Made by a program: the position numbers and the translations under genes
In this document: one piece after another, positions 1-64,000 of the stretch
Layout of the letters: every line of letters begins with the position of its first letter
Position numbering within the stretch: the first letter of the stretch is position 1
Assembly: GCA_902810745.1 (NCBI GenBank)
Contig: CADDYW010000003.1
Coordinates: 1 to 64,000, forward strand
Source: Chloroflexota bacterium
Lineage (GTDB): Bacteria; Chloroflexota; UBA6077; FW602-bin22; CADDYW01
Length of the DNA stretch: 64,000 bases
Direction of reading: 5' to 3'
The notes under the pieces: model-generated
Told to the model about the DNA's origin: nothing
The model's database searches: none
The model's input: the letters and a program-made list of their open reading frames with translations, nothing else

Positions 1-170
1 GCTACGCCCGCCGAATGGCGAAGCTCGACCGACCGACCTTCCGCCAGAAGCTCTGGGCCCAGCTCGCCCGTCGTGGCTTCGACTTCGACGTGATCGGCCC
101 GGCGATCGACGCGGCGTGGCAAGCGGTAGCCGGCGACGGTGGAAGTGGCGAAGCGGACGATTTCTCGTAA
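1..170 (+). CDS. recX: RecX family regulator, C-terminal fragment (cut by window edge)
   Basis: Reading frame 3 is open from the first base to a TAA at 168-170 and encodes about 55 residues. The stretch YARRMAKLDRPTF, followed by RQKLWAQLARRGFDFDVI, matches the last three-helix repeat of RecX, the small protein that binds RecA filaments and limits recombinase activity. In that repeat a basic helix is followed by LxxRGF and an isoleucine-rich helix. The tail after the repeat is short and acidic, as is usual. The start and the first repeats lie outside the window, so the family call rests on this repeat alone. RecA, often next to it, would be expected upstream. Confidence 0.7.
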   Translation, partial: YARRMAKLDRPTFRQKLWAQLARRGFDFDVIGPAIDAAWQAVAGDGGSGEADDFS

Positions 171-337
171 AGTGCGTTCTACTCGCCACAGCAAGCCAGG
201 CTCGTGGATTAGGTGTTCCGCTATCCCTTTCGACGCGGCAATCAGCGATCTGATCAGATCGTTAGCCGCTTTCCGAGGAAAAATCTCCTTGCACGCGGCA
301 GCCCATCCGCGTACGATGCGGCTCAAAATTACCAGAG

Positions 338-1435
338 ATGTCGGTGAAACCAGCAGAGACGAAATCGTTGGCCATTATGCTCTGGGCAGCGCTTCTGATC
401 GCATCGATCGCGCGTCTCGTTCGCCAGGGTTTCGCGCCGCTTGCCCCGCGCAGTGACTTCCTCCTGTGGGTCCTCGACGGTCGGGCCGTCCGTGCCGGGG
501 CCAACCCCTACGTCGTCGACGCCCGGACGATCCCGGCCATGACTGGTTTCGCACCATCGCTCAGCGCACCTGCGAGCATGCTGTACGCTGCGGTCCTCTC
601 TCTAGCCGATCCTCCGGTTGCAGCTCGTGTACTACTTGTGCTCTCGGCACTTGCATTTATCCCGGTCGTACTTATACTCCTGCGTCACGTTTCGCCGGCC
701 CATCGCCTGCTCGCCGCCGCCTGGCTCCTGAACCTCGACTGCTTCTGGACCACGCTCGCCTCCGGTCAGATCTACGTCTTCCTCGCGCTGGCGTCCGTTG
801 GCGCGTGGGCGTTGATCGAGCGACGGCAGCTTGCCGCGGGTATCCTGATCGGCGTCGCTGCAGCGCTCAAGCCGAATCTCCTGCTCTGGCCCGTGCTCTT
901 GCTGCTCATAGGCAGCTTCGCCCCAGCAATCGCCGCGCTTGCCAGCGCTGGCGCACTGAGCCTGCTCGCAGCGGTTCTCTTCGGTCCAGTCATCTACCTC
1001 GAGTGGGTTCAGGCTACCCTCTCGCAGACCATGTGGGTCGTGCTCGAGAACGCCGCGCTGCCCGCGATTACCGCCCACGTAGGCTTACCCGGCCTGGGAA
1101 CGCCCACGTCAGTCGCGATCGTCGCCATCGCGGCGGTGCTGACACGCTGGCGCCGCCCCACGCCGCGTCGCCTGAGTGAGCTCGCACTGCCCGCGGTGCT
1201 CGAGGCTCGTCCGGCCTGGCTGCGGGGTCTCGTCGGCACGCTCATGATCGCATCCCTCGGCTATCTGGTCATGCTCGTGCCCGAGCCGATAGCGGGCCTT
1301 ACGATCGCGATCGTCGGCCCCGCGATCTACATCTTGGTCCTGCTCGGCGCGATCCCATCGGACTGGCGTTCCACCGTCGTTCGCCGCCTCTTTTCGGCTC
1401 GCCCCGAGATGCCACCCGCGATCACGCCTGGTTAG
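338..1435 (+). CDS. GT87-like (DUF2029) membrane glycosyltransferase
   Basis: This 365-residue protein is almost entirely hydrophobic, with about nine or ten predicted membrane segments. The central signature GQIYVFLALASVGAWALI followed about 25 residues later by GVAAALKPNLLLWP is typical of the GT87/DUF2029 polyprenyl-phosphate-mannose-dependent transferases, where the GQ...N/Y loop and the AALKP segment recur. Such enzymes add mannose or arabinose to lipid carriers or glycolipids on the outer face of the membrane. The acceptor cannot be read from sequence. The start has only a weak ribosome-binding site. An upstream start is excluded because the frame closes before the RecX stop. The gene stands alone, with no neighbour for cell-wall synthesis. 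Confidence 0.7.
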   Translation: MSVKPAETKSLAIMLWAALLIASIARLVRQGFAPLAPRSDFLLWVLDGRAVRAGANPYVVDARTIPAMTGFAPSLSAPASMLYAAVLSLADPPVAARVLLVLSALAFIPVVLILLRHVSPAHRLLAAAWLLNLDCFWTTLASGQIYVFLALASVGAWALIERRQLAAGILIGVAAALKPNLLLWPVLLLLIGSFAPAIAALASAGALSLLAAVLFGPVIYLEWVQATLSQTMWVVLENAALPAITAHVGLPGLGTPTSVAIVAIAAVLTRWRRPTPRRLSELALPAVLEARPAWLRGLVGTLMIASLGYLVMLVPEPIAGLTIAIVGPAIYILVLLGAIPSDWRSTVVRRLFSARPEMPPAITPG

Positions 1436-1557
1436 GACGTTCTGACCGAGGCGACCACCGAGCCGGGGTGCACCCGAAAGAGCGCTATTCCCTCGAGAGG
1501 ATATGCCACTCCCTCTTCCGACTACCCCGTCCCAGCGCGCCCGACCCCGGCGCCATC

Positions 1558-1586
1558 TTGTCAAGCTCGCGTATCCCGGATATGTT
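1558..1586 (+). promoter_or_regulatory. Sigma-A-type promoter candidate
   Basis: TTGTCA at 1558-1563 and TATGTT at 1581-1586 are separated by 17 bases. It would give a leader of about 200 bases ahead of the small membrane-protein gene at 1792. Confidence 0.4.
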
Positions 1587-1791
1587 ATCTCGCAGAGAGT
1601 CCAGGATCTTGAACGCGAGAGCCAGGGAGATGATGATCCGCGATCCATCTCTCGGGTGCCGGGCCGCGCCCCCCTCGTCCGTTCGCGCGGTCGAGTGTCC
1701 GAGAGGCGCCTCCGCGATCGCTCGCGTCATCCACTCTCTGCTCGATGGCGTCGCGATTCTGGATTCCGATCCAGGTCCGGAGGTGCGAGCC

Positions 1792-1980
1792 GTGCTCGAG
1801 ACACCGTACGATATCCTCGTCATCATCTGGGGTCTCGTCTTTATCATCGCCTGGGTCGCCTTCATCGCGGCCATGAACCATATCTTCCAGACCGAGGAAC
1901 GTATCTGGCAGCAGCGGGACGCGACGCCAGACGCATCGTCGGGCGTCAGTCAGCATCACCCACTCCATCCCACGGCCTGA
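1792..1980 (+). CDS. Small single-pass membrane protein (62 aa)
   Basis: A GTG at 1792 is preceded by GGAGG at about 1779-1783. It opens a 62-residue frame with a single strongly hydrophobic segment, residues about 8-31 (ILVIIWGLVFIIAWVAFIAA). A short polar tail rich in Gln, Asp and Ser follows. The frame stays open far upstream (from 1468), but that part has poor coding character, so the GTG with the good ribosome-binding site is preferred. I recognise no family. The size and topology resemble small membrane regulators or subunits, but no function can be assigned. Confidence 0.45.
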   Translation: MLETPYDILVIIWGLVFIIAWVAFIAAMNHIFQTEERIWQQRDATPDASSGVSQHHPLHPTA

Positions 1981-2444
1981 CCCTGGGGTCAACCGCGTGA
2001 GGTCGAGCACGGGGCATCGCCTCGGCTCGTGCTCCCGCCAGGTGAGGGTTCCGCGCGTCTTTGCTTGTCCACGTGCACCCGCGACTCGAGTGGACCATCC
2101 AGCCCGAGCCTCGGGGCCGGCAGACGTACGGTTCGGCGCGCGTGCGTGGGCTTCTGATCACGTTGCGTGCGAGAGGCACGATGTCGCGTGGAGCTCAAGG
2201 GACGAGAGGTCGAACCGGCGACGGCACCGGGACGTGGCACCCGGGACCGCCCCGCGAGTCTACATCAGACCCGAGGCAATGGATACCAAGGTCTGGCCTG
2301 GTCGGAAGCGGACGGCCACGGGGCCCGCGCCGCGGGTAGGGGCAGGCAGACGCCCCTACCCGGTCGAGCCATTCCGCGTATCGCCCTGGTGTCTCGGCCA
2401 GGGAGACGCCGGGGAATAGCTCCTGACCACTCCCTGGTCTGGGC
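1981..2444. other. Intergenic region, no convincing gene
   Basis: These 464 bases hold only overlapping frames with basic, low-quality translations. The one clear structure is the hairpin at 2334-2361. Confidence 0.5.
2334..2361. repeat. Perfect 10-bp stem-loop downstream of hsp20
   Basis: GGGTAGGGGC at 2334-2343 pairs exactly with GCCCCTACCC at 2352-2361 around an 8-base loop. It lies about 85 bases beyond the hsp20 stop on the minus strand and could end that transcript. There is no T-run on either side, so a classical intrinsic terminator is not shown. Confidence 0.5.
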
Positions 2445-2951
2445 CTAGCGAGTGCCGGCGCCAGCTGGCTGGCCAATCTGGATCTTGTGGCCAATCGCCG
2501 CCTGCGCCTTGGGCAGCACCAACGTGAGCAATCCGTTTTCGAACGTCGCACGCGCCTGCTGAGCGTTGACGCCGGTTGGTAGGGTAATGTCGCGTTCGAA
2601 CCGTCCGCTCGGTAGCTCGCGGATTAAGCACTGCTCGTGCTCTTTGCCAGGCTGAGCCCCTTCCTCGGCCGTCTTCTCCATCTCATCGTGTCGCAGGAAC
2701 TTGCCGCGAATCCGCACCACGTCATTCTCGACAGTCACGTCGATGTCCTGTGGACGGCAGCCCGGGCAGGCCATGCGAATGACGTACTCATTTCCACGCT
2801 CGCAGACGTCGACCGGCGCGAATGTCCCCATCGTCAGCGTGCGCTCGAAGAACCAGGGGGACATGAAGCGGCGCATGAAGTCATCCCACAGCCCGAAGAC
2901 ACTCGGAAACGCTGGCATCCCACGGGTTGTCGGATAGCGAGTTTCGGCCAC
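2445..2951 (-). CDS. hsp20: Hsp20 / alpha-crystallin small heat-shock protein
   Basis: This 168-residue holdase chaperone binds unfolding proteins and keeps them soluble as an oligomer. The alpha-crystallin domain spans about residues 45-150. It includes APVDVCERGNEYVIRMACPG, the strand segment IDVTVENDVVRIRGK, a Cys-containing inserted loop, and the closing motif ATFENGLLTLVLPKA (the family A-x-x-x-n-G-v-L pattern). The terminal IQI motif lies near the C-terminus. The frame is open further upstream, but the GTG at 2951 has AGGAGG eight bases before it and is the best start. It follows the MFS transporter by about 62 bases on the same strand, so cotranscription is possible. No CIRCE-type operator is visible. 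Confidence 0.9.
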   Translation of the reverse strand: MAETRYPTTRGMPAFPSVFGLWDDFMRRFMSPWFFERTLTMGTFAPVDVCERGNEYVIRMACPGCRPQDIDVTVENDVVRIRGKFLRHDEMEKTAEEGAQPGKEHEQCLIRELPSGRFERDITLPTGVNAQQARATFENGLLTLVLPKAQAAIGHKIQIGQPAGAGTR

Positions 2952-3013
2952 GGATCTACCCTCCTGAAAAGTCTGGTGTGACGTCGCAGACGCCAGGAGC
3001 GTTTGTGCATAAC

Positions 3014-4297
3014 TCATGCCCGGGGAAGGCGCAGCGCCAGGAGAGCGGCGAGCGCCGCGACGGCTGCCAGGGCGCCATAGGCGGAGCCAATCTGCCCGCC
3101 CGCGGCGTCGATAATCTGCCCCGTGCCCGGTAGCGCCAGCGCCGAGATACTCGTGCCCAGACCCCAGACGACGCCGACGGCTGTGCCGGTACGCTCGCCT
3201 GGTGCGAGCTCCGAAGCGTAGACCATCGTTACCGGTGGCGTCAGGCTCGCCCAGAAACCGACGAGGACCGACAGGGCGATCGTCCAGCCAATCGATGGCG
3301 CCAGCAGGAAGAGAACGATCGAGAGGCAGGTTCCGGTCAGGGCAACCGTCAGAAGGTTGCGTCGCCCGAGGCGATCGGAGATCGCGCCGCCGAGGGGCTG
3401 GGCAAGAAACGCTGCGCCTGACATCAGCGCGGTCAGGAGCGCCGAGCTCGAGAGCGAGTAGCCGCGCGAGACGTAGTAGGAGGGCAGCCAGTTGGTGAAC
3501 GTAGAGCTGGTCGCGAGAGCCAGCCCATTGACCACGGTAAGCACCACGAGCGGTCGGGTGATACCGGCCAGCAGTCCACGGCTCCCCCGGCTGGCCGGCT
3601 CAACCAGCGCGAGCCCGACGATGGCGGCTGCCGCGAGCCCGGGTAGTGCCAGCCACGCGGCCACGCGATGCCACTCCATCCACCGCAGCAAGAACCCGGC
3701 GACGATCGGTCCGAGAACGAATCCCGCGGCGTTCCCCACGCCGTGGATACCCTGGGCAAAACCACGCCCGTGCTTCTCGAAGGCGTAGGCGAGCAGCGTC
3801 GCACTCTGCGGATGATAGGTCGACGCGGCGATACCAAGACAGAATGCCGCCAGCAGGACGGCCAGAAAGCTCTGACTCAGCCCGAGCCCGATCATCGCGC
3901 CCGCGAAGGCCAGGAATCCAACCGCCATCAGCGCCCGACGCAAGGTCCGCCGGTCGGCGATATAGCCCAGCGTTGGCTGAAGGATCGCCGACGTCACCTG
4001 GGTGACGAACGGGATGATGGCCACGGCCGCATAGCTCAAACCAAAGCTTGCCCGGATCGCCGGAAGCATCGCGGGCAAGACGAGGGTGTAGAAATCGTTG
4101 ACGGTGTGGCAGGCAACCAGGGCGATCAGGATGCGCTGGCGATGGAGCCGCGGACTCGACGGTGAGCGAACGGCACCGGGGGAGATCGAAAAATCGGGAG
4201 GCTGAATCACGGCGTCCTGCACCGGGCTCGAGGGCTGTCGGTCGGAGCCAGGCGAGCCGCCTGGTGCCCCAGCACTGGACGCTCCCTGATCCGTCAT
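3014..4297 (-). CDS. MFS transporter, fosmidomycin-resistance (Fsr)-like
   Basis: This 427-residue major facilitator has about 12 membrane segments. The first helix reads HTVNDFYTLVLPAMLPAIR and is followed by a QPTLGYIADRR loop, a pattern typical of the Fsr branch (H..ND in helix 1, QP.xG..xDr in the 2-3 loop). Members export drugs or metabolites by proton antiport; the substrate is unknown here. A cytosolic, Ser/Pro-rich N-terminal extension of about 55 residues precedes helix 1. The ATG at 4297 is chosen because a TACAAT -10 element lies at 4330-4325, which leaves about 20 bases of leader. The further upstream in-frame ATG (4336) would fall before the predicted transcription start. Confidence 0.8.
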   Translation of the reverse strand: MTDQGASSAGAPGGSPGSDRQPSSPVQDAVIQPPDFSISPGAVRSPSSPRLHRQRILIALVACHTVNDFYTLVLPAMLPAIRASFGLSYAAVAIIPFVTQVTSAILQPTLGYIADRRTLRRALMAVGFLAFAGAMIGLGLSQSFLAVLLAAFCLGIAASTYHPQSATLLAYAFEKHGRGFAQGIHGVGNAAGFVLGPIVAGFLLRWMEWHRVAAWLALPGLAAAAIVGLALVEPASRGSRGLLAGITRPLVVLTVVNGLALATSSTFTNWLPSYYVSRGYSLSSSALLTALMSGAAFLAQPLGGAISDRLGRRNLLTVALTGTCLSIVLFLLAPSIGWTIALSVLVGFWASLTPPVTMVYASELAPGERTGTAVGVVWGLGTSISALALPGTGQIIDAAGGQIGSAYGALAAVAALAALLALRLPRA

Positions 4298-4324
4298 CCC
4301 TGATCCCAGAGTCCTTTGCAGGCG

Positions 4325-4330
4325 ATTGTA
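4325..4330 (-). promoter_or_regulatory. -10 element for the MFS gene
   Basis: TACAAT on the minus strand lies 28 bases before the chosen ATG. The -35 region is weak (TTGCGT at a 21-base spacing). It sits back to back with the plus-strand promoter at 4349. Confidence 0.4.
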
Positions 4331-4348
4331 GCACAATCGTTAAAACCG

Positions 4349-4377
4349 TTGACGCAAGCAGACACGTATGCTAATGT
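4349..4377 (+). promoter_or_regulatory. Promoter for the structured leader and 57-aa ORF
   Basis: TTGACG at 4349-4354 and TAATGT at 4372-4377 are separated by 17 bases. Transcription would start near 4384 and run through the structured region towards the ORF at 4813. Confidence 0.45.
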
Positions 4378-4383
4378 ATATAC

Positions 4384-4812
4384 GTGGGGCTGAAACGTGC
4401 CGCATCCCCGCGTAGATGAGCGTCGCCCGCGTATCTGGTCTCTTCGGTCGTCTGTACAGGTTCGCTTCAGCATCTGGTATCGTTCGTGCCCGGTATCTTT
4501 GATCTGCTGGTGCAGTCAAATTCTGACATGGTCGGTTTCCCCCATCCACGTCACCGTCTGGAGCCGGGCAGATCAACGTCGCGGTACCCTTCTTGGAGGG
4601 ATACTCGGGGTGCTTCCCGACAATCCCTGTCCCGGTGGGGAGGTGGTGGGGAATCTTTCCCGAACGCATCCCCTGGGCGTGTGCGAGCAGAGGGAAATCT
4701 GCTGATTCATACTTCCCACATGAGCCTGTGACGCGGCTGATTGGTCGACGGCACTGATCGTGCACCGCCTGGCCCCTGTCGCAGCACATTCTTCAAGGAG
4801 GCTGGTAAGTTC
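4384..4812 (+). other. Long structured leader or small RNA, unassigned
   Basis: About 430 bases without a convincing gene lie between a promoter and the 57-aa ORF. Two clear hairpins are visible. One is GGGAT/ATCCC (4598-4602 with 4623-4627) stacked over CGGG/CCCG (4606-4609 with 4616-4619), with a symmetric 3x3 internal loop. The other is AGCAGA/TCTGCT (4686-4691 with 4698-4703) with loop GGGAAA. I compared it with the core motifs of tmRNA, RNase P RNA, SRP RNA and a glutamine riboswitch and saw none of them. Confidence 0.35.
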
Positions 4813-4986
4813 ATGTCCCCCCTTCCCTCTCCCGATGAGCGACGGAAGCGGCTCAAGATCCTCGGGCTAGAGCCATCTACCCGTCGTGCTTCCCCCCTTC
4901 CCGGGCGCAAATCGGCCGCCGCCGAAGAGCGCCTCCAGCAGCAGAAAGAGGGGCGGCGCCGATCGAAGCATGCACCCCGAAGCTGA
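4813..4986 (+). CDS. Small basic protein (57 aa), unknown
   Basis: ATG at 4813 follows AAGGAGG eleven bases upstream. The protein is rich in Arg, Lys, Ser and Pro, with an SPDERRKRLKILGLEP start and a Glu/Gln/Arg helix near the end. No membrane segment, cysteine pair or known domain is visible. It ends 12 bases before the stop of convergent glnA. It might be a nucleic-acid-binding peptide, but that is only a composition argument. Confidence 0.4.
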   Translation: MSPLPSPDERRKRLKILGLEPSTRRASPLPGRKSAAAEERLQQQKEGRRRSKHAPRS

Positions 4987-4998
4987 GCAGCGAAAAAC

Positions 4999-6357
4999 TC
5001 AATACTCTTCCAGGTAGCGCTCGAGCTCCCACGGGCTGACGTAGGTTCGATATTCGTTCCACTCGATCGTCTTCGCTTCGAGGAATCGCTCGAACACGTG
5101 CGGGCCCAGGGCAGCCTGAACAACCTCATCTTTCCGGAGCTCGTCGAGCGCTGCCCCGAGCGACCCCGGCAGCACGTTGATCTGACGGCGTAATCGCTCG
5201 TCCTCGTCGAAGGTGTACAGATTCTCTTCGACGGGCTCGGGAAGCGGAAGCTTGCGGCGAATCCCGTCCAGACCAGCCGCCAGCATCACCGCGAATGCCA
5301 GGTAGGGATTGCAGCTCGGATCCGGACAGCGGATCTCGACGCGGGTTGCTTTGGGCCGCCCTGGACTGATCCGTGGGACGCGAATCAGCGCCGAACGGTT
5401 GACCCGTGCCCAGCTCACGTACACCGGCGCCTCGTACCCGGGAACGAGACGCTTGTACGAATTGACCAGTGGCGCCAGCACCGCCGTCATCGCCTGGGCG
5501 TGGTGGAGCTGACCGGCGATGAAATGCTTTGCCAGCGCCGACAGCCCGTACTCGTCGCTTGGATCGGCGAAAGCGTTGTTCCCATCGCGGTCAAATAAAC
5601 TCTGGTGCGTGTGCATTCCCGAGCCGCTGATGCCAAAGATCGGCTTGGGCATAAACGTCGCGTGCAGGTTGTGCTGCTGGGCGATCGCCTTGAGCGTGTA
5701 CTTGAAGGTGACCGTGTTATCGGCAGCCGTCAACGCATCCGCGTATTCGAAGTCGATCTCGTGCTGACCGGCCGCAACCTCGTGATGGCTGGTCTCGACC
5801 TTGATCCCCATGTGCTCGAGCGCATTGACCATCTCTTTCCGAACGTAGGAGGCGAGATCGGTCGAGAAGTCGAAGTATCCCGCCTGGTCGTGCGGCAATG
5901 GTCGGATTCGGCCGGCCTCGTCTGGGCGAAAGAGGAAAAACTCGACCTCGGGGCCGGCGTTGAAGACGTAGCCCAGATCTTCTGCCTCGCGCATGACCCG
6001 CGCCAGGACCGCCCGAGGATCCCCGGAAAAGATCTCGCCGTTCGGGTTGTACACCCAGCAGATCGCGCGGGCGGTCGTATCTTCGCCGCGCTCCCACGGG
6101 ATGATCTGGAAGGTCCGGAGATCGGGCATCAGGAACATGTCGCTTTCGGCGATTCGCGCGAATCCCTCGATCGACGAGCCGTCAAACCACTTCCCGTGCT
6201 CGATCGCGTCCGGAAACTGCTCGATCGGGATGGTGACGCTCTTTACCACCCCGACGATGTCGGTGAACTGAAGATTTACGAATCGAACGCCTTCGCGCTC
6301 GGCCTTTGTCAGGACCTCGTCCGCGAGGTTCGACGGCGTGCGGTTGTCCGTGACCAC
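4999..6357 (-). CDS. glnA: Glutamine synthetase, type I (alpha-like)
   Basis: This 452-residue enzyme makes glutamine from glutamate, ammonia and ATP, the main entry of nitrogen into metabolism. Visible signatures are WFDGSSIEGFARIAESDM near the N-terminus, the metal-binding AGPEVEFFLF, the EVAAGQHEIDF segment, the ATP-binding KPIFGISGSGMHTHQSL, the loop LVNSYKRLVPGYEAP and the glutamate/phosphate site RVEIRCPDPSCNPYLA. The length and the absence of the roughly 25-residue insertion point to the GSI-alpha type. The E. coli adenylylation context NLYDLPPEE is replaced by NLYTFDEDE, so feedback inhibition rather than adenylylation is expected. The start is GTG with AGGGAG five bases upstream. No GlnR or PII gene is adjacent. 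Confidence 0.95.
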   Translation of the reverse strand: MVTDNRTPSNLADEVLTKAEREGVRFVNLQFTDIVGVVKSVTIPIEQFPDAIEHGKWFDGSSIEGFARIAESDMFLMPDLRTFQIIPWERGEDTTARAICWVYNPNGEIFSGDPRAVLARVMREAEDLGYVFNAGPEVEFFLFRPDEAGRIRPLPHDQAGYFDFSTDLASYVRKEMVNALEHMGIKVETSHHEVAAGQHEIDFEYADALTAADNTVTFKYTLKAIAQQHNLHATFMPKPIFGISGSGMHTHQSLFDRDGNNAFADPSDEYGLSALAKHFIAGQLHHAQAMTAVLAPLVNSYKRLVPGYEAPVYVSWARVNRSALIRVPRISPGRPKATRVEIRCPDPSCNPYLAFAVMLAAGLDGIRRKLPLPEPVEENLYTFDEDERLRRQINVLPGSLGAALDELRKDEVVQAALGPHVFERFLEAKTIEWNEYRTYVSPWELERYLEEY

Positions 6358-6755
6358 TCTCGCTCCCTACTGTTTTCACCCGGGAAGCGGCCGAGATGAC
6401 CCCTGCCTCTCCCTTGCTCCCACGTACGAGCACGCCGCGCGTGGAACGTGCTCCCCGGCGCTTTCACCTGGAATCGTGTCCGCTTCAAGCCCCGGGGGAC
6501 GCGTCTCGTCCGCGTGCGACCTACCCGCGACAGAAGTTTATACCACATCGGCACGCCTGATCGCCACCCGTCGCACCACCTCGATCGCCCCGGGTTTGCC
6601 AGGACGGGGGACTGGCATCGTTCCTGCCCCGCTGCTACGTCCCTGTGCGGGCTGGTTGCCGTCCCTGGCGAAGCCCGCGTGGCTGGGATCAGACGCGGAA
6701 GGAGGACAACGTCCACGCATCCGCCGCCGTCGGGATTCTCCGCCGAGGAGGAGCC
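6358..6755. other. Divergent intergenic region glnA/rhomboid
   Basis: 398 bases with no convincing gene. It contains a candidate glnA promoter (6537-6545) and the GGAGGAG ribosome-binding site of the rhomboid gene. Confidence 0.5.
6537..6545 (-). promoter_or_regulatory. Extended -10 promoter candidate for glnA
   Basis: On the minus strand TGGTATAAA forms an extended -10 element about 180 bases upstream of the glnA GTG. No good -35 is present. Confidence 0.35.
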
Positions 6756-7424
6756 ATGGTACCGGTCTATGACGAAACCCGCCATCCCGGAGGTGGGTTC
6801 CCGTACGGAGTCATCCTCCTCATCACCGCGAACGTGCTGGTCTTTTTCCTCGAGCTCGTCAACGGTGCGCAGTGGGCACTCCAGTTCGCTCTGGTCCCCA
6901 ACGACCTCCTGCACGGAGTCGCGCCGTGGACAATCTTCACGTCCATGTTCATCCACGCCGGCTGGCTCCACATCATCGGGAATATGATCTATCTCTGGGT
7001 CTTCGGTGATGAGCTAGATGCCGACTACATGGGCTCCCTGCGCTTCGTGATCTTCTACTTTCTCTGTGGCCTGGCCGCCACCGCGCTCCAGATCGCCGCC
7101 GACCCGACGTCGACGGTGCCTAACCTGGGCGCGAGTGGCGCGATCGCGGGGGTTCTCGGCGGGTTCCTCGTCATCTTCCCTCGCGATGAGATCCTAACCT
7201 TCTTCCTCGTGCCGATTCCGATCCCGGTCCGCCTCTCGGCGACGATTCTGGTCATCTTCTGGTTCGTCTTCCAGCTCGCCAGCGGCATCCTCAGTCTCGT
7301 CGGGCCAACCGGAGAAGGTGGCGTCGCTTACTTTGCTCACGTCGGCGGCTTCCTGGCGGGAATCATTCTGGTGAAGTTTTTCGCCGAGCCACGACCCAGA
7401 CAGTACACCGGAGGAACACCATGA
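6756..7424 (+). CDS. Rhomboid family intramembrane serine protease
   Basis: This 222-residue, six-helix membrane protease cleaves other membrane proteins within the bilayer. The helix-2 pattern HAGWLHIIGNMIYLWVFG carries the conserved His and Asn. The catalytic serine lies in LGASGAIAGVLGG (helix 4, GASG) and the catalytic His in AHVGGFLAG (helix 6). Both residues of the dyad are therefore present and the enzyme should be active. ATG at 6756 has GGAGGAG just upstream; the frame is open earlier but lacks a better site. Its stop overlaps the next gene's ATG (ATGA at 7421-7424), which suggests translational coupling with a membrane-anchored methyltransferase. Confidence 0.9.
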   Translation: MVPVYDETRHPGGGFPYGVILLITANVLVFFLELVNGAQWALQFALVPNDLLHGVAPWTIFTSMFIHAGWLHIIGNMIYLWVFGDELDADYMGSLRFVIFYFLCGLAATALQIAADPTSTVPNLGASGAIAGVLGGFLVIFPRDEILTFFLVPIPIPVRLSATILVIFWFVFQLASGILSLVGPTGEGGVAYFAHVGGFLAGIILVKFFAEPRPRQYTGGTP

Positions 7425-8302
7425 CTGCCCGCGACATCTTTCGGTGGGTCGGAATACTGACGATCGCGCACGGAGTGGCACTCGTCGTCGGCGGGCGACA
7501 GACGGTGCGAATCATCGCGATGCTGGTGCCGCGCTGGTACCGCCCGTGGATCCAACCGATCGCCCGCGCTACCCCGGCGGTTGTACGGATCATCGGCGCT
7601 GTCGAAGCGATCCTCGGACTTCAGATCCTGGCCATGGCGCCACCCGCACCCAGGCCTTTCCGGTGGCTCGCAGCGGCTGCGCTCGCGCCGCTGGGCACAC
7701 TCTGGCGGGCCACCGTTGCCAACCAGGCCGAGCGCGCGTTCTCCGACGTGCTCCGCCAGTATGTCCCACCCGGCGCTCGGGTGCTGGACCTTGGCTGCGG
7801 CAGCGGCGATAACCTCGCTCGCCTGCTCGAGGCCGATCTTCCGTTCGGGTCGTATCTGGGCCTCGATCAGTCACCGGATGCTCTGGCGCGCGCCCGTGCG
7901 CGCTTCGGCGACCTCGCGCGGGTCGACTTCCTGCGGAATGATCTGCTGAACGAGCAGCTTCCGGCCGGCGAGTTCGACCTGATCCTCTCAACCTGGGCAC
8001 TGGACCGGATCGAGGATCCTTTTGCGCTCGTCGTGCGTGCGCTGCGTCAGCTTCGCCAGGGCGGCCACGCGCTGTTCCTCTTCGCGAGCCCACCGCGGGG
8101 TCGCTGGGCCAGCCTGGCCGATCGCCTCGCACGGCTAGCCGGTCGGCAGCTCCATCCGGGGAGCATCTATTACGGGCTGCCTGAGTTTGCCGCCGAGCAG
8201 GAATTCGCCGATGGTCTGATCAGCCTCGTCATCCTGGAGCATCCGGCGCCGGCTCCCGCCCCGGTCAGCGCTGCGCCTCCAGAACGGAGTGCTGGGCTCT
8301 GA
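7421..8302 (+). CDS. Membrane-anchored SAM-dependent methyltransferase
   Basis: This 293-residue protein has two parts. Residues 1-105 hold two or three hydrophobic stretches (GILTIAHGVALVVGG, VVRIIGAVEAILGLQILAM) resembling small membrane-integral domains. Residues about 110-275 form a class I methyltransferase with motif I VLDLGCGSGDNL, the acidic end of strand 2 in YLGLDQSPDAL, and the motif IV region FDLILSTWALDRI. The substrate is unknown. A ubiquinone/menaquinone or phospholipid methylase is possible given the membrane anchor. Its ATG overlaps the rhomboid stop and has GGAGG six bases upstream, so the two are one transcription unit. The last 20 residues are Pro/Ala-rich. Confidence 0.75.
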   Translation: MTARDIFRWVGILTIAHGVALVVGGRQTVRIIAMLVPRWYRPWIQPIARATPAVVRIIGAVEAILGLQILAMAPPAPRPFRWLAAAALAPLGTLWRATVANQAERAFSDVLRQYVPPGARVLDLGCGSGDNLARLLEADLPFGSYLGLDQSPDALARARARFGDLARVDFLRNDLLNEQLPAGEFDLILSTWALDRIEDPFALVVRALRQLRQGGHALFLFASPPRGRWASLADRLARLAGRQLHPGSIYYGLPEFAAEQEFADGLISLVILEHPAPAPAPVSAAPPERSAGL

Positions 8303-8331
8303 ATCTCCTCGTCGCGTGGTCACGCGCCGCG

Positions 8332-8937
8332 TCAGAACCACCCGTTGCGCTCGGCGATACGGAACGCATCCTTGCTATTGCGAGCGTCGAGCTTCTGGAT
8401 CGCCGACGAGAGGTAGTTGCGCACGGTTCCCTCCGACAGGTGCAGCGCCCGCGCGATCTCGGCGAGGCTATCGCCGGTCGCCGCCGCGCGCAGCACTTCC
8501 CGCTCACGCTCGGTCAGCGGATTGTTCCCCACGCTCAACGCCGCGGCGGCGAGCTCCGGATCGACCACGCGCTCCCCGGCGGCGGCTCGCCGGATGGCGG
8601 CGGCAAGCTGGGTAGCGGGCGCATCCTTGACCAGGAATCCCGCCGCGCCACTCTCCATGGCCCTCCGAAGGTAGCCGGGTCGCCCAAAGGTCGTGAGAAT
8701 GAGCACGCGGCAGGTCGGGAGCTTCTCGCGAAGCACGGCGGCGACCTCGAGGCCGTCGAGCCCGGGCATCTCGATATCGAGCAGAGCGATGTCTGGCTGC
8801 GCGGCAAGCGCCGCCGCCAGCACCTCGTCGCCACGCGACACCTCGGCGACGATCTCGATGTCCGGCTCCAGCGAGAGCAGCGCGGCGAGCGCTCCCCGGA
8901 CGATCCCCTGATCCTCGGCGAGAAGTACGCGAATCAT
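8332..8937 (-). CDS. NarL/LuxR-family response regulator (DesR-like)
   Basis: This 201-residue regulator has an N-terminal receiver (LLAEDQ acidic pocket, phosphoacceptor Asp54 in LLDIEMPG, TTF and K106 region LVKDAP) and a C-terminal LuxR helix-turn-helix. The latter spans LTEREREVLRAAATGDSLAEIARALHLSEGTVRNYLSSA in two parts, residues about 140-190. Phosphorylation by the adjacent kinase would promote dimerisation and promoter binding. The ATG overlaps the kinase stop by four bases. The order ATPase-permease-kinase-regulator matches DesK/DesR-type systems next to ABC-2 exporters, so the exporter is the likely target. Confidence 0.9.
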   Translation of the reverse strand: MIRVLLAEDQGIVRGALAALLSLEPDIEIVAEVSRGDEVLAAALAAQPDIALLDIEMPGLDGLEVAAVLREKLPTCRVLILTTFGRPGYLRRAMESGAAGFLVKDAPATQLAAAIRRAAAGERVVDPELAAAALSVGNNPLTEREREVLRAAATGDSLAEIARALHLSEGTVRNYLSSAIQKLDARNSKDAFRIAERNGWF

Positions 8938-10184
8938 CTGACTACCTCACCCAGTGCCCGACGCTCGGCTGACCTTGACTCGGGCAAAGGAATCATCGCA
9001 CGCAGACGGAATCCTCGCGACGGCAGGGGGCCCGCGGTGAGCGAGCCACCCAGCAGGGCGACTCGCTCCGTCAATCCCTGCAAGCCCGTTCCAATCCGAC
9101 GACCAGGGCCGTCTTCACCTGGCGGCACGCTTCCTCGGCCATCGTCGAGTATCTCCACTACCAGCGAACTGCCCTCGGATGTGAAGCGGATCGTGCAGTG
9201 CTTCGCGCCGCTGTGTCGGACGACGTTGGTGATGCCTTCGCGCACGATCCAGGCGAGAGCCGACTCCACGGCAGGCGGCAGCCGGTCGGGCCGTCCTTCC
9301 AGCAGGTAGGCGACACCGGCGGCCGAAAGCACCTCGCGCGCGTTACTCAGCTCGTCCGCGAGCCGGGGCTGGCGATATCCCGCGACTGCCTCGCGCACCT
9401 CACGCAGCGCCTCGCGCACCAGCGCCTCGACCTCCCCGATCTCGCGCTCCGCCCGGAGCGGGTCGGCGATCACGAGTCGACGCGCCAGCTCGGTCTTGAG
9501 CGCGATCGCCGAGAGGCTGTGGCCCAGCAGGTCGTGCAGGTCACGCGCGAAGCGCAGTCGCTCCTCGCTGACCGCGAGCCGCGCGACGTCCTCGCGGGCC
9601 TCCTCCAGTCGGGCATTCGCGACGACCAAACGCCGCGTGGTCAGCATCCAGAAGCTCAGCGAGACCTGCAATACCGCGATCTGGCCGATCGCAGCGAGAC
9701 TTGCTCCGACGGCGAGGCACACCAGCACGGTAATCAGCACCACGACGGCAACCGCAGTCGCCGATTGCCGCGGCGGGAGCACGAAGCTGGCAAGAACGCT
9801 GACGAAAAAGAACAGTCCGACCAGATCGCTCCCCAGGCTGAAGGTGTAGACCAGCGCGAGGACCATGAGGAGCACGATACCGGCCCAGAGCACGCGCGGC
9901 TTGCTCCAGGCCGGACCGCGAGTGATCAGATATCCCCAGACCACCGAGAAAAGCGCGAGACCGGCCAGGCCTAACCAGCGGATCGACGGCGGACCCGGCG
10001 CGTCGACGACGCGCGCGACCGGCGGGACCATGAAGATCAGCCCGCAGAGCGGGCCAAGGTAGCGCATGGAGATCCGTCGTCGGGACGAGTCGCCAAACCA
10101 GCGCACCCACATCGTCGTGGCCGCTCGATCGCACGAGCTCGGCCCGTCGCGGGCGGCGCCGTGCCTATCATCTGTCACGTTCAT
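8934..10184 (-). CDS. Sensor histidine kinase, HisKA_3 type (DesK-like)
   Basis: This 416-residue membrane kinase has about five or six hydrophobic segments in residues 40-185 with almost no extracytoplasmic domain, so it may sense membrane state or a membrane-embedded ligand. A coiled linker follows, then the HisKA_3 dimerisation motif FARDLHDLLGHSLSAIALK with His217. The HATPase has the N-box REGITNVVRHSGA, the G1 box DDGRG and the G2-like GTGLQGLTERV. ATG at 10184 is preferred because GAGGGCAGG precedes it; the frame runs 20 codons further up without a site. It overlaps the regulator gene by four bases and follows the ABC permease by about 100 bases that contain a long perfect inverted repeat. 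Confidence 0.88.
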   Translation of the reverse strand: MNVTDDRHGAARDGPSSCDRAATTMWVRWFGDSSRRRISMRYLGPLCGLIFMVPPVARVVDAPGPPSIRWLGLAGLALFSVVWGYLITRGPAWSKPRVLWAGIVLLMVLALVYTFSLGSDLVGLFFFVSVLASFVLPPRQSATAVAVVVLITVLVCLAVGASLAAIGQIAVLQVSLSFWMLTTRRLVVANARLEEAREDVARLAVSEERLRFARDLHDLLGHSLSAIALKTELARRLVIADPLRAEREIGEVEALVREALREVREAVAGYRQPRLADELSNAREVLSAAGVAYLLEGRPDRLPPAVESALAWIVREGITNVVRHSGAKHCTIRFTSEGSSLVVEILDDGRGSVPPGEDGPGRRIGTGLQGLTERVALLGGSLTAGPLPSRGFRLRAMIPLPESRSAERRALGEVVR

Positions 10185-10207
10185 CGACCTGCCCTCATTA
10201 TGGAGCC

Positions 10208-10244
10208 TTGAGCAGAATTGGCCGCCGGGGCCAATTCTGCTCAA
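10208..10244. repeat. 16-bp perfect inverted repeat between permease and kinase genes
   Basis: TTGAGCAGAATTGGCC at 10208-10223 is the exact reverse complement of 10229-10244, with a 5-base loop (GCCGG). It lies 24 bases upstream of the kinase ATG inside the operon. No T-run follows on either strand. It could be an attenuating or mRNA-stabilising hairpin, or an operator. Confidence 0.7.
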
Positions 10245-10290
10245 ACGAACCGTCCGGTCCGGCTTGACAACTCTAGTCTACCACCTGGCT

Positions 10291-11094
10291 TCAGCCGAAC
10301 GTCTTGCCTTCGTCACGCAGGTAGGCCCACCGGGCCAGAACGAGAAAGATCACGGTGTAGCCGGCGAGCCAGAGCAGGTGGATCGAGATCCCGACGCCGT
10401 CGCCCGCCCCAAGGTACGTCCAGCCAAGCTGGGCGATGTGATAGGAAGGCAGGTAGGGGGCGATGCTCTGGACGACCGACGGCAAACCCTCCACCGGAAT
10501 GAAGAGCCCCGACGCGAACGCAAGCGGCAGGTAGATCAGGTTGGCGATGACCGGCGCCGAGTTTGGTCCGGCGAGATATCCCAGCCACAGTCCGAGCGCG
10601 ACGAAGGGGATCATTCCACCCAGAAGCAGTCCGATCAGCGAGCACCAGCCGGCCAGCTCCATCCTGACGTGGCCGACGAACGCCGCGAAAAGGTAGAGCA
10701 CCGCGAGGGCCGCAAATCCAACGAGGGCCGCCATCGAGATCTTGGCCACGAAGAAGCTAACCGGACGAAGCGGCGTCGCGCGCAGCAGCCGGTTCCAGCC
10801 CATGCCCCGCTCGCTGGCGATGGCGACGCCGAACGAGAACAGCGCCACTCCCATGACCGCGTAGGTGCCGAAGGACGCCATCATGAAGCGTCCAGCATTG
10901 ACGCCGTCGTGCGTCTCGTTGACGCTTGGCAGCCCGAACATGGCGAAGAGCAACGTTGGGAACACCAGGGTGAGGATCGCGAACATCGGGACGCGGACCG
11001 TCTTCACGATCTCGACGTAGATCTGGTACGCCAGCACTGCGGGCCAGCCGATCTCGACGTCTGTTGAAGCAGCTTGCACAATCGCTCGATTCAT
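10291..11094 (-). CDS. ABC-2 type transporter permease
   Basis: This 267-residue integral membrane protein has six hydrophobic segments. It shows the ABC-2 pattern of a first helix after TVRVPMFAILTLVFPTLLF, the cytosolic coupling region ERGMGWNRLLRATPLRPVSFF, and the late helices ending in the FASGLFIPVEGLPSVVQSIAPYLPS type loop (written here in two overlapping parts, about residues 195-220). It pairs with the ATPase encoded just upstream to export a drug, lipid or peptide. Its ATG overlaps the ATPase TGA by one base, so expression is coupled. Confidence 0.88.
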   Translation of the reverse strand: MNRAIVQAASTDVEIGWPAVLAYQIYVEIVKTVRVPMFAILTLVFPTLLFAMFGLPSVNETHDGVNAGRFMMASFGTYAVMGVALFSFGVAIASERGMGWNRLLRATPLRPVSFFVAKISMAALVGFAALAVLYLFAAFVGHVRMELAGWCSLIGLLLGGMIPFVALGLWLGYLAGPNSAPVIANLIYLPLAFASGLFIPVEGLPSVVQSIAPYLPSYHIAQLGWTYLGAGDGVGISIHLLWLAGYTVIFLVLARWAYLRDEGKTFG

Positions 11095-12014
11095 CAGTTC
11101 ATCTCCTCCTCTCGACGTCCGGTGATCGCTAGAAACGCCTCTTCGAGTCTCGCCCCGACGACCTCCAGATCACTGATTACGATGCCCTCCTGGAACAGCC
11201 GGGCGAGCGTTGCCTCTGCCTCCAGCGAGTACAGCTCGAATCCATCCGCGGTCCGATTGACTCGGCGGACACCCGGCAGCCGTCGCAGGTCGTCCTCTCC
11301 GACGCCGTCCGCGCGGAAGCGAATCGTCTTGCCGCCGACTCGACTCTTGATCGCCGCTGGCGAGCCCTCGGCGATAATCCGACCGTGGTCGATGACGACG
11401 ATTCGGTCGGCCAGCGCATCGGCCTCCTCGAGATAGTGCGTGGTCAGGACCACCGTCTTCCCGTCGGCTACCATCTGACGGATCTGCTTCCAGAAACCGT
11501 GACGCGACTCGACGTCCAGCCCTACCGTGGGCTCGTCAAGAATGAGCAGCTCTGGATCGCCGACGATCGCGAGCGCGAAATACAGCCGCTGGCGCTGCCC
11601 ACCGGAGAGATCGCCGATGCGTGCGCCGGCCTTCTCCTCCAGGCCGGCTGCCTCCAGCGCAGCCGCGACACTCGTCGGACGCCGGTAGAGCCGTCGGAAT
11701 AGCTCGAGGGCCTCCCGCACCTTGAGTGTCGACGGAACCCCCGACTCCTGCAGCATCACGCCGACGCGCTCGCGGCTGGATGGCTCCCGCGGGTCACGTC
11801 CGAATAGCCGTGCAGAACCGGAGGTCGGGGCGCGGAGCCCGAGCATAAGTGAGATGGCGGTCGTCTTGCCAGCACCATTGGGGCCGAGCACTGCGACCGT
11901 TTCGCCAGGCCGAACGCGCAGATCGACCCGGTCGAGCGCCGTCACCGGGCCAAAGGTCTTCGTGGCCTCGGTCAGCTCGACTGGCGGTGGGCTGTCAACT
12001 ACCGATAGAACCAC
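11094..12014 (-). CDS. ABC-2 type transporter ATP-binding protein
   Basis: This 306-residue ATPase has Walker A GPNGAGKTT, the Q-loop VMLQESG, signature LSGGQRQRLYFALA, Walker B LLILDEPTVGLD and the switch His in LTTHYLEEAD. The C-terminal 80 residues resemble the DrrA/CcmA-type extension. It energises the permease that follows. The start is GTG at 12014 with GGGAGG seven bases upstream. The first gene of the operon, it should be under control of the DesK/DesR-like pair at the operon end. Confidence 0.92.
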   Translation of the reverse strand: MVLSVVDSPPPVELTEATKTFGPVTALDRVDLRVRPGETVAVLGPNGAGKTTAISLMLGLRAPTSGSARLFGRDPREPSSRERVGVMLQESGVPSTLKVREALELFRRLYRRPTSVAAALEAAGLEEKAGARIGDLSGGQRQRLYFALAIVGDPELLILDEPTVGLDVESRHGFWKQIRQMVADGKTVVLTTHYLEEADALADRIVVIDHGRIIAEGSPAAIKSRVGGKTIRFRADGVGEDDLRRLPGVRRVNRTADGFELYSLEAEATLARLFQEGIVISDLEVVGARLEEAFLAITGRREEEMN

Positions 12015-12307
12015 AGCAGTCCTCCCGAGATGATGGATCTTTCGATCCTCTGTCGAGTTCTACTGTAGGTTCGGTGGGCGCCGCCGAGTAGTGAAGATTC
12101 TCCTGAGTCCACTGTGATAATTGTCATATGAGCTGGAGGCAGCACGGCGGAACGCGCAAAACACAACGTCCGCGCGTCTTCTCGCACGCGGGCACCACGC
12201 GCTGCGCGCGACGTCCCGCCGCAGCGCCCGTCCGGTGGCACCCGATGCCCGGAGCGAGGAGAATTTCCGCACTCTCTCCCCGATTCTTGCTCCGAGCCCT
12301 GTCCTCA
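12015..12307. other. Intergenic region upstream of the ABC-kinase operon
   Basis: 293 bases with no convincing gene. The promoter of the minus-strand ABC operon should lie here, but no clear -35/-10 pair was found. Confidence 0.4.
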
Positions 12308-12325
12308 TCACTCAGCACTCATCAC
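12305..12325. repeat. Heptamer array (GTGATGA-type, 3 units)
   Basis: On the minus strand the units GTGATGA, GTGCTGA and GTGATGA follow in exact 7-base period. The stop codon of the epimerase gene (TGA at 12310-12308) falls in the last unit. The same unit recurs at 59867-59894 and 60053-60080. Confidence 0.7.
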
Positions 12326-13255
12326 TTCGCCCGCGCAGGCGGCAACCAGATCCGCCGGGGTGGTGAAGCGCGGCTGCCAGCCCAGCTCCAGGCGGGCGCG
12401 CTCGTAGCTCTGAACCACGTAACGCCACCGACCGACAACGGAGTGCGCGACCGGATCAGGCTGGAAGGTGATCCGGGCATCCGGCACGCGCTCCCGAACG
12501 AGGCGCGCGAGCTCACCGGCCGTCGCCCGGCAGGTGCCGAGGTTGTAGGTACGGGAGGGAACCTGGTCGGCCAGGCACAGTCGGGCGAGGCCATCGAGGA
12601 GATCGGTGTGGTAGACCAGCGGGCTGGAGTCATCCTCGGCTACCGGGCAGACGTAGGGCCGGCCACGCAGCGGCTCCTCGATCAGGGCGGTCGTCCAGGA
12701 GGACGCGGCACCGCCTGCAACGCGCCCCGGCCCGACGACCGCGCCGGGCCGGGCAATCCGTACGTCGAGCCCGTAGCGACGATGGTAGAAGCGGCACCAC
12801 TCCTCGCCGACGCTCTTGGTCATGCCATAGACGCCGATGGGCGCCAAGGGGGCATCTTCGTCCAGTGGCGAGACTGGCGTCGTCGCCTCGTAGACCGCGG
12901 CACTGCTCGTCGCGACCAGCGTCCGAACGCCTTCGCGGCGTGCCGCTTCGAGCACGTTAAATGTTCCCCCGACGTTGATCGTGAAGGCAAGAACGGGATC
13001 GACCTCGCACTGACCGGAGAGGATCGCCGCGAGGTGCACCACGGTGCTTGGATGAATCGCCGCCACGACCCGGTGAACGTCGTCGAACCGCGCGACGTCA
13101 CCCTCGATCGTCTCGAGATCCAGGCCAGGTCTGGCCAGAGTCGACGGCTCGAAGTGCCGATCGAAGAGGACCACTCGCCGTCCAGCCGTCTGAAGGCGGG
13201 CGGCCAGTCGTACCCCGATGAATCCGCCGCCGCCGGTGATCAAGGTGGTTGACAC
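12308..13255 (-). CDS. NAD-dependent epimerase/dehydratase (extended SDR)
   Basis: This 315-residue extended short-chain dehydrogenase acts on nucleotide sugars or related sugar substrates. The Rossmann motif LITGGGGFIGVRLA starts at residue 5; the conserved Asp in EGDVARFDD, the VVHLAA segment, the active-site Ser region ATSSAAVYE and the catalytic YGMTK are all present. The family includes UDP-glucose 4-epimerase and uronate dehydrogenase; substrate cannot be fixed here. The start is GTG at 13255 with GGAGGAAAC directly upstream. The frame stays open 46 codons further up, but that part has no dehydrogenase character. The last residues and stop lie in a heptamer repeat. Confidence 0.85.
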   Translation of the reverse strand: MSTTLITGGGGFIGVRLAARLQTAGRRVVLFDRHFEPSTLARPGLDLETIEGDVARFDDVHRVVAAIHPSTVVHLAAILSGQCEVDPVLAFTINVGGTFNVLEAARREGVRTLVATSSAAVYEATTPVSPLDEDAPLAPIGVYGMTKSVGEEWCRFYHRRYGLDVRIARPGAVVGPGRVAGGAASSWTTALIEEPLRGRPYVCPVAEDDSSPLVYHTDLLDGLARLCLADQVPSRTYNLGTCRATAGELARLVRERVPDARITFQPDPVAHSVVGRWRYVVQSYERARLELGWQPRFTTPADLVAACAGEVMSAE

Positions 13256-13406
13256 GTTTCCTCCAAGAGAAAGGTCTTCAGCCTCCGCGATTGGTGGGCT
13301 GGCCTGTATTATTATCCGGCGGAATGACGTGAGACTTCGCGTTGCCGCCGGCTGACCGGAACTCGGCTGGCCGCGCGTGCCCTGCTCAGTCAATTAGGAG
13401 CTGGCG

Positions 13407-15623
13407 ATGGACTCGTCCGAGCATCTTTACGAGACCGATCCGTATCGACTGGATGACCTGCGACAGTTGCGCGCCGATGGGCTATTCTACCTGGTAGGCG
13501 TCCAGTATTTCTGCAGTCTTGTCCTCATCATCGTCCCACTACCGTTTCGGGTCGGCCAGTCGGCGGGCTTCGGCCTCGGATTCATTGTCGCCGCGTTGCT
13601 CGCCTTCGGTCTGCGCTTCGCCAGGCCGCGGCTGGCAGCACTCCTGGTCCTCGCGAGCTGGTTTGGCCTGTGGGCGATCATGCTCTCGCTCCTCCCGGCC
13701 GACGCGGTAGCCGTCCTCGCCGTGCTCGTCGTCGGAGTCGCCAGCGCACTCTTTGGCCCTCAGGCTGCCTTCCTGACCGCGATTCTGATCAGCGCAACGC
13801 TGCTTCGGGCCCACGCCAATGGTCTTCTCTCGCTCGAGGCGATGCTCTCGAGTGCGCTGATCGTCTGGGTTGGAGCAGTGCTCTTCTGGCTGACGGCGCG
13901 GCCGATCACGACGTTTCTTGGCTGGGCGTGGTCGAGCTACGTGGATGCACGCGAGACACGCGATCAGCTTCGCCAGCGCCAGGGTGAGCTGAATCGCGCG
14001 CTCAAGAGCCTGGAGATTGCGTACAGTCGCCTCGAACACCTGAACGACGAACTGAACCGCGCGCGTCACGTCGCCGAGGAGGCGCAGCGGTTCAAGAGCC
14101 AGTTCGCCGCCAGCATCAGTCACGAGCTCCGAACGCCGTTGAATCTCATCATCGGCTTCAGCGAGATGATGGTCGCCATGCCCCACACCTACGGGACGAC
14201 GCCGCTCCCGGCCACCTACCAGGCGGATATCGCCGCGATCTACCACAACGCCCGCCACCTCGCCGGCCTGATCGACGACGTGCTCGATCTGGCTCAGATC
14301 GAGGCGGGCCGCATGGGGCTCGCCCGGGAATGGACGAACGTCGGCGATATCGCGGAGGAGGCAGCGCGGGCCATGGCCCGACGCCTGGAGGCGCTTGGTC
14401 TGCATCTCGAGCTGAGTATCCGTCCCGGCCTTCCCCCGGTCTTCGTCGACCGCACACGTATTCGTCAGATTCTGATCAATCTGCTGAACAACGCTGCGCG
14501 TTTCACGGATCAGGGCGGTATCTGGATTACCATCGAGCGGCAGGGGAATGACGTCGTCGTATCCGTCGCCGATAGCGGTGTGGGCATTCCCGCCGAGGAT
14601 CTCCCCCACGTCTTCGATGAGTTTTTCCAAGCGAGCAGCTCGCTCCAGCGGCGGGTCGGGGGAAGCGGCCTCGGTCTCACGATCAGCAAAAAGCTCGTCG
14701 AGCTTCACGGAGGCGCGATGTGGGCAGAATCGACGCCAGGTGCTGGCTCGACCTTCCGCTTCAGTCTTCCCCTGTCAACCAATATCGCAACCGGCGTGCT
14801 CCCCGGCGAGTGGACCATCTGGGACCACGTATCCCACGACCACGAGCCGGCCAAGCCGGCACTCGCGGTCGTAGCCGAGGACGAGGAGATCCTGCGCTCC
14901 TTCCAGCGTCACCTCGACGGCTATCGCATTGTCCCGGCCACGCCCGAGATGCTAACCCACGGGCCCGGCGACGACCTGCCCCTCCACGGCGCCATTATCG
15001 CCACCCCGAACCCGGCCACGTTCTGGAAGACCCTGAGCGAGGCCTGCGACCACGGGCATGCTTTGCCCATCGCCGTCGCGACCGTGCCAGGTGAGCACAG
15101 CCAGGCACTGGAGCTCGGAATCACCGACTCGCTGACCAAACCCATCTCGCGAGAAAAAGTCGCCCAGCTGCTGGCGCGTCTCGGGAAGAAGGTGCGGACA
15201 GTCCTCGTCGTCGACGATAACCGGGAGATGGTCCGCCTTCTTGCCAGGATGATCCATGGAAGTGGACGTCGCTATCGCGTTCTCCAGGCGACCGGTGGTG
15301 CCGAAGCGCTCCAGATCATGAGCGAGCAGCACCCAGACGTGATCCTGCTCGACCTGATCATGCCCGAGGTCGACGGCTACGCGGTCCTGGCAGCGATGCG
15401 CTCGCGCGAGGATCTGAAGGATGTCCCCGTCATCGCGATCAGCGCGGGCTCGTCGCTGATAGAGACGCGCACGGTAAGCCTCTTGGGAATCACGCGGCCG
15501 GGCGGCCTCTCCACCGACGAGCTGATGGGCTGCGTCAAGAGTTGCTTTGACGTTCTCCGATGGGCACCGTCAGCCCGCAGCGAGCCAGCGCCGACAGCAG
15601 GTTGTCCCGAGTCACCGGCTTAG
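13407..15623 (+). CDS. Hybrid histidine kinase with C-terminal receiver
   Basis: This 738-residue sensor has six or so hydrophobic segments in residues 25-175 and a coiled coil (about 180-230). HisKA follows (FAASISHELRTPLNLIIGF, His239) and then HATPase with N-box LINLLNNAARFTD, G1 DSGVGIP, F-box FDEFFQ and G2 GGSGLGLTISKKL. Residues about 480-590 form a receiver-like domain that starts VVAEDEEILRSFQRHL but lacks the normal Asp phosphoacceptor motif. The final receiver (TVLVVDDNREMVRLL, Asp649 in LLDLIMPEVDG) is complete. The 3' end overlaps the convergent regulator gene by 89 bases. It may act with that regulator on the sugar ABC operon that follows. Confidence 0.88.
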   Translation: MDSSEHLYETDPYRLDDLRQLRADGLFYLVGVQYFCSLVLIIVPLPFRVGQSAGFGLGFIVAALLAFGLRFARPRLAALLVLASWFGLWAIMLSLLPADAVAVLAVLVVGVASALFGPQAAFLTAILISATLLRAHANGLLSLEAMLSSALIVWVGAVLFWLTARPITTFLGWAWSSYVDARETRDQLRQRQGELNRALKSLEIAYSRLEHLNDELNRARHVAEEAQRFKSQFAASISHELRTPLNLIIGFSEMMVAMPHTYGTTPLPATYQADIAAIYHNARHLAGLIDDVLDLAQIEAGRMGLAREWTNVGDIAEEAARAMARRLEALGLHLELSIRPGLPPVFVDRTRIRQILINLLNNAARFTDQGGIWITIERQGNDVVVSVADSGVGIPAEDLPHVFDEFFQASSSLQRRVGGSGLGLTISKKLVELHGGAMWAESTPGAGSTFRFSLPLSTNIATGVLPGEWTIWDHVSHDHEPAKPALAVVAEDEEILRSFQRHLDGYRIVPATPEMLTHGPGDDLPLHGAIIATPNPATFWKTLSEACDHGHALPIAVATVPGEHSQALELGITDSLTKPISREKVAQLLARLGKKVRTVLVVDDNREMVRLLARMIHGSGRRYRVLQATGGAEALQIMSEQHPDVILLDLIMPEVDGYAVLAAMRSREDLKDVPVIAISAGSSLIETRTVSLLGITRPGGLSTDELMGCVKSCFDVLRWAPSARSEPAPTAGCPESPA

Positions 15624-16860
15624 GCAGCAGCGCCGCCGCGCCAAGAAAACGTGCGAGGCCCTCCTCTCGCAGGACCGAGCAGATCAGCACCGGGATATCT
15701 TGAGTCTCGGGATCGTTTTTGAGGAGCTGCAAAGTTTCCCAGCCATCGCGCGAAGCCATCATCACGTCCAGCGTGATCGCCTGGGGGTGAAGCTCCTTTG
15801 CGAGGCGGAAGCCCGCATCGCCGCTGTCCGCCGCCACGACGTCGAACCCAGCGCTCTCGAGGTATCGACGAAAGACAGTTATCACGTCGGCGTTATCGTC
15901 GACGACCAGCACACGGCGCCGCACCGCTGCCGGTAGCCGTATCTCGACACGCTCGCCGCCCGGGCTACTCTGCTGGAGGGTCAGCGTGCCCCCTTCAGCT
16001 TCTACCAGTCGTCGACTGATCGCAATCCGCGTATCGGTCGCCTCGTCGATCCCCGGGGTATCGCTCGCGGTCAGGGATGGCGATTCAGTGTCGAGAATAA
16101 TCCGAATCACTCCACCGCCCGATAGTGCACTCAGCCGAAGCTCACTCGGCCGACGGTCGAGCAGCGCCACCAGCAGCTCGAGGAGGATCTGCCGGACGAT
16201 CGATCGATCCACGGCAATTCGGTCGAGGTCTGGCGTCAACGCGAGTATCCACCGCGCTCCGTACTGACGCGCGAGAGGCTCGACGATCGATCGCAGTCCT
16301 TGAACGACCTCGGCCACGTCGCAGGAGCTTCCCTGTCCTTTCGCTGCCAGATGCCGGACTTCCTGATCGAGCACGGAGACTTTCGCCGCGCCACTCTCGC
16401 GCGGAGACAGGCGCGAGGCGAGAGGAGGGGGTGTCAAGAGCTGATTCGGGTCATCGGGCGGAGCCTCGATCCGGGCAACCGCCGCGCCGTGACGATCCCA
16501 GAGAACCGAGGCGAGCGCATCGATCGCCTCGCGATAGACCCGACGCGACTGCCGCTCGCTAATCGCGAGATCACGCGCGACGTCCTGGGGAGGTGTCACC
16601 TGCACGAAGCGGAGGAAGAGGTAACGGTAGATGCGCCAGCCATGGGCACAGCCGGGCGTGCTCGACATCGGCTTGAGGGCTTGAATCGCATCCAGTAACG
16701 CCTGCTGGAGTGCTGTGCCGCGTAGCTCGGTCACGCGCCGCGTGCCGCGCTCGGCGACCAGCAGATCGCTGAGCCGGTGCGTTTGCAGGTAGGGCAGATC
16801 ATAGAGATGCGCAACGGCATCGGCGACAAGATCCGAAAATGACCGCTGGTCCACAACCAT
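15535..16860 (-). CDS. Regulator: HTH domain, degenerate HATPase and receiver
   Basis: This 441-residue protein combines three parts. Residues 1-150 are helical and end in a sigma-region-4-like helix-turn-helix (PPQDVARDLAISERQSRRVY). Residues about 190-310 resemble a histidine-kinase ATPase fold but lack an intact N-box and glycine boxes. Residues about 318-435 form a receiver with VLVVDDNADV, Asp365 in ITLDVMMASRDGW and KPV. There is no HisKA motif. It is therefore probably a response regulator with an N-terminal DNA-binding head. It is divergent from the sugar ABC operon (110-base shared upstream region), the usual place for its controller, and converges on the hybrid kinase with an 89-base coding overlap. 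Confidence 0.7.
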   Translation of the reverse strand: MVVDQRSFSDLVADAVAHLYDLPYLQTHRLSDLLVAERGTRRVTELRGTALQQALLDAIQALKPMSSTPGCAHGWRIYRYLFLRFVQVTPPQDVARDLAISERQSRRVYREAIDALASVLWDRHGAAVARIEAPPDDPNQLLTPPPLASRLSPRESGAAKVSVLDQEVRHLAAKGQGSSCDVAEVVQGLRSIVEPLARQYGARWILALTPDLDRIAVDRSIVRQILLELLVALLDRRPSELRLSALSGGGVIRIILDTESPSLTASDTPGIDEATDTRIAISRRLVEAEGGTLTLQQSSPGGERVEIRLPAAVRRRVLVVDDNADVITVFRRYLESAGFDVVAADSGDAGFRLAKELHPQAITLDVMMASRDGWETLQLLKNDPETQDIPVLICSVLREEGLARFLGAAALLPKPVTRDNLLSALARCGLTVPIGERQSNS

Positions 16861-16898
16861 GATGTCCTCGAAATGGCCTCATAACGGCCTGACCAGCA

Positions 16899-16926
16899 TT
16901 GAATCCGGAGCCAGACCAATTATATC
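16899..16926 (+). promoter_or_regulatory. Promoter candidate for the sugar ABC operon
   Basis: TTGAAT at 16899-16904 is followed by TATATC at 16921-16926 (16-base spacer) or TATCTT two bases later (18-base spacer). The segment lies in the divergent region between the regulator and the first permease gene. Confidence 0.35.
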
Positions 16927-16969
16927 TTACGCTTGACCTTGGCGAAATCTCCCGAAGGGAGGCCCGCCC

Positions 16970-17905
16970 GTGATATCGACGGCTCAGCAGCCTGCGCTGC
17001 CGGCTACCCCTCGGCGATCGCGTCTTGCCCGTCACGAAGCGATTGCCTTTTACCTGTTCATCGCGCCCTGGATCCTCGGCTTCCTCATCTTCACTGCCGG
17101 CCCCGTCCTCGCCAGCGCCTATTTCAGCCTCACGACCTACGACATCGCGAACCCGCCCCAGTGGGTCGGCCTGGGTAATTACGCGCACCTGTCGGTCGAT
17201 CCCCTCTTCTGGAAATCGATCACCGTCACAGCGTCCTACGCGGTCATGGCTCTGCCCCTGGGTCTCGTCGCGTCTCTCGCCCTCGCTCTCCTGCTCAATC
17301 TGAAGATCCCGGCCCTTTCCGCCTGGCGGACGATCTACTACCTTCCATCGATAACGTCCGGCGTCGGTGTTGCCCTTCTCTGGCAGTGGATCTTCCAGCC
17401 CACCTTCGGCCTGCTGAACGTGTTTCTCTACCAGACGTTCCACATTGTCGGACCTCAGTGGCTTTACGATAGCAACTGGGTGATCCCAGCATTCGTGATC
17501 ATGAGCCTCTGGGGCGTCGGGGGCAACATGCTGATCTATCTCGGCGGCCTGCAGAACATCCCGACCCAGCTCTACGAGGCCGCGGAGATCGATGGCGCCA
17601 ACTCCTGGGCGTGTCTCTGGCACGTGACTATCCCGATGCTTACTCCCGTGATCCTCTTCAATCTGGTCATCGGGATCATCGGCGTCCTCAGCTACTTTAC
17701 CAACGCCTATGTCATGACCGGGGGTGGCCCGAACTACGCTTCGTACTTCTACCTGCTCTCCCTGTACCAGAACGCGTTCCAGTTCCTGAAGATGGGGCTC
17801 GCCTCGGCGCAGGCGTGGATCTTCTTCGTCATCGTCCTGGTGCTCACGATTATCACGCTGAAGACGGCCAACTACTGGGTCTACTACGAGGGGAAGGTCG
17901 AATGA
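16970..17905 (+). CDS. Sugar ABC transporter permease (MalF/UgpA type)
   Basis: This 311-residue permease has six membrane helices. The first follows RHEAIAFYLFIAPWILGFL, the usual start of carbohydrate-uptake (CUT1) permeases. The EAA loop that contacts the ATPase reads EAAEIDGANSWACLWHVTIP. It forms a heterodimer with the next gene product. Start GTG at 16970 has GGGAGG seven bases upstream; its stop overlaps the next ATG (ATGA). The operon has permease, permease, binding protein but no ATPase, so a shared MsmK/MalK-type ATPase encoded elsewhere is needed. Confidence 0.92.
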   Translation: MISTAQQPALPATPRRSRLARHEAIAFYLFIAPWILGFLIFTAGPVLASAYFSLTTYDIANPPQWVGLGNYAHLSVDPLFWKSITVTASYAVMALPLGLVASLALALLLNLKIPALSAWRTIYYLPSITSGVGVALLWQWIFQPTFGLLNVFLYQTFHIVGPQWLYDSNWVIPAFVIMSLWGVGGNMLIYLGGLQNIPTQLYEAAEIDGANSWACLWHVTIPMLTPVILFNLVIGIIGVLSYFTNAYVMTGGGPNYASYFYLLSLYQNAFQFLKMGLASAQAWIFFVIVLVLTIITLKTANYWVYYEGKVE

Positions 17906-18816
17906 GCGAGCTCGCACGGACCGTCCTCGAACCAAGAAGTCTGACCAGGCCGGGGCGGACGGTCGCCTGGTGGCAGCGACGCAGTACCCGTCGCGCTATC
18001 TTTCGGGTTCTCGCCACGATTATCGTCGCTCTCGGCGCGATCGCGGTGCTGTTTCCGGTTGCCTTTATGATCTCGACCTCGCTGAAGACGACCGATCAGA
18101 CTGCGGCGATCCCGATTATCTGGGTGCCGATTCCTCCTCAGTGGAATAACTTTGTCGACGCCTTGACGACCGAGGACTTCGCGCTGTACTTCCGAAACAC
18201 CACCATCATCACCGTCGGGTCGCTGATCGGCACCGTCCTGTCGGCGTCCCTCGCGGCCTACGGATTTGCGCGTCTCCGTGCACCGGGACGGAATCTGCTG
18301 TTCATCCTCGTCCTCAGCACCCTGATGCTGCCGAGCCCGGTCACGATCATCCCCAGGTTCGTCCTGTTCACCAAGCTAGGCTGGGTCAACACGTTCCTTC
18401 CACTGATAGTTCCCGCGTGGTTCGGCGGTGGGGCCTTCAACATCTTTCTGCTGCGCCAGTTCTTCATGGGCGTCCCCCGCGAGATGGACGAAGCAGCGCG
18501 CATCGACGGGGCGGGCTACTTCCAGATCTTCTGGCGGATTCTGGTGCCGCTGTCGCTACCCGCGCTCGGCATCGTCTGCATCTTCCACTTTTTCTTCGCC
18601 TGGAATGACTTCTTCGAACCGCTGATCTACCTCAACAACAATAACGTCTGGACGGTCGCAATTGGCCTGGCTGGATTCACTGCTGCGTACGGCGGCACGG
18701 CCTGGAACCTTCTGATGGCGGCCAGCCTCGTCGCCATGCTGCCCTGCATCGTGCTCTTCTTCGTAGCACAGCGATACTTCGTCCAGGGCGTTGTGATCAG
18801 CGGGGTCAAGGGCTAA
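17902..18816 (+). CDS. Sugar ABC transporter permease (MalG/UgpE type)
   Basis: This 304-residue second permease has six hydrophobic segments. The FPVAFMISTSLKTTDQ segment after helix 1 and the EAA loop DEAARIDGAGYFQIFWRILVP are typical of the MalG side of CUT1 importers. The C-terminus VQGVVISGVKG is the family ending. ATG at 17902 overlaps the preceding stop by four bases; the frame is open further upstream but only within the first permease gene. It needs the binding protein encoded 81 bases downstream. Confidence 0.92.
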   Translation: MSELARTVLEPRSLTRPGRTVAWWQRRSTRRAIFRVLATIIVALGAIAVLFPVAFMISTSLKTTDQTAAIPIIWVPIPPQWNNFVDALTTEDFALYFRNTTIITVGSLIGTVLSASLAAYGFARLRAPGRNLLFILVLSTLMLPSPVTIIPRFVLFTKLGWVNTFLPLIVPAWFGGGAFNIFLLRQFFMGVPREMDEAARIDGAGYFQIFWRILVPLSLPALGIVCIFHFFFAWNDFFEPLIYLNNNNVWTVAIGLAGFTAAYGGTAWNLLMAASLVAMLPCIVLFFVAQRYFVQGVVISGVKG

Positions 18817-18897
18817 GGAGGGGAGAGACTCGCAACCGGTTGTAGCCACGAAAAGATCACGGCACCTCGTAACGCCAAATGTAAGGAAGGAGACACT

Positions 18898-20406
18898 ATG
18901 GCTCGTCAGTTTGATACTGTGCGCCTCACCCGTCGTGGAGTGATCCGAATGCTCGGTCTGGGGAGCCTGGGCGTAGTCGGTGGCTCGCTTCTCGCCGCGT
19001 GCGGCGGCGGAGCGCCTGCTTCCAGCCCGACAACCGCCCCGGCGCAGCAGGCCGCCGCGCCCACCGCGACCTCTGCCACGGCGCAGCAGGCCGCTGCTCC
19101 GACGCCGACCACCGCCGCCCAGAGTCAGGCCGCGCCGGCCGCGCAGGGCAACGCTCCCTCGGGGAAGAAGGGAGAGGTGAGCTGGCTCGTCCGGACAGGG
19201 ACGGTTGAGAACAAGTGGGAGAAGGACGTTGCGATTCCCCAGTTCGAAAAGGCCAACCCCTCGATCAAGATCAACCTGATCGTGTCGCCGTGGGAGCAGT
19301 TCGATCCAAAGCTCTTCACGTTGTTTGCTGCTGGTACCCCGGTGGATGTCTGGGCACACTGGGGGCGCTCCGGATTCGCCGACTTCGTCCACAAAGGTAT
19401 GGTCGCCGATCAAACCCCCTTGATCCAGGCCGATAACTACGATCTATCCGGTTTTGCACCCGGTCTGGTCGATATCTACAAGCAGAATGGCAAGTACCTC
19501 GGGATGCCACTGCTGACCACCTTCGGCACGCCCATGTTCTACAACCGTGACCTCTTCCAGAAGGCAGGAATCGATCTGCCCCCGGTCGATTGGAGCGATC
19601 CGTGGCCGTGGGACAAGTTCGTCGAAGCCGGGAAGAAGCTCACCAAGGACTACGGAACGCCGACGGGGAGCTACGGCATCAGTTACACCACTAATATCCA
19701 GCAGCTCGCCTACCTTGGTGGGGGCGACGCGTTCCTCCCGGAGCACTATCAGACCGGCCTCGCTCACACGACCAAGCTAGACTCCGACGAGGTCCTGGCA
19801 GGCGTCCAGGCGGTCTACGATCTGATGTACACCGCGAAGGTCATGCCGACCCCGCAGCTCAGTAGCTCCATGAGCTCGGGCAACGTCGATCCCTTCCGGG
19901 CACAGAAGCTGGGCATCAACATCGATGGCGGCTGGCAGTACTGGAACTACAAGCCGCAGATCCACAACTTCAAGTGGGCAGTAGGAGCCGACCCGACTCT
20001 GAAGACCAACAAGAACGTGACCTACACGGATGCCTGGCTGATCTCGTCAAAGAGTGCTGACCCGCAGTCAGCGTGGGCCTTCGTGAAGTATCTGGTGGGC
20101 GAGGACGGACAGGCTGCCTACATTAGCGCGACCGGTACACCTCCAACCCGCACCAAGCTGATCGACAAGTGGCTGAGCGACTTCACCGATCCAACCGGCA
20201 TGACCAAGGATCAACTATCGAAAGTGACCTCGGGTGCGCTCCAGCAAGGCGTCGAGAGCGTCAACCACCTCTTCGTCGGCTACGAAGAGATCAGCAAGGC
20301 GATCGATCAGGTCATGGGGGATGTCTGGGCTGGAAAGACGACCCCAAAGGAAGGCCTGGCCCAGGCAAAGAAGCAGGTCGACGTCGTCCTGGCGTCGATC
20401 AAGTAG
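18898..20406 (+). CDS. Sugar ABC transporter substrate-binding lipoprotein
   Basis: This 502-residue extracellular binding protein has a twin-arginine-like lipoprotein signal: [20 protein letters not shown] then the lipobox LAAC (Cys35). A 55-residue Ala/Pro/Thr/Gln linker tethers the domain to the membrane. The mature part has the family 1 solute-binding layout: [30 protein letters not shown], and the hinge strands [21 protein letters not shown] well-spaced AAGGAGG precedes the ATG. The sugar is not evident. The Tat signal suggests folding or cofactor binding before export, which is common in Chloroflexota binding proteins. Confidence 0.92.
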
Positions 20407-20423
20407 GCAGCTTTTTCCCGTCG

Positions 20424-20525
20424 GGCCGGGAGCAGCAGGCCAGGAACCTAGCTGGTCGATCAGCTCCCGGCCAGACGTGTATCCGTCGGCGTCGCGGTCA
20501 CGGGCAACCGTTCCCCCGTGACCGC
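20424..20525. terminator. Two hairpins between convergent genes
   Basis: GGCCGGGAGC (20424-20433) pairs with GCTCCCGGCC (20463-20472), and GCGGTCACGGG (20494-20504) pairs with CCCGTGACCGC (20515-20525). They fill the 130 bases between the binding-protein stop and the convergent mtnP stop. Neither has a T-run, so bidirectional termination is inferred from position. Confidence 0.5.
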
Positions 20526-20536
20526 GCTATTCCGCC

Positions 20537-21409
20537 TCAGCGCAGATATTTGCCGATCAGAAGCTCCAGCCGTTGCCTGGCCTCTGGCGGAATCCGGTCG
20601 GGAGCTGTCACGATGCTGCTGGCCAGTGCCGAGCCACAGGAGCAGCGTCGCTCGGCCGAGAGCATCGTCAGCAGGTGGCGCAGGATCTCCTTCGCCGCGT
20701 CGACGTTCCGCTCCAGGTTTGCGATGACCTGCTCGACGCTGACCGGCTCCTCGGACTGGTGCCAGACGTCATAATCCGTTACCAGTGCCAGCGTACCGTA
20801 GCAGACCTCGGCCTCGCGCGCGAGTCGTGCTTCCGGCATCGCCGTCATCCCGATCACGTCGACTCCCCACTGTCGGTAGATTCGCGACTCGGCGCGGGTC
20901 GAAAACTGCGGCCCTTCAATACAGAGGTAGGTTCCCACGGGGTGCACCGTTCGGCCGGTCATCTCCGCGGCGCGGATCAGTAGCTCCCGTAGCTCCGGAC
21001 AGTAGGGCTCGGCCATTCCGACGTGGACCACGATCCCTTCGCCGAAGAACGTGCGTGGACGTGCAACCGTGCGATCGACGATCTGATCCGGCACGACGAG
21101 GTCCAGTGGGCGAATCTCCTCCCGCATGCTGCCGACGGCACTGACCGAGATGACGCGCTGGACGCCGAGCGACTTCAAGGCGTAGATGTTGGCGCGGGCG
21201 TTGACCTCGGTCGGGCTGATACGATGTCCGCGCCCGTGACGGGGCAGGAAGGCGACGCGCACGCCGGCCAGCTCGCCGACGATAATGCGATCGCTCGGCG
21301 TGCCAAACGGGGTCGAGACCTCGACCTCGGTCGTGGCGTCCATGCCTTCGATCTGATAGAGTCCGCTTCCGCCAATGACGCCAACCGTAACCGGTGACAC
21401 CGGTGGCAT
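20537..21409 (-). CDS. mtnP: S-methyl-5'-thioadenosine phosphorylase
   Basis: This 290-residue enzyme splits methylthioadenosine with phosphate into adenine and methylthioribose-1-phosphate, part of methionine salvage and of polyamine by-product removal. The sequence starts with the phosphate-binding VGVIGGSGLY, then PFGTPSD, the LPRHGRGHRISPTEVNARAN block, YLCIEGPQFSTRAES and the substrate-discriminating IGMTAMPEARLAREA; VTDYDVWH carries the Asp of the purine site. These are hallmark PNP/MTAP family blocks, closer to MTAP than to guanosine/inosine enzymes. The ATG has GAAGGAG upstream. No other salvage gene is adjacent. Confidence 0.93.
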   Translation of the reverse strand: MPPVSPVTVGVIGGSGLYQIEGMDATTEVEVSTPFGTPSDRIIVGELAGVRVAFLPRHGRGHRISPTEVNARANIYALKSLGVQRVISVSAVGSMREEIRPLDLVVPDQIVDRTVARPRTFFGEGIVVHVGMAEPYCPELRELLIRAAEMTGRTVHPVGTYLCIEGPQFSTRAESRIYRQWGVDVIGMTAMPEARLAREAEVCYGTLALVTDYDVWHQSEEPVSVEQVIANLERNVDAAKEILRHLLTMLSAERRCSCGSALASSIVTAPDRIPPEARQRLELLIGKYLR

Positions 21410-21455
21410 AGAATCTCCTTCTCGCGTAGAACGACATTTTCACGGTGATATCTCA

Positions 21456-21469
21456 GTAGAATATACTAC
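21456..21469. promoter_or_regulatory. Near-palindrome between mtnP and the GT9 gene
   Basis: GTAGAATATACTAC is palindromic at 12 of 14 positions. It lies in the 160-base divergent region about 50 bases from the mtnP ATG and overlaps a TATATT that could be the mtnP -10. Confidence 0.35.
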
Positions 21470-21569
21470 GACCGCATCCGGGAGATCGACCTGAACGTGA
21501 GCCAGCGAGACGATCCGCCAGCTCGGGCTTCTGGTCGTGCGCTGCCCGGATCTACCTGAGGAAGCCCTG

Positions 21570-22685
21570 GTGTCGATCCAATCGTCTGAGCCCGTCCATC
21601 GGATCCTCGTCCTCCGCCCCGGCGCCATCGGGGACACACTGCTGACGTTTCCGGCTCTCCTGGCGCTCCGTCGGCATTTCCCCGGGGCAGAGCTGACCGT
21701 CGTCGGCAATCGGGCGCCGCTCGATCTTGGTCGGTCCGCTGGTATCCTCACCTGTGCCGAGGCCTTTGGGGCGATCTGGATGTCGGATCTCTTCGCCGAC
21801 GCGCCAACACCGGCACTCCGTGCCCGGCTCCAGCACTTCGATCTCGGCGTCGTCTGGATGCACAGCACGGATGCGGCCGCGGCTCTCGCGCGTCGACTGG
21901 AAGAAGCCGGCGTTCGTCAGGTCCTGGCACTGACCAGCTTCCCACCAGCCGGTAGCCGCCGCCACGTTGCCGATCACCTCCTCGAGACGCTGGCGCCCCT
22001 CGGAATCCAGGGCTCTCGGCCGCCGATCACCCTGGCCAGGAATCCAAACGGAAGGCGCCAGGATCCGCGTGGCCCGGCTGCTCGGCTTCCCGTCACCCCT
22101 TCCAGTGGAGCGGAGCCGATCGCCGAGGCGCGTCGTCTCGTCGTTCTCCATCCGGGGGCAGGTAGCCGCTACAAGCGATGGCCAGTCGATCGCTTCGCCG
22201 CCCTTGCCGACCGCTTCACGGCGCTTGGCTTCGCGGTGGCGGTCACCAGTGGACCGGCCGACGAGGAGACCGTGGCCGCCCTGCGCGCCGAGACCCGCGT
22301 GGCGCGCCCCGAGATCCTCGAAGGGCTTGACCTCGATGCGCTCGCGGCAATCCTCGGTGACGCCCGCCTGTTCGTTGGAAACGACTCGGGAGTGACCCAC
22401 CTCGCTGCACTGTTAGACGTTCCAACGGTGGCGCTCTTCGGTCCTTTCGATCCGTCCTACTGGGCACCGATTGGCCCGCGGGTGATCGTCGTCGACGCGG
22501 GGCAGTCGTGCCCGCACCGCGACGATCCGCGCGAGGGATGCCGTCACTGCAATGTTCTGGCGAACCTGGACGTCGAGACGGTCTGGCAGGCAGTGCAAGC
22601 GCTGATCGTGGAAAGATCTCCCGCGCCGCTCGCCCAGGGCGGGCGAACGTCGTCGTCAGCATCCGAAGCTGGTTCCCCGGATTAA
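21570..22685 (+). CDS. Glycosyltransferase family 9 (heptosyltransferase-like)
   Basis: This 371-residue cytosolic enzyme has the GT9 N-terminal motif ILVLRPGAIGDTLLTFPALLAL, where the Asp is the catalytic base, and LHPGAGSRYKRWPVDRFAAL at mid-protein. The nucleotide-sugar site is LFVGNDSGVTHLAALLDVPTVALFG. GT9 members add heptose or related sugars to cell-surface glycans; outside LPS-making bacteria their acceptors are mostly unknown. The start GTG at 21570 is preceded by GAGGA; the frame is open 11 codons further up. The C-terminal 25 residues are Ser/Gly-rich. The gene ends five bases before the promoter of the TauE/SafE gene. Confidence 0.85.
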   Translation: MSIQSSEPVHRILVLRPGAIGDTLLTFPALLALRRHFPGAELTVVGNRAPLDLGRSAGILTCAEAFGAIWMSDLFADAPTPALRARLQHFDLGVVWMHSTDAAAALARRLEEAGVRQVLALTSFPPAGSRRHVADHLLETLAPLGIQGSRPPITLARNPNGRRQDPRGPAARLPVTPSSGAEPIAEARRLVVLHPGAGSRYKRWPVDRFAALADRFTALGFAVAVTSGPADEETVAALRAETRVARPEILEGLDLDALAAILGDARLFVGNDSGVTHLAALLDVPTVALFGPFDPSYWAPIGPRVIVVDAGQSCPHRDDPREGCRHCNVLANLDVETVWQAVQALIVERSPAPLAQGGRTSSSASEAGSPD

Positions 22686-22689
22686 TTCC

Positions 22690-22718
22690 TTGACAGGCTC
22701 CGAGCCGGCCTCTACAGT
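22690..22718 (+). promoter_or_regulatory. Strong promoter of the TauE/SafE gene
   Basis: A perfect TTGACA at 22690-22695 and TACAGT at 22713-22718 are separated by 17 bases. Transcription should start near 22725, just upstream of the dyad at 22733-22758, leaving a leader of about 175 bases. Confidence 0.7.
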
Positions 22719-22732
22719 AGCCATGCAAGTTT

Positions 22733-22758
22733 TTGATAAAGCATATGCAGTTTATCAA
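22733..22758 (+). promoter_or_regulatory. Operator-like dyad TTGATAAA-N10-TTTATCAA
   Basis: TTGATAAA (22733-22740) and TTTATCAA (22751-22758) are exact reverse complements around GCATATGCAG, which is itself largely palindromic. It sits about 8-33 bases after the predicted transcription start, a place where a bound repressor would block. The FNR/CRP box has a much shorter spacer and the E. coli NikR box a different half-site, so the regulator is unknown. Confidence 0.55.
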
Positions 22759-22898
22759 GATTCAGGCCGGCAGGAACGTCGATCGCCGGGACTGGCCGAC
22801 ACGAAGCCGAGGCGACCCGCCACGGACGGCGAAGCGATTAGCTCGGCTCTCGGGTCCCACCGGCTCCGAATCGTGACGACGTCGGGTGGAGGTGCAAC

Positions 22899-23639
22899 GT
22901 GTCGTTCGACCCCCTTCTCGCGAGCGTTGGGCTCGCCGTTGGGACACTGGTCGGCCTCAGCGGCATGGGCGGCGCGGCGCTGATGGCGCCGATCCTCATC
23001 TTCCTGGGATTTCGTCCGCTCTCGGTCGTCGGTACCGACCTCGCCTATTCGGTCGTCACCAAGCTGGTCGGATCGGCGCACCACCTCCGCTACGGCGTGG
23101 TGGACTTTCCAACCGTGCGATTGCTCGCCTACGGGAGCCTCCCCGGCGCGGCTATCGGCCTGCTGATCCTCACGCGGATCGGCCCGAAAGCGATCGACAG
23201 CTTCATCACGCGCGCGCTGGGCTACACTCTGGTTCTCGTCGCGGCAACGATGCTCGTCCGCGTTCTATCTCCGAAGACTCGCGTAGTCCCGTTGCCCCGC
23301 TGGGGTCTATCGGCACTGGGCTTCGTCGTCGGGCTCCTCGTCTCGATCACCTCGGTGGGAAGCGGCAGCCTGATCGTGGCAGTCCTCGCCATGACGACGA
23401 CGCTCTCGTCACGAGCGATCGTCGGAACCGATCTCGTCCATGCCTTCCTCCTCGTGACGATCGCGACTCTTGGTCACTGGCAGGCTGGGAGCATCGACTT
23501 TGTTCTTTCGGCCAATCTCCTCATCGGCGCGGTTCCCGGTGTTCTCATGGGAAGTCGTCTCAGCACCAGTCTCTCCGAGAGTGTTCTGCGACCAACGCTG
23601 GCAGTCGTCCTGCTCGCGACGGGTCTGCGAATGATCTAG
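22899..23639 (+). CDS. TauE/SafE family anion permease
   Basis: This 246-residue membrane protein has seven or eight hydrophobic segments and the two repeats of the TauE/SafE family: VGTLVGLSGMGGAALMAPIL in the first helix pair and VGLLVSITSVGSGSLIVAVL in the second. Members export sulfite, sulfoacetate or other small anions. A GTG at 22899 follows GGAGG by six bases. The dedicated promoter and dyad upstream suggest regulated expression. It is followed after 203 bases by the Ni/Co transporter operon, which has its own promoter. Confidence 0.85.
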   Translation: MSFDPLLASVGLAVGTLVGLSGMGGAALMAPILIFLGFRPLSVVGTDLAYSVVTKLVGSAHHLRYGVVDFPTVRLLAYGSLPGAAIGLLILTRIGPKAIDSFITRALGYTLVLVAATMLVRVLSPKTRVVPLPRWGLSALGFVVGLLVSITSVGSGSLIVAVLAMTTTLSSRAIVGTDLVHAFLLVTIATLGHWQAGSIDFVLSANLLIGAVPGVLMGSRLSTSLSESVLRPTLAVVLLATGLRMI

Positions 23640-23776
23640 AGGGGATCGGGACCGGGACTAACGGCCGGGTCGGGAGGCTACATCCAACGCCGCCTCCGGT
23701 GTCGGAAATCGGTCCAGCGTTTCTGCTCGGCGCCCTGCGAACACCCTCAATTTCGCATTCTCTTTATCGCAAAACA

Positions 23777-23806
23777 TTGCAAGAAGCGTGGGTGCTGCGC
23801 TATAGT
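23777..23806 (+). promoter_or_regulatory. Promoter of the cbiMQO-type operon
   Basis: TTGCAA at 23777-23782 and TATAGT at 23801-23806 are 18 bases apart. The cbiM ATG follows 36 bases later behind AAGAGGAGG. No cobalamin riboswitch is visible in this short leader. Confidence 0.6.
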
Positions 23807-23842
23807 GACCAGAGGAGTGGGCGTCGTCAAGAGGAGGTTACG

Positions 23843-25126
23843 ATGCATATTCCCGATGGGTATCTCAGCCCGGTCTTCTCCGTTGGCATGGGCCTGGCCA
23901 CGGTGCCCACCTGGGCCGTGGCAACCCGGAAGGTGCAGAAGGTTCTGGACAATCGAACCGTTCCCCTCCTCGCGGTCTTCTCGGCCTTTAGCTTCACCGT
24001 GATGATGTTCAACGTCCCCGTGCCGGGTGGCACGACCGCGCACGGAGTCGGCGGAACGCTTCTGGCCATTGTCCTCGGTCCCTGGGCTGCGGTTATCGGA
24101 GTGAGCACGGCTCTGATCATCCAGGCGCTGTTCTTTGGCGACGGGGGCATTCTTGCTATCTTCGCCAACTGCTTCAACATGGGCATTGTTCTGCCGTTCG
24201 TGGGCTACGCGACCTACCGGCTGATCGCCGGGGGCTCGCCGATTCTCTCGCGGCGTCGCGTCTGGGCCGCCGGGATCGGCGCCTACGTCGGCATCACCGT
24301 GGCAGCTCTGCTCGTTGGCGTCGAGCTGGGCCTCCAGCCTCTCCTCTTCGTCGCCCCCGATGGCCACCCGCTCTACAGCCCATACGGCCTGAGCGCCGCC
24401 GTTCCCGCGATGCTCATAGCGCACTGCCTGGGTGCCTCGATTGTCGAGGCGCTCATCACCGCGCTGGGTCTCGCCTACCTCCAGCGTCAGCACCCCGAAT
24501 ACCTGACCTCGCTGCGCAGCGTGGTCGCCGGCCCGAGTGTTCCCGAGGGGCAGATCGAACGCCGCTCACCCGCTCCCTTGTTCGGGGGACTGATCGCCCT
24601 TGGCGTCGTCATCCTCATCGTGGCCGGGCTCGTGAGCGGAGGAGGCAACGTCAGCCACCTGTTTGGCGCGGACTGGACGTCGGTGGATTGGCCCGGAGTG
24701 GCCACGATGCTCCTGATTACCGTGGTCATCGCGGCGATCTTGATTCCGCTCGCCTTCCTGCTCCTCCCGCGCCCGGTCAGAAGGATCGGAACCGCTTTCG
24801 TGGCGCTGGCCGTCTTCGCCCCGCTTGGACTGATCGCCCCTGGCTTCGCCTACGGCGAGGGTAGCCCGGACGACGTGAAGGCAGCATTCGGCTACGTCCC
24901 GCAGGGCCTGCAGGAGTTCTCGGGTCTCTTCAAGGCGCCGCTCGCCGGCTACAATCTGCCACTGCCATTTTTCGCGGGTGCAAACGCTCCCCTCTGGCAT
25001 CAGGCACTCGGCTACGAGATCTCCGGGATCGTTGGCATCTTGCTCATTGGCGGAGTTATCTCTGGCCTCGCCTACTTTCTGCGTCCACGTCGCTCTGACC
25101 CATCCGCAGCACGGAGCACGGCGTGA
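23843..25126 (+). CDS. cbiM: Energy-coupling Ni/Co transporter S-component (CbiM with C-terminal CbiN/PDGLE-like part)
   Basis: This 427-residue membrane protein starts with the metal-binding N-terminus MHIPDGYLSP; the free amino group, His2 and later His residues bind Ni2+ or Co2+ in this family. Residues 1-220 are the CbiM/NikM core, with VPVPGGTTAHGVGGTLLAI carrying the conserved His. After a linker, residues about 250-415 hold further helices and a DDVKAAFGYVPQGLQEF segment like the CbiN/PDGLE extracellular loop, so the auxiliary NikN function appears fused. ATG at 23843 is clear from GAGGAGG. The frame is open far upstream through the TauE gene and that part is not coding. It overlaps cbiQ by four bases. 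No cobalamin-synthesis gene is near, so nickel is as likely as cobalt. Confidence 0.88.
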   Translation: MHIPDGYLSPVFSVGMGLATVPTWAVATRKVQKVLDNRTVPLLAVFSAFSFTVMMFNVPVPGGTTAHGVGGTLLAIVLGPWAAVIGVSTALIIQALFFGDGGILAIFANCFNMGIVLPFVGYATYRLIAGGSPILSRRRVWAAGIGAYVGITVAALLVGVELGLQPLLFVAPDGHPLYSPYGLSAAVPAMLIAHCLGASIVEALITALGLAYLQRQHPEYLTSLRSVVAGPSVPEGQIERRSPAPLFGGLIALGVVILIVAGLVSGGGNVSHLFGADWTSVDWPGVATMLLITVVIAAILIPLAFLLLPRPVRRIGTAFVALAVFAPLGLIAPGFAYGEGSPDDVKAAFGYVPQGLQEFSGLFKAPLAGYNLPLPFFAGANAPLWHQALGYEISGIVGILLIGGVISGLAYFLRPRRSDPSAARSTA

Positions 25127-25983
25127 TGGTCAACCGCGCGGCAGCGCCGGACGGGCGAATCGGCTGGATCGAGGAGACGCTCGGGGGCATCGCCGGATCG
25201 ATCGAGCGGGCCGTGTTTACCGAGGAGCATTCGCGCAAGGCGGGATGGCTCCAGGCGATCGATCCGCGGGCGAAGCTCGGGATGTTCCTGGCATTCATCC
25301 TAGCCGCGAGCCTCTCGCGTTCGCTTCTGGTGCTCATCGCGCTCTACGCGCTCCTGCTCCTGGCAGCACGGGCGAGCCGAGTGCCGTTCGATTTCTTCGT
25401 CAGGCGAGTCTGGCTCGGGATTCCGCTCTTCGCGGGCATCGTGATCATTCCCTCCATCTTCCTGACGCCGGGGCCACGATGGGTCGAGCTGGTCGTCGGA
25501 CCGGTTCACCTGGGACCATCGCTCCCGGGCCTCCTCGGTGCGATTGTCTTCATCGCACGCGTGGGCGTCTGCGTCTCCGCCGCGGTGCTGCTGGTGATGG
25601 CGACGCCGTGGGCGGACCTGCTGAAGAGTCTGCAATCGATCGGCGTGCCTCAGGTCTTCATCCTCGTCCTCTCGATGAGCTATCGCTACATCTTCCTTTT
25701 TCTGCACACCGCGACCGGGATGGTGGAGGCCCGGAAGAGCCGAACCGTGGGACGAACGAGTGGCACCGAACAGCGACGCTGGATCAGCGCCAGCCTGGGC
25801 GCACTGATGAATCGGTCGTTTCAGATGAGTAACGACGTCTATGCCGCGATGCTCGCCCGCGGTTTCACCGGACGGATCCGAACGTACTCCACCTTCCGGA
25901 TGACGCCCCGGGATTGGCTGTGGCTGGTCACGGTCTTCGTCATCTCCGTCGTCGCGTTCGTGGCTGAAAGGATATTCTCGTGA
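25123..25983 (+). CDS. cbiQ: Energy-coupling factor transmembrane protein (CbiQ/EcfT)
   Basis: This 286-residue T-component couples ATP hydrolysis to the metal-binding subunit. It begins with a cytosolic segment ending KAGWLQAIDPRAKLGMFLAF, where DPRxKL is the family start, then has five membrane helices. The coupling helix AAMLARGFTG carries the Ala-Arg-Gly signature that docks on the ATPase. The ATG overlaps the cbiM stop and the stop overlaps the cbiO GTG, so all three are translationally coupled. Confidence 0.9.
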   Translation: MMVNRAAAPDGRIGWIEETLGGIAGSIERAVFTEEHSRKAGWLQAIDPRAKLGMFLAFILAASLSRSLLVLIALYALLLLAARASRVPFDFFVRRVWLGIPLFAGIVIIPSIFLTPGPRWVELVVGPVHLGPSLPGLLGAIVFIARVGVCVSAAVLLVMATPWADLLKSLQSIGVPQVFILVLSMSYRYIFLFLHTATGMVEARKSRTVGRTSGTEQRRWISASLGALMNRSFQMSNDVYAAMLARGFTGRIRTYSTFRMTPRDWLWLVTVFVISVVAFVAERIFS

Positions 25984-26795
25984 CCATGACCGGCGCTGCT
26001 TCCGATGGGCGCCCTGCCGACGCGCTCATCTTTCGACTTCGCGGCGTGCGTTACCTCTACCACGGCCGACATCTCGCGCTCGACGGCATCGACCTGGATA
26101 TCTATCGCGGCGAGCAGGTAGCGCTGCTCGGGGCGAATGGCTGTGGCAAATCGACCCTCCTGAAGCTGCTCGACGGGCTGCTCGCGCCCTCGGCCGGATC
26201 GATGCTTGCTTTCGGAGAGGACATTCTGCCAGTGGTAGCCGGCCAGGAAGCATTCCGCTTTCACCGCGAGGTTGGCCTGGTGTTCCAGGATCCGGACGTG
26301 CAGCTCTTCAACGCGACCGTGTACGACGACGTCGCCTTCGGACCACTCCAGCTTGGCTTGAGCCCCGGTGAGGTCAAAATCCGCTGCGACGAGGCACTGG
26401 CCCTGATGGATGCCACCCACCTCGCCCAGCGTGCGCCGTTTGAGCTATCGGGCGGTGAGAAGAAGCGCGCGGCGATTGCCTCGGTGCTTTCGCTGCATCC
26501 CGAGGTACTGCTGCTCGACGAGCCCACCGCCGCGCTCGATCCGCGCACCAAGTGGGTGTTGATCAATCTGATCCGAAACCTTGGTCAGTCCGGCAAGACG
26601 ATCGTCACCGCCACCCACGACCTCGACATCGTCCCGATCATCGCCCATCGTGTGGTCGTCATCGGCGAGGACCGACGCGTCCTGGCCGACGGACATCCCG
26701 AGACGATTCTCCGTGACCACGATCTGCTCGTTCGGGCCAACCTGATTCATCCCGAGCTCCACGAGCTCTCGTTCCACCACGTCCACTCCCCGTGA
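25980..26795 (+). CDS. cbiO: Energy-coupling factor ATPase (CbiO)
   Basis: This 271-residue ATPase has Walker A LGANGCGKSTLLK, the Q-loop LVFQDPDVQLFNATVYDDV (the QDPDxQ form is typical of CbiO/EcfA), signature LSGGEKKRAAIASVL, Walker B VLLLDEPTAALD and switch TATHDLDI. It powers uptake by CbiM/CbiQ. A GTG at 25980 overlaps the cbiQ stop. The C-terminus is His-rich (HELSFHHVHSP), which could bind the transported metal. Confidence 0.93.
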   Translation: MTMTGAASDGRPADALIFRLRGVRYLYHGRHLALDGIDLDIYRGEQVALLGANGCGKSTLLKLLDGLLAPSAGSMLAFGEDILPVVAGQEAFRFHREVGLVFQDPDVQLFNATVYDDVAFGPLQLGLSPGEVKIRCDEALALMDATHLAQRAPFELSGGEKKRAAIASVLSLHPEVLLLDEPTAALDPRTKWVLINLIRNLGQSGKTIVTATHDLDIVPIIAHRVVVIGEDRRVLADGHPETILRDHDLLVRANLIHPELHELSFHHVHSP

Positions 26796-26952
26796 GGGGC
26801 ACCTAGCGCATCTGCCCTGAGGGTGATCCCGCACCGGGGATCCCAAAAGGTGGTATGATTCAGGGGACATCTACTGTCAACGTAGCCGTGACGAGAAGAG
26901 CGCCGCGATCACAACGATCCATGGCGCGGTCAATTTGCTTCCAGGGGGTTGA

Positions 26953-27522
26953 ATGCTTCGTCCGACGCCCGCGCGCGTTCTCTATCTGATCGCCGGAGTG
27001 GTGGTCGGGGCGTTCGCGCTGCTTGTCTATACGAGTCTCGCGGGGGCGCCGACCTTTCTCGCGTCGGTGATGCCGACGGCCCGGCCGTCGAGCCAAACGG
27101 TGTCGCCGCCGACCGCTTTTACCGGCCGGACGCTGGACAAGATCCTTCCGGTCAACCAGCTTGCTACGAAGGGTGGGGTACAGCTGCGCATCAACACGCT
27201 TGAAGAGTACAGCGATGGATTCAGTCTGACCTACAGCATCGTTGGAGGGCAGACGGGGGAGCCGGCGCCTGTCTTGAAGCCGGAGCGGTTCTCGGTGACC
27301 GATGATCGGGGCAGCAGCTATCAGCTCAGCCCGATCGGGAGCGCGGCGACAGTCGCTCCCGGCTTCAGCTCGGGCTATCTGTCATTCAGTCCGGCTCTCG
27401 ATAAGGAAGCGAGTGCGCTCACGGTGACCGTGCCGCACCTTCTCATCGTTTCCGACGTTGGTGATACCGGCGAGCCCCGCGTCATCGATGGCCCCTGGCA
27501 GGTGAAGGTAGCGCTCCGGTAG
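26953..27522 (+). CDS. Membrane-anchored extracellular protein, unknown
   Basis: This 189-residue protein has a single N-terminal hydrophobic segment (VLYLIAGVVVGAFALLVYTSL) acting as anchor or signal, a Pro/Ser/Thr linker and a beta-rich domain from about residue 65. The domain (RINTLEEYSDGFSLTYSIVGG, later VTDDRGSSYQLSP) resembles DUF4352/immunoglobulin-like secreted domains found in Gram-positive and Chloroflexota surface proteins, but the match is by pattern only. ATG at 26953 has GGGGG upstream. A TATGAT at 26857 may be its -10. Confidence 0.5.
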   Translation: MLRPTPARVLYLIAGVVVGAFALLVYTSLAGAPTFLASVMPTARPSSQTVSPPTAFTGRTLDKILPVNQLATKGGVQLRINTLEEYSDGFSLTYSIVGGQTGEPAPVLKPERFSVTDDRGSSYQLSPIGSAATVAPGFSSGYLSFSPALDKEASALTVTVPHLLIVSDVGDTGEPRVIDGPWQVKVALR

Positions 27523-27629
27523 AGCCTGCGTGGACACCCACCGGACGTCAACGCTGAACCCGCCTGGCAAGCTTGGATCGGAGTAACGGCGAAGATGTCG
27601 GGTCGATCTCAGGTCAGTCACGAGGGAAC

Positions 27630-28016
27630 ATGGATTCACACGGCTTGATCACGATAGGCTCGATCTGGGTCCTCTGCGCGGTCATCGCCGGTATCGTGGC
27701 CAGCGAGAAGGGGCGTCGCTTCTGGGTATGGTTTCCATTCGGTCTGCTCGTCGGACCGGTTGCGCTCTACCTCGTCCTGAAGGCATACGAAGTCATCCCA
27801 CCAGAGCTCGCGCAGATCTGCCCGGGCTGCAAGAGAGCGGTTCGCAAGACGGCGCGCACCTGTCCGCGCTGCGGGCACGTGCTCATTCACGAGCCCGATC
27901 CGGCGATGAAAGCTGGCCGCCAGGCTGCCGCCGCGGTGTTCCTGCTGCGCCGCGCCGCCCAGAAATCAACTGCGATCGTCAAAGCAGAGCAGGCGAAGCG
28001 GGCGCGGAAAACGTAA
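27630..28016 (+). CDS. Small membrane protein with zinc ribbon
   Basis: This 128-residue protein has two hydrophobic segments (GSIWVLCAVIAGIVA and FWVWFPFGLLVGPVALYLVL), then a zinc ribbon CPGCKRAVRKTARTCPRCG at about residues 65-85 and a basic Ala/Lys/Arg tail. Such proteins are common in Chloroflexota and have no assigned role. ATG at 27630 has GAGGGAAC directly upstream. The stop TAA lies inside the heptamer repeat array that follows. Confidence 0.6.
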   Translation: MDSHGLITIGSIWVLCAVIAGIVASEKGRRFWVWFPFGLLVGPVALYLVLKAYEVIPPELAQICPGCKRAVRKTARTCPRCGHVLIHEPDPAMKAGRQAAAAVFLLRRAAQKSTAIVKAEQAKRARKT

Positions 28017-28054
28017 CGCGTAAAAACGTAAAACGGAAGACGCGATACGCGAGG
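28005..28054. repeat. Heptamer array (CGTAAAA-type), left arm
   Basis: Units CGGAAAA, CGTAACG, CGTAAAA, (A), CGTAAAA, CGGAAGA, CGCGATA, CGCGAGG follow in a 7-base period with one extra A. The stop codon of the zinc-ribbon gene (28014-28016) is part of the second unit. An inverted array lies at 28126-28150. Confidence 0.75.
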
Positions 28055-28082
28055 CAGGCGTGGTCACCAGGCCGCGTGCACA

Positions 28083-28126
28083 AAGGGTGCTTCGCGACGG
28101 GTTGTTTCCCATCGCGAAGCACCCTT
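28083..28126. terminator. 15-bp perfect hairpin between convergent genes
   Basis: AAGGGTGCTTCGCGA (28083-28097) pairs exactly with 28112-28126 around a 14-base loop. It stands between the heptamer arrays and between the convergent zinc-ribbon and htpX genes. It is a plausible bidirectional terminator, though a T-run is missing on both sides. Confidence 0.6.
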
Positions 28127-28150
28127 ACGTTTTCCGTTTTACGTTTTACG
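28126..28150. repeat. Heptamer array (CGTAAAA-type), right arm, inverted
   Basis: Read on the minus strand: CGTAAAA, CGTAAAA, CGGAAAA, CGTAA. It mirrors the left arm at 28005-28054 and ends two bases before the htpX stop. Confidence 0.75.
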
Positions 28151-28152
28151 CC

Positions 28153-29028
28153 TTACCGGATCTGCTCGTAGGCCATCTTGCGCAGACGCGCGACGCGCTC
28201 GGCCGTCGGCGGATGGTCACTGAAGAGCTTCTGGAGCATGCCCGGGCTGAACGGATTCATGATGAACAACGGTGCAGTCGTCGGCGGCACCTCGTTCATC
28301 GGCCGGTAGGCAATGCCACGCTCGATGCGCTCCAGCGCATCGGCAAGTGCCAGCGGATTGCCGGTAATGCGCGCACCGGTCGAGTCGGCGCTGTACTCGC
28401 GCGATCGCGAGATCGCGAGCTGAATCAGCATCGCGGCGATCGGCGCGAGGAAGATCATCAGAATCGCCCCCAGGCCTTCCAGTCCACCACCGCGGCTATC
28501 TCGGCGGTCGCCGTAGCCGTAGCCACCGAACATGAACGCCCACTGGCCCATCTGGGCCAGGTAGACGATCGCACCGGCGATCGTCGCCGCGACCGTTGCG
28601 ATGAGCGTATCGCGATTACGCACGTGGGCCATCTCGTGTGCGAGCACGCCTTCGAGCTCATCACGGTTGAGCAGACGGAGAATACCGGTCGTCACCGCGA
28701 CCGCCGCGTGGTTCGGGTCGCGACCGGTCGCGAACGCGTTCGGCGAGGCATTCTCCACCACGTAGACGCGGGGCTTGGGAACACCGGCCATCGCCGCGAC
28801 TTCCGCGACGATGTCGTGAAGCTCGGGTGCCTCCGCCTCGGATACTTCGTGGGCACCAGTCATCGCCAGCGCGATCTTGTCCGAGAACCAGTAGCTCATC
28901 CCGTTCATCACGACCGCCAGGATCAACGCTATCGTCAAACCGTTCGGTCCGGCGATAAGCTGCCCGGCGACGAGGAGCAGCGCAGTCAAGGCCGCGAGCA
29001 GCGCGGCCGTTTTCAGAGTGTTCGTCAT
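28153..29028 (-). CDS. htpX: HtpX-like M48 membrane zinc metalloprotease
   Basis: This 291-residue protease degrades misfolded membrane proteins. Two N-terminal helices and two internal helices (about 150-165 and 185-205) fit the HtpX topology. The zinc site HEMAH lies in LAHEMAHVRNRDTL with the third ligand Glu in REYSADSTGA. VVENASPNAFATGRDP is the conserved M48B segment before the active site. The gene lies three bases after a MerR-type regulator on the same strand, sharing a strong promoter at 29580. The C-terminal DHPPTAERVARL motif is intact. Confidence 0.93.
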   Translation of the reverse strand: MTNTLKTAALLAALTALLLVAGQLIAGPNGLTIALILAVVMNGMSYWFSDKIALAMTGAHEVSEAEAPELHDIVAEVAAMAGVPKPRVYVVENASPNAFATGRDPNHAAVAVTTGILRLLNRDELEGVLAHEMAHVRNRDTLIATVAATIAGAIVYLAQMGQWAFMFGGYGYGDRRDSRGGGLEGLGAILMIFLAPIAAMLIQLAISRSREYSADSTGARITGNPLALADALERIERGIAYRPMNEVPPTTAPLFIMNPFSPGMLQKLFSDHPPTAERVARLRKMAYEQIR

Positions 29029-29031
29029 TGA

Positions 29032-29517
29032 TCACCTCTCCTGACCAGCCGGTATCTCAACAACCAGGCTATCGAGCAGCGCAGCCAGGCCACGGGTTCG
29101 CTGCAAGGTATCCCGCGCGGCCTCGCTGAGTGCACGGTGCTTGACGTGCTCCAGGTGTGCCCTGGACACCCTGGACCAGATGTCCGCCAGCTCACCGTGC
29201 AGACGATCCAGCTCGCAAGCCACCTGCCGGAAACGCTCGACGACGTCGCCGTCGTCGCTGCCACGGTCCTGGCTCAAGCGGGCAATGATCTCGGTCAGAG
29301 ATAAGCGTTGAGCCTGCAGTGCGCGAATGCGGGCAAGCCGCGCCGGAGCATCCGGACCGTAGAGCCGATAGTTGCCCGCCGTTCGAGCCACGGGGTGCAG
29401 CAAACCGAGCTGAGTGTAGTAATCGATCGTCCGGCGGCTCAGGCCACAGCGCCCTGCAAGCTCGCCGATGCGATAGTATCGTTTGCCTCCACCGGCGTGA
29501 TACAGCTTGGTTGACAT
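29032..29517 (-). CDS. MerR family transcriptional regulator
   Basis: This 161-residue regulator starts RYYRIGELAGRCGLSRRTID with the winged HTH, YYTQLGLLHPVARTAGNYRLYGPDAPARL with the RRY-type wing, then a long helical dimerisation region. No conserved metal-binding Cys pair is visible, so the signal is not a metal of the MerR/CueR kind. ATG at 29517 is taken because the 17-base-spaced promoter lies directly upstream; the frame stays open into the next gene. It precedes htpX by three bases and probably controls it. Confidence 0.85.
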   Translation of the reverse strand: MSTKLYHAGGGKRYYRIGELAGRCGLSRRTIDYYTQLGLLHPVARTAGNYRLYGPDAPARLARIRALQAQRLSLTEIIARLSQDRGSDDGDVVERFRQVACELDRLHGELADIWSRVSRAHLEHVKHRALSEAARDTLQRTRGLAALLDSLVVEIPAGQER

Positions 29518-29551
29518 CTGCGAACCTGTCCACGATGTCGATTCGCTTTCA

Positions 29552-29580
29552 AGCATACAGCGGCACGTGCTGGTTGTCAA
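29552..29580 (-). promoter_or_regulatory. Promoter of the merR-htpX unit
   Basis: On the minus strand TTGACA (29580-29575) and TATGCT (29557-29552) are separated by 17 bases. The spacer is normal, unlike the 19-20 bases of promoters twisted by classical MerR activators. Confidence 0.65.
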
Positions 29581-29640
29581 TTTACGCCTGGCAAGAATCT
29601 TGTACGCCAGAGGCCAGATCAGAAGGGAGCGTGGCCGGCT

Positions 29641-31128
29641 ATGCGTACTGGTGTCTCGAAGCTGCTCTCCAGCGCCCTGGTCGTCGCCGTCGGTGCCACG
29701 GCAATCGCCTGGCGCCGCTACCAGCAACGCCAGGAGCGTCGACGTATCCTTGCTGCCGAAGCCCGGGGGCAGCCGACGCGGCACATCGTCGTCGTGGGCG
29801 TGGGCTTTGCTGGACTGGCCGCGGTGAACCGCCTCGGCGACCTCGTCGGCGACGATCCTCGATTCGACGTCCTCCTGCTCGATCGTCAGAATTACCACCT
29901 CTTCACCCCCTTGCTCTACCAGGTTGCCAGTGGAGGCGTCGAGCCGGGCACCGTCACCTATCCCGCCCGCCAGATCGTTCGGAAGTATGGGTTCCGTTTC
30001 AAGGAAGCGGCAGTCCAGGGGGTCGACCTCGAGCGGAAGTGCCTCGATACCGACGTTGGTCCGATCTCTTTCGATAGTCTGATCCTCGCGCCGGGCAGCG
30101 TCACCAACTACTTCGGAATGGCCGATGCCGAGGAGCATAGCCTTCCCTTGAAGTCGGTGAACGACGGCTCGCGCGTCCACAATCAGGTCATCAATGCTTT
30201 CGAGCTCGCGGATCGGGAGCTGGATCGGGACCGACGGCGCGCGCTGCTAACGTTTGTGATCGTCGGCGGTGGCGCGACCGGCGTTGAGCTCTCGGCCTCG
30301 CTCAGTGATCTCATCTTCACAACCCTCCTGCCGGACTACCCGGGCATCAACGCCGAGGATGTTCGGCTGATGCTGGTCGAAGCACGTGGTACTTTGCTCC
30401 CGGGATGGAATCCCCGGATGGGAGAGGTAGCACTCGAGCATCTCCTTACCCACCACGTTCAGGTCCTGCTCAGCACGACCGTCGCTCACGTCACGGATCA
30501 CGACGTCGAGCTTTCCAGCGGCGAGCGCATCCCAACGTGCACCGTCATCTGGACGGCCGGGGTCCGTGCCGAGCCACTCACCTATCAGCTACCCGGCGAC
30601 AAGGAACGCGATGGCCGGATCCGCGTCGATGCGAATCTGGAGCTTCCGGGCTATCCGGGCATCTTCGTCGTGGGCGATGCGGCCGCGGTGATACTCCCTG
30701 GCTCGGAGCGACCGATGCCGCCGACGGCCTGGGCGGCGATTGGCCAGGGAGGCGCTGCCGCCGAAAATGCGATCCGGCGGCTGGAAGGTCAGGTACCGCG
30801 CCCATTCTTCATGCGGCGGCCAGGTGACCTGGTATCGCTCGGCCGAGCCGCCGCGGCAGCAGATCTTTTCGGAGTCGTCTTCGACGATCTGCCCGGCTGG
30901 CTCATTCGGCGACTCGTCTACCTGACCAATCTGGTTGGCTTCCGGAATCGGCTCCTGGTCGCGCTCCAGTGGCTTCTGGTCTCGTTCCACCAGCGCATGA
31001 TCGCGAGCTTCGAGACAATCTGCCCGCCGCGACCGACCATTGCTGCGCCGACGCAGCTGCGCGCGCCGGTCAGACGGGCCCGCGCCGCGTCGCCGTCGCC
31101 CCGGGGGCAGGAGCGCCGTGCCGGCTGA
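29641..31128 (+). CDS. ndh: Type II NADH dehydrogenase (NDH-2)
   Basis: This 495-residue flavoprotein passes electrons from NADH to the quinone pool without pumping protons. An N-terminal hydrophobic segment (SSALVVAVGATAIAW) precedes the FAD Rossmann motif IVVVGVGFAGLAAVNRL. QNYHLFTPLLYQVASGGVEPG, the second Rossmann motif VIVGGGATGVELSASL and the FAD-contact IFVVGDAAAVI are all family blocks. The C-terminal third has hydrophobic patches and an Arg/Pro-rich tail for membrane contact. The upstream membrane anchor is extra compared with minimal NDH-2. It is divergent from merR-htpX. Confidence 0.92.
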   Translation: MRTGVSKLLSSALVVAVGATAIAWRRYQQRQERRRILAAEARGQPTRHIVVVGVGFAGLAAVNRLGDLVGDDPRFDVLLLDRQNYHLFTPLLYQVASGGVEPGTVTYPARQIVRKYGFRFKEAAVQGVDLERKCLDTDVGPISFDSLILAPGSVTNYFGMADAEEHSLPLKSVNDGSRVHNQVINAFELADRELDRDRRRALLTFVIVGGGATGVELSASLSDLIFTTLLPDYPGINAEDVRLMLVEARGTLLPGWNPRMGEVALEHLLTHHVQVLLSTTVAHVTDHDVELSSGERIPTCTVIWTAGVRAEPLTYQLPGDKERDGRIRVDANLELPGYPGIFVVGDAAAVILPGSERPMPPTAWAAIGQGGAAAENAIRRLEGQVPRPFFMRRPGDLVSLGRAAAAADLFGVVFDDLPGWLIRRLVYLTNLVGFRNRLLVALQWLLVSFHQRMIASFETICPPRPTIAAPTQLRAPVRRARAASPSPRGQERRAG

Positions 31129-31268
31129 TCCGGCAGGAAACCGGATTCAGAATCCAGACGACGCCACCGCGAGCGGCTCCGGCTGAGGGGTACGCGGATC
31201 CTGTCATCCCGCCAGGCACGCCGCGCCCCTCTCCCCGAGATGAATCTTTCTGGTTCCCGGACTCCGTG

Positions 31269-31274
31269 TATAAT
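31269..31274 (+). promoter_or_regulatory. -10 element giving a near-leaderless mRNA
   Basis: A perfect TATAAT ends 10 bases before the ATG at 31285. Transcription is expected near 31281, which leaves a leader of about four bases. The -35 region is weak. Confidence 0.55.
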
Positions 31275-31284
31275 CCGTCGCGCG

Positions 31285-32091
31285 ATGTCAGCATTGCATG
31301 CGCTGGGATTCTCGATTCGCTCGATCGACGTTCTCGGCGTTCGCGTCGACGACGTGACCCTCGCGGAGGCGCTCGACGTCTGCCACGCCTGCATCCGGTC
31401 GGGCCAGCCGCATCGCGTGGTGACGCCGAACGCCGAGTTCGTCATGGCTGCGCGCCGAGACGCGGACTTTCGGAGGCTCCTGAACGCATCGACGCTGGCG
31501 ATCCCGGACGGGGCCGGGCTGCTGCTCGCCGGTCGCCTTCTCGGTACACCGCTGCGCGAGCAGGTGGCCGGCACCGACCTGGCCGACCGGGTGGCCGGCC
31601 TCTGCGCCCGCGAAGGCTACCGCCTCTTTCTGCTCGGAGCCGCGCCCGGCGTCGCCGACCTTGCCGCGCGGCACCTCGAAGCGCGCTATCCGGGCCTGAC
31701 CGTAGCTGGCACCTTTGCCGGCTCACCAGACCATTCGGCCGATGACGCGACGCGCGCCCGACTGCGAGAGGCAGGACGAATCGATGCGCTCCTCGTCGCC
31801 TATGGTGCACGAAAGCAGGAAGCGTGGATCGACCGGAATCAGGCGGCGCTCGGGATTCCCCTGGCCATCGGCGTTGGCGGCGCTCTCGACTTCTTCTCCG
31901 GCCGCGTGCCGCGCGCGCCGCTCCTGATGCGCCGCGCCGGTCTGGACTGGCTCTTCCGCCTGATCGTCCAGCCCTGGCGCTGGCGCCGCCAGCTTGCCCT
32001 ACCGCGATTCGTCGTCGCGGTGACATACGAGGGTCTATGGCGACGCCGAAGAGGGCTCCGGAGCCAAGCGTCCGGGTTCGAGAAGGATTGA
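31285..32091 (+). CDS. WecG/TagA/CpsF glycosyltransferase (GT26)
   Basis: This 268-residue enzyme has the family blocks TPNAEFVMAARRD, the catalytic-site IPDGAGLLLAGRLLG, LFLLGAAPGVADLAARHL and the LLVAYGARKQEAWI / GVGGALDFFSGRVPRAPLLMRRAGLDWLFRL pair (the last about residues 205-235). These transferases add ManNAc or ManNAcA to a lipid-linked GlcNAc in teichoic acid or exopolysaccharide synthesis. ATG at 31285 is chosen because a TATAAT stands just upstream; an in-frame ATG at 31240 would precede the transcription start. There is no ribosome-binding site, which fits a leaderless message. Confidence 0.9.
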   Translation: MSALHALGFSIRSIDVLGVRVDDVTLAEALDVCHACIRSGQPHRVVTPNAEFVMAARRDADFRRLLNASTLAIPDGAGLLLAGRLLGTPLREQVAGTDLADRVAGLCAREGYRLFLLGAAPGVADLAARHLEARYPGLTVAGTFAGSPDHSADDATRARLREAGRIDALLVAYGARKQEAWIDRNQAALGIPLAIGVGGALDFFSGRVPRAPLLMRRAGLDWLFRLIVQPWRWRRQLALPRFVVAVTYEGLWRRRRGLRSQASGFEKD

Positions 32092-32151
32092 GCCGGAGGA
32101 CTCGCTGGCTCACCCGTTCACGACGGCAGCACGGCAGGCCTGTCCACTGCT

Positions 32152-32619
32152 CTAGCTTCCGAGCCCGTCGGCAAACTCACGCAGTCGAGCGATCTGCCCG
32201 GGCGTCGGCGTCACGATTGGCCGACGCTCCCGAATCAGCGCCAGCGCGTCGTCCGGGCTGTAGCCGCGGCGCGTCAGCACGGCGGCGCCGATCAGCACAC
32301 TTCGACCTTTGCCGGATCGGCAGTGGACCAGCGTCCGCCGGCCATTCGCGCGCTGCTGCTCGATCCAGTCGACGCCGTCGGCGACCATCGACAGTGTAAA
32401 GTTGCCCGCGTCGAGCGTTGGCAGGTGCAGGAAGGCGATATCCAGCGAATGGAGGAGGTCAACCGGGTCACGGGCCTCCAGCCGGCAGTCGACGACCGCC
32501 CCGATGCCCGCCGCGGCGAGCGCTGGCCACTCGTCGGGCAGGACCTGGCTCCCAATGGCCAGGTCATCGGCAATCCAGGTGATGTCCGGCCCCTCGCGGT
32601 TGGCGAGATCGAGCATCAT
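32152..32619 (-). CDS. Dual-specificity-type protein phosphatase
   Basis: This roughly 155-residue phosphatase has the CX5R loop HCRSGKGRS (Cys and Arg present) and the general-acid region HLPTLDAGN with Asp. It opens with GPDITWIADDLAIGSQVLPDEW, a usual start of small DSP/tyrosine phosphatases. Substrate could be phosphoprotein or phosphoinositide-like; unknown. The start is uncertain: adjacent ATGs at 32619 and 32616 have no strong ribosome-binding site, and upstream sequence is heptamer repeat, which is in frame but not coding. Confidence 0.75.
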   Translation of the reverse strand: MMLDLANREGPDITWIADDLAIGSQVLPDEWPALAAAGIGAVVDCRLEARDPVDLLHSLDIAFLHLPTLDAGNFTLSMVADGVDWIEQQRANGRRTLVHCRSGKGRSVLIGAAVLTRRGYSPDDALALIRERRPIVTPTPGQIARLREFADGLGS

Positions 32620-32659
32620 TTCGTGTACCACGCGTGCCACCACGGAGATGAATCGGAAA

Positions 32660-32764
32660 CGGATGACGTGAAGCGTAAAACGTAAGGCGTAAAACGTAAA
32701 ACGGGAGACGTCGGGCGTGAAGCGTGACGCGCAAAACGTAAAACGGGAGACCGGAGACGTGAGC
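32660..32764. repeat. Long heptamer array (CGTAAAA-type, 15 units)
   Basis: 105 bases are in strict 7-base period. The units begin CGGATGA, CGTGAAG, CGTAAAA, CGTAAGG, CGTAAAA, CGTAAAA, CGGGAGA and continue to CGTGAGC, without slippage. An inverted array follows at 32847-32874. A hairpin GGTGC..GGCGG (32803-32814) with CCGCC..GCACC (32829-32840) lies between them, as at 28083-28126. Confidence 0.8.
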
Positions 32765-32846
32765 GGTGACGAGGACTCGGTCGCGTCATCCCACGGCCGC
32801 AAGGTGCCTGGCGGCGAGAACTGGCCCTCCGCCGAGCACCCTTTCG

Positions 32847-32874
32847 CTTTACGTTTTACGTTTTTTGTTTTACG
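32847..32874. repeat. Inverted heptamer array (4 units)
   Basis: CTTTACG, TTTTACG, TTTTTTG and TTTTACG follow in 7-base period, the reverse complement of CGTAAAA-type units. The TAA stop of the minus-strand dehydrogenase (32872-32870) lies in the last unit. Confidence 0.75.
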
Positions 32875-34231
32875 AAACAATGCCATCCTGCTCGCGCCGC
32901 AGCCGCACCGCGAGCGAGCTCTCCTTCAGCTCGACCATGTCCCAGGTGATCGGCTCGCCTTGCGCGACGTCGCGTCGCAGCGGTACGCCGTACGCCAGCC
33001 CCTCCGGAAGGAGGCGCTCGGCTCGGACGACCTCGGCGCGCTCGATGATCGCGCGGACGTTCCTGCCACCACTGCCGTCAAGGACGTCGCCAGCCCGCAG
33101 GTCACGTTTGGCCACCGCCACCACGTCGGCGACGGGGGTCGGCAGCGGTGCAGCAGTTGGCCGCTTGAGGAGCGCCGCCTCGGCGATCGACAGGGGTGTC
33201 TCGATCCCGCAGAGGTGGTAGGGACGGTAGAACGCCGCGTAGCGTCCATTGACCGCCGCGGGCAGCCCGTAGAAGGGCAGATCTTCCTGCAGGATCGGGT
33301 TTTTCGTCCCCAGGACGACGAACACACCGTTCGCCATCCCCCCGGGAACGTCCTGACCATCCGGGCCAACGCAGTTCGCCAGCTCGACGACGCCGCTCCG
33401 CTCGAGCAGTCCGCCATCTTCCCGCAGCGCGAAAACCCGGGGAAGGTCGGCCACGCCAGCCGACGGCTCGTGCATCCCGCGCCTGTCGGGAACGAGGCCG
33501 GTCGCGTTGGCGAGCGCGCACATCTCGATCTGGGCCTTCGAGCCGTCGCGGAACGAGTTGTACATCTGGGCGTTGAAGCGCCGCCGCGTCACCAGGTCCT
33601 CGCTGTAGCCGTAGCGGGCGAACGCCTCTTCGGGGATACCGACGGCATCGCTCGGATAGAAGCGCGTTCCGCGACCGGCGGCGACAACCTCGTACCCCAG
33701 CGCCTTCGCCCAGTCGCAGAGCCGCTTGGTGACAGCCGGCTGATCGCCGTCGGTGAGGGTGTAGACGACGCCAGCCTTCTCGGCGTAACGGCGGAGCAGC
33801 GACCCGATCAGCACGTCGGCCTCGACCGTCACCATGACGACGTGGTGGCCGGCGCGAATCGCACCCAGCGCCGTCCGCGCCGCGATCTCCGGCAGGCCGG
33901 TCGCCTCGACGACGACGTCGATCGGCGCGCCGACGGCCGCCTCGATGTCGGAGGTCATGATCGGCCGCCCCTCGTCCACCGCGCTCGCCACGTCGTCGGC
34001 CGACCGCGGGTCCACGACACGATCGAGGATATCCTTGCCGCCAAAAGCCTCCCAGGCGCCTCGGGCGCTCTCCGGCCGAACGTCGCAGACGACGCTCAGC
34101 CGCAGGGCGGGCATCTGGCTCAGCTGGGCCGCGACAGTCGTGCCAAAGCGTCCCGCTCCGACGAGCGCGATTCGAACTGGCCGTCCAGTCGCCGCGCGCT
34201 CCTCGAGCACTTCAATGAGAGCCGGATACAT
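32870..34231 (-). CDS. SAF-domain homoserine-dehydrogenase-like oxidoreductase
   Basis: This 453-residue protein has an N-terminal Rossmann fold (VRIALVGAGRFGTTVAAQLS), the NAD-binding TVEADVLIGSLLRRYAEK region and a central catalytic-like domain (RYGYSEDLVTRRRFNAQMYNSFRDGSK, written here in part, about residues 205-230). The C-terminal SAF domain (VAKRDLRAGDVLDGSGG) ends near residue 450. This is the COG4091 group, related to homoserine dehydrogenase but acting in sugar-acid or related catabolism; the substrate is not known. Start ATG at 34231 has GAGGGTG upstream and an extended -10 (TGGTATGAT) at 34297-34289. Its stop is inside a heptamer repeat. Confidence 0.75.
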   Translation of the reverse strand: MYPALIEVLEERAATGRPVRIALVGAGRFGTTVAAQLSQMPALRLSVVCDVRPESARGAWEAFGGKDILDRVVDPRSADDVASAVDEGRPIMTSDIEAAVGAPIDVVVEATGLPEIAARTALGAIRAGHHVVMVTVEADVLIGSLLRRYAEKAGVVYTLTDGDQPAVTKRLCDWAKALGYEVVAAGRGTRFYPSDAVGIPEEAFARYGYSEDLVTRRRFNAQMYNSFRDGSKAQIEMCALANATGLVPDRRGMHEPSAGVADLPRVFALREDGGLLERSGVVELANCVGPDGQDVPGGMANGVFVVLGTKNPILQEDLPFYGLPAAVNGRYAAFYRPYHLCGIETPLSIAEAALLKRPTAAPLPTPVADVVAVAKRDLRAGDVLDGSGGRNVRAIIERAEVVRAERLLPEGLAYGVPLRRDVAQGEPITWDMVELKESSLAVRLRREQDGIVS

Positions 34232-34288
34232 CGTTCATCACCCTCGATCGTGGGTCGTTCGTACCGAGCCAGGAGCAGTGCGCCAGAT

Positions 34289-34297
34289 ATCATACCA
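34289..34297 (-). promoter_or_regulatory. Extended -10 element for the SAF-domain gene
   Basis: On the minus strand TGGTATGAT lies about 58 bases before the ATG. No consensus -35 is present. Confidence 0.4.
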
Positions 34298-34736
34298 GCT
34301 TCGGGTGAAGGCTCACGGCTTCGTGGTTCGTGCCGTTCCGAGCGCCAGCGAGGGATTTCGGGTTCAGCGCGCCGAGCCCCCGGCCCGCGAACGCTCCGCC
34401 CGCGGCACCCCCGTGCAGGATTCGCTCGGGGTGACCGGGCAGCAATCTTCACCCGGCAATCGTACGGTCCGAAACCGGTGGCCAAGCTCTGCCCGCCAGC
34501 GACCATTATGGACCGGTGATGACTGGACCGCAAGGTGATCGTTCTCCAACTTTGACTCCCTCGGCGTGCACGACTATCTCTCGAAAGGTGTGCGTGTCCA
34601 GGGGCTGTCGTCAGCCCGGCGGACAATCCAGGTGGTCAGCGGTGTGTCGAGCCCGGTCTGGCCGTCGCGTTGTTGTCCAGCTCGCCGGGGGCAAGCCGTA
34701 TCGACCAATCAGCTGTCCGCCGCGGGGAGACAGCAT
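34298..34736. other. Intergenic region without visible gene
   Basis: About 440 bases between the metallo-hydrolase stop and the promoter of the SAF-domain gene. Only basic, low-quality frames are present. No tRNA or hairpin of note was found. Confidence 0.4.
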
Positions 34737-35756
34737 CTACGGGTCGCGCCGAATATGCGCCAATGGGCCAGGGCTGACCTCGGAGATCCCCTCCGCGCCC
34801 CTCCAGTATCCCTCCTCGGTCTGGCTCACCTGCCCGCGCCTCGTCAGGTAGGCAAGCGCGGCCAGCACCTCGGCCAGCGCGAAGCGGGCACCAGACGGCT
34901 CGACCGGGGGCTCCCGGCGGGTCAGCTTAACAATCTCCCAGGCGGTGAGCTGCTTCCCGTCGAGCGCCTTGCGGACGCGCTCGGCGAACTGGCGATGGAA
35001 GTCGATCATCGCGGTCGTCAGGTCCCGCGGGCTGGCTCGCAACGGAATACCATGCCCCGGCAGCAGCAGGGTGGCGGCGAGGTCGCGCGTACGCTCCAGG
35101 CTGTCAAGATATTCGCCAAGCGGATCGCCGCTGGCCCCGGGAAACGCCCAGACGTTCGGGGCGTGCGGCTCGAGGACGTGGTCCGCGGTGAAGAGCCAGC
35201 CACGCTGGGCCTCCCGCAGCATCACCTGGCCCGGCGAGTGCCCCGGCACGTGAATGATCTCGAGAGTCAGGTCGCCGACCACGAGTGGCTCGTCCACGGA
35301 CAGTGGTTCGATGCGCTCGGGTAGCGCCTCCATCGGCTCTCGGGGCGGGCCCGGGGGCTTCACCCGGATCGCTTCATCGACACCGTGCAGCCTCAGCCAT
35401 TCCTCCAGGTCGGCGGCCTCGATTCGCTGCTGCTCCCACTCCAGCGGGTGCAGCAGCACTCGACCGCCCCAGCGCTGCTGCACCGATCCGGCGCCACCAG
35501 CGTGATCCGGGTGTCGATGCGTCAGCACGAGAGACGTCAGACCACGCGCCGGCACACCGATGGCCTTGAGCGCCCGTCCCAGCGCACGAAGCGACGGTAG
35601 CCAGTTCGCGCCGCAGTCGATCAGCGCGAACTGGGATCGACTCTCGACCAGGAAGGCGTTCACGAACGGAACGGCCCACGGCAGTGGCAGGAGGATTCGA
35701 TAGAGGCCGTCGTCGAGCTGCCAGGCGTTCTCGGCGACGGCCCGTTCCCAGGTCAC
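34737..35756 (-). CDS. Metallo-beta-lactamase fold hydrolase
   Basis: This 339-residue hydrolase has the metal motif THRHPDHAG (HxHxDH), a further His in HVPGHSPGQV, the Asp in FTADHVL and the final His in LLLPGHG, so all seven ligands of a di-zinc site are visible. A C-terminal helical winged domain (ALAYLTRRGQVSQTEEG) resembles LACTB2/glyoxalase-II-like proteins. A thioesterase or acyl-hydrolase role beside ETF is plausible but not shown. The start is the GTG at 35756; its codon overlaps the etfA TGA, so it is translationally coupled and belongs to the etfB-etfA unit. The same frame runs further upstream across etfA and is not coding there. Confidence 0.8.
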   Translation of the reverse strand: MTWERAVAENAWQLDDGLYRILLPLPWAVPFVNAFLVESRSQFALIDCGANWLPSLRALGRALKAIGVPARGLTSLVLTHRHPDHAGGAGSVQQRWGGRVLLHPLEWEQQRIEAADLEEWLRLHGVDEAIRVKPPGPPREPMEALPERIEPLSVDEPLVVGDLTLEIIHVPGHSPGQVMLREAQRGWLFTADHVLEPHAPNVWAFPGASGDPLGEYLDSLERTRDLAATLLLPGHGIPLRASPRDLTTAMIDFHRQFAERVRKALDGKQLTAWEIVKLTRREPPVEPSGARFALAEVLAALAYLTRRGQVSQTEEGYWRGAEGISEVSPGPLAHIRRDP

Positions 35757-36736
35757 TTGCCGAGCATCTCCCGGAGGGTCGCCGTCAGATGCGGCAGCAC
35801 CTCTCTGTAATCGCCGACGACGCCCAGGCGCGCCTGCTCGAAGATCGGCGCATCCTTGTTGGTGTTGATTGCCACCACGATCTTCGATCGCGAGCAGCCG
35901 ACCATGTGCTGACTCGCACCGGAGATGCCGACGGCAATGTAAAGGTTGGGGGCGACTGTCTTGCCGGTCTGGCCGATCTGCCAGGTCGCGGGCACCCAGC
36001 CCGAGTCGACCGCGGCTCGCGATGCGCCGACCGCGCCGCCCACGACCTCGGCCAGCTCCTGCAAATATTTGAAGTTCTCCGGCCCGCCCAGCCCGCGCCC
36101 GCCGGATACGATGATCTTTGCGTCTTCCAGCCGGGGACCACTCGCCCCTTCGGTTCTCGTCTCCATCACCTGCGGCCACGCGGGCGCGGCCGGAATGCTC
36201 AGCCCGAGGTCACGGACGACACCGGCGCGGCTCGGATCGGCTGGCCGCGCCGAGGCAGCACCGGGCTTGACTGTCGCGATGGCAACTGGCCGCCGCGAGA
36301 CCATCACTGCCTGCGCTTTCCCTCCGAAGACCTGCCGGCTGAAGGTCACGACGCCGTCCTGGGTGCTCCACGAGGTGACCTCGGTAATCAGGCCCGCGCC
36401 GATGCGCCAGGCCAGTCGCGGCGCCCAATCGCGACCGGAGCTATCCGCGGCCAGCAAGATCACCTGTGGCTCCGCGGCTCGATAGGCCGCCTCCAGAGCG
36501 ACAACGCCCGCCTCGCTCGGTGCGCTCTCCAGCGACGGCTCGGCGCAGATCAGAACCACGTCGGCGCCCCGCGCGACAAGCGTCGCGGCAGCCCGATCTG
36601 CTGTGGGCCCCAGCGCTACCACGGTGACCTGACCACCGGTCTGATCAGCCAGGTCGCGCGCGCCACCCAGCAAGTCCAGAACCGCGCTCGATGTCGCTCC
36701 GTCGCGCACCGGGGCGGCGACCAGGATACCCGTCAT
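35753..36736 (-). CDS. etfA: Electron transfer flavoprotein, alpha subunit
   Basis: This 327-residue subunit holds the FAD. The C-terminal FAD domain is clear: [54 protein letters not shown] and the closing [17 protein letters not shown]. It receives electrons from acyl-CoA dehydrogenases and passes them to a membrane quinone reductase; EtfD at 41531-43618 is the likely partner. ATG at 36736 has GGAGG eight bases upstream. An upstream GTG (36745) overlaps the ribosome-binding site and is unlikely. Confidence 0.93.
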
Positions 36737-36751
36737 CGATGCCACCTCCGG

Positions 36752-37552
36752 TCAGATTGCGTTCAACTCGCGCAGCCGCCGGGCGAGCGCGATAGCTTTA
36801 TCGCGCGCGGTCTCGCCCTCGATCATCTCCGCGTGCTTGGGCTGCTCGGGTACGAACAGGTCGAGTACATTCACCGCCGGATCGCTCAGGCTCGCCGGAT
36901 CGATCCCCAGCGCGGCGGCGTTCCAGTTGGCGATCGGCTTGCGCGAGGACATCATCACGTCGCGCACCTTGGCAAATCGCAGAACATTCGAGTCGTCGTT
37001 GGTCACGGTGACAACGGCCGGGGGCACCAGCCGAACGATCTGGTAGCCATCTTCGAGCTCGCGGCGCAGCCGCAGGGCGTCGCCGTCCGGGCTGATCCGC
37101 GAGACGAACGATACACACGGCCAGCCGAGCGCCTCGGCGACCATCGAGCCCACCTGCCCCGCTTCCCAGTCGGCGGCCTGCCGCCCGGCGAGCACCAGAT
37201 CGACCGCCCCCAGCTTGCGAATGCCCGCGGCAAGGACCCGCGCCTTGCCAATCGAGTCCAGGTTGGCGAAGGCCGGATCGACGAGTAGCACCGCTTCGTC
37301 GACAGTGACGGCGAGTGCCTTACGCAGAACTTCCTCCGCCGACTTCTCTCCGAGGCTCAGCGCGGTGATCTTCGTCCCCGAGCCGGTAGCTTCGCGCAGC
37401 TTCAGCGCCACCTCGAGCGCGTTGCCGTCGAAGATACTCATCACCTGTGCTGCGCGTGGAACGTCCGGCGTCTTGAGCTCGCGATTGACGCGAAAGGTCC
37501 GCGCCGGTATCTCCGGATCCAGGACCTGCTTGATCAGAACGACGATGTGCAT
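36752..37552 (-). CDS. etfB: Electron transfer flavoprotein, beta subunit
   Basis: This 266-residue subunit binds AMP and completes the ETF dimer. Hallmarks are the start MHIVVLIKQVLDPE, the DGNALEVALKL helix, VLAGRQAADWEAGQVGSMVAE and the recognition-loop region LEDGYQIVRLVPPAVVTV. ATG at 37552 with AGGGAG eight bases upstream is preferred over the upstream frame. It precedes etfA by about 15 bases, so etfB, etfA and the hydrolase form one operon. Confidence 0.93.
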   Translation of the reverse strand: MHIVVLIKQVLDPEIPARTFRVNRELKTPDVPRAAQVMSIFDGNALEVALKLREATGSGTKITALSLGEKSAEEVLRKALAVTVDEAVLLVDPAFANLDSIGKARVLAAGIRKLGAVDLVLAGRQAADWEAGQVGSMVAEALGWPCVSFVSRISPDGDALRLRRELEDGYQIVRLVPPAVVTVTNDDSNVLRFAKVRDVMMSSRKPIANWNAAALGIDPASLSDPAVNVLDLFVPEQPKHAEMIEGETARDKAIALARRLRELNAI

Positions 37553-37629
37553 GTGTAAGCTCCCTTTGGCTTCACCCCCCACTGTGCCTGCGCGCACCAG
37601 GAGCGGCGAGAAGTTCTTACTGAACAATG

Positions 37630-37694
37630 CGCAAGACGCAAAACGCAATCGCAGCTCGCGCCAATGTTGCGAATTGCGCGTTACGTCTCCACGC
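37630..37694. repeat. Heptamer arrays (CGCAAAA-type), inverted pair
   Basis: CGCAAGA, CGCAAAA, CGCAATC (37630-37650) are answered by inverted 7-base units at about 37671-37694 (AATTGCG, CGTTACG, TCTCCACG). The outer ends TTACTGA and TCAGTAA (37618 and 37700 region) are also complementary. A hairpin CCCCTCTC/GAGAGGGG follows at about 37709-37735. Confidence 0.55.
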
Positions 37695-37752
37695 AGCGGT
37701 CAGTAAGCCTCCCCTCTCTATCTTCTGTGGAGAGGGGTCGGGGGTGAGGCCG

Positions 37753-38514
37753 CTACCCTCTTGGTCCGCCCGCGACGTAGATGATCTGACCGCTGACGAA
37801 GCTCGCCTCGTCGCTGACGAGAAACGCGACGACGTTCGCGACGTCCTCGGGCTGACCGACCCGACGCAACGGAATCCGCGACGCGGCATCCGCCTTGAAC
37901 TGCTCGAAGTCGACGCCCAGCCGCTCGGCGGTCGCCCGGGTCATGCGCGTCTCGATGAAGCCCGGCGCGATTGCATTGACGTTGATGTTGAACGGCCCAA
38001 GCTCGATCGCGAGCGTCCGGGTCATGCCTTGAAGGCCGGCCTTGGCGGTCGAGTAGTTCGTTTGTCCACGGTTGCCGAGCGCCGAGGTCGACGACGTGAA
38101 GACCATCTTGCCGTAGCGCTGCGCGACCATGTGCTTCTGCGCGGCACGCGCGGCAAGAAAGCTCCCCTTGAGGTGCGTGTCGATCACGCTATCCCAGTCG
38201 TCGTCAGTCATCCTGAAGAGTAGATTATCACGGATGATGCCGGCACAGGCAACCAGGATATCGAGGCGGCCGAACTCGGCCACCGTCCGCGCGACTGCTG
38301 CCTCGACCTGCTCTCCATTGGTGACGTCGAGCGGAATTGCCAGGGCCTTACCACCGGCCGCCCGAATTGCCGCGGCGGTCTCCTCGGCCGGCCCGGCGTC
38401 GAGGTCAGTCACCGCCACGGCCGCTCCCTGCGCGGCTAGCGTTCGCGCGGTTGCCGCGCCGATGCCCCGCGCCGCTCCTGTCAGAAACGCGACTCGCCCG
38501 TCAAAACGCGCCAT
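37753..38514 (-). CDS. Short-chain dehydrogenase/reductase (FabG-like)
   Basis: This 253-residue classical SDR has FLTGAARGIGAATA (cofactor loop), the Asp in TDLDAG suggesting NAD preference, CAGI (in place of NNAG), the Ser/Tyr/Lys triad (SSTSALG, YSTAK) and the C-terminal VIYVAGG block. It probably acts as a 3-hydroxyacyl-CoA or similar dehydrogenase with the neighbouring thiolase. ATG at 38514 has GAGGAGAAGG upstream. Note NNAG reads CAGI after VACAG, a mild deviation. Confidence 0.88.
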   Translation of the reverse strand: MARFDGRVAFLTGAARGIGAATARTLAAQGAAVAVTDLDAGPAEETAAAIRAAGGKALAIPLDVTNGEQVEAAVARTVAEFGRLDILVACAGIIRDNLLFRMTDDDWDSVIDTHLKGSFLAARAAQKHMVAQRYGKMVFTSSTSALGNRGQTNYSTAKAGLQGMTRTLAIELGPFNINVNAIAPGFIETRMTRATAERLGVDFEQFKADAASRIPLRRVGQPEDVANVVAFLVSDEASFVSGQIIYVAGGPRG

Positions 38515-38553
38515 TGCCTTCTCCTCGCTCGTCATTCGTCGCCGGCTTGCTGA

Positions 38554-38970
38554 TTAGCCCGTACCCGCAGCGAGACGAAACTTCGGTAGCGTGATCTCCG
38601 GAGTGACGTCGTCGAAGACGACTTCGACCGCCGCCCCGATCCGCACGTCCGACGGTGCGCATTCGACGACGTTGCTCATCATGCGCACGCCCTCGGCAAG
38701 GTCGATCAGCGCCACAACGTACGGTACGTCATCCTTGAACGCCGCCGGGCTCCGATGCACGACGGTGTACGAGTAGATCGTGCCGCGCCCGGACGCTTGG
38801 ATCCAATCGATGCGGTCGGACATGCAGTGCGGGCAGACCGATCGCGGGTAGAAGATCGTGCGCTGACAATCCTGGCACCGTTGAATCATCAGTCGATGCT
38901 CTTTGGCTGCGTCCCAGTAGGGCCTGGTATCCCCGTCCGGAACGGGCAGTGGCTTGGCATACTCGGTCAC
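38554..38970 (-). CDS. DUF35 zinc-ribbon/OB-fold acyl-CoA-binding protein
   Basis: This 138-residue protein has the rubredoxin-like zinc ribbon CQDCQRTIFYPRSVCPHC (four Cys) and an OB-fold with GRGTIYSYTVVHR and MSNVVECAPSDVRIG. DUF35 proteins bind acyl-CoA and form complexes with thiolase-like SCP-x proteins, channelling substrate in sterol and fatty-acid breakdown. The start is GTG at 38970 with GGGAGGG upstream, two bases from the thiolase stop. The gene pair is therefore a functional unit. Confidence 0.88.
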   Translation of the reverse strand: MTEYAKPLPVPDGDTRPYWDAAKEHRLMIQRCQDCQRTIFYPRSVCPHCMSDRIDWIQASGRGTIYSYTVVHRSPAAFKDDVPYVVALIDLAEGVRMMSNVVECAPSDVRIGAAVEVVFDDVTPEITLPKFRLAAGTG

Positions 38971-38972
38971 GT

Positions 38973-40118
38973 TCAGTCCCTCCCCAGAACACAGGTCGCC
39001 CCGGAGGATAGCACGCCGCCAGTACCGTGCACCAGCGCCAGCCGCGCGTTCGGCACCTGGCGTGCCTCGCCCTCGCCACGAAGCTGACGTACCGCTTCAA
39101 TCAAAAGGAAGATACCATACATGCCCGGGTGGCAGTAGGATAGACCGCCGCCGTTCGTGTTCATCGGAAAATCGCCGCCCGGGGCAGTGCGCTGGCCCGA
39201 GACGAACGCACCGGACTCGCCACGCCCGCAGAAGCCCAGCGCCTCCAGCGTGAGCATAACCGTGATCGTAAAGCTGTCGTAGACCTCTACCACATCGAAG
39301 TCTCGATGCGTGACGCCTGCCATCGCCATCGCTCGAGGGCCAGTGGTCGCCGCGCTGGTCAGGGTCAGATCGGGCATGTTGCTGATCGTCAGGTGAGTGT
39401 GGGTCTCGGCGTGTCCCAGTACCCGAATCGGTACCTTGCGACAGTCGCGCGCGCGCTCGAGCGAGGTCACGACAACCGCGCCGCCGCCATCGGTGACCAG
39501 GCAACAGTCCAGCAGGTGCAGCGGCTCGGCGATGTAGGGCGAGGCGAGCACGTCCTCGATCGTGATCGGGTCGCGCTTATATGCCCTGGGATTGAGCTGC
39601 GCCCACTTGCGCGTCGCGACCGCGACCTCCGCGAGCTGCTCGGGCTTGGTACCGTAGTCATGCATGTGGCGCATCGCGGCCATGGCGTAGGCGCCAACCG
39701 GCAGTGGCGGCCCGTACGGGCGCTCGAACTGCTCGGTGTAGTGGGCCGGGCCCGGCCGCCCCAGGCTCCGGCTGGCCGAGGACCGCTGGGTGGATCCGTA
39801 GGTGATCAGCGCGACCTCACACAGACCCAGCCTGATCATCGCGGCAGCGTGACCGACGTGCGCCTCGAACGATGCACCGCCGATATTGGTGCTATCGGTC
39901 ACCTTCGGCTGGATGCCGAGGTACTCCGCGACCAGCATCGAAGGTGCCCAGCCCCAGTCGCCCCCCGCGGTGAGCACCGCATCGACGTCGCGGGTGGTGA
40001 GGCCAGCATCTTCCAGTGCGGCTTTCGCCGCCTGCGCCTGGAGCTGCAGAACGGTTTTCGGGGCGACGACGCCGAGATCCGACTCGGCGACGCCGACAAT
40101 CGCGACGTTTTCGACCAT
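38973..40118 (-). CDS. Thiolase-like protein (SCP-x/lipid-transfer type)
   Basis: This 381-residue thiolase-fold protein starts VENVAIVGVAESDLGVVAPKTV and contains VGHAAAMIRLGLCEVALITYG and NTNGGGLSYCHPGMYGIFL, typical blocks of the nonspecific lipid-transfer thiolase branch. The classical active-site Cys motif near residue 90 is not obvious, and the C-terminal His/Cys region is atypical, as in many DUF35-associated thiolases. ATG at 40118 has AGGAGAG upstream. It is adjacent to the DUF35 gene with two bases between. Confidence 0.85.
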   Translation of the reverse strand: MVENVAIVGVAESDLGVVAPKTVLQLQAQAAKAALEDAGLTTRDVDAVLTAGGDWGWAPSMLVAEYLGIQPKVTDSTNIGGASFEAHVGHAAAMIRLGLCEVALITYGSTQRSSASRSLGRPGPAHYTEQFERPYGPPLPVGAYAMAAMRHMHDYGTKPEQLAEVAVATRKWAQLNPRAYKRDPITIEDVLASPYIAEPLHLLDCCLVTDGGGAVVVTSLERARDCRKVPIRVLGHAETHTHLTISNMPDLTLTSAATTGPRAMAMAGVTHRDFDVVEVYDSFTITVMLTLEALGFCGRGESGAFVSGQRTAPGGDFPMNTNGGGLSYCHPGMYGIFLLIEAVRQLRGEGEARQVPNARLALVHGTGGVLSSGATCVLGRD

Positions 40119-40266
40119 CAGTCCCACTCTCCTCGTGATTGCTGCGCAGAAATCCACGGCGCAACCTGCCACTCGCATCGTCGATGCGCGGAGCAGAAGT
40201 CAAACGGGTGTGGTGGCGTGTGCATTGCCGCGTAACGTTCCGAGTTCATCTGTCGCGACGCGCGCA

Positions 40267-41370
40267 TCAGTCGCGCATCACAATCACCCCGCGCGCGTTG
40301 TCGCCGCGGGCGAGCGCCGCGAAGGCCTCGTTGATCTCGTCCAGACGGTAGCGACGAGAGATGATCTCGTCGAGCTTGAGCCGCCCCTGCAGATAGAAGT
40401 TCACGAGACGAGGGAAATCGACGGAGGGCCGCGTCGAGCCGTAAAAGCAGCCCTTGACCGTCTTTGAGCTGGCAGCAATGCTGGCCGGAATTGGAATCTC
40501 CGCGCCGGTCGGTGCTATCCCGACGACCACCGTCGTCCCACCGGCCCGGGTCGAATCGTATGCCTGGCGGCTCACCTGCGGCAGACCGATGGCATCGAAC
40601 GCGTAGTCCACGCCCTGGCCCGCGGTCAGCTCGCGAATCGCTCCCACTGGATCGACTCGACTGGCATTGATCACGTGCGTCGCGCCAACCTGCTTCGCGT
40701 ATTCCAGCTTGTTGTCGAGCAGGTCGATGGCGATGATCTGGCTCGCGTTCGCCAGCATCCCACCCTGGATGATGTTCAGTCCGACGCCGCCAGTGGCGAA
40801 GACTGCCATCGTCGACCCGGGCTCGACTCGGGCAGTGTTCAGAACGGCCCCAACCCCCGTCATCACCGCGCAGCCAATCAACGCCGCCCGATCCAGGGGC
40901 ATGTCCGGGCGAATCGGAATCGCCTGTGACTCGTGGACGACCGCCATCTCGGCGAAGGACGACGTCTGCCCGAAGTGATTGATCTCCTGATCGCCCTTTC
41001 GCAGCCGCCGCGTGCCGTCGGGCATGGTGCCAGCCGGGCTGCGCATACCGTTGCAGAGGTACGGCTCGCCCCGAACGCAGGCCTGGCAGCGCCCGCAGGT
41101 CGAGGCGAACGAGAGAATCACGTGGTCACCCGGCTTGACGAGTGATACGTTCGGCCCAATAGCCTCGACAACCGCCGAGGCCTCGTGGCCCAGGACGACC
41201 GGCTTCGGGTACCTGGGCCCGTGCCAGGACCCATCGATCACGTGATAGTCGCTGTGACACACGCCCGTTGCTGCGATCCGCACGAGGACTTCGCCCGCGC
41301 GTGGACCCTCCAGGGTCAGATCCTCGATCACCATTGGCTGATTGGCTTCGTACAGGACGGCGGCACGCAT
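40267..41370 (-). CDS. Zn-dependent alcohol dehydrogenase (class III-like)
   Basis: This 367-residue medium-chain dehydrogenase has the catalytic zinc site GVCHSDYHVIDG and GHEASAVVEAIG, the structural zinc cluster CGRCQACVRGEPYLC and the nucleotide-binding VFATGGVGLNIIQGG with the Asp in IIAIDLLDNKLEYA (NAD type). The FGQTSSFAEMAVVHE stretch is typical of the Actinobacterial/Chloroflexota MDR group. ATG at 41370 has GGAGG upstream. The likely substrate is an alcohol in the same catabolic block. Confidence 0.9.
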   Translation of the reverse strand: MRAAVLYEANQPMVIEDLTLEGPRAGEVLVRIAATGVCHSDYHVIDGSWHGPRYPKPVVLGHEASAVVEAIGPNVSLVKPGDHVILSFASTCGRCQACVRGEPYLCNGMRSPAGTMPDGTRRLRKGDQEINHFGQTSSFAEMAVVHESQAIPIRPDMPLDRAALIGCAVMTGVGAVLNTARVEPGSTMAVFATGGVGLNIIQGGMLANASQIIAIDLLDNKLEYAKQVGATHVINASRVDPVGAIRELTAGQGVDYAFDAIGLPQVSRQAYDSTRAGGTTVVVGIAPTGAEIPIPASIAASSKTVKGCFYGSTRPSVDFPRLVNFYLQGRLKLDEIISRRYRLDEINEAFAALARGDNARGVIVMRD

Positions 41371-41449
41371 CGAATCACCTCCACCGGCTTTCATTACGAT
41401 GAGCGTGGTTGGATTTTAGGCCCCGGCGTTCCCGGACGCTAGCCGGTTC

Positions 41450-41468
41450 CCATTCTGGGCAAGAATGG
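41450..41468. repeat. 7-bp hairpin downstream of etfD
   Basis: CCATTCT (41450-41456) pairs with AGAATGG (41462-41468) over loop GGGCA. It lies between the etfD stop and the dehydrogenase start. Confidence 0.35.
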
Positions 41469-41530
41469 CGCTGTTCTCGACCTGCTCTGAAGCTGAGACG
41501 TTTGGACACGGCCACTCGCGACGGCGGCAC

Positions 41531-43618
41531 TCACCCACGCTGTACGCCCGCGTCCGTCGCGATTGCTTCTGCCACTAGCTCGACGAAATCTCGCACCCGC
41601 ACATCGCTATCGGCCGGCTGAACCATCCGTACCCCATCTTCGAGCATGCCTAGGCAGAATGGGCAGGCAGTACAGATCGTCTTTGCGCCGGTACCGATGG
41701 CCTCGCGCGCCCGATTCTGATTGATCCGCCCGCCCGATTCGTCTTCGAAGAAGGCGTGGCCACCCCCCGCGCCGCAGCAGAAGCTTCGCTCGCGCGAGCG
41801 GGTCATCTCGATTCGCCTGGCGCCCAGGTGGTCGAGAACGGCGCGCGGCGCGTCGAAGGTGCCGTTATAACGGCCGAGATAGCACGGATCGTGATAGGTA
41901 ACCGCCTCGGGAAGCTGGCGGGCAAGACGCAACCGCCCCTTGTCGATCAGCTCCTGCACGAAGGCGCTGTGGTGAATGACCTCGAAGTCGCCGCCCAGCA
42001 GGCGATACTCGTGGCGGAGCGTCTGGAGGCAATGGGGACAGTGGGTGACGATCCTCCTGACGTTGTACCGCTTGAGAGTATCGACGTTGGCGCGCGCGAG
42101 CGTGTCGTAATGAAACTCGTTGCCGCTGCGACGGGCCGGATCGCCACAGCACTGCTCCTCCGGCCCGAGCACGGCGAAACGCACGCCCGCGCAATGCATA
42201 ATCGTAACCATGGATCGCGCCACGCTCTGAACGCGTGGATCCATTGCCGCGGCACAGCCAACCCAGTACAGCACCTCGATCTCGCCGGGGCTCTCGACTG
42301 CTGCCATTTCGACAACGGGAAGTCCGTGGTACCACTCGGTTCGCTCGGCAGATGCGCCGCGGAACGGGTGCTGCCGGACCTCCAGGCTATTGACCGCCTC
42401 GGCGACGCCCTCTGGCACCCGCGCCTGATCCATCGCCAGGTTCTGGCGGAGCTGAAGAATCAGGGGTACGTGCTCGATCGCGACCGGACACACCTCTTCG
42501 CACGCCCGGCAGGTCGTGCAGGACCAGAGTGTCTCCTCCTTGATCACCCCGCCGGCCAGCACGGGCATGGCCGCGACGATCTCGTCGAAGCGCGCGCTGT
42601 CTCCCCGATCGCGCGCGGCCTGACCCGCCAGAAGCGGGGCCTCGTGAGCGTGAACGAAGTTACGCAGATCAAGGATGACACGCTTCGGAGAGAGGGGCTT
42701 GCCCTCGGCCCAGGCCGGGCACGCGTCCTGGCAGCGGCCGCACTCGGTGCAGGCGTCGAAGTCCAGCAGCTGTTTCCAGGTGAGGTCATAGACCGTCTTG
42801 ACGCCAAGCGCCGCCGACTGATCTTCGAAGTCGATCGCGGGGACGACGCCGTGTGCCTCCTCGAGATTGCCGAAGAAGATGTTCAGCGGGCTGATGACCA
42901 TGTGCGATAGCTTGGTGAAGGGGATGACCGCCAGCAGAGTGTGCCAGAAGGCGACGTGGAGCACCCAGAGGGAGGCGTGCACGGTCTGCTGCGCCGACGT
43001 CGTGGAGAACGGAATCGCGAGCGCCAGGCCGGTGAGATAGCCGAACGGGGACCAAGGGGCCCAGGGATCCGCGGTCGCGACGATACGCAGCCCCTCGAGC
43101 ATGAAACCGGTTAGCAGGATCAGCGCCAGTGCCGCGAGCAGAACGGCGTCGGCCCATTGCCCGTGCTCCAGCCGCGGTAGTCGAAGGATATAACGACGGA
43201 CGACGGCAATGGCGATTCCGACCATGAACAGGAACCCGAAGATGTCGACGATCAGGCTCTGGAAGTACAGGTAGAAGTAGCCGTGCATGATCGGAATGCC
43301 GAGGTCGGTGTTGATTGCCACGACGGTCGTCGCGATGAAGAGGATCACGAATCCAAAGAACATCAGCGCGTGCATCACGCCCGGGACGCGATCTTTCAGG
43401 AGATTCGCGTGCCCGAACCCGCGCACGAGAACCCGCGTGAACCGCTCGCCGAGATGATCCCAGCGCATCGCGGGCTTCCCAAGTCGCCAGATGCGCACGC
43501 GCCGCCAGATACCGTAGCCGAAGACCGCCAGCGCGAGGACCATGGTCACGTACATGAACCAGATCATCACGGGCGTTGTATTCCATTGGACGATACGAGT
43601 GGCGTCGTTCGGGTTCAT
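41531..43618 (-). CDS. etfD: Membrane ETF:(mena)quinone oxidoreductase, EtfD-like
   Basis: This 695-residue fusion has six or so N-terminal membrane helices resembling nitrate-reductase gamma/b-heme modules (residues 15-250), with His residues in the helices. Two 4Fe-4S motifs follow, CTECGRCQDACP (about 300) and CTTCRACEEVCP (about 380). Two CCG domains come last: GCAAAM...EEQCCGDPARR and HDPCYLGRYNGTF...FCCGAGGGHAF. This architecture matches the actinobacterial EtfD that takes electrons from ETF to menaquinone. It lies on the same strand as etfBA but separated by the thiolase/SDR genes, so it is the probable acceptor of the ETF encoded here. The ATG has no exceptional features. Confidence 0.9.
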   Translation of the reverse strand: MNPNDATRIVQWNTTPVMIWFMYVTMVLALAVFGYGIWRRVRIWRLGKPAMRWDHLGERFTRVLVRGFGHANLLKDRVPGVMHALMFFGFVILFIATTVVAINTDLGIPIMHGYFYLYFQSLIVDIFGFLFMVGIAIAVVRRYILRLPRLEHGQWADAVLLAALALILLTGFMLEGLRIVATADPWAPWSPFGYLTGLALAIPFSTTSAQQTVHASLWVLHVAFWHTLLAVIPFTKLSHMVISPLNIFFGNLEEAHGVVPAIDFEDQSAALGVKTVYDLTWKQLLDFDACTECGRCQDACPAWAEGKPLSPKRVILDLRNFVHAHEAPLLAGQAARDRGDSARFDEIVAAMPVLAGGVIKEETLWSCTTCRACEEVCPVAIEHVPLILQLRQNLAMDQARVPEGVAEAVNSLEVRQHPFRGASAERTEWYHGLPVVEMAAVESPGEIEVLYWVGCAAAMDPRVQSVARSMVTIMHCAGVRFAVLGPEEQCCGDPARRSGNEFHYDTLARANVDTLKRYNVRRIVTHCPHCLQTLRHEYRLLGGDFEVIHHSAFVQELIDKGRLRLARQLPEAVTYHDPCYLGRYNGTFDAPRAVLDHLGARRIEMTRSRERSFCCGAGGGHAFFEDESGGRINQNRAREAIGTGAKTICTACPFCLGMLEDGVRMVQPADSDVRVRDFVELVAEAIATDAGVQRG

Positions 43619-43624
43619 GGCGTG

Positions 43625-44401
43625 TTACAGTGCAGTGGCGCCGCCGTCGACGGCGATGACCTGGCCGGTGATGTAGGCCGAGGCGGACGACGCGAGAAAG
43701 ACGGCAAGGCCCTTCAGATCCTCGGGGCCACCAAAACGGCGCATCGGAATCGACTCCTTGATCAGGTCACCATGATGCTCGAGGGTCCAGGCCGTCATCT
43801 TGGTGGGAAAGAAGCCCGGGCAGATGCAGTTGACGGTGATCGCGTGCTCCGCCAGCTTCACCGCGAGGTCGCGCGTAAAGTTGACGACCGCGCCCTTGCT
43901 CGTGTTGTACGGAAGTGTCTGCATTACCCGCGGATCGCTCCCGCGGAGCCCGGCGATCGAGGCGATGTTGATGATCCGTCCCCCGCGCCCCTGACGGATC
44001 ATGGCGAGCGCAGCAGCGCGACTGACGTAGAACGTTCCGTTGACATTGGTGCGGACGACCTTATCCCAGGCCTCGAGTGGAATCTCTGCGAGCGGAGCTC
44101 CCCAGGTCGCTCCCGCGTTGTTGACCAGGATGTCGACTTTGCCCAGCTCGTCGATGACGCGGGCAACCGTCGCTTCGACCTCGTCCGGGATGGTAACGTC
44201 ACACTGCACTGGCGTGCAGCGGATACCACGCGAGCGCAGATAGTCCGCGGCCTCGGCGAGCCCCGCCACCTTGCGCGCGGTAATGACGACACTGGCGCCT
44301 GCCTCGCCGAGCCCCTCGGCAATCTGCCGACCCAGCCCGCGGCTTCCGCCGGTAACCAGCGCGACCTGCGCGTCCAACCGAAACTGTTCCAGGATGCTCA
44401 C
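43625..44401 (-). CDS. Short-chain dehydrogenase/reductase
   Basis: This 258-residue classical SDR reads VALVTGGSRGLGRQIAEGL, NNAGATW, active-site Ser in IASIAG, YNTSKGAVVN (Tyr/Lys) and GQVIAVDGG at the C-terminus. It resembles gluconate 5-dehydrogenase and 3-oxoacyl-ACP reductase types. The start is GTG at 44401 with GGAGG nine bases upstream; the upstream frame is not coding. It ends four bases before the etfD start. A decayed second copy of a related N-terminus lies at 54804-54925. Confidence 0.88.
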   Translation of the reverse strand: MSILEQFRLDAQVALVTGGSRGLGRQIAEGLGEAGASVVITARKVAGLAEAADYLRSRGIRCTPVQCDVTIPDEVEATVARVIDELGKVDILVNNAGATWGAPLAEIPLEAWDKVVRTNVNGTFYVSRAAALAMIRQGRGGRIINIASIAGLRGSDPRVMQTLPYNTSKGAVVNFTRDLAVKLAEHAITVNCICPGFFPTKMTAWTLEHHGDLIKESIPMRRFGGPEDLKGLAVFLASSASAYITGQVIAVDGGATAL

Positions 44402-45186
44402 CCCAAGGCACCTCCGACCGTCGGAGTCAGGAGCCAGGAACGACAGCACTGAGCAGAACGGTTGAGCTGCCGGAGAGGCAGCTACCTCCCTCTCCCAAAG
44501 GGAGAAGGGATTGGCAGGCGGTCTGATCAATCATACCGCCCAGTGCTCTAGAAGCGGAATCTCAGCGGGACCGAGCCGATCGAAACGCTCGTCGGCGTCA
44601 GCGCGCCGTCTATCGTCCCGGGTCCGAAGCTCGCTTGATTCCGCCGAGAGTATACGCCCCGGCGCGGAAACAGTCAACACAGCAGGGGATTTCGAGGTTC
44701 GCGTGGATCGACTGGCAAGAGAGCTACCGACCTGACCGCCCCCCTCGGCTATTTCGTGCGCCGTGGCCGCCACCCGCCTGTGAGTGCGGGAGAACGCGAC
44801 GATATCTCGTTCTGGACAGCTCAGTCGGTCGAAGTGCTTCTCCGCCAACCGTCTATCCAACTTCACCCGACCTTCGCATTGGAATTCGCTCGATTCGGGG
44901 TTCCCTCGAATCGCGAGGACAGATATGCTGCGACCTAACGAGCTCCTTCCGGGCACACGGCTCGACGGCTCGCTCGTGGCCCACGTCCCGGTGGCCTCTT
45001 GGCAAGACCAGCATTCGGTCGGCCGGTGGTCAGGTCGGGCAGCCTGCACGGCGATGCGCCCGGGGTGGCGGCACGAGCGTATCTCGGACACGCGTCCGGC
45101 GCGCCCCCGTCGGCGCGGCAGGCGAACGCGTCGACATCCGGCACGGGTCCGTGGTGCGGATCTCGGAAACCAGCGTGAGGTGCTCC
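44402..45186. other. Non-coding stretch upstream of the first HUH gene
   Basis: 785 bases with no convincing gene; the frames are basic and of low quality. Two hairpins are visible near the left end: AGCTGCC/GGCAGCT (44465-44471 with 44477-44483), then a CCCTCTCCC/GGGAGAaGGG imperfect stem-loop. No promoter was found with confidence. Confidence 0.4.
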
Positions 45187-46104
45187 ATGCGGATAAGGTC
45201 AGACCGGCCAGCCAGCAAGGCATTCCCGGACCGCCCCGAGGCACCACCGGAAGAGAGCGAGAATCAATCAGGGTCATCCTCCACCGACGCGAGCGAGTGG
45301 CTCAGCCATCTCGCTACCTGGGATCTGTGCGTGCTGCTGACGTACGATCTTGATCGACCTACCACCCACACCCTCGCCACCAGGGTAGGTCTTGAAGGCC
45401 GATGCCGGGCGAGCGTCGGGGATGACGTGCGTCGCTGGCTTCTCCGCTGTGAGGAGCTCCTCGGATCTCCGATCCGCGCCATCTTCAGGCAGGAGCATCA
45501 CCAACGGGGATGGCCTCACTGGCACGGCGTCGTCGCGGCACCTGGGATTCTGACGCACCAGATCGCCGCGATGGAGGAAGAGTGGTTCGACGAGCACGGC
45601 TATGCCTGGATCGAACGCCCGCTTACGCCGGCCGGTCTTCCATCGCGCGGGGATCCTCGCACTGCGCGCGTCTCCGCATCGCCCTTGACCGTCGCCGAAT
45701 ACTGCACCAAATACCTGTGCGGGTGCCACGGATCGCTCGTCATCCACGGTCTCGACCAGAAGATCCCGGAGATAGTGCGCCGCCTGGCACCCCGGAATCT
45801 GGTGACGATGCACGGCGACGCGGGCAGGGATCTCGTGCCGATGCCGGACGAAGATTCACCGACGCGCGATGGCCGCCATCCCCACCGCGACCCGTGCGCG
45901 GGGTCCCGGAGAATCTCCGAGCCGGTGCGACAAGCCGCGGGCCCGGGGGGCGCTCTGCCCGGCGTTCCCGCTCGCGCATCTCACGCGGAGGAACCTCGCA
46001 TCGCTCTATCCGGAGACAGTGTGATTCATCCGGACCGGAATGACCGCAGAGCTCGATCCGACGGCGAAATCGTGGTGCGTCAGACGGCGGACCTCTCACC
46101 CTGA
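45187..46104 (+). CDS. HUH endonuclease-like protein (rolling-circle Rep type), copy 1
   Basis: This 305-residue protein carries the three motifs of rolling-circle initiators: motif I LLTYDLDRP (residues 50-58), motif II PHWHG (His111-Trp-His113, the metal-binding HUH pair) after RQEHHQRGW, and motif III YCTKYL (Tyr172, Lys175, Tyr176). The pattern matches filamentous-phage G2P/ORF2-like Reps. Such enzymes nick single-stranded or hairpin DNA, forming a 5'-phosphotyrosine. A paralogue lies at 48083-48721. The C-terminal 110 residues are basic, low-complexity and may be weakly functional. ATG at 45187 has GAGGTG upstream; no phage genes adjoin. Activity is inferred only. Confidence 0.6.
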   Translation: MRIRSDRPASKAFPDRPEAPPEESENQSGSSSTDASEWLSHLATWDLCVLLTYDLDRPTTHTLATRVGLEGRCRASVGDDVRRWLLRCEELLGSPIRAIFRQEHHQRGWPHWHGVVAAPGILTHQIAAMEEEWFDEHGYAWIERPLTPAGLPSRGDPRTARVSASPLTVAEYCTKYLCGCHGSLVIHGLDQKIPEIVRRLAPRNLVTMHGDAGRDLVPMPDEDSPTRDGRHPHRDPCAGSRRISEPVRQAAGPGGALPGVPARASHAEEPRIALSGDSVIHPDRNDRRARSDGEIVVRQTADLSP

Positions 46105-46120
46105 GACAACCAGCTCCACT

Positions 46121-46155
46121 CGTGACTGCAGCATTCCAGCCACACTGCAGTCACG
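46121..46155. repeat. Perfect 11-bp hairpin A downstream of HUH copy 1
   Basis: CGTGACTGCAG (46121-46131) is the reverse complement of 46145-46155 around a 13-base loop. It starts 16 bases after the HUH stop. Confidence 0.65.
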
Positions 46156-46172
46156 GCACTTGTCCCGCTCAA

Positions 46173-46209
46173 CCGGTGGCCACGACGCCGATTGTCTCGT
46201 GGCCACCGG
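46173..46209. repeat. Perfect 13-bp hairpin B downstream of HUH copy 1
   Basis: CCGGTGGCCACGA (46173-46185) is the reverse complement of 46197-46209 around an 11-base loop. It is spaced 17 bases from hairpin A. Both lie between the HUH stop and the convergent kinase stop (46268). Confidence 0.65.
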
Positions 46210-46267
46210 CCCTCCCGAGGGGCAGGACGATGGCTAAGCTCGAGAAGTGCGCGTGCGTGACCCGAAG

Positions 46268-47737
46268 CTACGGTTCTCGGTCCACGGCTGGACGAGTCCT
46301 GCGCCACCGAGAGTTTTCACCTCGTACGTCCGGATCTGCCCACAACGCGGCGATTGCATCCCGTATCTCGTCACCGCCCTGGCAGACTGGCAGGCTGAAG
46401 GAGAAGGTGCTGCCAAGCCCTGGTCCTGCGCTCTCCGCCCAGATTCTTCCTCCGAGTGCTTCGATGATCGCACGGCAGAGCGCGAGGCCGAGCCCGGTTC
46501 CACGAATCCCGCGGCGATCGTCCGAGGTCACACGGTAGAAGCTTTCAAATAGACGCGGGAGGGCCTCGGGCGGTAACCCCAATCCGTCGTCGGTCACCGA
46601 GATGATGACCTCGCGCCCAGAGGAGCGGGCTGTCAGGCGAATGTGACCGCCACGTGGTGAATAGGTCACCGCGTTAGTCAGCAGATTTCTCAGCACCTGG
46701 GTCAGACGCTCCGCATCTGCCAGGACCGACGGTAGATCGGTCGGGATAGACAGGGAAAACTGATGCGTCGGTGTGGCAGCCTGGAACTGCTCGACAATCG
46801 TGCTGCAGAGTGGACCAAGTGGAATCGGCGCAAGACGGAGAGCTCCCTTCCCGTGTCGCAGCCGATGGATCTCGAGGAAATTCGCGACAAGCGTCGTCAG
46901 GCGGCTGGTCTCCACGAAGATCATCTCGGCGCACTCGTGTAGGACCTTGGGATCGAGATCGCGCGCCAGCATCATTTCCGCGTAACCAAGGGCCACCCCG
47001 AGGGGCCCGCGAATCTCGTGGACAGCAAGCTCGACAAAGTCCGAGTTCGCGCGTTCACGCTCTCGCAGTCGCGTGACGTCGTGGATCATCATCAATACGC
47101 CCAGAAAGCCCTCTCGAGCCGCACGCACCGGTACGACAGCGACGTGCCAGGTACGTCCGTCCTCGCTCTCCTCGGATTCAATCGGGCGCCCCTCCAGCTG
47201 CTCGAGCTGCTGAAGGGCCTGAATCACCGCCGCATTCGAGAACGGAAAGGCATCGGGGCGGAGTCGGTGCCCCATGACTTCTCGCGCTGGCACCTGGAGT
47301 AATCGGCGCGCGGCGCGATTCATCAGTCGAACGCGCCCGGACTGATCCAGCAGCACGCAGCCTTCCGGGATACTGTCAAGAACAGCACGCTGTTCGTCCT
47401 CCTGAGCAGCAATTCGTTCCTGCTCGCGACGAGCTTGCTCGCGTCGTCGACGCTCGAGAAGGACGAGCTCGTGGTAGGCCTGGCTGTAGCCCGCCGCCGC
47501 TGCCCGCAGAAAGTTGCCAGACTTTATAACGGCCTCACGCACGTGCCGCTGCGGCAGGTCGGCAAGAACAGCCTCCATCTTCGCAAGATGCATCGCGACG
47601 AGCTCTTCCAGCCCGATGCCCAGCTCAGCCAAACGCGAGCCAATCGCCCCGGCCTGGCTCAGATCGGATTCATCGGTTGCATGAGTGTAGGCCGCGAGGA
47701 CGCTGGCGAGCCTCTGCCGCAGTCGCGACCCCGGCAT
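46268..47737 (-). CDS. Sensor histidine kinase with RsbU_N-like and PAS domains
   Basis: This 489-residue cytosolic kinase lacks membrane helices. Residues 1-85 resemble the N-terminal domain of RsbU-type phosphatases (VLAAYTHATDESDLSQAGAI, LGIGLEELVAMHLAKM). A helical linker and a PAS domain follow (LDSIPEGCVLLDQSGRVRLMN). HisKA follows (VELAVHEIRGPLGVALGYAEM, His240) and then HATPase with NLLTNAVTYSP, DDGLGLPP and GTGLGLALCRAI. A role in stress or partner-switch signalling is suggested by the N-domain. The ATG has AAGGAGG eleven bases upstream. No response regulator is directly next to it. Confidence 0.88.
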   Translation of the reverse strand: MPGSRLRQRLASVLAAYTHATDESDLSQAGAIGSRLAELGIGLEELVAMHLAKMEAVLADLPQRHVREAVIKSGNFLRAAAAGYSQAYHELVLLERRRREQARREQERIAAQEDEQRAVLDSIPEGCVLLDQSGRVRLMNRAARRLLQVPAREVMGHRLRPDAFPFSNAAVIQALQQLEQLEGRPIESEESEDGRTWHVAVVPVRAAREGFLGVLMMIHDVTRLRERERANSDFVELAVHEIRGPLGVALGYAEMMLARDLDPKVLHECAEMIFVETSRLTTLVANFLEIHRLRHGKGALRLAPIPLGPLCSTIVEQFQAATPTHQFSLSIPTDLPSVLADAERLTQVLRNLLTNAVTYSPRGGHIRLTARSSGREVIISVTDDGLGLPPEALPRLFESFYRVTSDDRRGIRGTGLGLALCRAIIEALGGRIWAESAGPGLGSTFSFSLPVCQGGDEIRDAIAALWADPDVRGENSRWRRTRPAVDREP

Positions 47738-48082
47738 GGGATTTTCGTCCTCCTTGGTGTCGAGGGCACCGGTACCAATCCGCGGTCTCGATCAAGAACC
47801 TGGTAAAGCGACGCTACCAACGAGGAGCCGCGAGACATCCACCGGATCAGCGCCGCGACCGAGAGGCCGGGTAAGCCGCTGTCGGACCACCGCGAGCTTC
47901 AAGAGCCAGACGCGCGCCGTGGTCGCGGGGCTGCTGATCGGTCAGTGCGCAGTGGCGCCGTCATCGCCCACGAGAATCAGGTGACCTTGAACCGAATGTG
48001 ATCGCGCGTCGAGCGAACCGATCTGCTGTGCTCTCCGGGCACTCGGCGGCCAGAGGACTCCTCCCGGCAACGTCCCGTTGGT
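47738..48082. other. Intergenic region, nothing recognised
   Basis: 345 bases between the kinase start and the stop of HUH copy 2. No coding frame, hairpin or repeat was recognised. Confidence 0.4.
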
Positions 48083-48721
48083 TCACAGCGATTCGTCGAC
48101 CCAGATCAAGTCCTCAAGCACAGCACGAAATGATCGCACTGCCGCGTCGCTGAAGCCATGCAGGACGAGCGTCCCTTCCGGCTTCCAGAGGTATTTCGCA
48201 CAGAACTCCTCGGCGCTCAACGGGGACGTGAGGACTCCTTCTCCTACCATCTCGCTACGCTGGCTGACGGGAGGGGCACAGCTTCGCGGCCGCTCGAGCC
48301 GCGCGTAGCCGTGATATGCCATCCACTCTTCTTCGAATGTCACGACGTCGTTGCGCTGGATGGGACCTGCAGCCAGGAGGCCGTGCCAGTGCGGCCCCCC
48401 CACGCGGTGCTGCTCCGGAGCAAAAATCGCCTGGACTCGACGCCCGAGCACCTGTTCGCAGCGCACGAGCCATAGATGGATGTGTGTATCGGAAATGACC
48501 AGATTCGGATACGCGAGCCTGAACGGTAGCCTGGAGGTGCTCCTCCCGTGGCGGTCTGCGTCGTAGGCGAGAGCACCGCACAGATTCCACTCGGCGAGGC
48601 AGCTCACCTGCCTGACCATCACACCGCGTGCCTTCTCCTCTCGCGCTCGCTCCATCGCGACCATATCGGCCCAGGTCCGCGGGCATGAACTGGTCAACGC
48701 CGTCCTCTGGACAACCATCAC
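48083..48721 (-). CDS. HUH endonuclease-like protein (rolling-circle Rep type), copy 2
   Basis: This 212-residue paralogue of the 45187 protein keeps the same layout with motif II at exactly the same residue numbers: ALAYDADRH (motif I), PHWHG (His111, His113) and FCAKYL (Lys176, Tyr177). Shared blocks are WLxRCExxLG, AIFxxExHxxGxPHWHG, EEEWxxxHGYAxxERP and KYL...GxLVxHG. The first motif-III residue is Phe, so only Tyr177 can act as nucleophile. It lacks the basic C-terminal extension of copy 1. GTG at 48721 (or ATG at 48718) follows GGGGG. It lies divergent from nothing recognisable and shows no transposase ends. Confidence 0.62.
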   Translation of the reverse strand: MMVVQRTALTSSCPRTWADMVAMERAREEKARGVMVRQVSCLAEWNLCGALAYDADRHGRSTSRLPFRLAYPNLVISDTHIHLWLVRCEQVLGRRVQAIFAPEQHRVGGPHWHGLLAAGPIQRNDVVTFEEEWMAYHGYARLERPRSCAPPVSQRSEMVGEGVLTSPLSAEEFCAKYLWKPEGTLVLHGFSDAAVRSFRAVLEDLIWVDESL

Positions 48722-49132
48722 ACCCCCTTCGCTCCGCAGGGTCTTGTACGTGCGCTACGTCGCGCCGGGCGCCGGTGCAAGCTTCGTCTCCTCCTCGACA
48801 CCGAGACCCCCGAGAAACGTCACCCCTCGGAGGCGGCGACGCACCGCTTTCGGCTCGATGCACCACACCTCCGAGGAGCACGTCCCGGTGAACGGTCTCG
48901 GGGGATTATCGATCGATCTCGCAGCCGATCGCGCAGGCTCCCCCCTCGTGCTCTACGCGAAGCGGCTGCTCCGAGAGCGCCGATCGTCCGACACCGTTCC
49001 GGTACTTTCTAGCGTACCCCTCTGCCGCGACGTTCAGTACGCCCGGAGGGCTGATTTCACCTGCGATAGCCAACCAAACCATCCTCACCCATCCGGCCCA
49101 GTAGCTGATCGGTCACATCGCGGTACGGGGGC
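48722..49132. other. Intergenic region, nothing recognised
   Basis: 411 bases between the start of HUH copy 2 and the stop of the LuxR regulator. Only low-quality frames were seen. Confidence 0.4.
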
Positions 49133-49942
49133 TCAGCGGTCCGGGTCGGGCGGACCCGGACGATCGGAGAGATCTCCGGTCCACGTCGTCCCATATCCCC
49201 GCCGTGCCAGGTACGCCGCGGCCTCTCCCCGCCGCGCCAGGTGTAGCTTTTGCAGGATGTTGCTCACGTAGGTCTTCACCGTATGCTCGCTCAAACATAG
49301 CGCCTGCCCAATCTCCCGATTCGTCTTCCCCTCCACCATCAGCGGCAGCACTTTCCTCTCCTGCTCCGACAGGCCAGCCAGCGGATCGTCCACCGGTCGT
49401 CTTCCCATCCGCTTCAGCCAGCTCAGAACCGTCGCCGTCACCGACGGATCGAGAAGCGAGCCTCCCCTCGCGACCACCTGCACCGCCTCGACCAGCCGCT
49501 CCAGATCCGCCTGCTTCAGAAGATAGCCTGCTGCACCCGCCGTGATCGAGGCCACCACCGCCTCCTCGTCGGCAAACGAGGTCAGCATGATCACCCGCGT
49601 CTCGGGACGTACCGAGCGAATCTCGCGACACGCCTCCACTCCGCTCCCATCCGGTAGCCGCACGTCCATCAGCACCACGTCCGGCTGGGTCTGCTCCGCC
49701 ATGGCAATCGCCTCGCTCACCGTCCCCGCTTCGCCGACGATCTCACAGCCGGGTACAGTCCGGAATAACGTCTTTAGCCCCAGCCGGACCACTTCGTGGT
49801 CGTCGACTACCAGAATCTTGATCCGATCGCAGTTTGTGTCCTCATCCACGACCCTCCGATGTGATGCGGGCGCGCCGCGATCGGAAGCACCACAGGCGTG
49901 CGTGCCGGATAGCGCACTCGTCACCCGTCGTTTGATATGCAC
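49133..49942 (-). CDS. NarL/LuxR-family response regulator
   Basis: This 269-residue regulator has a receiver with IKILVVDDHEVVRLGLK, Asp93 in VLMDVRLPDGSG and LLKQADL (Lys), and a LuxR-type HTH (LSEQERKVLPLMVEGKTNRE, then QALCLSEHTVKTYVSNILQK). It matches DevR/NarL-type regulators paired with HisKA_3 kinases. The best start is GTG at 49942 with AGGAGGG upstream, leaving a 40-residue N-terminal extension; an internal GTG (V34) near the receiver is a shorter alternative. The large HisKA_3 kinase at 51502-54456 on the same strand is the likely partner, with the Pro/Ala-rich gene between. Confidence 0.85.
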   Translation of the reverse strand: MHIKRRVTSALSGTHACGASDRGAPASHRRVVDEDTNCDRIKILVVDDHEVVRLGLKTLFRTVPGCEIVGEAGTVSEAIAMAEQTQPDVVLMDVRLPDGSGVEACREIRSVRPETRVIMLTSFADEEAVVASITAGAAGYLLKQADLERLVEAVQVVARGGSLLDPSVTATVLSWLKRMGRRPVDDPLAGLSEQERKVLPLMVEGKTNREIGQALCLSEHTVKTYVSNILQKLHLARRGEAAAYLARRGYGTTWTGDLSDRPGPPDPDR

Positions 49943-50059
49943 GAACAAACCCTCCTGCGCTTGCGCTCGAGTCCGGAGCGCAACGCTTCCACGGTATGGC
50001 AGCGCCGTTCACGTGAGGAGAAGACCGTGCTTCTGGGAGCACGGCTCTCCCGGCGGGCA

Positions 50060-51340
50060 TCATCCCGGAGGAATCGGAACCGAGAGGGAGAGATCCGCTG
50101 GAGCTCTGAGGGCCTGACGGAAAAGTGTACGCCAGGTTAGAAGCATCCTGTCACAACTGTTCTCCAGACGAGCATCCTGACCATGGGTACCGTTGACAGT
50201 TTCCGATGAGACCGCGGAGTAAGCACCGGACAACTGGTAGAGCAATGCCATCGGGGCGGGCACACCCCCCGCGCTGGATGGCAGTCGCGTCCATCCCCCG
50301 GGGCCGAGCCCGGCACTCCCGACGACACCAGGATCGAGCCACGATCTTCCGACGCCGATCCAAGGACCATCGACGCAGACCAGCCGTGCGAAATCAGGGC
50401 GAAGCGACGGCGCACGATCTGCCGCATCGAGGGTACGATCGATACTGCCTCGCGGAGTAACGACGGCTAGCAGATCTAGGTCTTCGAGGGCGTCGGGAGG
50501 CCCGAAGGCGTCCGTAGTCGGGGCAGCACGTGGCGGATCCGTGTCCGGAGGAGGGGAACGACCTCCAGGGTCGAGTCGTGGCTCAGATCCTCCACCACTG
50601 TCCGCAGGCACCGACACGGGGGACGTGCTCGGCAACGGTGGATTCCCCGAGTCCCCGCTGGCGATTGGCGATGAAGACGGCGACGCCGACGGAGACGCAG
50701 CGGGCGGCGGCGTGGGCGAGGCATCGGGAGCCAGTACCGCAGGCGCGGAATTGACAATGCGAGAGACCGGTGTCAGCAGCTCCGAGACGGTACTATGCAG
50801 GGGAGTCGGAAGAAGACCGGTCGTGTTCGCGATTGGCGTGAGAATCGGATCCACCACCGTCTGCGCGGTCGTCAGAAGCGGGCCAGCCGTCCGTGCGACA
50901 GTCGAGCCTACCGGCTTGGAAACCTCGACGACGCTCGAGGTGGCTGGTCTCGTCGCCGCGCTGGCCGCCGACGTTGCTGCAGACACGGTGGTCGTGATCG
51001 CACCGCTGACCGGAGTACCGGAAGTCGTCGGAACGTCGGGCTTTGGCGAGGGAAGCGCTGTCGCGGCGACGCCTGGAACCGCCGTACTGGCCGTACTGAT
51101 GGGCGCCCTCGAGGGGCCAGCCATCATACTGCCCGGCCGAGCCGGCGACGGCCGGGCAGCCTTCAAAGCAGCTACCTCAGGAACGGTCGGCACCAGAGCC
51201 GAAGGAGAAGGCAGAACCGCGGGGGCGGCGGGATCCGAGCCGGCTGCCAGCGCACGACCGCTCGATGCCACCAGCGCTACTGCGACGATGAACGCGGCCA
51301 AGCCCACCCGCTGATACCACCGAACCGGTACGTTCATCAC
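50060..51340 (-). CDS. Secreted Ala/Pro/Ser-rich protein, unknown
   Basis: This 426-residue protein has a clear signal peptide (VGLAAFIVAVALVASSGRALA, cut near AAG). Most of residues 35-290 is low-complexity Ala, Pro, Ser, Thr and Val (for example PSPSASPSSSPIASGDS). It resembles unstructured wall-spanning or adhesin-like segments. The last 60 residues are more ordered (PMALLYQLSGAYSAVSS). The product is encoded between a LuxR regulator and a HisKA_3 kinase on the same strand, so it may be a sensed or controlled surface protein. The start is the ATG at 51337, or the GTG directly upstream. No domain is recognised. Confidence 0.5.
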   Translation of the reverse strand: MMNVPVRWYQRVGLAAFIVAVALVASSGRALAAGSDPAAPAVLPSPSALVPTVPEVAALKAARPSPARPGSMMAGPSRAPISTASTAVPGVAATALPSPKPDVPTTSGTPVSGAITTTVSAATSAASAATRPATSSVVEVSKPVGSTVARTAGPLLTTAQTVVDPILTPIANTTGLLPTPLHSTVSELLTPVSRIVNSAPAVLAPDASPTPPPAASPSASPSSSPIASGDSGNPPLPSTSPVSVPADSGGGSEPRLDPGGRSPPPDTDPPRAAPTTDAFGPPDALEDLDLLAVVTPRGSIDRTLDAADRAPSLRPDFARLVCVDGPWIGVGRSWLDPGVVGSAGLGPGGWTRLPSSAGGVPAPMALLYQLSGAYSAVSSETVNGTHGQDARLENSCDRMLLTWRTLFRQALRAPADLSLSVPIPPG

Positions 51341-51501
51341 AACCAGGCCTTCCGAGCGACGTCGTCGTGCGTGCCTCCCCTGACCTGACTATACGGAGAG
51401 GAGTACGACCGCCACTTGGCTAGTACGCGCTGACCGATTATCTGAATCCGGCGCCTGCTTTCCGGCATACCACGGGGCTAGGATGCCGTCAATCACCCAT
51501 T

Positions 51502-54456
51502 TTACTTAGGTGACTCGTCTCGCCAGGTCGGGGTAAAGGTCCTATTCGCCACGTCAAGCGGGACGACCAGGCGCACTGTCGTTCCATTCCCTGGCGTCGA
51601 TCGGACGGTCAGGCGTCCACCGATTTCGCGTGCTCGCTTGGCCATGTTTCGAAGGCCATGACCACGATCCGCCGGTGCCGACGCAAAGCCACGCCCATCG
51701 TCGACGATAGTCAGAGTGAGCCACGTCCCCTTCCGCGTGGCACGAATCGCGGCGGAACGTGCGCTCGCGTGACGGATGACGTTCGACGTTGCCTCGCGCG
51801 CGATCTGAAGAATCTGCCCGACGACCGGCGGCGTCAGATATTGCTCGACCTCCTCCTCAACCGCGATCGTCGTCGGGACAAGGGTGTTGAGGTGAAGCTC
51901 CTCGGCCAGTGCCTCCAGCCCGGCGCGCAAACCACGTGTGCCCGCGTCTCCGAGACGGAGATCGAAGATATAGTTGCGGATCATCTGGATGATGCCGCCG
52001 ATCTGAGCCCGGGCCTGGCGAATGGTCGCTCTGGTCGCGACCTGATCGTCGTCCAGCACGCGCTCGTGGCTGCCCAGCCCGAGACTGATCCCGTACAGAG
52101 ACTGGATCACCCCATCGTGCAAATCCATCGCGATGCGCTCGCGCTCCTGAAGTGACGCCAGCAGCTTGGCGCCGGTCACGTCCCGCAGCAGCGCCGCTGC
52201 ACCCACGCGCCCACCTCCCGTGTCGACGACCGGAAACAGATCGACGACGACATCGCGACGGGGCGGACCCTCGACGACAACTTCGAAGCTCGGGCGCTGC
52301 TCGATGCTCTCGCACGCGGTTCTGAAGGAGGCGAGAGCCTTCTCGGACTCTCGAATGTTGGCACAGAGCCCATCGAGAATGTCGTCCAGGCGCTTACCAA
52401 GCACGCGGGCGGAATCAACGCGAAGGAGTTCTGCTGCGCACTGATTGAAGTAACGGACAACACCATCCCGGTCCGCCACGACCAGGCCATCGCGCATGCT
52501 TGCCATCGTCGCCGCGAGAATCGAACGCTCGCGCTCGACCGCCGCCGTGAGCTGGATTCGCTCGCTATCGACCTTCTTCCACTCGGAGACATCTTCGAAG
52601 GCGAGCACCGTTCCGAGAACGCGACCGTTCGAGACGATCGGCGTCGAGGTGTACCGCACGGGAACTGTCGTGCCATCTTTACGGATAAGCACCCCCTCGC
52701 GCGCCCGTGCACTTTCGCTCTGCTCGCCAGTGCAAGCGGTCAGAAAATCGGGCAAGGGACGAGCAACCCCTTCGTCGTCCTGAATCTGGATCATCTCCTG
52801 GGCGAGCCGGCCAAGAAGCTCGTCCTGGGTCCATCCCAGAAGTCGCTCGGCAGCAGGATTCACGAACGTCGTGCGTCCTTCCTGGTCAAGGGTATAGATC
52901 GCCATGCCGGCGCTCTGAGTAACCGCACGGGTAAAATCTAGCTGCCGCTGCAGCTCTTCGCGGGCCGTGGTCGCCTCGTGGTACAGACGGGCATTCTCTA
53001 ACGCCGTCGCGCAACGACGGGCAATCTCCTCGGCAACCACTACCTCGTCGCCGCCGTAGTGGGCTCGAGTGCCGGATCGAGCGAAGACGATCGCTCCGAG
53101 CACGCTTCCCCGTGAAACCAGGGGAACCGCTACGAACGAGGTCAGATTCATCCGGCGAAGGATCTGAAGATGCTCGTCGTTGCGAGCGTACGACTCCACC
53201 CAGGAAGGCGACAGATCAGCCCGGTACATTGTCCGAGCGGATCGCATTGCCTCGAGTACCGGGGCAAGCTCTGGCCGCGTCTCATCGAGCGCGTAGTGCA
53301 GTGCCCGGTGAACCGCGTCGACCAGGGAAACGTCGGCGCATCCCACCTCGACGGCGCGGACCTTTTGATCGTCGCCAACCAGAAACACGATGCAGTAATC
53401 GGCGAACGAGGGGACGCTGAGATGGATCACCTCCCGCAATGTCGTCGCGAAGTCGAGAGACGCGGTGAGGAGTGAGCCGGCGCTCGCGAGCAGGCGCAAG
53501 GCATTCTGGGCGCGCATCCGCGCGGTGATGTCGCGGAAGTAGACGGCCACCTCACCCTGGCCGGGATATGCACGCACTTCGTACCAGCGGTCGCGCGGTG
53601 CGAAGTATGTCTCGAATTCCACCACCTTACGCCCGACGATAACCTCGCGGTACTGCGACTCGAACTGACCCGCGATCAGGTCGGGCAGCACCTCCTCGAC
53701 CCGCTTTCCAACGAGGTCCGCGTGCAGCTCACCGCGTAGCTCGGCAAAGAGCTGCTTCGCTTGCCGATTCACGTAGCTGAAGCGTCCCTGATCATCCAGC
53801 GCGAAGAAGGCATCGGAGGTGCTATCGAGGAACCCGGCGATGTGCTGTCGAGCAAGCTCGGCATCGGCACGGGCTACCTGCTCCTGAGTGAGGCGCCGAC
53901 GCTCATCCTCGGCACGTACGCGCTCAAGGGCAATGCGCGCGAGCTGGAGGCCGAGATGGACGATCGCTTCGTCGCGCGACGTCGGCTTCCACGTTCTCCG
54001 GGCGTGCACGACCAGGATCCCAAGCAGGTCACCCCGGCTCGACACGATCGGATGCGACCAGGAGGCGCGCAGATCAAATCGCTCGACGAGATCATGGAGA
54101 TCCCGCCAGAGCGGGTCCCGCGTGGTATCGGTGACGAGGGCCGAGGTCTGACGGTGGATCGCCGCCGCGTACGAGCCGCTCGCGACTGCGACGGCCGCTC
54201 CATCTACGGCCTCCCGGTATCCCGAGGGGAGGCTCGGAGCGGCACCAAATCGGAGATGGCATCCATCGGGATCAAGCAGGTGAATGGCACAGACCAGGCC
54301 ATCCGAGTCGGCTTCGATCAGCCGCGCGATCTGATCCAGGATGAGCGCGAGCGGTGCCCCCGACGCGATCGACTCGAGAATCCTCGTCTGGCTCAGCAGG
54401 AGCGTATCGATCTGACTCGCCAGTGGTTCAAGCCCGCGCACCACTCGGTGGGGCAT
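51502..54456 (-). CDS. Large cytosolic sensor kinase: GAF-PAS-GAF-PAS-PAS-HisKA_3-HATPase
   Basis: This 984-residue kinase has no membrane segment. GAF (about 15-180) is followed by PAS (210-330), a second GAF (340-500), two more PAS domains (510-740; FTRAVTQSAGMAIYTLDQEGR and MRDGLVVADRDGVVRYFNQ) and the HisKA_3 motif RIAMDLHDGVIQSLYGISLG with His780. The HATPase carries REATSNVIRHASA, DDGRGFA and GHGLRNMAKRA. It should integrate several cytosolic or redox signals. ATG at 54456 has GGGAGG five bases upstream. The NarL-type regulator at 49133 is the likely partner. Confidence 0.9.
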   Translation of the reverse strand: MPHRVVRGLEPLASQIDTLLLSQTRILESIASGAPLALILDQIARLIEADSDGLVCAIHLLDPDGCHLRFGAAPSLPSGYREAVDGAAVAVASGSYAAAIHRQTSALVTDTTRDPLWRDLHDLVERFDLRASWSHPIVSSRGDLLGILVVHARRTWKPTSRDEAIVHLGLQLARIALERVRAEDERRRLTQEQVARADAELARQHIAGFLDSTSDAFFALDDQGRFSYVNRQAKQLFAELRGELHADLVGKRVEEVLPDLIAGQFESQYREVIVGRKVVEFETYFAPRDRWYEVRAYPGQGEVAVYFRDITARMRAQNALRLLASAGSLLTASLDFATTLREVIHLSVPSFADYCIVFLVGDDQKVRAVEVGCADVSLVDAVHRALHYALDETRPELAPVLEAMRSARTMYRADLSPSWVESYARNDEHLQILRRMNLTSFVAVPLVSRGSVLGAIVFARSGTRAHYGGDEVVVAEEIARRCATALENARLYHEATTAREELQRQLDFTRAVTQSAGMAIYTLDQEGRTTFVNPAAERLLGWTQDELLGRLAQEMIQIQDDEGVARPLPDFLTACTGEQSESARAREGVLIRKDGTTVPVRYTSTPIVSNGRVLGTVLAFEDVSEWKKVDSERIQLTAAVERERSILAATMASMRDGLVVADRDGVVRYFNQCAAELLRVDSARVLGKRLDDILDGLCANIRESEKALASFRTACESIEQRPSFEVVVEGPPRRDVVVDLFPVVDTGGGRVGAAALLRDVTGAKLLASLQERERIAMDLHDGVIQSLYGISLGLGSHERVLDDDQVATRATIRQARAQIGGIIQMIRNYIFDLRLGDAGTRGLRAGLEALAEELHLNTLVPTTIAVEEEVEQYLTPPVVGQILQIAREATSNVIRHASARSAAIRATRKGTWLTLTIVDDGRGFASAPADRGHGLRNMAKRAREIGGRLTVRSTPGNGTTVRLVVPLDVANRTFTPTWRDESPK

Positions 54457-54803
54457 CACAGCCTCCCAGCCGTCTTTCGATCGGCAGCGATTCGGATCAG
54501 ACCATCAGCATCGATGGTCACGGTCGACGAGCTCGCTCGGTGAACGAGGTTGGAGCGGCGAGAACGCTCGTCCGGTCTGGTTCTCGGGATTGTCTGGGCT
54601 GATCGTGGCCACGATCCGGCCCGAGACCGCGTGCGATGACGGATCTGCCAGCACGTCACGCGGTCTGTCGTACGCCCGCGCACCATGACATGATGAGGCA
54701 ACGCTGAGGGATAATTCAAGAGGTTTTCTCCGCTCGCGGGCGCCGCTACGGGTCCGCCCGACCGCGGAGGTATGCACAACCGAGGAGATCACATCCTCGA
54801 CGT
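54457..54803. other. Intergenic region upstream of the kinase
   Basis: About 350 bases with no convincing gene. The promoter of the kinase should be here but no clear consensus was found. Confidence 0.35.
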
Positions 54804-54925
54804 TCATCCGGCGGGCGTTGGTGGCGACGCTGGCGTCCGCCTCGCCGAGACCCTCGGCGATCTGCGGATCGAGACCTCAGATCCTTCGAGTGACGAGCGC
54901 AACGTTCGGGGCCAGGCGAAGCAAA
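54804..54925 (-). pseudogene. Decayed short-chain dehydrogenase N-terminus
   Basis: Read on the minus strand this segment gives APNVALVTRRI, a stop (TGA at 54878-54876), GLDPQIAEGLGEADASVATNARRMN. It lines up with VALVTGGSRGLGRQIAEGLGEAGASVVITARK of the intact SDR at 43625-44401. The glycine cofactor loop is destroyed, an in-frame stop is present and no rest of the gene follows. Third positions still match a related gene, so it is a homologous remnant; it is too diverged to be a fresh copy. Confidence 0.65.
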
Positions 54926-55113
54926 CCCGGATTATCTACTACCCGATGTCCCCTGCTCCCCCGCCGCGAAACCACGCCGAATCAGTCGGGAGTACACGTC
55001 GCGGTGGAAGAGCAGCACACGACGAGCGGTCAGCACGACCGCTGCGCCACGGAACATGCGACGCAGCATATCGTGCGCGCTCCGACCGGACAGAGCAGCC
55101 GATCATCGATCCA

Positions 55114-55825
55114 CTACCCCTTGGCTGCGACGAGGATGTGGTAACGCGCGAAGGTCGTCTCGTCGCTGACCCGCAGTCCGGCATCTCGGCAGAGCGCGCG
55201 AAGCTCGCTTCGGGTGTTGACGACGTTGCCCCCGGTGACTTCGTACCACGGGGCGAGACCGAAGAAGCGCCTTGACATCGCTCGGAGGCTGTCGTCCATC
55301 TCCGGATCCGTCTCATCGGTGATGAGGAAGGAGCCGCCAGGCTTCAGAACGCGCGCGATCGCGGCGAAGGAAGACGGTTTCAGAACCGGCGCGATCGCGC
55401 GCACCACGAGGAAGCTCGTCGCCACGTCGTCGAACCCGTCGTCGGTCGCACGATCGGCACGTAGCAGCCGGGCCTCGCATCGCCCGCCGAGGCAACGTCC
55501 CACGATCAGTCGCTGCGCCAACCCGGCCGAGTACGATCCGACGTCTACCCCCACGCAGGATGCCCCTGGGAGGCGTTCCGCGCGTTGCACGACTGCCCGG
55601 CCGCCCTCGCAGCCGACGTCGAGCACCCAGTCGTCGTCCTCGAGTCGTGCGCGGAGCGCGAGCAACTCCGGAAACACGAAGCCGAGGAGGATGCGTGGCA
55701 GCGACGTAAGGTCGCGCGCGATTTCGATCAGGTGCGACGGATGGTACCCACCGACGAGGCCATCGAGGTGGCTGACCTCGTCAGCCAGCGACGGCGTCGC
55801 GGAGAGGCGAGGGGTGGTCCGTCAT
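55114..55825 (-). CDS. SAM-dependent methyltransferase, apparent 5' frameshift
   Basis: From GTG 55677 a 187-residue class I methyltransferase reads VLDVGCEGGRAVVQRAE (motif I), VGVDVGSYSAGLA, VLKPGGSFLITDET (motif VI). Coding character continues in frame for about 45 codons upstream of this GTG (SLADEVSHLDGLVGGYHPSH, LTSLPRILLGF) but no start exists there. The real ribosome-binding site GGAGGAG and ATG at 55825 lie 15 bases after the Gfo/Idh stop in a frame that is one base out and soon hits TGA. A one-base frameshift between 55825 and 55780 would join them. The substrate is unknown. It forms an operon with the oxidoreductase upstream. Confidence 0.65.
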
Positions 55826-55840
55826 CGTCTCCTCCGTTCA

Positions 55841-56896
55841 TCAGTGCCCAGAGCTCGATGGAAGCGTCACTGCCTGGCCCGTCGCCGCCGAGCGGTAGGC
55901 CGCGTCGATGACCCGCGCGACCTCCAGCGCGTCTCGCGCCGGCGTCTGCGGCTGCTGGTCGGCGAGGATGGCGCGGACGAACTGAATCGTCACGTCGCCG
56001 AAGTCGCTATGATCGTTGTCCGGACGGGCGATCAGCCGCTCCTCGATCGGCAGGCGGTTCGGACCGGCGGTAATCTTCGTCAACGGATCGAAGCGCAGGC
56101 CGGCCTCGGTGCCCAGGACGATCGTCTGATTCGCGCCATTCATATTCGACGCCCAGGAGATCTCGAGAACGCCCGACGAGCCGTTGTCGCAGGTGAACAT
56201 GACGACCGCGTGATCCTCGACGGTCTGGACCAGCGGCGGCTCGGCCGGCTTGCCGATGCCCTGGAATGTCGAGCAGAGGACACTGGTGACGCGCGGATTG
56301 CCCAGCAGCCAGAGCATCACGTCGATCCGGTACACGCCGATGTCGATCAGCGCGCCGCCGCCGGCCTTGGACTTGTCGATGAACCACGTCGCGTCCTGGA
56401 ACATGTCGATGCCAGGGCGCCCGCGCACCCGGAACGTGCTCGACCGCACGTGGTAGACCTTTCCAAGTGCGCCAGACGAGGCAAGCTGATGCGCCACCCG
56501 AGCGCCGACCCCAACCCGGTCGCGAGCCGAGCAGACCGCGAGGTAGCGCTGGTTCCTCTCGGCAGCCTGGACCATCCGCTCGGCCTCGGTCGGATCGAGC
56601 GCGAAAGGTTTCTCGCACAGGACGTGCTTTCCCGCGTCAAGCGCGGTCAGCGTGGGCGCCATGTGCGCCGTCGGGGGCGTGCAGACGATCACCGCGTCGA
56701 CGTCGCGGCGCTCCAGGAGATCTTCGAGCGTCCGCGCGACGTACGGAAGGCCAAAGTCCGCGGCCGTCTGGGTCGCCCGCTCCGGGATCACGTCGAAGAC
56801 GGCGACCGCCTTCCCCTCGGTGCTCTGCGCCAGCGAGCGCAGATGACTGCGAGCGATGCGGCCGGTGCCGATGATGCCAAGGCCAAGCTGCGCCAT
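55841..56896 (-). CDS. Gfo/Idh/MocA family oxidoreductase
   Basis: This 351-residue dehydrogenase has the N-terminal Rossmann motif LGLGIIGTGRIARSHLRSL and the CEKPFALDP signature, with the Lys thought to be catalytic. The C-terminal domain carries GGGALIDIGVYRIDVMLWLLG with the Asp/Tyr of the active site. Members oxidise or reduce sugars, inositols or related diols with NAD(P). ATG at 56896 has AAGGAG directly upstream. It is the first gene of a two-gene unit with the methyltransferase. Confidence 0.92.
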   Translation of the reverse strand: MAQLGLGIIGTGRIARSHLRSLAQSTEGKAVAVFDVIPERATQTAADFGLPYVARTLEDLLERRDVDAVIVCTPPTAHMAPTLTALDAGKHVLCEKPFALDPTEAERMVQAAERNQRYLAVCSARDRVGVGARVAHQLASSGALGKVYHVRSSTFRVRGRPGIDMFQDATWFIDKSKAGGGALIDIGVYRIDVMLWLLGNPRVTSVLCSTFQGIGKPAEPPLVQTVEDHAVVMFTCDNGSSGVLEISWASNMNGANQTIVLGTEAGLRFDPLTKITAGPNRLPIEERLIARPDNDHSDFGDVTIQFVRAILADQQPQTPARDALEVARVIDAAYRSAATGQAVTLPSSSGH

Positions 56897-57090
56897 GCGA
56901 TCTCCTTCGTTCATTCGTTTCCAGCCAAGACTCTACTCTGCGCGCGCGGCGAAAACAATAGCTGCTGTCGGTTGAATAGCGTTGCTCATTCCAGCGGCAC
57001 GTGGAGAGGCCACGGTCCGATGCCCTGGTGGGCCGCGAACGCCTCGCTGCCCCGGGTCTGGACCCTCCCGACGAATCCAAGAGGCAACCG

Positions 57091-57205
57091 CTAGAGGCCT
57101 GTCTCCACCGGGTGCGTCGGATCGCGGGCGCAGATCACGTGGAGACCCTCGCGAGTGCTCAACAGGTAGACCGTATCGCCCCACGCGACGCGTGGCGACG
57201 CACGC
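57091..57205 (-). pseudogene. Remnant of an LVIVD-type beta-propeller gene
   Basis: One minus-strand frame reads VAWGDTVYLLSTREGLHVIC followed by ARDPTHPVETGL and a TAG at 57093-57091. It matches the LVIVD repeat (G-x-aYV...GL-xVIDvsDPxxPvevg). An upstream TAG at about 57207 closes the frame, and no start or other repeats remain. About 37 codons of a decayed gene are visible between the Gfo/Idh gene and the beta-helix gene. Confidence 0.5.
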
Positions 57206-57289
57206 GTGACTACAGGCTATCGCTGCGTCCACGACCCGGCCGGGAATTCGGCCGAGACTAGCCGCCCTCGGCTGCACAGGGCGGGGGCC

Positions 57290-57759
57290 TCAGCCCACGA
57301 TCGTGACATTTGCCTGGTTTCTGAACACGTGGTTGTTCCCGTGGCGACCACGTTCGGCGTCGTGATCGCTCCGAACAGAATGCCGATTCCGGTTTGGGCA
57401 CCATTCGGCGCGAATTTGATCCCGTCATGGTTGCCGATGTTGTAGATGCTGCTCCCGGTGACCGTGGTGTTACCGCCGACGCTGAAGACTCCAAATCGAT
57501 CGGCATCGTGGATCGAAGCGGTGATGGTGACGTCCCACACCCCAGGGCCTACGTAGACTCCGATGTCGCAGCCAGTCGCGTCTACGTCGCCAGTGACGCT
57601 CTGTCCCGACGAGGCGACGACCGCCGCCGTGAGCGTCCCATCGTCCGTGGGAACCGACACACACCCGTCCGCCGACGCGGGCGACGGGGCCAGAAACGAG
57701 GGAGCGAACAGCGCAAGTGAGAGAATCGCGAAAACGAGTCGCGCCTGGATCGGAACCAT
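57290..57759 (-). pseudogene. Secreted beta-helix-like protein, frameshifted near its 3' end
   Basis: A signal peptide (ARLVFAILSLALFAPSFLA) is followed by a parallel beta-helix-like region: VTGDVDATGCDIGVYVGPG, VFSVGGNTTVTGSSIYNIGN, HDGIKFAPNGAQTGIGILFG. The open frame continues to 57217 as implausible TTTCSETRQMSRSWAEAP. Deleting one base in the ACGGG run near 57338 instead gives GNNHVFRNQANVTIVG and a stop at 57292-57290, a natural ending for such proteins. So a small frameshift is likely. ATG at 57759 has AGGAG upstream. Ligand and enzyme activity are unknown. Confidence 0.55.
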
Positions 57760-57998
57760 TCTGTTCTCCTGCACATTCTATCTTTTGATGCGATCGGGAA
57801 GGCTAGCGAGAGGGATCTAGTCTACTTGAGACGAGCAGGGAATCGAAAGCAACGAACCTCCAAAAACTGCTAACCAGAACGTAGCGTGGATGGAAATCTC
57901 GTTTGACCAGTCGCCATTGGCGTGCTACGCTTCCTGCCAGCGTCACGCCGGGCCGGTCGGTAGCAATTCGAACGATGTCCTCAGGGGGTTTGGAGAGA

Positions 57999-58634
57999 AT
58001 GCTGGCATCTCACGGGTATTGCGCGCGGTGGGCTGCGGCCCTGGCAGCCGTCATCGCGCTCATGGGCTGCACGTCGCCGCCATCGTCTCCGGTAGCCTCG
58101 GCAACGCCCCGCGAGGCGGCCAACACGGCACAGCAAGCCTCGACCCCCGTTCCGATTCAAGCCGCCAGGGCGGTGATTACCAACGTCCGGATCTTCCCGA
58201 GGCGGGCGAAGCCGGGCGATACGCTAACCGTCGAGATCACCGTCACGAACGCGTCGAGACAGCCAATTCACTCGCAGAGGCCGGATCCATCGTTCACCTA
58301 CGTCCAGGGCCAGACTTACGACTCGCAGAAGTTTCCCTCCCAGGATGGCGCATTCCGTGTAGGAATCGACTTCGGCGGGGAGGATTCCACGACTTTCCCC
58401 TACCGCTGGGGTCTCGGCGGCGATCTCGCCCCGGGCGCCAGCACGACCGTCGTCGGCCACGTGAAGCTGACTCGCGGCAGCCCATCGACGAAGGTCTCGG
58501 CCGGCCTGATCGAGGAGCCCAGTCGGGTGCTCCGTGATGGCGTCGGGCCCACCCTCATCACCGTAACGGAGTCTCGCGGCTCGGCGCGGAGCAGCGGGAC
58601 CAGCCCGAGCTCCTACCTCGACGTGCGGTATTAG
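57999..58634 (+). CDS. Lipoprotein, unknown function
   Basis: This 211-residue lipoprotein has a signal (ARWAAALAAVIALMGC, lipobox LMGC with Cys at about residue 24), a Pro/Ala/Thr linker and a beta-rich domain with VRIFPRRAKPGDTLTVEITVTN, a pattern common in secreted immunoglobulin-like domains. FTYVQGQTYDSQKFPSQDG and APGASTTVVGHVKL follow. No enzyme motif is visible. ATG at 57999 has GGAGAGA just before it; upstream in-frame starts lack this. Confidence 0.55.
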   Translation: MLASHGYCARWAAALAAVIALMGCTSPPSSPVASATPREAANTAQQASTPVPIQAARAVITNVRIFPRRAKPGDTLTVEITVTNASRQPIHSQRPDPSFTYVQGQTYDSQKFPSQDGAFRVGIDFGGEDSTTFPYRWGLGGDLAPGASTTVVGHVKLTRGSPSTKVSAGLIEEPSRVLRDGVGPTLITVTESRGSARSSGTSPSSYLDVRY

Positions 58635-59097
58635 AGCGGGGATCGCGGGGCAGGGCCTGGGGATCGGGCCCGAAGGCTGCACTGCGCACGGCCTCCGGTG
58701 CTGGAATCCGACTCGACGGTGCCGCGCAGCGCTCAAAGCACGTACCAGCACGAACCCCCGTCAACGCCACTGTAGGTGTGGCGCAGTAAGCACTGGCTAT
58801 CGCGCTGAACAGATCCCCCCTTTCCTGCAACTAATCGAGTGGATCGTTCGTCTTATTGATGCACGAGGGAGACACTCCCTCGCGACCTCGATCGCCAGTC
58901 GATGAGCGCGGGCACGACACTGGGCTGAGTGCGAGGCGACGAGCGATTCCCGCGCCTGACCCGCCCCACCAACCGTTACCGAGCATGCGCGTTTATCTTG
59001 CGTTTACGTGGGCGCGGTATCGTCGGTAATGGTCGATCAAGAGATTCGAGATCTGCCGGTCAACTGATCAGCAGCGTCAAGCCCGCGGAGGGGAATC
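58635..59097. other. Intergenic region upstream of the MacB-type operon
   Basis: 463 bases with no convincing gene. No promoter with consensus -35 and -10 was found, although the operon promoter should lie here. Confidence 0.4.
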
Positions 59098-59877
59098 GTG
59101 ATCCACGTTTCCGATACCAGGTTCAACCGTCACGTCGCGGCATCCCTCGACGGGCATGTCGGCCAGGACCGGGGCGATACCATCCTCCAATTGATCGACG
59201 TGGTGCGGACCTACCGGGTTGGCGGCGAGGACGTCCACGCGCTCGACGGCGTGAGCCTGACCGTGCGCCGGGGTGAGTTTCTCGCGATCATGGGCCGATC
59301 CGGGTCCGGCAAGTCGACCTTACTCAACGTGATCGGGTGTCTCGATCGGCCGACGTCTGGCACGATCATCCTCGATGGCGAGGACGTCACCCGAGCGCCC
59401 AAGGGCCGCCTCCCGCGCGTCCGTCGCGAGAAGATCGGGTTCATCTTCCAGCAGTTCAACCTGATCCCGACACTCACCGCGCTGGAGAACGTGATGCTCC
59501 CGATGGAGTATGCTGGCGTCCCGGAGCGCGAGCGGCGCGAGAAGGCGCTCGAAGCGCTGGAGGCAGTTGGCCTGTCCGATCGTCTCAACCACCGTCCAAC
59601 CGAACTGTCGGGAGGCCAGCAGCAGCGCGTCGCCATCGCCCGAGCGCTCGGCCCTCAGCCGGCAATCATTCTGGCCGACGAGCCCACCGGCGCCCTGGAC
59701 ACCCACATCGCGCACCAGATCGTTGAAATGATGCGCGAGTTCAATCGGCAGCGTCGCCAGACGTTCATCATCGTCACTCACGATCCGCTCGTCGCCGATC
59801 AAACGGACCGCGTGATCCGGCTCTCCGACGGCACGGTCGCCAGCGACGAACGGCGCCAACTGATGGGTGACGAGTGA
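59098..59877 (+). CDS. MacB/LolD-type ABC transporter ATPase
   Basis: This 259-residue ATPase has Walker A GRSGSGKST, Q-loop FQQFNLIPTLTALENV (the family form of LolD/MacB), signature LSGGQQQRVAIARAL, Walker B IILADEPTGALD and switch IIVTHDP. It powers an export or lipoprotein-extraction complex with the permease and the membrane-fusion protein that follow. The first 25 residues are an unusual N-terminal extension. GTG at 59098 has GAGGGG upstream. The stop lies inside a heptamer array. Confidence 0.92.
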   Translation: MIHVSDTRFNRHVAASLDGHVGQDRGDTILQLIDVVRTYRVGGEDVHALDGVSLTVRRGEFLAIMGRSGSGKSTLLNVIGCLDRPTSGTIILDGEDVTRAPKGRLPRVRREKIGFIFQQFNLIPTLTALENVMLPMEYAGVPERERREKALEALEAVGLSDRLNHRPTELSGGQQQRVAIARALGPQPAIILADEPTGALDTHIAHQIVEMMREFNRQRRQTFIIVTHDPLVADQTDRVIRLSDGTVASDERRQLMGDE

Positions 59878-59894
59878 TGAGTGATGAGTGATGA
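59867..59894. repeat. Heptamer array (GTGATGA-type, 4 units), left arm
   Basis: GTGACGA, GTGATGA, GTGATGA, GTGATGA follow in 7-base period. The ABC ATPase stop codon (59875-59877) is part of the second unit. An inverted four-unit array lies at 60053-60080. Confidence 0.8.
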
Positions 59895-60052
59895 GGGGAC
59901 AGGCGCAAACGCACACGAGCGGGGGCTGGCAAGCGACGACGCGTGGAGTAATCGTCGTGTTTTCCACTTCGAGGCGCGGGAATTTCGGCGCGTTGGCCGC
60001 ATTCCTCGCCTGATTCGCAGCCGTCCCGAGATGGGAACCTGAATCGCGGTCC

Positions 60053-60080
60053 TCATCACTCATTACCCATCACTCATCAC
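60053..60080. repeat. Heptamer array (GTGATGA-type, 4 units), inverted right arm
   Basis: TCATCAC, TCATTAC, CCATCAC, TCATCAC are the reverse complement of GTGATGA-type units. They end 18 bases before the GTG of the permease gene. The 158 bases between the two arms hold no gene. Confidence 0.8.
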
Positions 60081-60098
60081 TTCGTTTCGGAGGAAGAC

Positions 60099-61232
60099 GT
60101 GTTTCGAATCATCCGCAACATGGCACGACGGAAGGTCCGGACAGGCTTGACGATCTTCGGCATCGCCATCGGCGTGTTCGCGCTGACGGTGATGGGCGCG
60201 ATGAGCGAGAACTTCGCCGTCCAGATCGACAACGCCTATCGACTCCGCGCGCAGATCATCCAGATCAGCCAGGCCAAACCGGGGATCGACGGCCGGATCA
60301 CCCCGGTCACGGTGACCCACATCCGCCAGGTCGACGGCGTGCTCGGGGTAGTCAACATCATCGGCGCACCACTCGCGGAGACAGGCGACGGTGGAATCAG
60401 CCTTGGACCGCCCGAAAGCGTCTACGGAATCGATCCATACTTCATCGAGTACGTCTTCGGCACGATCCCGCTGAAGGCCGGCCGCTGGCTCGACTCGAGC
60501 GATACGCGCGCGACGGTGCTTGGCTCGAAGGTCGCGGCGAACCACCGCCTCGGCGTCGGCAGCACGCTGACCTGGCGCAATCACGACTACACCGTCGTCG
60601 GGATCATGGGTGACACCAACTCGTTTCCGGACCAGTACGCGCTCATGCCGTTCGACACCGTCCAGCGTGACATGAATCTTTCCCCCTCGGTGATCGGCAG
60701 CATCCAGGTCGTCGTCCAGCCGAACGCCGATCCCGAGGTCGTGGCGCGGCAGATCGAGAAGGAGAATCCCGAGGTGAAGGCGCTCTCTCCGCAGCAGGAG
60801 ATGACTCAGATCCGCCAGCAGATGGCGATCTTCAACGTGATCGTCCTGGGCGGCGCCGCGCTCGCCGCGATCGTCGGCGGCCTGGCAGTCGTGAACACGA
60901 TGATCATGAGCGTGAACGAGCGGACGCGCGAGATCGGGATCAAGAAAGCGCTCGGCGCGGAGGATAGCACGATCATCCGCGAATACCTGAGCGAAGCTGC
61001 CCTCATGGGCATCTTTGGGGGACTGGCCGGCCTCTGGTTCGGCTGGGTCGTCGCGACGCTGCTGAACGTCGTCGTGGCTGGAAGCCAGGGTGGCTCCGAC
61101 GTCTGGCAGGTCACACTACGCCTGGTCGTCATGGTGCTCGGCTTTGCGTTTGGTCTCGGACTGGTCGCTGGCGTGTATCCCGCCTGGAGCGCCGCGCGCC
61201 TGGATCCGGTCCAGGCCCTCCGCGCCGAGTGA
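60099..61232 (+). CDS. MacB-like ABC transporter permease
   Basis: This 377-residue permease has the MacB layout: an N-terminal helix after MARRKVRTGLTIFGIAIGVFAL, a large extracytoplasmic domain (about 40-270) and three C-terminal helices with the FtsX-type block MSVNERTREIGIKKALGAED. The domain shows no enzymatic motif. Efflux of a drug, peptide or lipoprotein is likely. GTG at 60099 has GGAGGAAGAC upstream. It is separated from the ATPase by a heptamer-array element of about 214 bases rather than by the usual short gap. Confidence 0.9.
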   Translation: MFRIIRNMARRKVRTGLTIFGIAIGVFALTVMGAMSENFAVQIDNAYRLRAQIIQISQAKPGIDGRITPVTVTHIRQVDGVLGVVNIIGAPLAETGDGGISLGPPESVYGIDPYFIEYVFGTIPLKAGRWLDSSDTRATVLGSKVAANHRLGVGSTLTWRNHDYTVVGIMGDTNSFPDQYALMPFDTVQRDMNLSPSVIGSIQVVVQPNADPEVVARQIEKENPEVKALSPQQEMTQIRQQMAIFNVIVLGGAALAAIVGGLAVVNTMIMSVNERTREIGIKKALGAEDSTIIREYLSEAALMGIFGGLAGLWFGWVVATLLNVVVAGSQGGSDVWQVTLRLVVMVLGFAFGLGLVAGVYPAWSAARLDPVQALRAE

Positions 61233-61266
61233 CAGCGCCGTGTCTATCACAAGGGAGGAGAGGAAA

Positions 61267-62880
61267 TTGGCAGTAGCAACCGCACCCCGGCGCGTGGTGA
61301 GTCGCGCCTGGCGATGGAAGTGGCGCATTATCGCCGTCGTCGTCGTGGTCGGCCTGACCGGCCTGGTCGTGACGCTGAACCGCGCCCGCTCACAACCAAC
61401 CGTGCCGGCGGTGGCGACGCCGGTCGTGCGTCCGATCACCGCCCAGGCGTCGCTGGTGCCGGTCCGCCAGGCCAGCCTGACGTTTCAGTCGGCTGGCATC
61501 GTCAAAGAGGTACGCGTGAAGGCCGGCGACAAGGTGAAAGCGGGCGACGTGCTGGCGACCCTCGACACGACCGAACTCGACCTCAAGCTGCAGGAGGCCC
61601 AGGCAAACCTGGCGATTCAGAAGGCGACGGCAGCGCAGGTCACCGAGAAGGCATCCGACGCGGACATCGCAGCAGCGCGCATGGCGCTCGATAGCGCCAT
61701 CGCGAAGCAGAAGGAAGTGGAAGCCGGAGCGAGCCCGGCTGACTTGAAGGCAGCGCAAGAGGCCGTCGTCAGCGCGAAAGCGAGCCTCGACAACGCCCAG
61801 GCGCAGTACAACAAGGTGCTGCAGGGGCCGAGTCAGAGCGACGTCGCCGCGGCCGAGGCCAATGTGAAAACCGCCGAGTCGCAGGTCGCGACCGCGCAGC
61901 AGAACCTGAACGACCTGAAGGCGAAGCCGAAGCCCGAGGACGTCGCCACCGCTCAGCTTGCACTCGACCAGGCAAAGAACCAGCTCTGGTCGGCGCAGAC
62001 CTCGCGGGATGGCACCTGCGGCGCGGCCGGCTCCGACAGCGTCGCCTGCAAGTCCGCTAATGCAACGGTCGCCGCGCAGGAGACGGCCGTCCAGTCCGCG
62101 CAGGCGGCCCTGGAAATCGCGAAGAAGCCGGCCACCGCCGACCAGATCGCGGCCGCTGAAAAGGCCCTGCAGAGCGCCCAGGCCGGGCTGAGCAGCGCCC
62201 AGACCGCGCTTGCTAAGGTCAAGGCGGGTCCGACAGCGGCCGATCGCGAGGCGGCGAAGGCTCAGGTCGATCAGGCTGCTTCGAGCCTCCGCACCGCGCA
62301 GGCGAAGCTCGCTCAATTGCAGGCAGGACCGACGGCGGCGGACAAGGCGGCCGCCCAGAGCGCGGTCGATCAGGCTCGCGCCTCCCTGGAAAAGCTCACG
62401 AACGGCGTGTCGCCCGCGACCCTGGACCTCAATCAGGCCAGGATTCACCAGGCCGAGATCCAGGTCGCCGCCGCCGAGCAGGCGCTCAAAGAGGCCGAGC
62501 TGATCGCGCCGTTTGACGGCGTCGTCACGTCGGTGAACGTCACGCCCGGCCAGCCATCCGTCGTCAGCGCGGGCTCGACCGCCGGAGCCAGCGCGCCCGC
62601 CAGCGCAATCACCGTCGCCGACCTGTCGTCGCTTTACTTCGAGACGAGCGACCTCGACGAGGTCAGCGCGGCGAAAGTGGCCGTCGGCGATCCGGTGAAG
62701 GTGACGATCCCGGCGCTCGACAAGCAGACCTTCGACGGCAGCGTGACCGAGGTGTCGCTGGAGCCGACGGTCACGGCCAGCGGCAACGTCAACTACACGG
62801 TCAAGATCACGCTGAAGAAATCGCCGCCCGGCCTGCGCTGGGGCCAGACGGCGCGTGTCGAGTTCCTGGCCAAGAAATGA
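61267..62880 (+). CDS. HlyD-family membrane-fusion protein (long coiled coil)
   Basis: This 537-residue protein has one N-terminal membrane segment (WRIIAVVVVVGLTGLVVTL), a lipoyl/barrel-sandwich half motif (GIVKEVRVKAGDKVKAGDVLATLDT), a very long Ala/Gln/Lys coiled-coil hairpin (about residues 110-420) and the returning lipoyl half (LIAPFDGVVTSVNVTPG). A beta-barrel domain ends the protein. It links the MacB-type exporter to the outer face. The best start is the TTG at 61267 with GGAGGAGAGGAAA directly before it; a GTG at 61240 is the alternative. Confidence 0.88.
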   Translation: MAVATAPRRVVSRAWRWKWRIIAVVVVVGLTGLVVTLNRARSQPTVPAVATPVVRPITAQASLVPVRQASLTFQSAGIVKEVRVKAGDKVKAGDVLATLDTTELDLKLQEAQANLAIQKATAAQVTEKASDADIAAARMALDSAIAKQKEVEAGASPADLKAAQEAVVSAKASLDNAQAQYNKVLQGPSQSDVAAAEANVKTAESQVATAQQNLNDLKAKPKPEDVATAQLALDQAKNQLWSAQTSRDGTCGAAGSDSVACKSANATVAAQETAVQSAQAALEIAKKPATADQIAAAEKALQSAQAGLSSAQTALAKVKAGPTAADREAAKAQVDQAASSLRTAQAKLAQLQAGPTAADKAAAQSAVDQARASLEKLTNGVSPATLDLNQARIHQAEIQVAAAEQALKEAELIAPFDGVVTSVNVTPGQPSVVSAGSTAGASAPASAITVADLSSLYFETSDLDEVSAAKVAVGDPVKVTIPALDKQTFDGSVTEVSLEPTVTASGNVNYTVKITLKKSPPGLRWGQTARVEFLAKK

Positions 62881-62891
62881 TCTGGCCGGCC

Positions 62892-63458
62892 TTACGGAGC
62901 GATCGGTAGCTCGGCGGGCGGCACGGTGACGACCAGAAACTGTGCCTCCTCCGCACCGACCGCTTCGTAGGTGTGCGGCACGCGCCCCTCCAGCAGGGCG
63001 CTGTCGCCGTCGGTCAGCTCGATCTCGTGCCCTCCCTGAAGCAGTCGCACGGTGCCACTCAGCACCCAGAGAAGCTCCTGGCCCGGGTGGGCGTGGTCGC
63101 ATCCCCCGGCCAGGCCTCCCGGTTGCAGGCGCAGCAACGCTCCCTGAAGCTGATTCGCCTCGACCGGCGGCGCCAGGTATTCGACCTCCGGCGAGCTGCC
63201 CCAGCGGACGCGGGGACGGCAGCGGGCGCGGACAATGCGCGGCGCGGGGGGCGCTTCAAGCAGATCGCCGGTGCAGAGCCCGAGCGCTTCGGCAATCCTT
63301 CCCAGGCTATCGAGCGAGAGCGAGGCCTTCCCGGTCTCGACCTGACTTACAAACCCCGGGGACAGACCGGCAAGCTGCGCGAGAACTGGAATCGTCATCC
63401 CCTTACGGAGCCGCAGCGCTCGAATCCTTGCTCCAATATTCTGCACTTTTTCTCTCAC
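62892..63458 (-). CDS. XRE-family regulator with C-terminal cupin
   Basis: This 188-residue regulator has an XRE helix-turn-helix (IGARIRALRLRKGMTIPVLA, then GLSPGFVSQVETGKASLSLD, residues about 8-65) and a cupin barrel (HAHPGQELLWVLSGTVRLL and VPHTYEAVG, residues about 95-185). Such proteins bind a small ligand in the cupin and repress or activate nearby genes. The start is uncertain: GTG 63458 and GTG 63446 both lack a ribosome-binding site. It lies divergent from the peroxiredoxin gene and might control it, but that is inferred from position. Confidence 0.8.
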   Translation of the reverse strand: MREKVQNIGARIRALRLRKGMTIPVLAQLAGLSPGFVSQVETGKASLSLDSLGRIAEALGLCTGDLLEAPPAPRIVRARCRPRVRWGSSPEVEYLAPPVEANQLQGALLRLQPGGLAGGCDHAHPGQELLWVLSGTVRLLQGGHEIELTDGDSALLEGRVPHTYEAVGAEEAQFLVVTVPPAELPIAP

Positions 63459-63468
63459 CGACAAGAAA

Positions 63469-63497
63469 TTGACGAAGGTAAAAGTGCTCGCTACACT
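63469..63497 (+). promoter_or_regulatory. Promoter of the selenoprotein peroxiredoxin gene
   Basis: TTGACG at 63469-63474 and TACACT at 63492-63497 are 17 bases apart. The ATG at 63610 follows about 105 bases after the expected start of transcription. Confidence 0.6.
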
Positions 63498-63609
63498 TGG
63501 CTCAAGACGAGAGTTCGGAGAGGTATTGCTCGCTCGCCCTGAACTCCCGTTCGCATTCGTGCTGATGCCATTATATCCCGTGAGCAACGCTCCGCGAACG
63601 GAGATACCG

Positions 63610-64000
63610 ATGCCACTCCTGTCGTCTCACGTACCGCCAGGTACGCGCGCACCAACCTTTACGCTCCCGTCCGCAACGGGCGGATCTCTAGGGATCACCG
63701 ACTTCCACGGTCGGGCTCACCTGGTCCTGGTGTTCCTGCGGGGATCTCGCTGACCGTTCTGCCGGAGGCATCTCGCGCAGTTGCGCGACGACTACGCGGA
63801 ATTTCGCCGTCGAGGGGCAGAGGTCGTCGGCATCGCCCCGCACGACGTCGCCGAGGCCCACCGACTCGTCCAGGATCTCAAGATCCCCTTCCCAATCCTG
63901 GCCGACGATAATCGCGCGGTCTTCCTCGCCTACGACGTCCAGAGTCGCCCGTGGTCGCTCGGCCAGCGGCCGGCCGTCTACGTCGTCGATCGGGCCGGGG
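63610..64000 (+). CDS. Peroxiredoxin-like (AhpC/TSA) protein, probable selenoprotein with TGA at codon 48 (runs off window)
   Basis: From ATG 63610 (GGAG upstream) the frame reads [31 protein letters not shown], then TGA at 63751-63753, then PFCRRHLAQLRDDYAEFRRR, VVGIAPHDVAEAHRL, FPILADDNRAVFLAYDVQ and RPAVYVVDRAG to the window edge. The family has Cys exactly where the TGA stands (RG..CPxC), so the motif becomes UPFC (UxxC, Sec48-Cys51). The frame stays open and well coded for over 240 bases after the TGA. A hairpin TCGCGC/GCGCGA with loop AGTT lies 25 bases downstream, within the bacterial SECIS model. It should reduce peroxides or disulfides; a Cys-to-stop mutation is the alternative. Confidence 0.65.
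63773..63788 (+). promoter_or_regulatory. Candidate bacterial SECIS element
   Basis: TCGCGC (63773-63778) pairs with GCGCGA (63783-63788) around loop AGTT. The distance from TGA to the apical loop is 25 bases and the second loop base is G; both agree with the bSECIS model (16-37 bases, G in the first two loop bases, stem of at least 4 bp). Confidence 0.5.

Follow-up and report, generated by a model that had tools for sequence, protein, structure and literature searches.

An in-frame TGA in a Chloroflexota AhpC/TSA gene predicted to encode a UxxC selenoprotein

A TGA triplet that appears to end a short gene in this Chloroflexota bacterium is almost certainly read as selenocysteine (Sec), placed at the active site of a redox protein with a thioredoxin fold. 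The most probable product, with a likelihood that we put at about three in four, is an AhpC/TSA selenoprotein with a UxxC motif, decoded with SelB and a hairpin and acting mainly as a thiol:disulfide oxidoreductase. The gene lies on the forward strand at the end of the window, i.e., the whole 64,000-nucleotide stretch that was analyzed (C3:1-64000). It starts with an ATG at 63610, carries the in-frame TGA at 63751-63753, and then remains open up to the window edge at 64000; on the contig beyond, the frame is closed by a TAG at 64174-64176, giving a protein of 188 residues. The preliminary description of this DNA had proposed that the open frame continues past the apparent stop at 63753, and this was borne out by the extension to the TAG and by a match to PF00578 (AhpC-TSA) that runs across the TGA (residues 10-134, model positions 1-123/124, E value of 7.9e-27, 94.1 bits against a cut-off of 26). 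A Redoxin domain match was also found in the read-through protein. The TGA corresponds to Sec48, the first residue of UPFC, and the second member of the UxxC pair is Cys51, encoded by a TGC at 63760-63762 on the same strand; both features of the Prx-like UxxC kind, the motif and the PF00578 domain, are thus present. When table 11 is used, translation from the ATG at 63610 ends after residue 47, and the list of open reading frames (ORFs) holds a 94-residue ORF at 63469-63753, which is the very fragment that had been foreseen from a gene caller. A direct promoter had been claimed as well; one sigma-70-like sequence does occur at 63469-63497, and this single match (9 of 12 bases, with 0.2 matches predicted by shuffled sequences) is weak evidence for it. 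In the 64-kb window, no Rfam match at gathering scores and no tRNA by ARAGORN were obtained.

All four components of the Sec machinery that were looked for in the same genome, i.e., selA, selB, selD, and tRNA-Sec, are present on contigs other than C3. Contig C2 carries a tRNA-Sec at 88940-89033 (69.5 bits; cut-off, 47), reported at the same place by ARAGORN with anticodon tca, along with selA (558.1 bits; cut-off, 267.9) and selB (368.7 bits; cut-off, 242.25), and selD was found on C18 (389.3 bits; cut-off, 125). Selenocysteine can therefore be made with the genes of this genome. The tRNA-Sec cut-off of 47 was exceeded in 23 of the 29 class genomes searched, the source genome included, and also in 5 of 14 control genomes. 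The selD gene has one in-frame TGA of its own, in the motif GAGUACK (L025, C18, position 1501 onwards), and its product is probably itself a selenoprotein. The draft assembly is fragmented and 96.6% complete, and its estimated contamination of 7.92%, together with the location of the sel genes on C2 and C18 rather than on C3, counts against our explanation.

Close orthologues come from G003 (72% identical) and G001 (54% identical), genomes of two further genera in the family. Each has one TGA, and the TGA column is common to both of them and the source gene (RG[SA]RUPFC). In a search of 29 genomes of the class, 22 gave some match at 1e-12; beyond the source genome (G000), only G003 and G001 had close ones, the next-best match having 35% identity. 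A first scan of contigs found no relative, and a second one, with alignment, found two loci that were taken to be these two orthologues again. The remaining family mate, G002, carries a tRNA-Sec and lacks a close orthologue. In G003, the source of the closest orthologue, selB was found (357.5 bits) and no tRNA-Sec exceeded the cut-off (best score of 45.2 versus 47), which likewise speaks against our explanation. For the three pairs of genes, dN/dS values were 0.17/1.34, 0.35/1.26, and 0.43/2.05 over the 116 codons after the TGA and 0.37/1.17, 0.61/1.92, and 0.61/1.51 over the 46 codons before it. The region after the TGA is under purifying selection, and no decay of the downstream frame, which had been named as a sign that would speak against a selenoprotein, was seen in these relatives.

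A profile of the three orthologues was compared with 400 genomes of the phylum drawn from a larger group (E ≤ 1e-25), with at most nine candidates scored per genome. Matches were obtained in 75 of the 400 genomes, with at least one close match each, and all of them, 94 in total, were taken. The earlier suggestion to look for homologues with Cys or Sec at the TGA column turned up both: the column holds TGA in 80 of these best 94 matches, Cys in 11, Thr in 2, and Ser in 1, a share of Sec that is valid for close relatives only, since these matches were ranked best by a profile built from three Sec genes and do not sample all CxxC relatives fairly. Cysteine is found at position +3 in all 94. The 80 Sec loci are spread over 15 taxonomic families. 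On a tree of the proteins, the Sec label requires 4 changes compared to a mean of 13.3 with shuffled labels, and six Cys proteins form a group nested within the Sec proteins with moderate support (forks 87/73 to 92/100). Cys forms of the same motif were noted in genomes G261, G282, G324, and G163 (L136, L094, L088, and L095), all of one taxonomic family (f35); the frame at L088 is longer and includes a further match of a thioredoxin-like kind. More distant relatives in the class have in-frame TGAs of a TxxU-like kind at or near the peroxidatic Cys, e.g., TPGU (L035, L050, L058, L059, and L060), and another class relative, L045, is a UxxC AhpC/TSA gene with an in-frame TGA and the motif LGULPC. 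Sec use in this class thus seems to extend beyond a single Prx-type protein.

A SECIS-like hairpin follows the TGA on the forward strand at 63771-63791, with a 5′ arm at 63771-63778, the loop AGTT at 63779-63782, and a 3′ arm at 63783-63791 (eight pairs with one bulged base). Elements of the bSECIS type form a hairpin just after the UGA, in which one of the first bases of the loop is a G and the spacing is about 16 to 37 nt. The loop sequence and the 25 nt between the TGA and the loop fit these limits, so that the hairpin reported in the preliminary description holds up in both spacing and loop base. The hairpin is also predicted for the two orthologues, with an A-T in place of one G-C pair and the loop GGTT in G003. 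When folded at 54 or 60 nt, and not at 42 or 48 nt, the source sequence adopted a longer structure in which the inner stem was kept, and at 60 nt the inner stem of L032 was lost. The remote relative L045 gave a perfect 7-pair stem with the same spacing in a 42-nt fold. To assess stability, each of 77 distinct Sec loci was compared with 300 synonymous recodings of itself, and each of 230 control stretches from these genes with 100. The Sec loci had a mean z of -1.92, with p ≤ 0.05 in 38 of 77, compared to a mean z of 0.01 and p ≤ 0.05 in 12 for the control stretches. For the source gene, p was 0.017 (300 synonymous recodings), and for the orthologues, 0.06 and 0.017. The hairpin, which is thus more stable than its recodings (all but 1.7% of them in the source gene), is under synonymous constraint.

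Pairing was also compared with that of stems slid by one to three positions. In 48 loci picked by protein motif alone, 89% of the stem cells for six pairs can pair versus 19 to 57% when slid, and there are 9 two-sided changes versus 0 to 3 for the slid partners. Across all 77 loci, 75% of stem cells pair versus 29 to 55% when slid, and the 34 two-sided pair changes show no excess over one slid version (34), which counts against our explanation. The codon at the loop is TTG in 36 of the 48 motif-picked loci; elsewhere in the genes of the 77 loci, TTG accounts for 135 of 1,057 Leu codons. The spacing is variable, with 88 loops in the 77 loci (43 at 25 nt, 15 at 16, 9 at 21, 8 at 31, and 7 at 13), and this variability is a further point against our explanation.

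The gene had been proposed to encode a Sec peroxiredoxin with the UxxC motif at the peroxidatic Cys. While the Sec gene, the motif, and the AhpC/TSA domain stand, the place of the TGA had to be revised. When aligned with the best PDB sequence, the source protein has Cys51 at the place of the peroxidatic Cys of peroxiredoxins and the TGA at that of the Thr in TxxC, and on this alignment of columns the proposal that the TGA occupies the peroxidatic position was rejected. In the columns of R44, U48, C51, and P121 of the source protein, three canonical peroxiredoxin rows show Pro, Thr/Ser, Cys, and Arg, and this protein lacks the canonical pattern, PxxxTxxC (or TxxU) with a catalytic Arg. The Pro121 column, which holds Arg in 3 of 3 canonical rows, holds Pro in 61 of the 80 Sec rows, Gly in 10, Thr in 8, and a gap in 1; the 19 rows with Gly, Thr, or a gap at the cis-Pro place also count against our explanation. 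The motif of human peroxiredoxin 5 is given as TxxC, and cis-proline is described for thioredoxins and cytochrome maturation proteins with arginine at the same place in peroxiredoxins (PMC2757866). With Sec at the Thr place and Pro at the Arg place, the protein would therefore have a thioredoxin/TlpA-type active site on an AhpC/TSA domain. A structure model (3 sequences; pLDDT, 83.0; pTM, 0.77), in which Cys was modeled for Sec, places a helix at residues 49-60 directly after residue 48, and its PDB fold matches rank peroxiredoxins first and include ResA.

From the computed frame, machinery, conserved TGA, hairpin, and column identities, we infer the following course of events. With the hairpin 25 nt downstream as a guide, SelB and Sec-tRNA would insert Sec at the UGA at 63751-63753. 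In the resulting thioredoxin-fold AhpC/TSA protein, the Sec48-x-x-Cys51 pair would open the active-site helix, with a Pro at the cis-Pro place. Sec48 could then attack a disulfide (or a hydroperoxide), Cys51 would resolve the product with formation of an Se-S bond within the protein, and a thiol reductase of the cell would presumably restore the protein. Thiol:disulfide oxidoreduction would be its main role, and it may have some peroxidase activity of the GPx type as well. It is rather unlikely, though a reading to be reckoned with, that the protein is first of all a selenocysteine peroxidase in which Sec is peroxidatic in the manner of GPx or Sec-peroxiredoxins, hydroperoxides are reduced, and Cys51 is the resolving residue. 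The AhpC-TSA and Redoxin domains and the peroxiredoxins among the best fold matches agree with such a peroxidase, and Sec is at the first position in some Prx-like selenoproteins. GPx, too, has Sec at the first position of its motif. However, the Pro, Thr, and Arg of the peroxiredoxin triad are replaced here by Arg44, Sec48, and Pro121, and the peroxidatic residue of peroxiredoxins sits at the place of Cys51, going by the motif as presented in PMC2757866.

The decoding of the TGA as Sec was weighed against two other accounts, each of which we consider extremely improbable. The fragmented and partly contaminated draft would make it conceivable that the TGA was misread in sequencing or that the gene is decaying and the TGA a true stop. 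However, two independent orthologues (72% and 54% identical) share the TGA column, as do 80 of the best 94 matches, the codons after it are under purifying selection, and the hairpin is synonymously constrained; error and pseudogene were rejected on account of the shared column and this selection. That TGA is reassigned in the source genome to another residue, e.g., Trp, would agree with the reading through of in-frame TGAs both here and in selD, but TGA serves as the stop of the nearby upstream gene that ends at 62880, a tRNA-Sec with anticodon tca is present, and CxxC relatives have Cys in this column. Reassignment was rejected on these grounds.

On the minus strand, a divergent gene at 62892-63587 encodes an XRE-cupin regulator, in which HTH and Cupin_2 domains were found. 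The preliminary description had seen in it part of a regulated redox system; the gene is real, and the idea of regulation found no support. A tblastn comparison with both orthologue loci (3,000 bases upstream, about 2,000 and 3,000 downstream) gave no match to this regulator, and the gene was rejected as part of a conserved unit and is regarded as a neighbor only. At its place, the orthologue loci have another long ORF, which by reading of its sequence appears to encode an oxidoreductase. Downstream of the Sec gene, a short-chain dehydrogenase is present in all three genomes (88% and 80% identical), the copy in G003 being supported by Pfam. Between the two genes, G000 and G003 encode a small hydrophobic protein of about 72 to 82 residues immediately behind the Sec gene (L031:2090 onwards and L032:1990 onwards), and a simple filter showed none in G001; its gene and the Sec gene possibly share one transcript. 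A Cys-type AhpC/TSA paralogue with the motif CSDC or CLAC lies a few kilobases downstream, past the short-chain dehydrogenase, in G000 and G003 (L003, C3:67274-67681, and L091:4699-5343, both on the minus strand).

Among known proteins, the source protein best fits the name "Prx-like thiol:disulfide oxidoreductase, UxxC," a kind of selenoprotein that has already been published as a computational prediction. These selenoproteins are presented as having PF00578 and a UxxC or UxxU motif (PMC2398784, PMC9312934, PMC13188914), and the UxxC family itself is given as predicted (PMC9312934, PMC13188914). One published UxxC protein of this kind, WP_010940744.1, is mentioned by name in PMC13188914. The source protein resembles them in its Pfam domain, its UxxC motif, and its predicted Sec. 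In contrast to "Prx-like 1" of the GOS survey, for which 225 Sec and 2,740 Cys members are tabulated (PMC2398784), the close Chloroflexota relatives are mostly Sec forms (80 of 94), the two groups being likened by domain and motif. Canonical Sec peroxiredoxins (PF00578, TxxU) share the domain and the fold with the source protein, whereas its Sec lies three residues earlier, at the Thr place, with Pro for Arg. ResA/TlpA-type cytochrome maturation thioredoxins share with it a CxxC-type pair, the Pro at the cis-Pro place, and matches in sequence and fold; it differs from them in having Sec for the first Cys, and NF002854 scored only 46 of 170 bits. The best NCBIfam match was to the SelL-related redox protein NF040769 (residues 14-112), at 72.5 bits, below the curated cut-off of 120, and by this score it is not assigned to the SelL-related proteins. 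No NCBIfam model reached its cut-off for the source protein or for 10 others scanned (8 relatives and the 2 orthologues); these 10 scored 57.1 to 82.1 bits with NF040769, which was again the best match for 9 of them. With PF00578, UxxC, a thioredoxin-type site, and no NCBIfam model at cut-off, the protein was therefore filed under the known predicted kind and not as a canonical peroxiredoxin. Three selenoproteins of Chloroflexi are counted in the survey data of PMC1794560, and among the titles listed for selenoproteins in Chloroflexi or Chloroflexota none was on the group described here, although such work may exist.

We tentatively propose, with the odds slightly against it, that the UxxC AhpC/TSA proteins of Chloroflexota form a seleno-thioredoxin-like branch on a peroxiredoxin scaffold, present in many families, in which Sec is usual and perhaps ancestral and some Cys forms are derived from Sec forms. 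The gene described here is real and easily overlooked by gene callers, as table 11 cuts it and would also cut its TGA-bearing relatives. Mildly notable is the extent to which Sec exceeds Cys among the closest relatives. It points to a regular use of selenium in uncultured soil Chloroflexi, the soil habitat being suggested by the name of one MAG (Centralia), and provides a sizeable set in which to ask what has preserved Sec at a position of the thioredoxin type within a peroxiredoxin scaffold.
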